Assembly: GCA_009781635.1 (NCBI GenBank)
Contig: WQXU01000024.1
Location: 1-37,523 of the forward strand
Direction of reading: 5' to 3'
Source: Treponema sp.
Lineage (GTDB): Bacteria > Spirochaetota > Spirochaetia > Treponematales > Breznakiellaceae
Length of the DNA: 37,523 nt
The notes beneath the pieces were generated by a model that saw only the letters and a list, made by a program, of their open reading frames with translations, made no database searches and had not been told where the DNA came from. Every line of letters begins with the position of its first letter. The stretch's first letter is position 1. This document shows positions 1-37,523 of the stretch, piece after piece. The translations under genes were made by a program, and so were the position numbers.

Positions 1-127
1 AGTTGTATTTACAGCTACCGCAGAAGAATTTGCAGGCTTAGGCAGCGGTGCAATCAGCTTTGGTAATAATGCAGGCAGTATTGATATCATTGTTACTGCT
101 CTTATTATCACTGAACTTGCGCCATAA
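1..127 (+). CDS. C-terminal end of a probable secreted protein (partial)
   Basis: An open frame enters from the left edge (first full codon at base 2) and ends at TAA 125-127, giving 41 residues that finish in LIITELAP. The segment is rich in Ala, Gly, Ile and Thr and alternates hydrophobic residues as a beta-sandwich domain would. Its end resembles in style the end of the next gene (RFTEFSFVKEE), so the two may be related surface proteins with similar C-terminal domains; that is inference from a short piece. The stop codon lies inside the left arm of the inverted repeat that follows. Function cannot be assigned. Confidence 0.55.
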   Translation, partial: VVFTATAEEFAGLGSGAISFGNNAGSIDIIVTALIITELAP

Positions 128-205
128 CGGGTTTATATCATCCGGCACTTAAGTTTTAAGCGCCGGATGAATGATTAAAAATCAGCGGCTGATATAAACC
201 GTTAT
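124..205. repeat. nested inverted repeat between two plus-strand genes
   Basis: Outer arms at 124-140 and 190-205 are complementary over 16 bases with one extra G in the left arm (core ATAACGG/TTTATATCA). Inside lies a second perfect 8-base stem, CATCCGGC at 139-146 with GCCGGATG at 162-169. The left outer arm contains the stop codon of the upstream gene. No run of T follows, so it is not a standard intrinsic terminator; it could be an RNA-processing or stabilising structure or a small palindromic repeat element. The rest of the gap to base 244 is AT-rich with no clear promoter. Confidence 0.6.
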
Positions 206-244
206 TGCGGTAATTTTGCTGCTTAAATATAAGAGGTATAAAAA

Positions 245-2095
245 ATGAAAAGATTTTTAAAATCGTTTATAGCGGTTTTCGCTGTAATTTCACTAATGAC
301 AGTTTTTTTCATAAGCTGCGATGATCCGGATGATAACGGAGTCCCGTATGATTATGAATACAATTATGCAGCTGACTTTGTTGATGGTTCGTTATTCCAA
401 ATCAGATCGCCTTATGCAGGAGTAAACTGGAATACCTATAATCAATACAGAACCACTCTTCATTCGCACACAACAAACAGCGATGGCTCTGCGTCAATGG
501 AAGAATATGTCGACAGACATTACGAGCTTGATTACGACATCGTAGCCCTTACTGATCACGTTTGGAAAGGCTCCGAAGGCACAAGACGTTATTTGGATCT
601 TGTTAACAAATCCTGGACACAAGCTTCATGGACAACCGCAAACAATAACTTTAATACAGAGCTTACAAGCGATTTAACATTTATTTCACAGGATAAACTT
701 AACGCAGTACAGGCAGGCACAGGCAGAGATGGCAAACCTATGTTAATGATACCTAATACTGCCGAGTTTGCTTTTGCCGACGCAGAAGAGATGAATGTTT
801 TCTTTTTTGAAGGAAACGCTCCTCCGGCATGGACAAGAACTATCAGGCAGGGAATGCAATATACAGTTAATACATCTCCAAGATCGATTTTCTTTATTAA
901 CCATCCTGGCCGTACTACTAACTCCATGAATTTCCTTAGCGGTGTTGGCAGTCCGGCAAATGCAGCAAATCCTGCAAACCCTTCGAATCAAACTTCGTGG
1001 ATAAGAAGATTTGCCAACTTATATATGGAATTTCCAAGAACCGCTCTTGTAGGTATGGAAGTATTTAACAGGGAAGATCAGGATTCACTTCACGATCGTG
1101 TGCTTTGGGATAACATTTTAACTCTTACCATTCCGGAAGGACGCTTTGTATGGGGTTATGCAAATGATGACTCGCACAGTGTCAGCGGAGTTGGTATAAA
1201 TTATCAGATGATGATAATGCCTTCCAATTCAACGTCAAACTTCAGATCTGCAATGATAAACGGTCATTCATATATGGTAACCTGTATGGCAAAGAATGAA
1301 GGTGTAAACCGTCCCCGCGACAGCATCGATCGTCCGATAGTAAACAGCGTTGTAGTTAATCATGCTGCCGATACTATTACAATTACAGCTACAAATGCAA
1401 CAAGCATAGTCTGGATTTCCGAAGGCAAGATCATTCATGAAGAAACAGGAACTGCCAGCACCTTAAATATGGCGGATGCAGCTATAATAGATCAAGTCGG
1501 CGGTTATGTCAGAGCAAATATTATTGGCCCCAATGGTATGGCAGCTATTCAGCCTATCGCTACAAAAAGAACAGATGTTCCCTTTGAAGGCGGCGAAGGC
1601 CCCCCTCCGGTAATTAAAACAGTTTCTCTTACTGATAACTTCCAGTACGGAGAAGGTTATCAGGGACTTATAGACGGTATATTTGCAGAAGCCAATAACC
1701 TGACTGGAACTATCCCGGGTAAAGTCGAAGCAGGTGATGTATTTACACTTACAATTACATTTACAGTAAGCCGTCCGCTGGAAGATAATTTGCAAATAGG
1801 CATAGTTGACAGGGATGAATCTGTTGGTTGGTGGAATCCTCTTACATGGGATGAGAACATTGGTGACGGACTGCCAGGCGGTATTTATGAAATACCTGTT
1901 GCGGAAATTAACGCAGGAGAAGTTACAAGAGAAATTACACTAACAGCGGCAATTGCAGCAAGCGGAACTCAAGCTATAAGAAATTCACTTGTATTCCAAA
2001 CCGAAGGAGCAGGAACTCCAGGAACTGGAGGATCTGGCGTAGAAGGCGTTGCACATTTGCGTTTTACAGAGTTTTCATTTGTAAAAGAAGAATAA
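245..2095 (+). CDS. PHP-domain (CehA/McbA-like) surface lipoprotein
   Basis: This 616-residue protein starts at ATG 245, with AAGAGG at 231-236 as ribosome site. Residues 1-25 form a lipoprotein signal ending in FFISC, so Cys25 would carry the lipid. A PHP metallo-hydrolase domain follows: HSH at 73-75 with SDG after it, LTDH at 102-105, Glu174 in NTAEF, NHP at 219-221 and a late DDSH at 308-311. These are the metal-binding positions expected of PHP proteins. After about residue 370 come beta-rich segments and a C-terminal sandwich-like domain with Gly-rich stretches. PHP enzymes hydrolyse phosphoesters or related bonds; the CehA-like branch is often exported. The substrate is unknown. It is followed directly by a strong terminator, so it is probably transcribed alone or with the upstream gene. 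Confidence 0.8.
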   Translation: MKRFLKSFIAVFAVISLMTVFFISCDDPDDNGVPYDYEYNYAADFVDGSLFQIRSPYAGVNWNTYNQYRTTLHSHTTNSDGSASMEEYVDRHYELDYDIVALTDHVWKGSEGTRRYLDLVNKSWTQASWTTANNNFNTELTSDLTFISQDKLNAVQAGTGRDGKPMLMIPNTAEFAFADAEEMNVFFFEGNAPPAWTRTIRQGMQYTVNTSPRSIFFINHPGRTTNSMNFLSGVGSPANAANPANPSNQTSWIRRFANLYMEFPRTALVGMEVFNREDQDSLHDRVLWDNILTLTIPEGRFVWGYANDDSHSVSGVGINYQMMIMPSNSTSNFRSAMINGHSYMVTCMAKNEGVNRPRDSIDRPIVNSVVVNHAADTITITATNATSIVWISEGKIIHEETGTASTLNMADAAIIDQVGGYVRANIIGPNGMAAIQPIATKRTDVPFEGGEGPPPVIKTVSLTDNFQYGEGYQGLIDGIFAEANNLTGTIPGKVEAGDVFTLTITFTVSRPLEDNLQIGIVDRDESVGWWNPLTWDENIGDGLPGGIYEIPVAEINAGEVTREITLTAAIAASGTQAIRNSLVFQTEGAGTPGTGGSGVEGVAHLRFTEFSFVKEE

Positions 2096-2103
2096 TTTAA
2101 TAA

Positions 2104-2123
2104 TTGATTGTTGATTGTTGATT
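2104..2123. repeat. short tandem repeat of TTGATTG
   Basis: Just after the PHP gene stop the 7-base unit TTGATTG occurs twice and then partly again. It lies between the stop codon and the terminator stem. It may be slippage-prone, but it is non-coding. Confidence 0.6.
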
Positions 2124-2124
2124 T

Positions 2125-2157
2125 AAAAGCGGGGGGTGATGCTCCCCGCTTTTTTTT
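2125..2157. terminator. bidirectional intrinsic terminator
   Basis: The stem AAAAGCGGGG pairs with CCCCGCTTTT across a short loop and is followed by eight T on the plus strand. On the minus strand the same stem ends in CGCTTTT. It sits between converging genes, the PHP lipoprotein and the TPR membrane protein, and overlaps the latter's stop codon at 2156-2158. It should stop transcription from both sides. Confidence 0.88.
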
Positions 2158-3268
2158 ATTCCAGCCTTCCCGATTGATGTATCGCAACGCCCTCAAGACT
2201 TATATCACTGTAGCCTGAAAGCAATGCAATTTTTCCAAGTACTTCAAGGGGGCGCTCTGTGTTAATTGCTACGGGACTGTAGAAAATAACAGGTACAATT
2301 CCTTCAAGAGTTCTGCGCGTGTCATAACCAACAAGAAGATCAAAGCTTGTATATTCATCTGTGACTTCTACATTTGTTGCCATGCCTCTCCAGATAACAT
2401 GTACATTTCTGTAAATTACAGGTTCATTTTTAACATCAGAAAAAAGGGGATTATCCGCTCTTTTAAAATTGTCAAAACCGGGAACTTCCATATTGTTCAA
2501 TAAAATAGCTGCCCTGTTTTTAAGCGCCTGGGAGGCATTAGATTCCAGTATACGGTTAAGATTAATTTTTGCAGCCTCATCGCGGTATGATGTAAAAAGA
2601 GAGAGAGCTCTCTCGTACTGATTAACAGCCTGATCCTGCGTAAGTATGTATCTGTAAAAACCGTCAACCTGTACAGGCTCTTTTTTCTCCTGGCTTGAAA
2701 GCGTATATTCTGATGCAGGTCTTTGTCCCCTTGTTTTAAAAGGAGAAGGAAGTATATTTACTGCGGCAAGAACTATGTAAGAGAAAATTAAAACAGCTGC
2801 AAATATTAAAGAAGCGTTAAATATTGTTTTTGAATCAATGGCAGGGGGAGGAATGGGAGGAAATAATTTTGAAAGCCTGTCATATGTCATCCAGTCGGAA
2901 AGAGCTTCGCTTGCAGAGTATTTTTTAATGACAAGAAGCGCCCTTTTGGCTATTTTATTGTCAGGATCAATTTCTTGTACATTAAGATAGTAATTCACAG
3001 CCTGAACTGTATTCATGCGTTTTAAATTAAGAACGGCAAAGCCAAGCATTGTATTGGGATCATTTATTTTGATTTTTCTTGCCAGATTAAAATACTCATG
3101 GGCTTCTACAAAGTTGCCCGAATAAAGGCATATGGCGGCATACAGATAATAATACCTAAATGATCTGTTATACCTGTCTTCTTCGTCTTTTAGTGTTTTT
3201 AACGCTCCGTCATAATCACGCTTTTTTGCAAGATAGGATGCTTTATTCAGAATGGGATCAGCTTTCAT
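2156..3268 (-). CDS. TPR-repeat single-pass membrane protein
   Basis: This 370-residue protein has helical TPR-type repeats over about residues 5-115, with typical spacing of small and aromatic residues such as FVEAHEYFNLARK. A Pro-rich hinge (about 136-143) precedes one membrane helix at about 150-171 (NASLIFAAVLIFSYIVLAAV). The C-terminal part, about 200 residues, begins helical and ends in a beta-rich segment. By topology the TPRs would lie in the cytoplasm and the end outside the inner membrane. It is third in an operon, 12 bases after the lipoprotein gene; no strong ribosome site is visible. It may be a scaffold linking cytoplasm and envelope. I do not recognise a named family. Confidence 0.75.
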   Translation of the reverse strand: MKADPILNKASYLAKKRDYDGALKTLKDEEDRYNRSFRYYYLYAAICLYSGNFVEAHEYFNLARKIKINDPNTMLGFAVLNLKRMNTVQAVNYYLNVQEIDPDNKIAKRALLVIKKYSASEALSDWMTYDRLSKLFPPIPPPAIDSKTIFNASLIFAAVLIFSYIVLAAVNILPSPFKTRGQRPASEYTLSSQEKKEPVQVDGFYRYILTQDQAVNQYERALSLFTSYRDEAAKINLNRILESNASQALKNRAAILLNNMEVPGFDNFKRADNPLFSDVKNEPVIYRNVHVIWRGMATNVEVTDEYTSFDLLVGYDTRRTLEGIVPVIFYSPVAINTERPLEVLGKIALLSGYSDISLEGVAIHQSGRLE

Positions 3269-3280
3269 ATAATAGTCTGA

Positions 3281-4384
3281 TTACCTGTGCCTGTATATGG
3301 CGCTCTCAATTTCCATTAAGTCCTGTTCTGTAAGGACTACCTGGCCTGCTATAAACATATTTAACAACTCCTGCAGTCTTACAAGGGTATACGTATCTAT
3401 ATTTATACTGTTTCTTATTGCCTGAAGAAGTATTTGACTTTCCATTTCTACATCTATTATGGAAGATCTGTTTTCAGAAATATTTTGCGTAACAGCTGCA
3501 GGCTCAGCAGTTTCAGGCGGCCTTTCTGTATTATAATTATAAAAAGATATATCCTCTGTTGTAAGAAAAACAGAATAGCTTATTGTTCCGCCGCCTTCAA
3601 GCATTACAGGTTCAAAGAAATAACAAACTGCAGAGTCATTATTTAACGGGCGCCCTTGCGAATAACGTATTTTCCACGGCGCATCGTTTAATCTTTTCCA
3701 GTTTGCAAAATGGACAGAATAGGGGGTTTTTTCATCGGGATTTTCCGGACTTATAATGCTTCCCATTAATGCGCCGGAAGGTCCTCTTGATATCCAGAAT
3801 CTGTCATCCGAGCCGGCTTCTATAAGCAATTCACTTGTAATAACCTGGCTGTTTGTAAGAAAAGGAGCTCTTCCCCGCCCTTCTCCCAATATCGTATCAA
3901 TTAAAAATTTAAGCCCGACCAATGATGCTCTTGTACCTGAGTTTTGTATGATAAATGTTATTTTAACGCCGTTAACAACATTTGAGCTTGATGTTTTAAC
4001 AGGAGAAAAAACCTGTCTGATACTCATATCCTGCGATTCAAAAATAAAGCCCGGGTTTCCCTCATGTCTTTCAAATTTTGGCCTGAAAGGCCTGTCTCCC
4101 AGACGATAGTAGTTTCCATTCAGAAAAATTGCCGCATAACTTGCTTTTGGCTCACGGCTGTTAAATAATGGCTCATAACGGAATGTTTCATGGTTGGATA
4201 AAAAGTAAAGAGAAAAATTACCTGTTTTTTCATATAAAACTAACCTTACATTTCCGTTTTGAATTTCAGGTGTTTCCGTTGCGCTTTCATTTACGAAATC
4301 TTCTTCCTGATTATTCTTTTTGGAAGCGCAGCTGCAAATAGAAAATATTATTAAAAAGATTAAAACTAAAATGCGTAAAAACAT
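3281..4384 (-). CDS. conserved hypothetical lipoprotein
   Basis: The 367-residue product begins with a hydrophobic signal ending in SICSC; Cys19 (or Cys17) is the likely lipidation site. A short Glu-rich linker leads to a beta-rich domain at about residues 45-285 with many aromatic and turn residues, and the last 45 residues are helical. The ATG at 4384 directly abuts the TAA of the preceding gene (TAAATG), and a GGAGG lies about 10 bases upstream inside that gene, so the two are translationally coupled. It is probably anchored in the envelope and faces the periplasm. No catalytic motif is visible and I assign no function. Confidence 0.72.
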   Translation of the reverse strand: MFLRILVLIFLIIFSICSCASKKNNQEEDFVNESATETPEIQNGNVRLVLYEKTGNFSLYFLSNHETFRYEPLFNSREPKASYAAIFLNGNYYRLGDRPFRPKFERHEGNPGFIFESQDMSIRQVFSPVKTSSSNVVNGVKITFIIQNSGTRASLVGLKFLIDTILGEGRGRAPFLTNSQVITSELLIEAGSDDRFWISRGPSGALMGSIISPENPDEKTPYSVHFANWKRLNDAPWKIRYSQGRPLNNDSAVCYFFEPVMLEGGGTISYSVFLTTEDISFYNYNTERPPETAEPAAVTQNISENRSSIIDVEMESQILLQAIRNSINIDTYTLVRLQELLNMFIAGQVVLTEQDLMEIESAIYRHR

Positions 4385-5293
4385 TTAATTACCGCCTCCG
4401 TTAAGAGATTCCCGCGTTTCAACAGTCTCATGTTTTAATATATCATCAACATTAATTCCAAGCTGTCTTGCTTTTTCCATTAAATTGTCCATCGGATTTG
4501 AAACCGGAACTTCAACAACAGGAGGGACAATTTCAGGTACAGAAAGTTCCTGCAAACTTACAGTAGCTGAAAGCTCCGCTATCCTTCTCTGGTAGAGATT
4601 CAGCGTATGCTCATATGTCCTTATTGTTCTTTGAAATTCCTCGCTTGTTCTTAGGGATTCTTCATGACTCCACTGAAGCAGAGCCAATAACTCGTTCTCG
4701 ATTTTCTTTTGCTTGATTAAATCGATACGGTATGAAGATGCTTCAATTTTAAGACTTTCAGGGTATCTGCCTATAACCCAGGCATAGAATTTTTCCGCTT
4801 CATCCAATTGACCCATTGCAAAAAGGCTCTCTCCCATCCAGAAAAACGCGGCAGCTCTTCGATCTGAAGATTCCCTGTCCGTATCGCCTGTAGAGCTCAA
4901 AAAATTATTAAATAAAACAAGAGCATCTTCAAAATAACCCAGATTAAAATTGATCCTCGCGCGGTGATAAACCATGTCTCTTGCATAATGAGAATTTGGA
5001 GCTATTCTTTGAAGCTCATCCATATCTCTGAGCGCAGAACCATAATCGGCAAGGGCAAGTTCGCTTAAAATTACCCAGTAAATCGCCCTTGAAAAGTCAT
5101 TTGTATTTGTTGCCATTTCCTGCGCGCGGCGGAATTCGATTACAGCTTCCTGCCATTTTTGCAGACTGTAAAGCCCTGCGCCGTTATGAAATCTGCGTAA
5201 AAACTGCCCGTTTTCATCAGCCGGAATCAAATTACCGCAAAACAAAAACAATGCCGTGAAAATAAGCCAAAATATGAATCTACTGCGCCTCAT
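4385..5293 (-). CDS. secreted TPR protein, YbgF/BamD-like in organisation
   Basis: This 302-residue protein opens with a signal peptide (RRSRFIFWLIFTALFLFCG). About residues 30-185 are tetratricopeptide repeats of the type seen in CpoB/YbgF and BamD (for example LYSLQKWQEAVIEFRRAQEM). A coiled-coil stretch follows at about 195-245, then a Pro/Val-rich linker and a short acidic tail. It is first in a tight operon with a lipoprotein and a TPR membrane protein, which suggests an envelope complex. A strong promoter places the predicted transcript start on the A of this ATG. The YbgF-like label is by resemblance of layout only; no tol or pal gene is in the window. Confidence 0.75.
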   Translation of the reverse strand: MRRSRFIFWLIFTALFLFCGNLIPADENGQFLRRFHNGAGLYSLQKWQEAVIEFRRAQEMATNTNDFSRAIYWVILSELALADYGSALRDMDELQRIAPNSHYARDMVYHRARINFNLGYFEDALVLFNNFLSSTGDTDRESSDRRAAAFFWMGESLFAMGQLDEAEKFYAWVIGRYPESLKIEASSYRIDLIKQKKIENELLALLQWSHEESLRTSEEFQRTIRTYEHTLNLYQRRIAELSATVSLQELSVPEIVPPVVEVPVSNPMDNLMEKARQLGINVDDILKHETVETRESLNGGGN

Positions 5294-5299
5294 AATTTA

Positions 5300-5329
5300 A
5301 TTATAGCAAACTACGATAAATAATGCCAA
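5300..5329 (-). promoter_or_regulatory. leaderless promoter of the envelope operon
   Basis: On the minus strand TTGGCA (5329-5324) is followed after 18 bases by TATAAT (5305-5300), preceded by TGC (an extended -10). The start codon begins only six bases after the -10 box, so the usual initiation distance puts +1 on the A of ATG at 5293. No Shine-Dalgarno site can fit. Confidence 0.7.
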
Positions 5330-5348
5330 TATTTTAGATAATTTGAGT

Positions 5349-5999
5349 TTAGCCCTGCAAACGTCTTACAAGTCCGCTTTTATCGGTATCATGGAAGAAG
5401 GCAGACCCCATAACAAGCACATCAGCCCCTTTACCCTTAGCGGTTTCGGCAGTTTGTTCATTTATACCGCCGTCAACTGAAATCCGGAAGCTATACCCTT
5501 CTTTTTCCCTGATTTTCGCAAGCTTTCCCGCTTTTTCAAGGCAGTGCGGGATTATAGTCTGCCCTCCGAACCCCGGGTTGACAGTCATTATCAGTACAAT
5601 GTCGGCGAAGGGGAGTATTTCTTCCAGAGCCGAACATGGTGTTGACGGGACAATTGCAATACCTGATTTTAGTCCAAAGCTGCGAATCTCTTCCAGATAT
5701 TTTTGGGAATGAATCTCTGCCTCATGATGGAAAGTAATTGCATCCGCTCCTGCTTCTGCAAACTCATGAATAAACCTCTCCGGTTGAACCACCATGAGGT
5801 GAACGTCAAAAAAAGCCTTTGTTTTTCTGCGCAGGTCGCGGACAAGCTGGGGACCGAAAGTCAAATTCGGCACAAATGAACCGTCCATTACATCCATATG
5901 AACCCAACCGGCGCCGGAAGCTTCAATCTGGGAAACTGCGCCCTGGAAATCCGCAAAATCCGCGGACAATAACGATGGTGAAACAATGATTTTATTCAT
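5349..5999 (-). CDS. rpe: ribulose-phosphate 3-epimerase
   Basis: The enzyme interconverts ribulose 5-phosphate and xylulose 5-phosphate in the pentose phosphate pathway. I choose ATG 5999 as start (216 residues, usual length); longer forms beginning up to 6035 would run through the promoter. Motifs are SPSLLSADF near residue 7, HMDVMDG with metal ligands His34 and Asp36, DVHLMV with His67, NPGFGGQ at 141-147 and SVDGGI with Asp176, all as in the TIM-barrel Rpe family. It stands alone between the divergent TPR-greA operon and the envelope operon on the same strand; the latter has its own promoter inside the 55-base gap. Confidence 0.95.
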   Translation of the reverse strand: MNKIIVSPSLLSADFADFQGAVSQIEASGAGWVHMDVMDGSFVPNLTFGPQLVRDLRRKTKAFFDVHLMVVQPERFIHEFAEAGADAITFHHEAEIHSQKYLEEIRSFGLKSGIAIVPSTPCSALEEILPFADIVLIMTVNPGFGGQTIIPHCLEKAGKLAKIREKEGYSFRISVDGGINEQTAETAKGKGADVLVMGSAFFHDTDKSGLVRRLQG

Positions 6000-6006
6000 T
6001 TTTGAT

Positions 6007-6035
6007 ATCATACAGCTATACGGCACTATTGTCAA
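6007..6035 (-). promoter_or_regulatory. rpe promoter (leaderless)
   Basis: On the minus strand TTGACA (6035-6030), 17 bases, TATGAT (6012-6007). The predicted start of transcription is base 6000, one base before ATG 5999. There is no room for a ribosome site. The -35 box overlaps that of the divergent promoter. Confidence 0.8.
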
Positions 6036-6056
6036 ACTGTGAAAAAATGCTATACT
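6029..6056 (+). promoter_or_regulatory. promoter of the TPR-greA-VWA operon
   Basis: TTGTCA (6029-6034), 16 bases, TATACT (6051-6056). Predicted +1 is near 6063, giving a leader of about five bases before ATG 6068, with no Shine-Dalgarno site. Its -35 box lies on the same six or seven base pairs as the rpe -35 box, so the two promoters probably compete for RNA polymerase. Confidence 0.72.
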
Positions 6057-6067
6057 GAAACAAGATA

Positions 6068-7018
6068 ATGGAAAATGAGTATACCTCGCATCCAGGAAGC
6101 GCCGGCCTTTTAAAGGGGGCTTACGAAAAGTTGAAAGCCTCTGATGCTGTTACAGCTCTTGCGATTTTGGAACAGGCTTTAGATTACGACTATGAAAACG
6201 AAGAAATCAAGCATGCGCTTAAATGCGTTCATTGGTGGCTTGAACATACCAGGAGGATTGAAGAACTAAAAAACCCTTACGAAAAAGGCGCTTTCATGAT
6301 TTCCATGTTTAAACAGTATCATGTTTTTCTTGGACAATTTAAAACGGTTTACGAGCAGTGTCAATATGCTGTGCGTTTCTTTGTTTATTCAAGAGCGCTC
6401 TTTTTTTTTGAAGGATTACTGAGCAGCCCCGCGAATCAGCACGATCCTGGTTTACTGCTTTTGGTCGGGCGCTGTTACAAGGGTCTTGGAAACTATGATG
6501 AAGCGCTGAATTATCTTGAAAAGACTGTCCGTATTAAAAGAGAGGATGCGGAAGTTCTGGCGGAAGTAGCCGATATAAACGCTCTTCTTGCCCAGACAAA
6601 AACGGCCAAGGCATTGTTCAGGGAGGCTTTTTTCATAGACCCCTTAAAAATCGATTTAAGGTTTATGGAATCTGCGCTCATCCTTAAACTGCGTGACAGT
6701 GTCGGCGAGTTTGGTTACAAAGATGATGAATTGCTGGAATGGATGCCGGTTTACGGTTATTTATGGGGGGTGTTTTCCGTAAAACGCGAATTAAAACAAA
6801 TGGAATCAGGCAGGCTTAAGCAGTCTATTTTTTCATTGCAGGCGGAGTATGAATCAAATCCCGCAAGACGGAATCTTTTGAAACCCCGTCTTTTAAATCA
6901 TTATTTCTGGCTTATAGATTATTATGAAATCAGCCGCGAGGAACCTTCGCTCATAGAAGAAACCTTGTTAAAAATAAAAGTTATAGATCCGGATATCCAC
7001 AAGATGTATGCCGGATAG
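6068..7018 (+). CDS. cytoplasmic TPR-repeat protein
   Basis: The 316-residue protein has no signal or membrane segment. TPR-like helices are visible at about residues 10-50 (SDAVTALAILEQALDYDYEN) and clearly at about 125-200 (GLGNYDEALNYLEKTVRIK and the next copy); the rest is also helical. It is the first gene of an operon, 19 bases before the giant greA, and the start codon is fixed by the close promoter. TPR proteins act as binding scaffolds. Its pairing with greA, whose own N-terminal part is helical-repeat-like, suggests a role around transcription elongation, but that is inference only. Confidence 0.8.
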   Translation: MENEYTSHPGSAGLLKGAYEKLKASDAVTALAILEQALDYDYENEEIKHALKCVHWWLEHTRRIEELKNPYEKGAFMISMFKQYHVFLGQFKTVYEQCQYAVRFFVYSRALFFFEGLLSSPANQHDPGLLLLVGRCYKGLGNYDEALNYLEKTVRIKREDAEVLAEVADINALLAQTKTAKALFREAFFIDPLKIDLRFMESALILKLRDSVGEFGYKDDELLEWMPVYGYLWGVFSVKRELKQMESGRLKQSIFSLQAEYESNPARRNLLKPRLLNHYFWLIDYYEISREEPSLIEETLLKIKVIDPDIHKMYAG

Positions 7019-7037
7019 AATTGAGGAGTAAAAGTTT

Positions 7038-9833
7038 ATGAATAATACTGAAACAACACAGGCTGCATCCCAGTCAGAGGCCGCCCAAACTCTTTTAAAA
7101 AATCTTCAGGAAACGTTAAATGAAGAAAAATGGACAAGGGCGAGTCTTGGTAATTATTCGACAAACCAGTTCAAGGAACTTGATTTAATACTGAAAACCG
7201 CGCGGCAGGAAAAAGTTCTTGATGAATTAAAAAAAACCTGCGATGAGCATTTATCCCACACAAGAAACAGCATTATTGCGCTTTATTTATCCGGTATGAT
7301 AGCCCTTTCCCGCCAGATTATCGACGATTCTGCAATGATAAACCTTGTATCAATTTTCCTTGACAATCACAAATGGGGAATCGTCAAGTATCTGTGTGAA
7401 AGGATACTCGATCACGGAGAATCAAAGTATGCGCTTAGAACTCTTGCAGACTGCTGTAAAAATGATAATGAAGAAGATAAGGTTTACGAGATTTGGGAAA
7501 GACTTGTAAAAGTGGATTTTGAAGAAGCCGATATCGTAAAATCTCTTGCCGAGTATTATGAGAAGCGGGATAACAGGGAAGATTCCATAGATTATTACAA
7601 GAAAGCTCTGCACCGCTACATTAACAAGGGTAGCTTTTCTAATATTAAAGAAATCTGGGAAAAACTTATCAATGTAAATACTGATGATATCGATTTCTTT
7701 CTGCATATCCAGAAAAAAATAGCCAAGTCCGTAAGTGAAGACAAGGCTGTTATTCTTTTAAATGATCTGTACGCAAAATACAAAAGCAAAGACATTGATA
7801 TTGCGATCAACATCCTTAAAATTATTCTGGAATATGATGAGAAAGACGTTCACGGACGCAGGGAAATAATTGACTGTTTCAGAAAAAAATACTCATCTCA
7901 CAGCCAGCTTGAAGAATATATCCGTATCTCCAATCTTTCGCAGAATTACCGCGCAGTGCATCAGGCGATTGCCGATTTTGAAAAACATATCGCCTTTGAC
8001 AAAGGCAACTTTGTTTATCACCGTACATGGGGCGTAGGACGTATAGCAAACATAGTCGGCGATGAAATAAAAATAGACTTCTCCAAAAAAAGAGGTCATT
8101 CAATGGCTTTAAAAATGGCCGTTGACGCTCTTCAGACTCTTACAAAAGATCATATTTGGGTATTAAAGGCGACAAAGAAAAAAGAAGATTTAAGGGAAAT
8201 GATCTTAAAAGAAAAAGAAAAGGATTCCAACGATAATATAGTATTGACTTTAAAAATAATTATTAGAAGTTTCGGCAATGCCTGTGACATGAAAAGGATA
8301 AAAGCCGAAATTTCTCCTGCGCTGCTTACAACGGGCGAATGGTCAACATGGAGTTCAAAAGCTCGTGATATATTAAAATCGAATCCCGATTTTGGCATCA
8401 GCGCTGAAAACAGCGATGTATTTATTGTGCGTGAAAGGCCTGTCAGCGTTACTGAAAAATTATATAATGAGTTTACGGCAAAAAAGAATTTCTTTGACAA
8501 GGCGGCGGCCATCCGCGATTATGTAAACAATAAAAATGCCGATCCTGATTCAGAATATTTTACAGAAATGTTGTCGTATTTCACTTCATTCATCCGTCTT
8601 GCACCTGGCGCAGATTCGAATGACAGAAGAAAAAAGGACAGTTCAAATCAGAATGCCGAACACGCATTATTTTCATTTCTTATAATAAGCGAACTTGCGC
8701 TTAACAAAAATTATACACATTTAAAATCGGCTCTCTCATCAGGTTTTGCGGATATTTTTTCCGGAATAAAAGATGTTCCGTCTTTATTTAAGAATTTAAA
8801 AGACGCAAAATTAAGAGCGGAGTTTTTAAATAATATAAAATTATATATAAGCCAGTGGCCTGATATTTATATAAAATTATTTCCGTATTCACAACTGCCG
8901 TCAATAACAGAACAGCTGGAAGAAGCCGGCTTTTCCGGCAAGCTGTCGGCATTATGCCATGAGTGCTTTGAAAGGCACCGCGATAACCGTGAAGCGGTTG
9001 TCTGGTTTTACAGGAATGCAAGGGGAAAACCATGGTTTAAAGATGCAAATATCGGCATAGAAAAGCAGCTTATCACGCTTATACATATAATGGACATTAC
9101 CTACCGTGACATTGAAAACTCAAAGGACACTGTAGAAAACAGAAAAATAAACAAACTTGTTCACAATATCCTTTTTAAAGACGGCGATTTGGCGTCGTTT
9201 ATCAGTGAAGCAGACGAAGATGCAATTATCAGAATCTTCACATTTATGAATGATGTAAAAGATCTTGACCCGCAGGATAAGCTTAATCTGCGTTCCAGAA
9301 TACTGGACAGGTATCCTGGATTCAAATTTTTCGGAGATACCGGAAAGAAAGTATCAAGGGGCCTTATGGTCACAAAAGCCATGTACGAAGAGAAAAAGAA
9401 ACAGCTTATGCATATCATGGATGTTGAAGTTCCTGCCAACTCCAAGGAAATTGAATATGCCCTGTCCCTCGGCGATCTTCGTGAAAATGCGGAATACAAG
9501 GCCGCAAAGGAAAAACAGGAGCAGCTTAATTCGCAGGTTGCCAAGCTTAAGGAAGATATCGACAGAGCTCAGCTTTTCGATCCAAATTCTGTAAGCACAT
9601 CCAGGGTTTCCTTTGGCACAAAGGTTGTTCTTTTCAATGAAAAAACCGGCAGCAAGGAAGAATTTACAATTCTTGGACCGTGGGAATCCGATCCAAATAA
9701 CAATATTATTTCCTATCTTTCTCCGTTTGGAAGTGCTATAATTAATAAGACAGCAGGTGAAAAATTTGATTTTACAATTAACGAAGAAAAGGTTTCTTAT
9801 CTGGTTGAAAATATTACAGCAGCCGTAATTTGA
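7038..9833 (+). CDS. greA: giant GreA-type transcription elongation factor with N-terminal extension
   Basis: Only the last 155 of 931 residues (from about 777) are a normal GreA: a coiled-coil with the acidic tip GDLRENAEYKAA (Asp813 and Glu816 match the residues that enter the RNA polymerase channel), then a GreA/GreB C-terminal domain. GreA stimulates cleavage of backtracked transcripts. Residues 1-310 are helical, repeat-like. At 325-345 the segment FVYHRTWGVGRI, followed by IKIDF and KMA, resembles the RNA polymerase-interacting fold of CarD/CdnL and Mfd. Residues 450-770 are again helical. Long GreA proteins are known in Treponema, Borrelia and, shorter, Chlamydia. AGGAG at 7024-7028 gives a good ribosome site. 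It is second in the operon. Confidence 0.9.
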   Translation: MNNTETTQAASQSEAAQTLLKNLQETLNEEKWTRASLGNYSTNQFKELDLILKTARQEKVLDELKKTCDEHLSHTRNSIIALYLSGMIALSRQIIDDSAMINLVSIFLDNHKWGIVKYLCERILDHGESKYALRTLADCCKNDNEEDKVYEIWERLVKVDFEEADIVKSLAEYYEKRDNREDSIDYYKKALHRYINKGSFSNIKEIWEKLINVNTDDIDFFLHIQKKIAKSVSEDKAVILLNDLYAKYKSKDIDIAINILKIILEYDEKDVHGRREIIDCFRKKYSSHSQLEEYIRISNLSQNYRAVHQAIADFEKHIAFDKGNFVYHRTWGVGRIANIVGDEIKIDFSKKRGHSMALKMAVDALQTLTKDHIWVLKATKKKEDLREMILKEKEKDSNDNIVLTLKIIIRSFGNACDMKRIKAEISPALLTTGEWSTWSSKARDILKSNPDFGISAENSDVFIVRERPVSVTEKLYNEFTAKKNFFDKAAAIRDYVNNKNADPDSEYFTEMLSYFTSFIRLAPGADSNDRRKKDSSNQNAEHALFSFLIISELALNKNYTHLKSALSSGFADIFSGIKDVPSLFKNLKDAKLRAEFLNNIKLYISQWPDIYIKLFPYSQLPSITEQLEEAGFSGKLSALCHECFERHRDNREAVVWFYRNARGKPWFKDANIGIEKQLITLIHIMDITYRDIENSKDTVENRKINKLVHNILFKDGDLASFISEADEDAIIRIFTFMNDVKDLDPQDKLNLRSRILDRYPGFKFFGDTGKKVSRGLMVTKAMYEEKKKQLMHIMDVEVPANSKEIEYALSLGDLRENAEYKAAKEKQEQLNSQVAKLKEDIDRAQLFDPNSVSTSRVSFGTKVVLFNEKTGSKEEFTILGPWESDPNNNIISYLSPFGSAIINKTAGEKFDFTINEEKVSYLVENITAAVI

Positions 9834-9852
9834 CGCTTTTAAAGGGGTGATT

Positions 9853-11397
9853 ATGAAAAGGACTGTTTTAGCGGTAGTATTTATTACATGCGCTTTTTTT
9901 GGCTTTTTCTGCGAGCGCGTTTTTGCTCAAGCTGCCGATCCAATCGATCTTGTGCTTGTGTTGGATACATCGACGAATATGAGTTCGTCCTACGAATATG
10001 TAAGCGATTATGTTACAGGCGCTTTTCTTAATGAGTTCCTTAGGGTTGGAGATACTTTTCATTTAATTCCTTTTTCAGCAAGGCCAAGGCTTGATATTGC
10101 GCGCCGTATTTCCGGCATTGGAGATGTTGAAACCATTATCGGGCGCATGCTGCTGCAGTATCCTGTAGAAAGAGGAAATAATGTTGGAGCAGCTTTAACA
10201 TATACAGAACAGTACCTTGTTTCCCTTCCCGGGCGTCCCAAAAAAGTTGTTCTTATAACAACCGGCAGCTCTGATACCAATAACCTTGTAACAAGAACAA
10301 GATCTTCATTAGCTGCAAGAAATACAACCTTTGATTTTGTTCAGGTAAATCCGGGACAAAGACTTACAAACCTTCCCGTATCAGGGCGCTCCGGAGCAGG
10401 CACGCAGCAGCAGGCAGCTTCGCAAGCAGGTACTTCACAAGCAGGTACTTCACAAGCGGGTTCTGCCCAAACAGCCTTCACGCCTTCTCAGACAGATTCG
10501 CAAACAGGCTTTACCCAAACAGGTACGTCCGCATTTGACGGCTCAGCAGGCATTACAGTCGATGGCTCGACAGGAATTGCAATTGACGGTTCAACCGGCA
10601 TTACAGCGCAGACAGATACTTCTGGTGTATCTTCTGCGGCGATTGATTCCGGCGCAGTATCAACAGGTTCAACTGGCGGGCAAGGCGCAGTAACTGCAGA
10701 AGGTTCCGGCGAAGATTTTTCCTACAGTGTTACATATATGCGCGGGACATGGTTGTCTTCACTTCCTGTAATAATAGCGATTATAATCGGCATACTTTTA
10801 CTTCTTGCTCTTATACTTTTTTTGGCCTCGCGCAGACTGGGTTCAAGCCCCAACAAGGTAATGGCGTCAGTTTCATCACCTGCAGCAAGTAAAAAGGAAG
10901 ACAGGTTTGTTGATCACAGTAAAGACCTTGGAAAATATGCGGCGGCATCAGGAAGCGCAAGGCGCACGACACCTTATGAAAACCGTTTAAGCGTAAACAA
11001 GAATACTCCTCCTGTTATAAATCCTTCAGGACCTCTTCTTTTAAATCTATTTGTAGAAGATCAGAGCACATCAATCGGCAAAAGAAATATTCATTCATTG
11101 AAATCCGGTTACAGTTTTTCAGTCGGCGGCGGAAGATCAGATGATTATCTTATTTTCCTTGTTCCCTTTCCGGCTCATATCGGAGAGATTCGCAGAAACA
11201 GAAGCTCGCTTACATTTATTCCCCGTAAACCAAAATATTTTCCGGACATCGGATCCAATGAAGTGCATAACTGCATAAATAATACAATAAGAATTATTTC
11301 CGATAAAAATTATGAAGTGCGTTTCAGGTTTGAGATGTATGAAGATCCGCTTGAAGCGTTAAACCGGATGCTGATGTGCGTTAAAGTGCCGGGCTGA
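9853..11397 (+). CDS. VWA-domain bitopic membrane protein
   Basis: I start at ATG 9853 (514 residues), served by AAGGGG just upstream; a GTG at 9847 is in frame but lies in that site. A signal peptide ends at VFA-Q (residue 25/26). A von Willebrand A domain spans about 30-175, with the metal site written DTSTN at 38-42, so the third ligand of the usual DxSxS is Asn. Residues about 175-295 are a low-complexity Gly/Ser/Thr/Gln linker with tandem repeats. One membrane helix lies at about 301-325 (PVIIAIIIGILLLLALILFL). The cytoplasmic C-terminus (about 385-510) is beta-rich and somewhat FHA-like, with GGGRSDDYL. Such a protein could sense or bind in the periplasm and signal inside. Last gene of the greA operon. 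Confidence 0.82.
   Translation: MKRTVLAVVFITCAFFGFFCERVFAQAADPIDLVLVLDTSTNMSSSYEYVSDYVTGAFLNEFLRVGDTFHLIPFSARPRLDIARRISGIGDVETIIGRMLLQYPVERGNNVGAALTYTEQYLVSLPGRPKKVVLITTGSSDTNNLVTRTRSSLAARNTTFDFVQVNPGQRLTNLPVSGRSGAGTQQQAASQAGTSQAGTSQAGSAQTAFTPSQTDSQTGFTQTGTSAFDGSAGITVDGSTGIAIDGSTGITAQTDTSGVSSAAIDSGAVSTGSTGGQGAVTAEGSGEDFSYSVTYMRGTWLSSLPVIIAIIIGILLLLALILFLASRRLGSSPNKVMASVSSPAASKKEDRFVDHSKDLGKYAAASGSARRTTPYENRLSVNKNTPPVINPSGPLLLNLFVEDQSTSIGKRNIHSLKSGYSFSVGGGRSDDYLIFLVPFPAHIGEIRRNRSSLTFIPRKPKYFPDIGSNEVHNCINNTIRIISDKNYEVRFRFEMYEDPLEALNRMLMCVKVPG
10423..10467 (+). repeat. 15-base in-frame tandem repeat (QAGTS)
   Basis: Units at 10423-10437 and 10438-10452 are identical (CAAGCAGGTACTTCA) and a third at 10453-10467 has diverged. 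They encode QAGTS repeats in the periplasmic linker of the VWA protein. Length change by slippage would stay in frame. Confidence 0.8.
10537..10608 (+). repeat. 24-base in-frame tandem repeat (DGSTGI)
   Basis: Three adjacent 24-base units (10537-10560, 10561-10584, 10585-10608) encode DGSAGITV, DGSTGIAI and DGSTGITA in the linker of the VWA protein. They differ mostly at silent positions, which suggests an old duplication rather than a recent one. Confidence 0.75.
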
Positions 11398-12721
11398 TTA
11401 ACTTTGCATGTCCTTTTTGGCCTGTAAGAACGCCGTCTTTCATGACAAAAACCCCTCTTATTATTGTGGCGACAGGAAAACCCTGTATATCCATTTCATC
11501 ATAGGGGCTTGTCCTGCTTTTTGAATGAAGAGCATCTGATTTAATTTTTCTTTTTAGATTCATGTCAACAATTGTAATATCCGCATCTGCGCCGCAATTT
11601 AAGTTCCCCTTTTGCGGATACACGCCCCAAATTTTTGCAGGAGCTTCGCTTGATAAACTGACATATTCATTTATGCTTATTTTTCCATTATTAATTTCGT
11701 TCAGCATGACAGGAACCATTGTCTCAACGCCGCAAAGACCTGCAGGCACTTCCCATACAGGAAGAGCTTTCTCTGCGGCCAGGTGCGGAGCGTGATCGCT
11801 TGCAATCATGTCAATAACGCCTTTTTTTATTGCTTCCCATAAACCATTTTTATGGCTCTCCGTGCGGATAGGCGGATATACCTTATGCACATGTTTTTCG
11901 GCGTCAAAAACAAGATAATGGGGGCATGTTTCCGTAGAGACTGCAATGCCTTTATTTCTTGCTTCTGCCGCCAGAATGGCGCCGTCAAGCGATGTAATAT
12001 GGTGAATATGTATTTTTGCTTTTGTATAATGCGCATAACAAACCGCCGTTTGGATTGCAAGCGCTTCAGAAAATACAGGCCTTGCTTCTGAAAGCAGAAT
12101 ACCCTTTTCATTTCCCGCAGCTATAACATTTTTGCATATTGATGTATTAAAGGAATTTATATCGCTTGTTTCGCAATGAAAGCCGATTCTAATGCCTGAT
12201 GATGCGCATGTTTCCATTTGCTGTATTAAAACAGGCATATCAGGAGCTGCAATTTCCCCTGTAGATGTTCCAAGAAAAACCTTAAAGCCAAGAGCTCCTG
12301 CCGCTCTTAAGCCTTCAAGTTCATGCGTATTCTCATTATTTAAAAGCGCGAAAAACGCAAAATCGGCATATGATTTTTCTTTTGCAATTCTTAGCTTTTC
12401 ATTAAAACGCTCAACTGTAGATGTCACAGGAATGACATTCGGCATGTCGGCAATCATTGTTATGCCGCCCATTACAGCCGCTATGCTTCCTGTCTCAAAA
12501 TCTTCTTTTTCTGTAAGTCCCGGATCGCGGAAATGAACATGCGCATCAATAATGCCCGGTAATATATGCTTGCCTTCTGCATCGTATACTTCGCAAGCAG
12601 TATCCGCCTTGTCAAGTTTCTCGTTTTTTATAATTTTTCCGTCTTTAACGGCAATGTCACTCTGGAAGGAGGCTTCTTTGGTAACAATGGTTCCGTTTTT
12701 AATAATTAGATCGTAATGCAT
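11381..12721 (-). CDS. pyrC: dihydroorotase (class I amidohydrolase)
   Basis: This 446-residue enzyme should close carbamoyl-aspartate to dihydroorotate in pyrimidine synthesis. Metal-site motifs are present in order: DAHVHFRDPG (His61, His63), GFKVFLG with Lys147 as the carboxylated lysine, FHCET with His182, HIHH at 238-241, and ASDHAPH with Asp309. ETCPHYL (264-270) is typical of the dihydroorotase/allantoinase/hydantoinase group. Allantoinase or dihydropyrimidinase activity cannot be excluded by sequence alone, but HFRDPG with the rest favours dihydroorotase. The gene is monocistronic, with a leaderless-type promoter, and its last 17 bases overlap the end of the VWA gene on the other strand. 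Confidence 0.85.
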   Translation of the reverse strand: MHYDLIIKNGTIVTKEASFQSDIAVKDGKIIKNEKLDKADTACEVYDAEGKHILPGIIDAHVHFRDPGLTEKEDFETGSIAAVMGGITMIADMPNVIPVTSTVERFNEKLRIAKEKSYADFAFFALLNNENTHELEGLRAAGALGFKVFLGTSTGEIAAPDMPVLIQQMETCASSGIRIGFHCETSDINSFNTSICKNVIAAGNEKGILLSEARPVFSEALAIQTAVCYAHYTKAKIHIHHITSLDGAILAAEARNKGIAVSTETCPHYLVFDAEKHVHKVYPPIRTESHKNGLWEAIKKGVIDMIASDHAPHLAAEKALPVWEVPAGLCGVETMVPVMLNEINNGKISINEYVSLSSEAPAKIWGVYPQKGNLNCGADADITIVDMNLKRKIKSDALHSKSRTSPYDEMDIQGFPVATIIRGVFVMKDGVLTGQKGHAKLISPAL

Positions 12722-12728
12722 AGCTGTT

Positions 12729-12757
12729 ATTTTATCATGGAAATACCGGTTTTTAAA
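12729..12757 (-). promoter_or_regulatory. pyrC promoter (leaderless type)
   Basis: On the minus strand TTTAAA (12757-12752), 17 bases, TAAAAT (12734-12729) preceded by TGA (extended -10). Predicted +1 is 12722, one base before ATG 12721. No ribosome site is possible. Confidence 0.6.
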
Positions 12758-12806
12758 AGCTATTTTGCAGCCTTTAAGCAGGAAAATAATTGCCCGGTTT
12801 CATGGT

Positions 12807-13556
12807 TTAATCATAAAAAAGGCATAAACCGTAAACTTCCTGTACACCGTTTTCTTTAAGCACCTGTGAACATACTTCAATTGTAGATCCTGTTGTTATA
12901 ACATCATCAATCAATAAGGCAGGCTTAGGCGTATTCCCGCTAAAAAACATATCTTTTTTCTGCGCTTTCTTATTATCAAAAAAAATGCGTCCTTTTAAAT
13001 TGTCAAGACGTTCCATACGGTTTAAGTTCTTTTGTACTTTGGATTTTAAACGTTTTAAACATTTGCACACAGTTAAATTTATATATATTTTTTCCAGTGT
13101 TTTTACAAGTTTGTCTACCTGATCCCATCCTGTTGTCTTTATTTTTGCGTACCTTGGAGGAACAGGAACAATAACCGCATCCTTTAAAACAGGGTTTTCA
13201 TTAATAAGAGCCATTATTTTTTCCGCAAAAAAGTTTGCAAGGGGAATATTTTTTTCGAATTTATAGGAAGCAAGCAGCTTTCTGTATTTTCCTGTATATG
13301 GGTATAAAACCCATAACTTGTTATAAGTTCTTTTTATTTCCTGCTTGCGGCATGAAAGGCATGTATCTATTTCGGAAATAAGGTGTTTTCCGCAAATACT
13401 GCATCTTGCCTCATTTATTACTTCAAAGGAATGAATGCAATTATTGCATATACCGTATTTAATTTCATCAGCGTAGAAAAGCGCATTACAGCATAAGGCG
13501 CAGGATGCCGGAAAAAGAAAATTTTTAACAAGCAAAAATAATTTATTAATGTTCAT
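12807..13556 (-). CDS. comF: ComF-family phosphoribosyltransferase-like protein
   Basis: This is a 249-residue ComF/GntX-family protein. The N-terminus has Cys pairs of a zinc ribbon (CALC at 18-21, CNNC at 36-39, CSIC and CLSC after). The C-terminal half is a type I phosphoribosyltransferase fold with the PRPP-binding loop PALLIDDVITTGST near 212-225. Family members are linked to DNA uptake in competent bacteria, but many non-competent bacteria keep one and the reaction is not known. It follows mutS by 36 bases and has AAAGGG ten bases before ATG 13556, so it is the last gene of the tamB operon. Confidence 0.88.
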   Translation of the reverse strand: MNINKLFLLVKNFLFPASCALCCNALFYADEIKYGICNNCIHSFEVINEARCSICGKHLISEIDTCLSCRKQEIKRTYNKLWVLYPYTGKYRKLLASYKFEKNIPLANFFAEKIMALINENPVLKDAVIVPVPPRYAKIKTTGWDQVDKLVKTLEKIYINLTVCKCLKRLKSKVQKNLNRMERLDNLKGRIFFDNKKAQKKDMFFSGNTPKPALLIDDVITTGSTIEVCSQVLKENGVQEVYGLCLFYD

Positions 13557-13592
13557 TTTTTGTATTACCCTTTGCTGCCCTGTTTTAATAAA

Positions 13593-16373
13593 TTAATCAA
13601 ATAATGAAGGTTCTGTATTATCTTTCTTTTTTAAAATGGCATTCTTTATTTTCACCTGGTTTTCATTCATACCTGTTTCAATAGGCATGCTTATTCCTGC
13701 CTGTACCATTTTTTTCCACTGACAAATAATATTAAGCGCTTCCAACGGCGTCATATATTCAGGGTCAATTTCTTTTATTAAATTTTCAAGCTTGCTTTCC
13801 TGCGTCTTTAAAGGATGCCCTGCGTTAACCTTTTTGTCGATTTGGTTAACAAAATCCTTCCCGCTGAAAGTTTTGCTTAAATCTGCATCGCGCTCCTTCA
13901 ATAAGGCCATGATTCGCCTTGCTCTGTCAAGAACATTTTCAGAAAGCCCTGCAAGCATTGCAACATGTATACCGTATGATTCTTCTGCAGGTCCTTCTTT
14001 TAGTTTTCTAAGAAAAATTATTTTTTCACGGCGGCTTGACAGAAACCTTTCAGACCCTTGTTCCATGGCCGGATACTCTGTTGCAAGAACTTCCATTGAA
14101 CGGTTTGCAAAGCGAGGATGAGATAAAAGTGAAAGCTCATGAAAATGCGTAGCAAAAAGTGTTCTGCATTTAATGCGGTTTAAAAGTTCTTCGCTTACAG
14201 CCCAGGCGATTGAAAGCCCGTCGTTTGTTCCTGTTCCCCTGCCAACTTCGTCCATAATAACAAGACTCTTGTCTGTTGCGGTATTTAAAATAAAAGCCGT
14301 TTCATTCATTTCAACAAGAAATGTCGACTCGCCCCTTGCAAGATTGTCAGATGAACCAACCCTGCAATAAACGCGATCGCAAAGTCCTATACGCGCCGTT
14401 GAGGCCGGTACAAAGCTTCCGGCCTGAGCCATTATTGCGATAAGAGCAGCTGAACGCAGATATGTCGATTTTCCCGCCATATTTGGGCCTGTTATCATTG
14501 CAAAGGAGATCTCTGTTTCGCTGTTGTCAAGCAGAATATCATTCGGGATAAACTCTCCGTGGCCTAAATGAGCTTCAACAACCGGATGCCTGCCGTCATA
14601 AATTTCAAGCTTTCCGCCGACGTTTAATTCCGGCCTGATCCAGCCCCTTACAGATGCGGCCTTTGCCATTGACTGGGCAACATCAAGTTCTGCAAGGCGA
14701 TGAGCGGCAGTTGTAAGGGGAACAAGCGCATTTTTAACAGTATCGCGGATTTCAATAAAAAGTTTTTTTTCAAGATCAATTACTTTTTCACAGGCGCCGT
14801 TAATTTCAGATTCCAAAGCGGCAAGCCTGTCTGTCGAATAACGCTCTCCTCCTGCAATACCCTGTCTTCTTATAAAATGAGCAGGTACCTTTTCCAGGTT
14901 TATTTTTGTCACTTCAAAGAAATATCCGATTAAACGGTTATAACGTATTTTTAAACTGTTAATTCCTGTCAATTTTTTTTCTTCTTCAAGATATTGCTCA
15001 AGAATTTGCCTTGAATTGTCTCTCATGCTGCGAAGCGTATCAAGTTCATCATTATAGCCGTCTTTTATAAGGTTGCCCTCGCTTAATAGTATCGACGGCT
15101 CGCTGCATATTCCCCTTTCAAGCAGTTCATATATTTCTGCAAGTTTGTTAAAATTTTGATTGTCTTCATTCTCATCACTTTCAAAACAAAGCCTTCCCTG
15201 CTTAATCTCATCACTAAAAAGATCCATCACGCACTGAAAAGAATTAATTGCATTTTTTACAGCAAGCAGATCCCTGCCATGAGCCTTGTCCATTGCAAGC
15301 CTTGAACATAATCTTTCAAGATCAGAAGTCCTGCCGAATATATCGCGTAAACTGCTTAAACGCCCCTGGTTATTGTACAAATCCTGAGCAATATCAAGGC
15401 GTCTTTCTATTTTTTCAAGCTGGCGAAGAGGATGCAAAATACGCCTCTTTAAAAGCCTGCGTCCCATGGAACACTTTGTTTCATCCATTATTTCAAGAAG
15501 AGAAAATCTAAGACCGCCTTCCCTCTGATTGCATATTAATTCAAGATTGCGCTGGCTTGCCTCATCTATGCCCATGTATTCGCTGTCATGGTATATTTTC
15601 AGTGTTCTTATATGCAAAAGCATGCTTTTGGAAGTTGTATCGATATAATCAAGTAACGCGCCTGCCGATATAATTTCTGCGCTATCATCTTCCAGGCCGA
15701 AACTTTTTAAATTTGCAAGCCCAAACTGTTTTTCAAGTCTTGCTTTTGCCTGTACAGGATCAAATAGCCAGTCCGCCCAGCGGTTTAATACAAGGCCGCT
15801 TCTTTCATAAATGGCGGCAGCAACATCTTTTTCTTCTTCCAAAAGCGATTCCTGGACAAGCATCTCCTTAATTGACAAACGCTCAAGTTCCTGACACAGG
15901 ATTTCATCTTTTTCTGAAAAAGATGTTGAGTAAAACTCGCCTGTAGAAAGATCGATATATGAAAAAGAAAGAGAATTATCTTTTTGCGCGCGCGCAAGGC
16001 AGCAAAGATAATTGGAGCTGCCTTTTTCAAGGAAATCCTCATCTACTGTTGTACCGGGCGTTATTATTTCAACTACATCGCGCTGGATTACGCCTTTCTT
16101 TCCCGGAGGCGTTAGCTGCTCACATACAGCAACTTTTTTTCCGAGTTTTAAAAGACGCGCAATATAGGAACGCGCCGCATGATACGGAACGCCGCACATG
16201 GGAAGCCCGGTGCGGCTTGTTAAGGTAAGATTTAAAAGCGATGATACTTCGATTGCATCTTCTGCAAACATCTCATAAAAATCACCAAGACGGAAAAAAA
16301 GTATATTCCCTTCCTGTTGTTTCTTGATTCTTCTGTACTGTTCGATCATGGGACTGGGTTTTAAAACGTCCAT
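13593..16373 (-). CDS. mutS: DNA mismatch repair ATPase MutS
   Basis: MutS recognises mispaired bases and, with ATP, recruits the repair machinery. The 926-residue protein has the mismatch-reading DFYE motif (Phe32, Glu34), connector and lever regions, and the ATPase with Walker A GPNMAGKS at 629-636, Walker B IMDEVGRGTG with Asp708-Glu709, and FATHFHELS. It is slightly longer than E. coli MutS (853). The last residues, EPSLFD, look like a sliding-clamp-binding peptide. It starts nine bases after skp, inside an outer-membrane assembly operon, and has no obvious promoter or strong ribosome site of its own. Confidence 0.97.
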   Translation of the reverse strand: MDVLKPSPMIEQYRRIKKQQEGNILFFRLGDFYEMFAEDAIEVSSLLNLTLTSRTGLPMCGVPYHAARSYIARLLKLGKKVAVCEQLTPPGKKGVIQRDVVEIITPGTTVDEDFLEKGSSNYLCCLARAQKDNSLSFSYIDLSTGEFYSTSFSEKDEILCQELERLSIKEMLVQESLLEEEKDVAAAIYERSGLVLNRWADWLFDPVQAKARLEKQFGLANLKSFGLEDDSAEIISAGALLDYIDTTSKSMLLHIRTLKIYHDSEYMGIDEASQRNLELICNQREGGLRFSLLEIMDETKCSMGRRLLKRRILHPLRQLEKIERRLDIAQDLYNNQGRLSSLRDIFGRTSDLERLCSRLAMDKAHGRDLLAVKNAINSFQCVMDLFSDEIKQGRLCFESDENEDNQNFNKLAEIYELLERGICSEPSILLSEGNLIKDGYNDELDTLRSMRDNSRQILEQYLEEEKKLTGINSLKIRYNRLIGYFFEVTKINLEKVPAHFIRRQGIAGGERYSTDRLAALESEINGACEKVIDLEKKLFIEIRDTVKNALVPLTTAAHRLAELDVAQSMAKAASVRGWIRPELNVGGKLEIYDGRHPVVEAHLGHGEFIPNDILLDNSETEISFAMITGPNMAGKSTYLRSAALIAIMAQAGSFVPASTARIGLCDRVYCRVGSSDNLARGESTFLVEMNETAFILNTATDKSLVIMDEVGRGTGTNDGLSIAWAVSEELLNRIKCRTLFATHFHELSLLSHPRFANRSMEVLATEYPAMEQGSERFLSSRREKIIFLRKLKEGPAEESYGIHVAMLAGLSENVLDRARRIMALLKERDADLSKTFSGKDFVNQIDKKVNAGHPLKTQESKLENLIKEIDPEYMTPLEALNIICQWKKMVQAGISMPIETGMNENQVKIKNAILKKKDNTEPSLFD

Positions 16374-16382
16374 GGTCGTATT

Positions 16383-16910
16383 TTAGTTTCTTCTTGTTAA
16401 AAGACTTTGAATTAATCTGTCAGTTATATCTATTGTCGGGCTGTTCCAGACAATACCAGGCGTATTTTTAATGTCAAATACAACAGAGAATCCTTCGCTT
16501 TCCGCTACAAACCGGATCTCATCCTGTACCTGATTTAAAAATGCGCTTGATTGCATAAGATTGGCTCTTCGCCGCTCAAGATTTGTCATATTTGTCTGAT
16601 AATAAGTTCTTAATTGTTCGGATCTTGTGTTGATTTGACCTTCAAGCCTTAAAACTTCACTTTGATTATCGCGCGCGATCGCTTCTGCGTGCCTTGTTCT
16701 TAGATCCTGTATTTCCCTTGTCTGTCTGTCAACTTCGCGCTGAACCCTGGCGCTTTCTTCCTCAAACTGCCTTACAGCCGCAGAATCACGGAAGAATGCT
16801 GTATAAACACGGGGCAGGTCAACAATCGCAACCCTTGTAATCTGCTGTCCAAAACACAATGCCATGCATGTTACATTCAACAATAAAAATACAATAATAC
16901 GCTTTAACAT
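16383..16910 (-). CDS. skp: OmpH/Skp-family periplasmic chaperone
   Basis: The 175-residue protein has a signal peptide to about residue 21 (ALCFG-QQ), then a short beta segment RVAIVDLPRVYTAFF characteristic of OmpH/Skp, a long charged coiled-coil (about residues 45-130, EEESARVQREVDRQ and on) and a closing beta segment FSVVFDIKNTPGIVW. Skp trimers hold unfolded outer-membrane proteins on the way to BamA. Its position right after bamA (16-base gap to the ORF end, AGAGG five bases before ATG) fits this job. Confidence 0.9.
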   Translation of the reverse strand: MLKRIIVFLLLNVTCMALCFGQQITRVAIVDLPRVYTAFFRDSAAVRQFEEESARVQREVDRQTREIQDLRTRHAEAIARDNQSEVLRLEGQINTRSEQLRTYYQTNMTNLERRRANLMQSSAFLNQVQDEIRFVAESEGFSVVFDIKNTPGIVWNSPTIDITDRLIQSLLTRRN

Positions 16911-16926
16911 ATAAACCTCTCACCTT

Positions 16927-19449
16927 TTAATATGATAAAACAAAAGACATAACAAGATCCATTCCCTTGAAAGGATCGTTTGGATCACCGAACAGCGCGC
17001 CCGGTTCCCATCTTACAACACCATCGCGTATGGTGAAACGCTTTACAAGACTTAATCTGATTGGGAATTGCGGCAATGTAAAACGCAGCCCTCCGCCGTA
17101 ACTAAACCGTAAATTCTCCACTGTGAAGTTTGATTTTCCTTCATCGTTTGTTCCAAAGTAATACCCCTGTTTTGTTTCAACGCCTGCTGTATCAAAGAAG
17201 AAGTCCCATGCCAAAATACCTCTTACAAGCGGAACACGCAATTCAACCCAGCTGTCTAAAAGCAAAAGCCCCTTGTTGCGGAAGGCGCTGCTCCATCCCC
17301 TTCCCACAAACATGCCGTCAACTGAAAGTTTGTTACCGTCTTCAATTGCAGGCGTCAGGGAATTTTCATTGCGTCCAGGCTGTTTAAAAATTGTAGACAA
17401 TCCGGCATGAACGGCAAAAACGCCTTTAAAATTCCATTTTTCATTTACAGGAATATCAAACAGGGTATGGAAAAACTGAGCTTTTGAGTCGGAGCGCATA
17501 TAATGTTCTCTTTCCCTGTCAAACAATCCAAAAAGACCCAATCTCTGATAAAGATAAAAACCTCTTGAAGGGTCATAAAAAATATCACGCTGGTCAAGTG
17601 ACAATGCAAGCCAAACGGAGTTTCTGGGAGTCCACTGGTTGTTTCCTGCTCTTAGAGCCGGGTCGAAGGGTCTGTAAATCTCGCCGTCGTAAAAATTATT
17701 TACAATACCAAAACGCACTCCGCCGTTTATTGCGAAAATACCCAAAAAGGTAAACCAGCGGTATCCGGAAAAAAGTCCCATGGACAAATACCACTGTTCA
17801 TACTGCATTAAATAATCCCTTGTAGGAATTCTGTCATATCTGTCATACTCTTCACGGGAAGTAAAACCATCAGGATAGGCGTATATTTCATCACCGTGAA
17901 AAAACGGAGCATGATTGTTCATTGTCGAGTATCTTCTTGAATAGTTCGCAGAAAAATCGGCGCCCAAAGAAAGCGGAAGGCCAAACGCCCATCTGTGCAT
18001 ATAACTTAATGAGAGCGTACTTGAATCCACAATGGAGGAGTTTAATTCCACTCCAAGTTCGTTTCCGCTTCCGGCGACATTTCTGTCATTCCATTTTATA
18101 AGCCCCGATATCGGGAATGTTTCAGGATCAGCGCTGCCTGAAAATGTAAGGCCGAATGAAACATCGACAGTCGGCTGTTCCTCTATGGTGTAAATCAAAT
18201 CCATAAGGTTTTCAGTGCTGCCAGGCAGAGTATCAGGTATGATCATGGAAAAATACTGCAGATTGTAAAGATTTCTAAGTGAATCCATTACCTTGGCTTT
18301 TGAGAAAACATCCCCCGGTTCCAGAGGTATTTCCCTTAAAATTACATTTAAGTTTGTTTTATTATTTCCAACAACAAGAATATTTTCTATGTACGCCCTG
18401 CCTCTTTCCACGATTGTAACTGCATAGGAAAGCACATTGTTATTCCTGTCCGGCATTCTAATTATCGAATTGAAAATATATCCGTTTTCAAAATACAAAT
18501 CCGCAACACGCTGCAGATCCGCTTCCACCTTTGTCATGTTTACAATATCGCCTTCTTTTGAAGTTACAAGCCTTGAAAGCTGATCTGTTGTAAATATTAT
18601 ATTTCCTTCAAATGTCACTCCGCCAAAGCGGAACTCTGTTCCTTCTTCTATCATGAAGGTTAAAACAAGATTGGTTCCCTTGTCATCGCTGTCCACTGTG
18701 CGCGTAACGTCTCTTACCATCGCGTCAATGTATCCGCGATCGTGGTAGTATCTTGTAATGGTTTCCCTGTCTGCAATAAGTTTCGCTTCCTGGAATGCTC
18801 CGTTATTTAAAAGAGATTTCGCTTTTAATGAAAGCTGATTTCTTAAGGTACTTGTAGAAAACCTTGAATTCCCCTGAAACTCAATTCTTGATATCGAAAT
18901 TTTGTCATTTTCTGTTATATGAAAAGTCAATACTATAGATGAATCCCCTGATTGCGACTCTGAAGAAGTAACTGCAACGTTGGGATAGCCTTTTTCTATA
19001 TATTTATTTATGATGGCTTCGATGTCGTTGCGGACTTTCGCCTGATTATAAATATCCCTTGCCTTTGAAGTGATTGTTTCCAGTAATTCATTGCGGCGCA
19101 ATCCGGAATTGCCGGTAAAATTAATCCTGCTTATTACAGGCCGTTCAACCACGGTAAATCTTATTATAACCTCATTCCCGGTGCTGTAACGATGAGTGCT
19201 GGGTTCTATCCTATCAAAATATTCAAGCGCATACAGTCTTCCCTGCATTTCCCAGAAAATATTGTAATCAAAAGGACGCCCTTTGAAAGTATTCATTAGC
19301 GCATCCAGCTCTGACTGTGAAACGTTACTCAAGCCTGAAAAAACAATATCCCTTATAGGCCTTCCTGTGTACCAGTCATCCTGTGAGTCTTGCGCAAAAC
19401 CCGAAATTGCCGCTGCTAACAATAAAAAAACAAATACCCTAAATTTCAT
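16927..19449 (-). CDS. bamA: outer-membrane protein assembly factor BamA
   Basis: BamA inserts beta-barrel proteins into the outer membrane. I start at ATG 19449 (840 residues) because AGGAG at 19459-19455 sits five bases before it; an in-frame TTG precedes it. A signal peptide ends near GFA-Q (19/20). About residues 25-425 hold five POTRA domains (for example PVISRINFTGNSGLRRNELLE), and the rest is the 16-strand Omp85 barrel ending in FVLSY. The L6 motif, usually RGF or RGY, reads GRGW. The AGGAG overlaps the TAG of tamB, so translation is probably coupled. Confidence 0.95.
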   Translation of the reverse strand: MKFRVFVFLLLAAAISGFAQDSQDDWYTGRPIRDIVFSGLSNVSQSELDALMNTFKGRPFDYNIFWEMQGRLYALEYFDRIEPSTHRYSTGNEVIIRFTVVERPVISRINFTGNSGLRRNELLETITSKARDIYNQAKVRNDIEAIINKYIEKGYPNVAVTSSESQSGDSSIVLTFHITENDKISISRIEFQGNSRFSTSTLRNQLSLKAKSLLNNGAFQEAKLIADRETITRYYHDRGYIDAMVRDVTRTVDSDDKGTNLVLTFMIEEGTEFRFGGVTFEGNIIFTTDQLSRLVTSKEGDIVNMTKVEADLQRVADLYFENGYIFNSIIRMPDRNNNVLSYAVTIVERGRAYIENILVVGNNKTNLNVILREIPLEPGDVFSKAKVMDSLRNLYNLQYFSMIIPDTLPGSTENLMDLIYTIEEQPTVDVSFGLTFSGSADPETFPISGLIKWNDRNVAGSGNELGVELNSSIVDSSTLSLSYMHRWAFGLPLSLGADFSANYSRRYSTMNNHAPFFHGDEIYAYPDGFTSREEYDRYDRIPTRDYLMQYEQWYLSMGLFSGYRWFTFLGIFAINGGVRFGIVNNFYDGEIYRPFDPALRAGNNQWTPRNSVWLALSLDQRDIFYDPSRGFYLYQRLGLFGLFDREREHYMRSDSKAQFFHTLFDIPVNEKWNFKGVFAVHAGLSTIFKQPGRNENSLTPAIEDGNKLSVDGMFVGRGWSSAFRNKGLLLLDSWVELRVPLVRGILAWDFFFDTAGVETKQGYYFGTNDEGKSNFTVENLRFSYGGGLRFTLPQFPIRLSLVKRFTIRDGVVRWEPGALFGDPNDPFKGMDLVMSFVLSY

Positions 19450-19457
19450 CAAAACTC

Positions 19458-22400
19458 CTAAAACGACATACTCCAGCTTAGAGTAATTGAATTATCATTT
19501 ACCCAAAAATTTTCCGGGTGATACGGGAAAAAATCCCAACGGATAGTTACAAACGGACTTTGCAGTTCGATTCCAATATCCGGTTCAATCTTTAATCCGC
19601 CAAATACAATACTGTTTTCGTCATATCTCATTGTAAGCATCCCCTGTATGAACATATGCTGCCCTACATACTTACCAATAAAAACAGTTGTATTGTCGAA
19701 ATAGTTACCTACACGGTTACTCCTGTCAACAGGGGTTTGAGAAAATCCTGCAGCGCCGGATAAAACCACATTATGCACAAATCTGGTCCTTACGCTGAAC
19801 ACATCAAGCCTCATGGTATCTCTTACTTGCCTTTCCAGCTGCCTGAAAAACACAAATTGAGACAATGTATCCGAACTTGCTATTATTTGAGTAACAAGAT
19901 CAGTGGTGGAGTTCAGCAAAAACTGCTGAACCAGAACCTCATTATCCTCGCCCTGTAAACTGTTGAAAGTTTGCCCTAAAATCGAATAAATTTCAAGCTG
20001 TGTCAAGCTTGGACTTGCCTCAAAACGGGGTTCAAAGCTCAAAAGCGGCTGATTATCAACAATCATTGAGATTGTTACAGGTCCTGTATCTGCGCGATCC
20101 TTTGTTTCCGCTCTTACGCTGAATATGGGATTAAACCGGCTTTCATTTTCCCTTAAAATTATGTTTCCCTGGCGGATAAAAAAACTGCGATCGAAGTAAT
20201 AAATCTCGCCTGAACGAATTCTTACATCGCTGTTTATTGAGTAATGCCCTGACTGAGTATCGCTTGAGATGTTGATTACAGTGCCTCTTTCAGGATAGGC
20301 CTTTATTATGGGATTTGCGGCAGGCCAGATAAACTCAACCATGGAACCTGCTGTTATGTTTAATTCAACAAAGGTATTGAATACAGAATTGTTTGAATCG
20401 CTCCCTGCGCCGGAAGCAATATTGTCCATATTCATTCCCAGTTCCGCATAATTTGTAAACAAATTGCCTCTTAAATCCAGGTCTTTATTTATACTGTCAT
20501 ATGTAATTAAAAAGTTTCCTGACGCATTTCCCGATGCAAGAAAGCCTGTAATATTAAAATTATACGGAATGGGGCTGTTTGCAGGGATATTAATGTCAAT
20601 TCCTATATTTACAGGATACCAATTTTGAAAAACAAACCATCCTGAAGCGCTTCCCCCTCCATTGCCGCATAATGTATCAACAGGACCGAATGTCATCTCA
20701 TGTCCCTCGGCAAGAATACTAAAGGGAACAGTCCTTATATCCTCGCTTATAAAATCGTGAACTTGCAGCCTTATACTTGAACCCCTGCCTGTACCGTAAA
20801 ACCCCGGACTTAAGATATCACCGCGGACATCCATCTGACCTGTGATATACCCGCCTGCTATGTTAAAAACCTTTCCAAGGTTAACAAGCGAATACAAAGC
20901 GGATAAATCTACAAAATAATTGCTGCAATGGATATCAAGCAGCCTTCTTTCTATATCCAGCGAACCTGAAAATGCGCCGCGTATGGGAAAAGGATATGAA
21001 AGTCCGAGGAATAAATTACCATCTGGCTCCATATCAAGACGAAGCATTTCGTTAATTCCGCCGGTAACTGACAAGGAGCCGTCTTTTGAGAAAAAATCAA
21101 ATTCTATTCTTTCATTGAACAGCTCGCCGTATTGCAGATTTTCCACAAAAATATTTCCGCTAAAATCATCAATTACACTGATTATTTCCGGCCATGAATT
21201 TATTTTTCTGAAATTTACATCCAGTCCAAATCTTCCTTCAATATTTCTTTCAAAGCCGAACCCCTGAAAATCCGCTCTTGCCCTTGCAATACCGGCATCC
21301 CTGTTTACCTGAAACTCCGGTATTACTGTTTTAAAATTTCCAACATCAAGTCTTAAATTTCTTACTGTCAATTCATCGTTGGAGAAATTAATGCCGACAG
21401 AGGCATTAATCTGCTCACCCTGTATTCTGGTATAAAACGACGACAGATTTAATTGAGCATTAAATGAATCTATGGAATTCCAGGAAACATCAGCATCAGC
21501 GCTAAGTATTACCGGAATATTGCTCTCTATAAAGCGGTTAAGATTCATATTTGAAACTGTCATGCGTACATCTATTTTTTCATCTATAAAGACGCCTTCT
21601 ATGTCGTAAAACTCCCCTGCCTCATATCCGTCTGTTATATTCATGATTACTTCCAGAAATGAAAAATCCCTGTCCCAGAATAAATCTGCGCTTCCTGCAA
21701 GCATGCCTTCGCTGTCGTTGTACACTATTTCCCTGAAACTGGCTCCATCCTGATCCGCAGCCCCTGAGATTCTTAACATTTCCATACCGTCAAACGCATT
21801 TATTTCCCGCACCGTAAAATGATTAACATCAAGATTCCAGAAATCAATCGAACTGAAGCGCAGGGTGCTGTAAAAATTAAGGTAAACAGGATACTCGCCT
21901 GCCGGAACAGGAAAATCTATTCCTTCTATGTAACCTGACATGGCGCCCTGACTGTCCAGATTCCCGTAAACAAAAAGTCCGTTCGGATCGCGGATTATCA
22001 ATGTAGTCCTGTCGATAACCTGTCCTTCCACATGCCAGGCAAGATCAAGATAAGCTGCGTTCACTGCGAAAACAAGATCCATAGGATTGGAAAAATTCAT
22101 GTTAGCTGATAATAAAAGGTCAATGCCGTTATACGAAATAATGCCTTCGCTTAAATTAATCTGATGGCCTGTGCCGGAAAGGGAAATAAACCCTTTTGTA
22201 CCGCCTAAATTAAAACTTATTACAGGAGCGTTATACACGCTTGAATTAAAATCTGTAGAAAGAAAAACTTCTGTTGATATTAAAGATTCCTGCAAAAATC
22301 CCCTGCCTGCGGCCGGAATATCAAAAAAATCGTAGAACGGGCTTATAAATTGCGTTATTTCATACAGGGGCACAGAATCAAGAGCCAGGGATGCTTCAAG

Positions 22401-23951
22401 ATGAAATGGATTTTTGTTTATTAGCGCATCTAAATAAACTGCCGCATCTTTTCCTGAAAATAATCTGGCGGAAACGGCAATATCCCCTTGCGCAGGATAA
22501 ATAAAAATATCCATATGGTTTATATTCGCATCGGCAATACGGATATCGTCCGCCGATATTTGAATTTCCCTGTTTGTGCTTGTTATGTCAAACACGGCTG
22601 AAAAAACATCCTTTGCGCCAAGACTGAAATTATCAAAAAAAAGCGAACCTGATGGTTTAAAAATATCAAACTCTATATAACCTGAAAAACCGGCATTACC
22701 CTGAAAAAGGCCCGCTTTTGCAGTTTGGCGGGAAGCGCTTACAAGAAAATCACTTACATATATTATTTTATCAGTTCCGTTAACATCTATAAAAAATGAA
22801 TCATTAAAGGCTCCGGATGCAGTTTCATCGCTGTTATTTTCACCTTTAATATTAATTTTATAATCCATAAAACCATTTCCGTACCTGAGCCCAAGATTTC
22901 CGTTTATATTCATTTCCAGCAAATGACTTACATGTTTTAAGGAATCAGTAAAACTGATCCTGTCTACAGGGCGAAAATCTTCAAAGTTTATTTCTGAATA
23001 AATATCATTTGTCTGCGTATTATACTGAAAATAAAAATAGGGTGCATTTTTATTTCTCTGATTTACTTTTAAAGTCATATCCTCATAAAGAAGCGAAGTA
23101 TTAAAAGGCATAACTGAAAATAATACTCTTGTGTCCCTTAAATTATTCAAAGGAGGCCTGAAAAACGATATGTTTCGTTTTATCTCATCATGCTCGTAGC
23201 ATGTAATAAACGATACATGTATTTCGGCGCTTCCATCCTGCAGCAGTGCATCGCATGAGCCGTTTATCGTAACATTTGATTTTAAAATTATTGTTCTGTC
23301 AAAAAAACCTTCTACTCTATATTCTGCGGATAATCCTCCGTCAAAAAATATTTCTCCTTCATCTTCATGAATATTAAGATTTATATCATCTATCTGGTAC
23401 AATGTATCTTTGTCTGTAAAAGAAAAATATCCGTTTTTTATCTGATAATGAGCATCCCTTGGGAGAAAATCTGCAATATCGTTAATTGACAATGTTTCGC
23501 GCTCTTCATTTCTTGATGTTTCCAGCATAGAAGAAAAAAAATCAAGAGTATCTTTGTCTCTTTCGGTGTTAATTTTAAGTACAGGCCTTTCAATTACTAC
23601 CGTATGTACAAATGTTTTTCTGTTAACAAGCAATTCGAGTAATGAAAAATTTATCCTTATGCGGTATACGGTGAAAAACGGCTCATCATTTTTGTATAAT
23701 CTGAAGTTCCTGATATCGAAGGAACCCATGATTGCCGGGCGGATTGATGAATAACGTACATCCATTCCGGTAAGATCTTCCAGTTCTTCGATTAAATTGC
23801 TTCGTATATTCTGCATTTCCTGGCCAAGAACGGTTTGTAAGGGCTGTAAACATGCCGCCGACAGGCAAATTAGCCCTATAAATATGAGAATTTTAATATA
23901 TATTGAACGCAAGAGCGTTTTTTTTCCGTTTTTTACAGTAAAAATTGACAT
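19458..23951 (-). CDS. tamB: TamB/DUF490 translocation and lipid-transport protein
   Basis: This 1497-residue protein has one N-terminal membrane segment (about 18-38), an AsmA-like start (about 45-120), a very long beta-rich central part that should form a hydrophobic groove, and the C-terminal TamB domain with LTQLEIYSILGQTF and a strand-like end WSMSF. TamB-type proteins bridge inner and outer membranes and help with outer-membrane proteins or phospholipid transport; with no TamA here it presumably works with BamA, as proposed in spirochaetes. The N-terminal segment ends in LSAAC (Cys34), a possible lipobox. It heads the operon tamB-bamA-skp-mutS-comF. Confidence 0.92.
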   Translation of the reverse strand: MSIFTVKNGKKTLLRSIYIKILIFIGLICLSAACLQPLQTVLGQEMQNIRSNLIEELEDLTGMDVRYSSIRPAIMGSFDIRNFRLYKNDEPFFTVYRIRINFSLLELLVNRKTFVHTVVIERPVLKINTERDKDTLDFFSSMLETSRNEERETLSINDIADFLPRDAHYQIKNGYFSFTDKDTLYQIDDINLNIHEDEGEIFFDGGLSAEYRVEGFFDRTIILKSNVTINGSCDALLQDGSAEIHVSFITCYEHDEIKRNISFFRPPLNNLRDTRVLFSVMPFNTSLLYEDMTLKVNQRNKNAPYFYFQYNTQTNDIYSEINFEDFRPVDRISFTDSLKHVSHLLEMNINGNLGLRYGNGFMDYKINIKGENNSDETASGAFNDSFFIDVNGTDKIIYVSDFLVSASRQTAKAGLFQGNAGFSGYIEFDIFKPSGSLFFDNFSLGAKDVFSAVFDITSTNREIQISADDIRIADANINHMDIFIYPAQGDIAVSARLFSGKDAAVYLDALINKNPFHLEASLALDSVPLYEITQFISPFYDFFDIPAAGRGFLQESLISTEVFLSTDFNSSVYNAPVISFNLGGTKGFISLSGTGHQINLSEGIISYNGIDLLLSANMNFSNPMDLVFAVNAAYLDLAWHVEGQVIDRTTLIIRDPNGLFVYGNLDSQGAMSGYIEGIDFPVPAGEYPVYLNFYSTLRFSSIDFWNLDVNHFTVREINAFDGMEMLRISGAADQDGASFREIVYNDSEGMLAGSADLFWDRDFSFLEVIMNITDGYEAGEFYDIEGVFIDEKIDVRMTVSNMNLNRFIESNIPVILSADADVSWNSIDSFNAQLNLSSFYTRIQGEQINASVGINFSNDELTVRNLRLDVGNFKTVIPEFQVNRDAGIARARADFQGFGFERNIEGRFGLDVNFRKINSWPEIISVIDDFSGNIFVENLQYGELFNERIEFDFFSKDGSLSVTGGINEMLRLDMEPDGNLFLGLSYPFPIRGAFSGSLDIERRLLDIHCSNYFVDLSALYSLVNLGKVFNIAGGYITGQMDVRGDILSPGFYGTGRGSSIRLQVHDFISEDIRTVPFSILAEGHEMTFGPVDTLCGNGGGSASGWFVFQNWYPVNIGIDINIPANSPIPYNFNITGFLASGNASGNFLITYDSINKDLDLRGNLFTNYAELGMNMDNIASGAGSDSNNSVFNTFVELNITAGSMVEFIWPAANPIIKAYPERGTVINISSDTQSGHYSINSDVRIRSGEIYYFDRSFFIRQGNIILRENESRFNPIFSVRAETKDRADTGPVTISMIVDNQPLLSFEPRFEASPSLTQLEIYSILGQTFNSLQGEDNEVLVQQFLLNSTTDLVTQIIASSDTLSQFVFFRQLERQVRDTMRLDVFSVRTRFVHNVVLSGAAGFSQTPVDRSNRVGNYFDNTTVFIGKYVGQHMFIQGMLTMRYDENSIVFGGLKIEPDIGIELQSPFVTIRWDFFPYHPENFWVNDNSITLSWSMSF

Positions 23952-23962
23952 TTTATATATAA

Positions 23963-23968
23963 ATTATA
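23963..23968 (-). promoter_or_regulatory. extended -10 promoter of the tamB operon
   Basis: On the minus strand TGT precedes a perfect TATAAT (23968-23963). No convincing -35 box lies 16-18 bases further up, which extended -10 promoters tolerate. Predicted +1 is about 23956, leaving a leader of about five bases before ATG 23951 and no ribosome site. Confidence 0.6.
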
Positions 23969-24021
23969 ACACATTTAGTATTGATTTGATACTAATTCAG
24001 GGGTATATGAGCATAAACACA

Positions 24022-24051
24022 TGGACAAGGTTTTATTTTTCATGTTATCTT
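24022..24051 (+). promoter_or_regulatory. possible leaderless promoter of tmk
   Basis: TGGACA (24022-24027), 18 bases, TATCTT (24046-24051) preceded by TGT. Predicted +1 is about 24058, just before GTG 24059. The match is only moderate. Confidence 0.4.
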
Positions 24052-24058
24052 CCTGTAA

Positions 24059-24685
24059 GTGCAAATTATACCCAATTTTTTAGTTTTTGAAGGCTGCGAC
24101 GGCAGCGGTACAACTACTCAGCTTGCATTACTGGGCGAGCGTTTTAAAAATATCAGTAAACCGTCATTTGTCCCGGCTTTTGAGCCGACAGACGGGCAAA
24201 TTGGCAGGCTTATACGCCGCGCGTTAAAAAAAGAGATATCCCTTACGCCGGAGAGCCTTGCATATCTTTTTGCGGCAGATCGCAATGAACACCTGTACGG
24301 CCCTGACGGCATCACAGAACATGTAAAAAAGGGCAGCCTTGTTGCAAGCGACAGATATGTTTTATCTTCTCTTGTGTATCAGGGGATTGAATGCGGGGAG
24401 GAGCTGCCTTCTTCTTTAAACTCGCGGTTTGGCGCTGCAGAGCTTACTATTTATCTTGATATCGACCCTGAAACAGCCCTTGAAAGGATGAAAGGAAGGG
24501 ATTCTGTTGAAATTTATGAGTACAGGGAATTTCAGGAGAAAGTTCGCGACAGATACAGGTATTACATAGATTTATACCGCACTGCAGGCGCAAAAATAGA
24601 GATAATAGACGCAAGTAAAAGTGTTCAGGAAGTTGCAAGGCAGGTGTGGAGCATAATCACAAGAATGCCGATATTTAATACATAG
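24059..24685 (+). CDS. tmk: thymidylate (dTMP) kinase
   Basis: The enzyme phosphorylates dTMP to dTDP for DNA synthesis. The frame opens with GTG 24059 (208 residues, usual length), no nearer ATG fits, and there is no Shine-Dalgarno site. The P-loop EGCDGSGTTTQ is at 11-21, the DRY motif is in VASDRYVLSSLVYQG (about 98-112), and a lid-like RMKGRDS...REFQEKVRDRY region is near 146-170. The P-loop carries Thr18 where most P-loop kinases have Lys. A GTG-started gene overlaps its TAG by one base. Confidence 0.92.
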   Translation: MQIIPNFLVFEGCDGSGTTTQLALLGERFKNISKPSFVPAFEPTDGQIGRLIRRALKKEISLTPESLAYLFAADRNEHLYGPDGITEHVKKGSLVASDRYVLSSLVYQGIECGEELPSSLNSRFGAAELTIYLDIDPETALERMKGRDSVEIYEYREFQEKVRDRYRYYIDLYRTAGAKIEIIDASKSVQEVARQVWSIITRMPIFNT

Positions 24686-25326
24686 TGAAAGCAATTTTTA
24701 AAACAGCCGCTGTCCTCCTTCTCTTTGCTGCAGCAATCCCTGTAAACAGCTATTTTGTTACCTACAAGGAGCAGTATTACAGGCTTTTTCATGTTCATTT
24801 AAACCAGTACCCAGATGACACAATGGAGAATATCTACTGGCTTGAACAGGCTATAAAAGCGCCTTTTGCAAATCCTCTTCATGCTCTTGCCCTTGTTGAG
24901 AATGAAATTCAATGGGAAAAATACCGCTACCTTTTTAACATGCACCTTCATATAAAGCTGATAGAACAGTATTTATTTTTAGGCAATAAATGGAACAAGC
25001 GCAATGCCTATTTCTACAATGCGCCGTGGCGGGATCAAAATCTGGAAAGCCTTGAAATTGCCGAAAACTGCTACCGTACTGCCCTTCTCTACTGGGATGA
25101 GGCTGTTGCCTGGGCGCAAAAGGCCAATGAAAGGCGCTTCAGGTGGATAGACCTTCCGCGCGTTCAATTCTGGCAGGATGAGGCTTTCAGGATAGAAAAC
25201 GGCACTCTTAACTATGCAAGAACAATAAACCGTGAACTGAGGCTTTTGCAAAATGTCCGCGAAAGATTTGAAGCAATGGAAAATTTTTACAGGATTGTAG
25301 ATACACAGGAAACTTCAGCGCAGTAA
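24685..25326 (+). CDS. hypothetical exported or membrane-anchored helical protein
   Basis: This 213-residue protein starts at GTG 24685, which shares the G of the tmk stop codon (TAGTG), so it depends on coupled translation. Residues 4-22 (IFKTAAVLLLFAAAIPVNS) form a signal peptide or anchor. The rest is mainly helical and rich in Trp, Tyr and Arg, with TPR-like stretches (ESLEIAENCYRTALLYWDEAVAW). It ends six bases before the stop of ligA on the other strand. I know no function; the stable pairing with tmk may only reflect shared transcription. Confidence 0.72.
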   Translation: MKAIFKTAAVLLLFAAAIPVNSYFVTYKEQYYRLFHVHLNQYPDDTMENIYWLEQAIKAPFANPLHALALVENEIQWEKYRYLFNMHLHIKLIEQYLFLGNKWNKRNAYFYNAPWRDQNLESLEIAENCYRTALLYWDEAVAWAQKANERRFRWIDLPRVQFWQDEAFRIENGTLNYARTINRELRLLQNVRERFEAMENFYRIVDTQETSAQ

Positions 25327-25332
25327 AAACTA

Positions 25333-27267
25333 TTAAAATAATTCTCCCTGTTTTGCAGCTTCTTTTTTTTCAGGGTTTGTTTTTAAAAGCTTAAGAAATT
25401 CATCCTCGCCGATTATGGAAATTCCAAGCTCTTCTGCTTTTTTATTTTTTGATGAACCTGACAAAGGATCGTTTGTAACAAGATAGGAAAGCCCTTTTAC
25501 AACAGAAGATTTTGCCTGGGCGCCAAGAGATTTTATTTTATCTTCGGCTTCCGCTCTTTTCATGGATTTCATTTCACCTGTAAAGCAGAAGGAAAGGCCC
25601 TGCAGAGGCCGTGATTCCAAAGACGGCGGCAAAGCTATTGTTATTATTCCGGTTTCCAGAACGGCATCCATTTCTTCTTTGCATTCTTTTAATCCTTCTG
25701 CAATGATACTTGCCGTTATTTCCCCAAGCCCGAAGATTGCGCAAAAGTCAGTAACTTCAGCCTTGCGTAATTTTTCCAGTGTGTCAAAACCTGCGTCTGT
25801 AATTTTTGTCATTGTCGTTTCCGCAATGCCTTCAAGATCAAATCCTGCAACAAAGGCGGAAAGAGAAAGCTCTCTCTTTGTCCGGATGTGGTTAATTACT
25901 TTTGAAGCGGAAATTTCACCCATTCTTTCGTATAACGATAGTTCTTCTTTAGTTAATTCATATAGTTCATGGATTTGCCTTATGCCTTTTTCAAATAACT
26001 GTTTTAATAATTTGTCTCCCAGTTCCCTTATATCAAGTACAGATACCCACTTCTGGAGTCTGTGCAGCAAGCGCTTTGGACACTGGATATTCGGACAGTA
26101 CAGTCTTGTCCCTGCGTCTGTAAGAGCTGTATTGCATGTTCCGCAGACACCGGGGAATTCTATTCTTTGCGTCCGCTCTGCTGATGATGATAAGGGCGCA
26201 AGTCCTTCAATTTTTGGAATGATTTCTCCGCGTTTTACAACAGATACACAAGATCCAATTTCCAAACCCATTGCCCTTATCATATCCGGATTATTAAGAT
26301 TTGCCCTTTTTACAATTGTTCCTGCAAGACGCACAGGTTCAATTACGCCAATCGGAGTATAAGTTGCCCCTGATTCACTCCAAATCACCTCACGAAGAAT
26401 GCTGAACGCTGTTTCAAGTTCAAATTTAAACGCTATTTGTTTTTCCGGACGCGCCTTTCTTAGATCAAACATATCTGTAGTTATATCCTTTACTACAAGA
26501 CCGTCTATATCAAACGAAAGAGTATCCCTTTTTTTTGCCGTTTCATTGCGAAAATCGATTATATCCTGAGCCGATGTAAATATTTCTGCCTCTGTAATCT
26601 GAAATCCCCTGTCCGAAAGCCATTTTAATTTTTGCATCTCATCCAGAAAATATGAATCATCATCTGATGCGCCTGCATCATAAACAATGAGGTTTAAATC
26701 CTGGCAGCCCTCCCCATCTTTGCGGCGCATAATCCCGTTTGCGGCATTGCGGCAATTTGCCTTTGTTGAATATTTCTCCTTCCAGATCGCATGGGTCATA
26801 ATAACTTCCCCCCTAATGCCGCCTGTAAACGGAATGTCAAGTTTTTGAATCATTCCCCTCATGCGCCGCGCATTAGCTGTGATGTTATCGCCCTTTATTC
26901 CGTCTCCCCGTGTAACTGCAAAAACAAGATCGCCTTCCTTGTACTGTAATTCAAGGCTTGCTCCGTCAAACTTGTATTGAACAATAAATGTTTTTATATC
27001 TCTTTTTTCAGCCCACAAGAGAAATTCCGCAGGATTTGAAGCCTTGTCCTGGCTTCCCATGGGAATTATATGTTTCTCTTTTGGAAATCCGTCAGTACTT
27101 GATTCTGTGCCTATATTTTTTAGTATTTCACTTTCCGGAGACAGGTTTTTCAGTTCATCCCAAAGAAGATCAAATTCATCATCTGAAATCTGCGCTTCGG
27201 CGCTGTAATAGGAGTCCTGATATTTTTGTATTAATGTTTCGAGTTCTTTTATTCTTTTAGAGCTCAT
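25333..27267 (-). CDS. ligA: NAD-dependent DNA ligase LigA
   Basis: LigA seals nicks in DNA using NAD. I choose ATG 27267 (644 residues, slightly shorter than the usual 670); a TTG two codons upstream is in frame but overlaps the -10 box. The Ia-like start has YYSAEAQISDDEFD, the adenylation motif is YKFDG with Lys99, and RGDGIKGDNIT follows. There is an OB region, a four-Cys zinc finger (CGTC and CPNIQC, about 373-395), helix-hairpin-helix repeats and a C-terminal BRCT domain. It ends in KQGELF, matching the sliding-clamp-binding pattern QxxLF. It lies 13 bases downstream of the SUMF1 gene. Confidence 0.95.
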   Translation of the reverse strand: MSSKRIKELETLIQKYQDSYYSAEAQISDDEFDLLWDELKNLSPESEILKNIGTESSTDGFPKEKHIIPMGSQDKASNPAEFLLWAEKRDIKTFIVQYKFDGASLELQYKEGDLVFAVTRGDGIKGDNITANARRMRGMIQKLDIPFTGGIRGEVIMTHAIWKEKYSTKANCRNAANGIMRRKDGEGCQDLNLIVYDAGASDDDSYFLDEMQKLKWLSDRGFQITEAEIFTSAQDIIDFRNETAKKRDTLSFDIDGLVVKDITTDMFDLRKARPEKQIAFKFELETAFSILREVIWSESGATYTPIGVIEPVRLAGTIVKRANLNNPDMIRAMGLEIGSCVSVVKRGEIIPKIEGLAPLSSSAERTQRIEFPGVCGTCNTALTDAGTRLYCPNIQCPKRLLHRLQKWVSVLDIRELGDKLLKQLFEKGIRQIHELYELTKEELSLYERMGEISASKVINHIRTKRELSLSAFVAGFDLEGIAETTMTKITDAGFDTLEKLRKAEVTDFCAIFGLGEITASIIAEGLKECKEEMDAVLETGIITIALPPSLESRPLQGLSFCFTGEMKSMKRAEAEDKIKSLGAQAKSSVVKGLSYLVTNDPLSGSSKNKKAEELGISIIGEDEFLKLLKTNPEKKEAAKQGELF

Positions 27268-27272
27268 AAGCA

Positions 27273-27278
27273 ATTATA
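27273..27278 (-). promoter_or_regulatory. possible -10 box of ligA
   Basis: A perfect TATAAT on the minus strand (27278-27273) ends five bases before ATG 27267, so a transcript would start at the start codon. There is no -35 match and no extended TG, and the gene could also be read from the SUMF1 promoter. Confidence 0.35.
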
Positions 27279-27280
27279 TA

Positions 27281-28108
27281 TTATTCAGAGGCGTTACGCG
27301 CTACCCTGAATCCCGTGTAAAACATGCGAAATGCAGGGCGGTTTCCAAAGCGGTATGAACTTCGGCACCATGAAGCCTGGAAATCAAAACAGCCGCCGCG
27401 GTAAACACGCGCGCCTCTTGGACTGGAAGCAGACCCTGCAGGATCAATCTTTGGTTCTGCAGTATAACTTCCAAACCAGTCCCAGCACCATTCAAGTACA
27501 TTCCCGTGCATGTCATAAAGACCCCAGGCATTAGGCTGTTTTTGGCCGACAGGAAATGTGGAACGGCTTCTTGAACCGTTAATTATTGTGATTGAGTTAT
27601 CCCTGTGCCAGCCTGCATCCTCCATAGAGCTGCCGGAATAAAAAGGCGTCTGTGTTCCTGCGCGGCATGCGTATTCCCATTCTGCTTCCGTAGGAAGGCG
27701 GTATCCGTTTGCCTGACGGTTCCATGTTACATTTGTACCTTCAATTGTGTAAACGGGAGTAAGACCCTCTGCAATACTGCGTTTGTTGCAGTACTCTATT
27801 GCGTCATTCCAGCTTACTCTGTCCGCAGGAAGCTCTGCGCCCCTGTGCTGGCTTGGATTAACTCCCATTATTTCAAGGTACTCAGCCTGTGTTACAGGGA
27901 ATTTTGCAATATAAAATGAACTGACAGTAACCCTATGCTGGGGGCTTTCGTCAGTCATGTGCCTGCCGGCTTCGTCTTCCGGGCTGCCCATTAAAAATGT
28001 TCCGCCCTGTATATGTATCATCTCATTTTGAACCTGTGAATAAGCGGACTGAAGAATAAGGGTCCCAATGAATAAAATTGTCAATATTTTTGCCTGATTT
28101 TTTCTCAT
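27281..28108 (-). CDS. secreted SUMF1 (formylglycine-generating-like) domain protein
   Basis: This 275-residue protein has a signal peptide ending at AYS-Q (about 24/25) and a full SUMF1/C-type-lectin-like fold: IHIQGGTFLMGSPEDE, the PVTQAEY and VSWNDAIEYCNK motifs, GYRLPTEAEWEYACRAG, YDMHGNVLEWCWDW and RGGCF...FRVARN. True formylglycine-generating enzymes bind copper with two cysteines; here the second is present (Cys248) but the first position is Phe243, so it is probably not a sulfatase activator. Related proteins serve other oxidative or binding roles. It has its own promoter placed directly at the start codon. Confidence 0.88.
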   Translation of the reverse strand: MRKNQAKILTILFIGTLILQSAYSQVQNEMIHIQGGTFLMGSPEDEAGRHMTDESPQHRVTVSSFYIAKFPVTQAEYLEIMGVNPSQHRGAELPADRVSWNDAIEYCNKRSIAEGLTPVYTIEGTNVTWNRQANGYRLPTEAEWEYACRAGTQTPFYSGSSMEDAGWHRDNSITIINGSRSRSTFPVGQKQPNAWGLYDMHGNVLEWCWDWFGSYTAEPKIDPAGSASSPRGARVYRGGCFDFQASWCRSSYRFGNRPAFRMFYTGFRVARNASE

Positions 28109-28114
28109 AAGGCC

Positions 28115-28143
28115 ATTATATACACAATTTTAAATATTGCCAA
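28115..28143 (-). promoter_or_regulatory. leaderless promoter of the SUMF1 gene
   Basis: On the minus strand TTGGCA (28143-28138), 17 bases, TATAAT (28120-28115). The ATG starts six bases after the -10 box, putting +1 on its A at 28108. The -35 region resembles that of the envelope operon at 5324-5329. Confidence 0.75.
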
Positions 28144-28196
28144 TAGCGTAAAAACCATCAATTTTCATTGAATTTTAACTTTTTGCTCATTTTCTG

Positions 28197-28225
28197 TTCA
28201 CACTCTCTTTCACTTACTGTATAAT
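28197..28225 (+). promoter_or_regulatory. purL promoter
   Basis: TTCACA (28197-28202), 17 bases, TATAAT (28220-28225); +1 near 28232. The leader is about 20 bases and holds AGAGGGG at 28237-28243, a normal ribosome site before ATG 28253. This contrasts with the leaderless-type divergent promoter at 28115. Confidence 0.78.
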
Positions 28226-28252
28226 CAGCAATTACTAGAGGGGAATCCTGCC

Positions 28253-31200
28253 ATGAATGTCTTAAAAATGTATGTAGAAAAAAGGCCTGAATTTGCCGAT
28301 GAAGCGGCTTCTGTAGCATCGGATTTGCGTCTTGGGCTTCAGATTGATAAAATTGACAAAATACGGATCATAAACCGTTATCTTGCGCAGGGGATTTCCT
28401 GCGAAGATTTTAATGAGGCAAAAAAAACGGTTTTTTCCGAAGCACCTGTGGATATTGTTTATGATGAACTTCCTTCTTTTGAAAATGCGTATGTTCTTGC
28501 CGTTGAATACCTGCCCGGACAATTTGATCAGAGAGCTGATTCCTGCGCGCAATGCATAGCCATCGCCACAGGAAAGGAAAGACCTGATATTCATTGTGCA
28601 AAAATATATTTAATTTACGGTGATTTAAATGATGATGATTTTTTAAAGATAAAATCATGGCTTATAAATCCTGTAGAAAACCGCGAGATCTCTCTTGAAA
28701 TTCCGCAAACGCTTGTTCAGAATTACAATGAAGCATCTGATATTGAAATTATCGGCAATTTTATATTTCTTTCAGATGAAGAGCTTGATCAATTGCGCAT
28801 AACAATGGGACTTGCAATGGATTTATCCGACATTAAATTCTGCCAGGAGTATTTTAAAAATGAAAAACGCAGCCCTTCTGTTACAGAGATCCGCGTGCTT
28901 GATACATACTGGTCTGATCACTGCCGTCACACTACATTTCTTACAGAGCTTGATAATATACAAATAGATGATGAGCATATACTTGAAAGCTATAAAAATT
29001 ATCTTTTGTTACGCGAAACTACAGGCAGGAAAGAAGCGCCTGTTACTCTGATGGACATGGCGACAATCGGAGCAAAACACCTTAAGCAAAAAGGATTATT
29101 AAATGAACTTGATGAGTCGTATGAAATAAACGCATGTTCTGTAAAAATAAAAGTTGATGTTAACGGCAAAAATAAAAACTGGCTTCTGATGTTTAAAAAT
29201 GAAACGCACAATCATCCTACAGAAATAGAACCCTTCGGAGGAGCCGCAACCTGTCTTGGAGGAGCAATAAGAGATCCGCTGTCAGGCCGCGCCTTTGTAT
29301 ATCAGGCGATGCGCGTAACAGGAGCGGGAAATCCGCTGCAAAGTTCATCTGATACATTGCAGGGTAAATTGCCCCAGCGCAAAATTTGCCGTACAGCCGC
29401 CGAAGGCTACAGCTCTTACGGCAACCAGATTGGCCTTGCAACAGGTCATGTCATCGAGATTTACCATCCGGGTTATACAGCAAAACGCATGGAAACAGGA
29501 GCTGTAATAGCAGCTGCGCCTTCTAAAAATGTTATACGTAAAAAGCCCGGGAAAAATGATGTTGTCATTCTTCTTGGCGGCAGGACAGGCCGTGACGGCA
29601 TAGGCGGCGCAACAGGTTCTTCAAAATCGCATACGCAGGTTTCTCTTGAAACATGCGCAGCCGATGTCCAGAAAGGAAACGCGCCGGATGAAAGAAAACT
29701 GCAGCGCTTCTTTCGCGATTCCAGGGTTACAAGACTAATAAAGCGCTGTAATGATTTCGGCGCCGGAGGGGTTAGCGTCTCTGTTGGAGAACTTGCAGAC
29801 GGCCTTTTAATAAACCTTGACAAGGTTCCAATAAAATACGAAGGACTTGACGGAACTGAAATTGCCATAAGCGAAAGCCAGGAAAGAATGTCTTTAGTTG
29901 TTGCGAAAAGAAATGCAAAGAAATTCATTGCTCTTGCCGCAAAGGAAAACCTTGAAGCAACAGTGATTGCAAAGGTGACAAAAGAGCCTTTCCTTGTAAT
30001 GAATTGGCGCGGAAAAACAATTGTAAATCTTTCAAGAAAGTTCATAAGTTCAAACGGAGCCCAAAAACGCGCAGATGTTCATATTAATAACCTGAATGTA
30101 CAGGAATTAATAAAACAGGATGAGCATTTTCATGATAAAAATGCTCTTTTTAACTTTGCAGGCAATCTGAATATTTGCTCTCAAAAAGGACTTGTAGACA
30201 GTTTCGACTCATGTATAGGAGCTGCAACAGTTATATCCCCGTTCGGCGGAAAGTATCAGCTAACTCCTGCCCAGGCAATGGCAGCAAAAATACCCCTTTT
30301 AAAAGGAGATACAAATACCTGCTCTATAATGTCCCTGGGTTTTGATCCGTACATATCTTCTGTAAGCCCTTATCACGGAGCTGTTTTTGCTGTTGTCCAT
30401 TCTGTTGCAAAAATAATAGCCGCAGGCGGAAGCAGAAAAAAATCATGGCTCTCATTCCAGGAGTATTTTGAAAAGTTACGCAGCGATCCTGCGCGCTGGG
30501 GCAAGCCTGTATCAGCGCTTCTTGGCGCCCTGGATGCCCAGCTTGGCCTTGAAATTGCCGCAATAGGCGGCAAGGATTCAATGGCCGGCAGTTACGCTGT
30601 AAATGACAATGAGGAAATTAATGTTCCTCCTGCTCTTTTATCTTTTGCAATTTCTGTAACGCATACAGACAAAATTGTAACTCCGGAGTTCAAAAAAGCA
30701 GGCAGCGCTGTATTCTTATTAAAGACTCCATTTTCAGTTTTTGAAAAATGCGATTTTTCCGCCTTGCGCGATTACTTTGATACTGTCGAAGATATTTTAA
30801 GCAAAGAAAATACGCTCTCTGCCTGGGCGGCAGGCTCAGGAGGCATCGCAGAAGCAATCATAAAAATGTGCATGGGTAACAAACTTGGCTTCTGTGCCAA
30901 AAAAGATTTATCTTCAGGCCTTGGGTTCAGCGGATTTATCATTGAAGTTGATAATGAATATCTTGCATTTGCAGGAACAAACAGGAACAATTTTAAAGCT
31001 GAATTACTTGGCCGCACAAAAACTGAATATACGCTGAAAACACCCTCATTAGAGATTCCCTTTGAAGAACTTCAAAGGGAATGGGAAAAAACGCTTGAAC
31101 CTGTATATCCCGGTTCAATAAAACAGGAATATAATACTGAAGTTTCTGACAGCAATCCTCTGCAAATTAATGAGGGTCATGGCTTATTACCGCGCAGAAA

Positions 31201-32020
31201 AAAGACATTTATAAGCAAATTAATAAGAAGGGCTAAACCTCAGTTTATACTGCCTGTTTTTCCGGGAACAAACAGCGAGTATGATATTGCAAGGGCGATT
31301 GAAAAAGCCGGCGGAAAAGCGCAGATGTTTGTTATACGCAATTTAACTTCGGCATGTACCGCGCAAAGCATTGCAGGCTTTAAGAAAGCTGTAGTAAAAG
31401 CGCAGGCAATTGTAATTCCAGGAGGTTTTTCAGGCGCAGATGAACCTGACAACTCCGGAAAATATATAACTGCTTTTATGAAAAATCCTTTTATTTGTGA
31501 CGCTGTTATGGAACTTTTAAATAAAAGATATGGTCTTATCTGCGGAATAGGCACAGGATTTCACGCTCTTTTAAAACTTGGCCTTTTACCCTACGGCGAA
31601 ATACGCGAACAGACAGAAAATTCGCCCACGCTCTCATTTAATGCAACAGGCAGGCATCAATGCGCTCTTGTAAACACAAAGCTTGTTTCAAATAAATCTC
31701 CGTGGCTTTCCCATCTTGAGCTTGAGGGGCAATACATGGTTCCGCTCTCCCGCGGCGAAGGGCGTTTTATTGCAAAAGAGGAAATAGTAAGCGACCTTGC
31801 AGACAGGGGACAGATAGCAACTATTTATGTTGATTTTGACGGTAATATAAACCGGAATCAAAGTAATTCATCTTCAGTAATTGAAGGCATAACATCTTTT
31901 GACGGGCGTATATTCGGGCGAATAGCGCATAACGAGCGTTTAGACGACGGTCTTTATAAAAACATCCCGGGAATAAGAAAAATGGATATTTTTAAGGGCG
32001 CTGTAAAATATTTTGATTAA
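28253..32020 (+). CDS. purL: phosphoribosylformylglycinamidine synthase with inactive-looking glutaminase domain
   Basis: PurL makes FGAM from FGAR, ATP and an amide nitrogen in purine synthesis. This 1255-residue single chain is of the long type found in Firmicutes and treponemes. The synthase core is intact: TYWSDHCRHT near 218, NETHNHPTEIEPFGG near 315-330, GGRTGRDGIGGATGSS, and KRCNDFGAGGVSV. The C-terminal amidotransferase domain (from about 1000) keeps its outline, with FPGTNSEYD, IPGGFSG and SNKSPWL, but the nucleophile elbow GICNGFQ reads GIGTGFH (Gly1100 for Cys) and HGEGR reads RGEGR (Arg1167 for His); Glu1169 stays. It therefore probably uses free ammonia or a separate glutaminase. 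It converges on purH. Confidence 0.95.
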   Translation: MNVLKMYVEKRPEFADEAASVASDLRLGLQIDKIDKIRIINRYLAQGISCEDFNEAKKTVFSEAPVDIVYDELPSFENAYVLAVEYLPGQFDQRADSCAQCIAIATGKERPDIHCAKIYLIYGDLNDDDFLKIKSWLINPVENREISLEIPQTLVQNYNEASDIEIIGNFIFLSDEELDQLRITMGLAMDLSDIKFCQEYFKNEKRSPSVTEIRVLDTYWSDHCRHTTFLTELDNIQIDDEHILESYKNYLLLRETTGRKEAPVTLMDMATIGAKHLKQKGLLNELDESYEINACSVKIKVDVNGKNKNWLLMFKNETHNHPTEIEPFGGAATCLGGAIRDPLSGRAFVYQAMRVTGAGNPLQSSSDTLQGKLPQRKICRTAAEGYSSYGNQIGLATGHVIEIYHPGYTAKRMETGAVIAAAPSKNVIRKKPGKNDVVILLGGRTGRDGIGGATGSSKSHTQVSLETCAADVQKGNAPDERKLQRFFRDSRVTRLIKRCNDFGAGGVSVSVGELADGLLINLDKVPIKYEGLDGTEIAISESQERMSLVVAKRNAKKFIALAAKENLEATVIAKVTKEPFLVMNWRGKTIVNLSRKFISSNGAQKRADVHINNLNVQELIKQDEHFHDKNALFNFAGNLNICSQKGLVDSFDSCIGAATVISPFGGKYQLTPAQAMAAKIPLLKGDTNTCSIMSLGFDPYISSVSPYHGAVFAVVHSVAKIIAAGGSRKKSWLSFQEYFEKLRSDPARWGKPVSALLGALDAQLGLEIAAIGGKDSMAGSYAVNDNEEINVPPALLSFAISVTHTDKIVTPEFKKAGSAVFLLKTPFSVFEKCDFSALRDYFDTVEDILSKENTLSAWAAGSGGIAEAIIKMCMGNKLGFCAKKDLSSGLGFSGFIIEVDNEYLAFAGTNRNNFKAELLGRTKTEYTLKTPSLEIPFEELQREWEKTLEPVYPGSIKQEYNTEVSDSNPLQINEGHGLLPRRKKTFISKLIRRAKPQFILPVFPGTNSEYDIARAIEKAGGKAQMFVIRNLTSACTAQSIAGFKKAVVKAQAIVIPGGFSGADEPDNSGKYITAFMKNPFICDAVMELLNKRYGLICGIGTGFHALLKLGLLPYGEIREQTENSPTLSFNATGRHQCALVNTKLVSNKSPWLSHLELEGQYMVPLSRGEGRFIAKEEIVSDLADRGQIATIYVDFDGNINRNQSNSSSVIEGITSFDGRIFGRIAHNERLDDGLYKNIPGIRKMDIFKGAVKYFD

Positions 32021-32041
32021 GGAATCTTATTAAACTTTTTC

Positions 32042-33679
32042 TTAATGTTTAAAGTGACGCGTTCCTGTAAAAACAAGCGCGATCTGATGCTTATTGCAGG
32101 CCTCAATTGAAAGATCATCATTTTTGGAACCGCCCGGCTGAATTATCGCCTTTATGCCGTTTTTTGCAGCCTCTTCCACTATGTCGCTGAATGGGAAAAA
32201 AGCATCGGAAGCCAAAACCCTTGCAGGAAGACTGTCATTCCAGGGACTGCCTCCTGTGTCATGTGATTCCATAGATGCTTTTTTAAGGCATGCAGCGCTT
32301 CTTTCAAGCGCCTGTTTTGCGGGCCAAATCCGGTTTACCTGTCCCCCGCCGATGCCGGTTGCTGACTTTTCTTTTACGATCATGATGGCATTGGATTTTA
32401 CAAAAGTTACAGCCCTCATGCCGAAGATCATGTCGGCAATGTCCCCTGCTTCAGGAGCAGTCTTTGAAACCACATCCCATTTTTCAATAAATGTGCGATC
32501 GCTTTGCTGAACAAGAATGCCGCCGTCAACGGCTGTGTACTCATGCGATTCACAGGGCGCCTTGTTCATTTTTATTATGCGCAAGTTCTTTTTCTTCTTT
32601 AATATTTCAAGGGCGTCATTGTCATAGTCAGGAGCAATTACTACTTCAAGGAAAAGCTCTGCGAATCTTATGGCTGCTGCGGCGTTAACTTTTGCGTTAC
32701 ATGCAATTATGCCTCCGAATATCGAAACGGGATCGCAGGCAAATACCTTGTCGTAGGCTTTTAGCAGGGTTTCTCCAAGCGCAATTCCGCATGGTGTATT
32801 ATGCTTTACGGCAACACAGCAAATTAAAGGCCCGCTGCTGCAGGCATCCGGAACAAGACGGCGCACTTCATCCTCTCCTGCAGGAGGGTTGCCGTTAAGG
32901 CCGAAGGCGCAGGCTGCTTTCCATGCAATATCAAGATCTTTTATATTGTTATAACCAAGTTCCTTGCCGCTAATCTGTTCCATGCTGCCAAGCACGCCGG
33001 GACGATCCGTGTTAAGATATAAGGCAGCAGACTGATGACCGTTTTCACCGTAACGCAAAGACTGTCCCAATTTTAATGAAAGCGGCAGATACTCATAATA
33101 CTCGCCGTTTTCAAGCAGGTAGCGGGCAATAGCCGCATCATATGCGGATGTAAGAGCAAAAACTTTTCCTGCAAGGCGTTTCTTAAAATCATATGGAACA
33201 TTTCCGGTTTTTAAACTGTTTATGGCTTGCGTATAATCTGCAGGATCTGTAAGAACAATTACATCGCTGTGATTTTTCGCCGCGGAACGAAGCATTGCAG
33301 GTCCGCCTATATCGATAAATTCAATTGTTTGCTCAGCTGAAAGACCGGACTGAACTTTTTCAAAAAATGGATAAAGATTTACGCATACCAGATCAATTGT
33401 TCCAAGCTGCTGCTCTTTTAGCGTTTCAATATGGCTTTGTATATCTCTGCGGGCCAATAAACCTGCGTGAATTGCAGGGTGAAGTGTTTTTACACGCCCG
33501 TCAAGGCATTCCGGAAAGCCCGTAACAGATGATACATCCTTTACAGGAATTTTATTTTCTCTCAGGTAATTTGATGTGCCGCCTGTTGAAATAATCTCCC
33601 ATCCGGAATCGTTTAAAAAGGACGCCAATTCAAGGATACCTTCTTTATTAAATACGCTTATAAGTGCCTGTTTTTTCAT
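32042..33679 (-). CDS. purH: bifunctional AICAR transformylase/IMP cyclohydrolase
   Basis: PurH carries out the last two steps to IMP. The 545-residue protein has an N-terminal cyclohydrolase (KQALISVFNKEGI, STGGTSNYL, GRVKTLHPAIHAG) and a C-terminal transformylase with VKHNTPCGIA (the Lys-His pair), FVKSNAIMIVK, and SDAFFPFSD...AIIQPGGS...FTGTRHFKH. Length and motifs are normal. The stop lies 21 bases from the purL stop on the opposite strand. No Shine-Dalgarno site precedes ATG 33679; a strong promoter lies about 165 bases upstream, leaving a long leader that holds a hairpin and a small open frame. Confidence 0.96.
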   Translation of the reverse strand: MKKQALISVFNKEGILELASFLNDSGWEIISTGGTSNYLRENKIPVKDVSSVTGFPECLDGRVKTLHPAIHAGLLARRDIQSHIETLKEQQLGTIDLVCVNLYPFFEKVQSGLSAEQTIEFIDIGGPAMLRSAAKNHSDVIVLTDPADYTQAINSLKTGNVPYDFKKRLAGKVFALTSAYDAAIARYLLENGEYYEYLPLSLKLGQSLRYGENGHQSAALYLNTDRPGVLGSMEQISGKELGYNNIKDLDIAWKAACAFGLNGNPPAGEDEVRRLVPDACSSGPLICCVAVKHNTPCGIALGETLLKAYDKVFACDPVSIFGGIIACNAKVNAAAAIRFAELFLEVVIAPDYDNDALEILKKKKNLRIIKMNKAPCESHEYTAVDGGILVQQSDRTFIEKWDVVSKTAPEAGDIADMIFGMRAVTFVKSNAIMIVKEKSATGIGGGQVNRIWPAKQALERSAACLKKASMESHDTGGSPWNDSLPARVLASDAFFPFSDIVEEAAKNGIKAIIQPGGSKNDDLSIEACNKHQIALVFTGTRHFKH

Positions 33680-33688
33680 CTTATTTAA

Positions 33689-33859
33689 CTATTTGAAACT
33701 ATAAGCCTCTTCTGTTAATACCGGCAGCTTGGCAGGGTAAGACTTATTTTCAGATATGTCACTCCATTTTACAAGATTTTCAGTGTTAATGAAAACAACA
33801 TAAGTCCTTACTACATAAGGATTTATGAGATCAAAAATACCTTCTTTACATGATAACAT
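33689..33859 (-). CDS. possible small protein or gene remnant in the purH leader
   Basis: An open frame of 56 codons (MLSCKEGIFDL to EEAYSFK, TAG at 33691-33689) ends nine bases before purH. Its composition looks coding, with a run such as LVKWSDISENKSYPAKL. However, the ATG overlaps the -10 box of the only clear promoter, so that transcript would start inside the frame and lack this start codon. It may be the C-terminal remnant of a lost gene, or chance. No family recognised. Confidence 0.3.
   Translation of the reverse strand: MLSCKEGIFDLINPYVVRTYVVFINTENLVKWSDISENKSYPAKLPVLTEEAYSFK
33799..33827 (-). promoter_or_regulatory. hairpin in the purH leader
   Basis: A 12-base stem with one mismatch (33799-33810 with 33816-33827; loop of five bases) lies about 15 bases after the predicted transcript start. 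It is not followed by a T run. It does not match the purine or ZTP riboswitch cores that I know. It may stabilise or control the purH mRNA. Confidence 0.5.
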
Positions 33860-33878
33860 TTCATAGGCAAAGTGTCAA
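33850..33878 (-). promoter_or_regulatory. purH promoter
   Basis: On the minus strand TTGACA (33878-33873), 17 bases, TATCAT (33855-33850) preceded by TGT. Predicted +1 is about 33843, giving a leader of about 164 bases. It is among the best promoter matches in the window. Confidence 0.75.
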
Positions 33879-34053
33879 TAAAAAAATATCCGGATTAATT
33901 TATCATTTTTTTGCCGCTAACATACGATTATTTCATTTTTATAAAAAAATATATTAGTATAAAATTGTATAATCTATATCTTGAATTATTTGTTCATTTT
34001 TATATTATTATATGAAATAACATATTTTATTTTAATTTATTTTTGAGGTGTAC
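33879..34053 (+). promoter_or_regulatory. AT-rich upstream region of the repeat lipoprotein gene
   Basis: This stretch is very AT-rich and holds no gene. TATAAT at 33968-33973, preceded by TTG, is the best -10 box; no -35 box is visible. It would give a leader of about 74 bases. GAGGTG at 34045-34050 is the ribosome site for ATG 34054. Confidence 0.4.
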
Positions 34054-37000
34054 ATGAAAAACAACAGCACAAAAAACATTTTTGCATTGCTTGCATGCAT
34101 TATGTTTGCATTCGTTTTTTTTACAACCTGCCATAACCCAATTATGGAAAGCTGGTGGGACAATCAGGACAGGCAGACTTCTTCTGAAACCCGTGAATAT
34201 CACATTGTAAATTTCAATGTGAACGGAGGAGATCCATTTATAGAAAGCCAGTTGATAGTCCATGAAGGCAAAATCTCAAAGGTTCCTGCTATTACTAAAG
34301 CTCATTACGGGTTTGCAGGGTGGTTTAATAATACAAGCCTTTCAGGATATGCATGGGACTTTGATAAGGATACAGTATCAAATGATTTAGTCCTGTTCGC
34401 CGGATGGGTTCCTGTCTCCTACGTTGTAGAATTTGATGCAAAAGGCGGCTCATATGAAGAAAATGGCGAAGAAAAAATACCTGCTCCTCAATTTCTTCTT
34501 TACGGAACAAGGGTGAAAGAACCTCCTGCGATAAATCTTACAGCTCAGGGTTTCGGCGGCTGGTATAAAGATGATGCGTATACAAATGCTTGGAATTTCG
34601 CCTCAGACACAATAAACGAAAATATGAAATTATATGCAAGATGGAACAATGTTTACCGTACAGTCACGTTCAATTCAAACGGCGGACTTCCCCACCCTAA
34701 GGAACAGCTTATAGCTTTAGGAGGAAGAGTTGTAACGCCGCCGCCTATGAGCCTTGCAGGTCATTTCTTTGACGGCTGGTTTATGGATGAGGATCTTATG
34801 CAACTGTGGAATTTCGCTGCGGCTGTTGAAAATAACATGACCCTTTACGCTAAATGGGCTCCCATTCCTGTTTCAGTAACATTCATTACAAATGACGGAA
34901 TGCCCATCCCTTCAGCTCAGGCAATTTTAGCGGGAACTTCGGCGCACGAACCTGTTCCTATAACCCGTGAGGGACATGCCTTCGGCGGCTGGTTTGATGA
35001 TATTAGTTTTAATAATGAATGGGATTTTACCTATCCTGTAAATTCAAATTTGATCTTATACGCAAGGTGGGTACCAAGACCATGTACCGTAACATTTGCA
35101 GCAAACGGCGGTGAACCTTCACCTCCCAATCAATTGCTTGTTACAGGAACAATGATTAAAGAACCGCCGGTTATGAGTCTTGAAGGGCATGGTTTTGGCG
35201 GCTGGTATACAAGCGCAGACTTCTCAGGAAGCGCCTGGAACTTTGCTGCGGATAAAGTGCTCAATGATATAAACCTGTATGCAAGATGGAATACTCTCTA
35301 CCATGCAGTCTTTTTCAATTCAAAGGGCGGATTTCCTGAACCATCGAGCCAGCTTGTTGCCTCCGGGGGAAGGATCGTAGCTCCTCCAGCAATGAGTCTT
35401 GAAGGATATGGTTTTGGCGGCTGGTTTGCAGATGAGGATTATACTCAACCATGGAATTTCATAAGCGGTACAGTAAATAGCAATATGACCCTGTATGCTA
35501 AATGGGACACTAATCATCATACTGTTACATTTGTTGCAAATGAAGGCACCCCCGCTCCCGCACAGCAGCTTGTTGCCCATGGTTCGGATGTTACAACCCC
35601 TTCTCCCATGACAAGAGAGGGTTTTAGTTTCGGCGGCTGGTTTACAGATACAGGCTTTACAGACGAGTGGAGCTTCACCCTGGGTACAGTAACAGAACCT
35701 CTGACCCTTTACGCAAAATGGGACAGGAATATCTATAAAGTACTGTTCGATCCCAAGGGCGGATTACCAACTCCGGAACCGCTTCTGCAATTTGTGGCTT
35801 ACATGGGAATGGTCACAGAACCCCTGCCAATGAGCCGTGACGGACATGGCTTCGGCGGCTGGTTTTTAAAAGACGGTACTGCAGATAACGACTGGGGAGA
35901 GCGATGGAATTTCTTCTCGCGTATGACAGGTTTTGTAACAGAGGATATAGTTCTGTATGCAAAATGGGATTTAAACCGCCATAACTTTACTTTTATTGCA
36001 AACGGCGGCTCTCCTGCTCCTTCATCACAAGTTGTTGCTTTTAATTCATACGCTACAAGACCTGCGTCCATGGAAAGAAGCGGCCATCATTTCGGCGGCT
36101 GGTTTTTAAATGAGGATTTCTCCGGTGATTCATGGAACTTTGTAAACACTCCGGTTACAGATGATCTTACCCTTTACGCCTGGTGGATTCCGGATCATCT
36201 TATAGTTACATTTAACGCAAATGGCGGCTCTCCTGTTCCGGGAGTTCAGCATGTTATTTCCGGTTCCGGAGCAGCAAGCCCGGCGCCCATAACAAGGGAT
36301 GGCTTTACATTCGGCGGCTGGTTTAGTGATGCGGTTTTTTTAGGCAATGCGTGGAACTTTTCAACGGACATTGTATCAACAGATATGATTCTTCACGCCA
36401 AGTGGGAACGAAACCCGGCAGTATATACCGTAACATTTGAAGCTGACGGCGGTACACCTGCCCCGAATAATCAGTTAGTTGTTGAGGGCGTAAAACTTGT
36501 TGAACCACTGTCCATGTTAAAACCATTTCCTGGCGGAGGTTTTTACGGTTTCGGCGGCTGGTTTACAAATCCGGCTTTTACAGGCGAGCCATGGGTCTTT
36601 TTAAGAGAGACTGTTAATGAAAATATAACCTTGTATGCCAAATGGGGCATGCCTGTCAGCAGAGTAATATTTGAAGCAAATGAGGGAACTCCGGCTCCGG
36701 AAGATCAATATATAATTCAAGGTTCCAAGGTAAAGGAACCTCTTGCAATGAGCAGGGAAGGTTATCATTTTGGCGGCTGGTTTAATGCGAATTCTGTTTT
36801 TATCGGCAATGCCTGGAACTTCACTGACGGTATTGTTACTACAGATGAACTAAGACTGTATGCAAGATGGATCCCGAATGAGATTCCGCCCACAGAAATT
36901 ATACAGAGGGTAAGGATTCATGGGGTTTACTATGTAGATTTTGCGGGGAATTCGATTGTATACAATGGTCCTCCCGGCCCCGGCGCTTCCACCTGGCTTA

Positions 37001-37347
37001 CTCAAATACAAATAGATGCAAACAATGCTGCTATTCAAAATGTAGTAAATATTATGCTTGCTCATCCGGATTTCATACTTCAATTATCAGGCCATGCCAA
37101 TCCTACTGTACCTGGCCCTGGGCAGCCTGGTTATAATCAATCTGTATGGGAGCAGGAACTTAGAGATTTGGAGGATATCAGCGGGAAAAGAGCAAATACT
37201 GTACTTAATGTGTTTCTAAACAGGAGTATACCAGAAGATCAAATGATAAACGCAGGTTATAATGACAGGCTTTACGGCGACGGCAGCCGCGGAAGCCTTA
37301 ACCGTACCGTTGAGATAATAATTATTGAGTATCTGCCTCTTAAATAG
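34054..37347 (+). CDS. giant lipoprotein with twelve InlB-type B-repeats and an OmpA-like C-terminus
   Basis: I start at ATG 34054 (1097 residues), placed after GAGGTG; an in-frame GTG at 34048 lies in that site. The signal ends in FFTTC (Cys26 lipidated). Twelve Listeria-Bacteroides repeats of about 70-80 residues follow, each with VTF..NGG.P.P at the start, GFGGWF in the middle and LYAKW at the end. After about residue 945 comes an OmpA-like domain: VDFAGNS, LQLSGHAN at 1009-1016, SGKRANTV with Arg1046, and LNRTVEIII with Arg1084. Such domains normally bind peptidoglycan, but the Asp after GH-T/A is Asn1016 here. It is probably a surface adhesin or stalk tied to the cell wall. Confidence 0.88.
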   Translation: MKNNSTKNIFALLACIMFAFVFFTTCHNPIMESWWDNQDRQTSSETREYHIVNFNVNGGDPFIESQLIVHEGKISKVPAITKAHYGFAGWFNNTSLSGYAWDFDKDTVSNDLVLFAGWVPVSYVVEFDAKGGSYEENGEEKIPAPQFLLYGTRVKEPPAINLTAQGFGGWYKDDAYTNAWNFASDTINENMKLYARWNNVYRTVTFNSNGGLPHPKEQLIALGGRVVTPPPMSLAGHFFDGWFMDEDLMQLWNFAAAVENNMTLYAKWAPIPVSVTFITNDGMPIPSAQAILAGTSAHEPVPITREGHAFGGWFDDISFNNEWDFTYPVNSNLILYARWVPRPCTVTFAANGGEPSPPNQLLVTGTMIKEPPVMSLEGHGFGGWYTSADFSGSAWNFAADKVLNDINLYARWNTLYHAVFFNSKGGFPEPSSQLVASGGRIVAPPAMSLEGYGFGGWFADEDYTQPWNFISGTVNSNMTLYAKWDTNHHTVTFVANEGTPAPAQQLVAHGSDVTTPSPMTREGFSFGGWFTDTGFTDEWSFTLGTVTEPLTLYAKWDRNIYKVLFDPKGGLPTPEPLLQFVAYMGMVTEPLPMSRDGHGFGGWFLKDGTADNDWGERWNFFSRMTGFVTEDIVLYAKWDLNRHNFTFIANGGSPAPSSQVVAFNSYATRPASMERSGHHFGGWFLNEDFSGDSWNFVNTPVTDDLTLYAWWIPDHLIVTFNANGGSPVPGVQHVISGSGAASPAPITRDGFTFGGWFSDAVFLGNAWNFSTDIVSTDMILHAKWERNPAVYTVTFEADGGTPAPNNQLVVEGVKLVEPLSMLKPFPGGGFYGFGGWFTNPAFTGEPWVFLRETVNENITLYAKWGMPVSRVIFEANEGTPAPEDQYIIQGSKVKEPLAMSREGYHFGGWFNANSVFIGNAWNFTDGIVTTDELRLYARWIPNEIPPTEIIQRVRIHGVYYVDFAGNSIVYNGPPGPGASTWLTQIQIDANNAAIQNVVNIMLAHPDFILQLSGHANPTVPGPGQPGYNQSVWEQELRDLEDISGKRANTVLNVFLNRSIPEDQMINAGYNDRLYGDGSRGSLNRTVEIIIIEYLPLK
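34198..36876 (+). repeat. twelve tandem B-repeats, about 220 bases each
   Basis: Twelve consecutive coding units share the start ACATTT..GC.AA.GGCGG, the middle TTCGGCGGCTGGTTT and the end TATGCAAAATGG. Copies differ widely in sequence and slightly in length (one near 35860-35920 carries an insert of about ten residues), so they are old rather than freshly amplified. Confidence 0.9.
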
Positions 37348-37361
37348 ATTTTTCACTCAAG

Positions 37362-37401
37362 ATTCAAGGCATGGAAGTCACGAAGCTTTCATGCCTTGAA
37401 T
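37362..37401. terminator. strong hairpin after the repeat lipoprotein gene
   Basis: A perfect 12-base stem, ATTCAAGGCATG (37362-37373) with CATGCCTTGAAT (37390-37401), lies 15 bases after the stop codon. No T run follows on the plus strand, so it may be a terminator of non-standard type or an mRNA-protecting hairpin. Confidence 0.5.
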
Positions 37402-37433
37402 TACATTTGCGGCCTAGAAGACTTGAAGCCTCC

Positions 37434-37501
37434 AATGCCTCACATCCTGTTCGGCATTTACGGCCCGCCTCAGGCTGCTGGCGGTGTACATCCTGTACAC
37501 C
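37434..37501. repeat. paired hairpins sharing the core ACATCCTGT
   Basis: Two inverted repeats, AATGCC/GGCATT (37434-37458) and GGTGTACA/TGTACACC (37483-37501), each enclose or include ACATCCTGT, and each is followed by TTACGG. No open frame is evident. This looks like part of a dispersed non-coding repeat that runs off the right edge. Confidence 0.5.
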
Positions 37502-37523
37502 TTCCCTCCCTTACGGTCGGCGC

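Follow-up and report, generated by a model that had tools for sequence, protein, structure and literature searches.

The PurL protein encoded in the window (the whole stretch of 37,523 nucleotides of Treponema sp. DNA that we analyzed) is a single-chain FGAM synthase whose glutaminase domain has lost its catalytic Cys and His. Judging from sequence comparisons, we consider it quite probable that this PurL depends on ammonia to make FGAM and retains its glutaminase domain as a structural vestige, and that it is part of a changeover from glutamine to ammonia that proceeds step by step. In a profile search, the protein matched TIGR01857 with 1642 bits, against a curated cut-off of 1057, from residue 5 to 1254, placing it among the full-length, single-chain members of this family, and the GATase_5 match covers residues 995 to 1254. 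The reading frame is open throughout its 1255 codons, and the synthase part is intact.

Table 1. Positions of purL, the altered glutaminase codons, and other features of the window.
Feature	Positions	Strand	Remark
Protein ending in GreA/GreB domains	7038..9833	+	N-terminal extension of ~770 residues without Pfam match
purL, single-chain FGAM synthase (TIGR01857 type), 1255 aa	28253..32020	+	sole PurL in the genome
C-terminal glutaminase (GATase_5) domain	31217..32017	+	fold retained (predicted), catalytic residues gone
Codon 1062, Gly to Ala	31436..31438	+	conserved PGGFSGGDEP loop of the glutaminase domain
Codon 1100, GGC (Gly)	31550..31552	+	replaces nucleophile Cys
Codons 1101-1104, ACA GGA TTT CAC (Thr-Gly-Phe-His)	31553..31564	+	Asn-Gly-Phe-Gln in the family
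Codon 1167, CGC (Arg)	31751..31753	+	replaces catalytic His
Codon 1169, GAA (Glu)	31757..31759	+	catalytic Glu of the triad, kept
purH	32042..33679	-	convergent with purL; later purine step, fits a working pathway
Protein of 1099 aa with 12 Listeria-Bacteroides (Flg_new) repeats	34048..37347	+	likely surface protein

The nucleophile elbow reads GIGTGFH in the window PurL versus GICNGFQ in the family, and the His motif reads SRGEGR versus SHGEGR (HGEGR, rarely HGEGK, in relatives). Both Cys and His are kept at all 80 of 80 related, firmicute-type PurL loci from other genomes, and they are present in 23 readable PurL proteins of the same genus. Where a glutamine-hydrolysing class I amidotransferase has Cys and His, the window PurL has Gly1100 and Arg1167; with neither residue, its glutaminase domain would be unable to form the thioester. 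A preliminary description of this DNA had proposed both replacements, together with changes of the neighboring Asn and Gln, and the codons as read (GGC and CGC, with Thr1101 and His1104 as the neighbors) agree with it, as does the alignment of residues 1100, 1104, and 1167 with relatives, which read GICNGFQ and HGEGR. Sequencing error, which that description had named as what would undo its reading, or an assembly artifact has next to no probability. The relatives are draft assemblies, but the window genome is 99.3% complete with 0.33% contamination, multiple codons are affected, replacements occur at the same codon in seven further genomes of other species, some with the His lost as well, and whole domains are missing in GuaA (see below). 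An artifact of a single genome was rejected, as the Cys is lost in eight species.

We found the PurL glutaminase domain to be readable in 31 of the 40 species sampled in the genus. The Cys is lost in 8 of these 31 genes, with Gly, Ser, Ala, or Asn in its place, and the frames are open in all 8. The replacement is Gly in the window genome (G000, with His to Arg), G012 (with His to Gly), G008, G021, and G017 (with the oxyanion loop deleted), Ala in G013 (with His to Cys), Ser in G037, and Asn in G035. In the synthase-part tree, G035 clusters with the Cys-bearing G009 (99% support), distant from the other seven, for which a single clade is not rejected (p-AU 0.69). Because of this pairing, the sequences point to at least two independent losses of the Cys, of which only two are secure; the tree gave no demonstration that the losses in G000 and G037 are strictly independent. 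In another genus of the same family, one PurL (G050, locus L182) has kept the Cys and carries Cys in place of the catalytic His (SCGEGR). The literature searched contains no description of a PurL that lacks the Cys or has a dead glutaminase.

Variation of the replacing residue between species is expected, since the position would be free once the Cys is gone. It also bears on whether the domain might use a different nucleophile on glutamine, or act as a sensor of glutamine or another ligand, as retention of the fold and of the triad Glu could suggest. This is very improbable, as the replacements (Gly, Ser, Ala, and Asn) come with no new conserved residue set, the oxyanion-loop residues of G017 are gone, and the pocket residues drift.

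The sequence changes are confined largely to the glutaminase domain. At 305 near-invariant positions, defined from 109 Cys-bearing PurL sequences, the window PurL is changed at 11 of the 75 that lie in the glutaminase domain and at 5 of the 230 that lie in the synthase part (Fisher p = 0.00016), and this concentration of changes is not due to chance. The same bias is seen in six of the other seven PurL proteins lacking the Cys, and G035 goes in the same direction without being significant, while intact members of the genus have 0 to 2 of about 75 glutaminase positions altered (4 in the divergent G030). We compared a predicted structure of this dead domain, at a mean pLDDT of 85.8, with known ones: it superposes on Salmonella PurL 1T3T (Z, 25.5; 2.8 Å over 244 residues) and on PurQ 3d54_D (Z, 23.6). 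In this model the fold is kept, in line with the fold-level motifs that the preliminary description had pointed out. In Salmonella PurL (StPurL), the interface between the glutaminase and synthase domains measures 6280 Å2 (PMC3815217), which by analogy provides a plausible reason why the dead domain stays.

Early pseudogenization, in which salvage makes purine synthesis dispensable and PurL decays with its glutaminase domain first, would account for the fast evolution of this domain and for the lack of a PurL match in some members of the genus, mostly ones with incomplete genomes. However, such decay should not respect a domain border, whereas the window gene combines its open frame with 225 of 230 near-invariant synthase positions retained, the frames are open in all eight species, and purH and the purKEFMND genes are intact; we therefore regard pseudogenization as unlikely. 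The earlier claims that the synthase core is intact, that there is no frameshift, and that the glutaminase-dead protein is under selection as a synthase are supported by these same data and by the lack of a PurQ or a second PurL in the window genome.

The genes purK, purE, purF, purM, purN, and purD lie together as an intact cluster on a separate contig of the window genome, with matches above the curated cut-offs. In PurF, the glutaminase Cys, Arg, Asn-Gly, and Asp are all present (NDTE in the alignment), and loss of the PurF glutaminase was rejected, as every residue checked is retained. A type I glutamine synthetase is also present, above the cut-off, so glutamine is available, and a general loss of glutamine was rejected. 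In PurF of G007 (L150), the Asp expected to bind glutamine in a class II glutaminase is replaced by Asn (SNTE versus SDSE).

The window genome contains no separate PurQ by TIGR01737, which answers the preliminary description's call to look for purQ, and it contains no second PurL and no match to PF00310. The PurL glutaminase domain, used as a query across the genus, retrieved PurL alone and no PurQ. In the window genome, PF00117 finds no class I amidotransferases besides CarA and PyrG. These results disfavor the suggestion, made in the same description, that PurL receives ammonia from another protein through its tunnel. It is quite improbable that another glutaminase docks on PurL or that a free glutaminase supplies the tunnel in trans: PurF, with its full glutaminase, could in principle release ammonia, but neither a PurQ nor a further PF00117 protein is found, and according to the structural model, the dead domain would still occupy the docking place.

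The preliminary description had also spoken of purine synthesis as losing its use of glutamine. This would hold for the glutaminase of PurL, but it is too broad, as PurF keeps its glutaminase, and too narrow, as the changes also reach GuaA, CarA, PyrG, and GlmS. The GMP synthetase (GuaA) of the window genome (L287:1013-1999, on contig C7 of G000) has 329 to 331 aa and is without a glutaminase domain; a partner glutaminase subunit for it was not found in this genome, and no GlmS was seen there. CarA of the window genome keeps Cys and His, but Leu replaces the Gln of GICxGHQ and Ser the Asn of SQNHG, positions that we take, by E. coli CarA, to be glutamine contacting. PyrG likewise keeps Cys and His and has a Ser and an insertion within the conserved PGGFG loop.

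Across the genus, a GuaA without the glutaminase domain is the only GuaA in 12 genomes, with both kinds in four, and this short form is the only GuaA in 6 of the 6 Cys-less PurL genomes in which any GuaA was found. The GuaA tree requires the short form to have arisen more than once, with one counted change being a contig-edge fragment (G019), and the short GuaA of G030 is a different GuaA type. In nine genomes, the only CarA copy read carries Gly for Cys and, mostly, Tyr or Asn for His. In five genomes, the only PyrG copy read is altered at Cys (now Ser or Asn) or at His (now Gln or Asn). A second type of CarA occurs in the genus (L218, L219, L220, L221, L225, and L260), with Gly for Cys, Tyr or Asn for His, and Leu for Gln (in L225, Asn), and is a bacterial counterpart of CPS1. 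PyrG proteins with a replaced Cys or His are found at L228, L240, L269, L301, L236, and L239, some with deletions or insertions in glutaminase loops. In G007, PurL is intact, but GuaA is short and both CarA and PyrG are damaged, a combination which indicates that the losses come singly, enzyme by enzyme. NadE was dropped as a further marker because it is uninformative, its short type being present in intact members of the genus too. Several genomes of the genus are incomplete, which makes absences in relatives weak evidence, and the case rests mainly on positive sequence changes.

The ammonium transporter Amt (PF00909) was found in 17 of 40 genomes of the genus. It is present in 0 of 8 genomes with a Cys-less PurL versus 15 of 23 Cys-bearing ones (Fisher p = 0.0024) and in 0 of 12 short-GuaA genomes (Fisher p = 5e-5), both values ignoring shared ancestry; against all loss types at a completeness of at least 80%, p = 6e-5, again ignoring phylogeny. 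Few losses are securely independent, so these correlations rest on few independent events, and the two to four independent contrasts for Amt are too few pairs for significance. The loss of Amt is consistent with high-ammonia life without proving it, and the missing transporter lends indirect support to an ammonia-rich habitat. From the company of their genomes, these bacteria would be treponeme-like gut spirochetes; the termite-gut spirochetes newly described in PMC13067680 all have Amt.

We propose that the AIR-synthase-like core of PurL still activates FGAR with ATP, and that free cytosolic NH3, instead of NH3 derived from glutamine, attacks the iminophosphate. The dead glutaminase domain would persist as a structural module or scaffold because of its very large interface with the synthase part. 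In a subset of this one genus, selection on glutaminase sites would be relaxed across the nucleotide enzymes, with the amide donor in nucleotide synthesis changing stepwise from glutamine to ammonia as GuaA loses its glutaminase domain, the CarA and PyrG sites erode, GlmS is no longer found, and Amt becomes dispensable. The use of NH3 by PurL, high ammonia in the habitat, and the scaffold role are all inferred. FGAM synthase, GMP synthetase, CTP synthetase, and CPS are able to use free ammonia once their glutaminase is disabled. For GMP synthetase, use of free ammonia is documented in PMC9312489; the corresponding sources are PMC3261824 for PurF and PMC4655335 for CPS1.

We lean slightly toward a wider reading, in which the lineage is abandoning glutamine as an amide donor in nucleotide and amino-sugar synthesis: PurL, GuaA, CarA, and PyrG would lose glutaminase function, GlmS would vanish, the pathways would run on free ammonia, and PurF would be among the last glutamine-dependent steps. 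Against a shift to ammonia, the PurF glutaminase and glutamine synthetase are kept, and CarA and PyrG of the window genome show pocket changes only. These bacteria probably use free ammonia itself to build a large share of the precursors of their DNA and RNA.

Glutamine amidotransferases are a textbook case of two coupled active sites joined by an ammonia tunnel. A genus with intact, half-eroded, and dead versions of four of them offers a natural series among close relatives, in which one can ask why a glutaminase domain outlives its chemistry, how a synthase adjusts to free NH3, and whether the combined loss of Amt and glutaminases is a genomic mark of high-ammonia life.

The window PurL shares its domain order, synthase core, and glutaminase fold with single-chain PurL, or FGAR-AT (TIGR01857; 1T3T). 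Unlike that family, it lacks the catalytic Cys and His, so glutamine would be unusable by the known mechanism. The short GuaA of the window genome resembles the ATPPase of the archaeal two-subunit GMP synthetase in having no fused glutaminase domain; Archaea encode a separate glutaminase subunit (PMC9312489), whereas none was found in the window genome. Archaeal PurF' proteins are, like the window PurL, purine-pathway amidotransferase homologues without the nucleophile Cys, for which ammonia dependence has been proposed (PMC3261824); they are accompanied by a Cys-bearing PurF, while the window PurL is the only copy. Human CPS1 runs on free ammonia and keeps a glutaminase-like domain that is inactive, with Cys to Ser (PMC4655335). 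The window PurL likewise retains an inactive glutaminase-like domain, but vertebrate CPS1 belongs to another pathway and has another synthase fold, and the losses described here extend to several amidotransferases within a single bacterial lineage.
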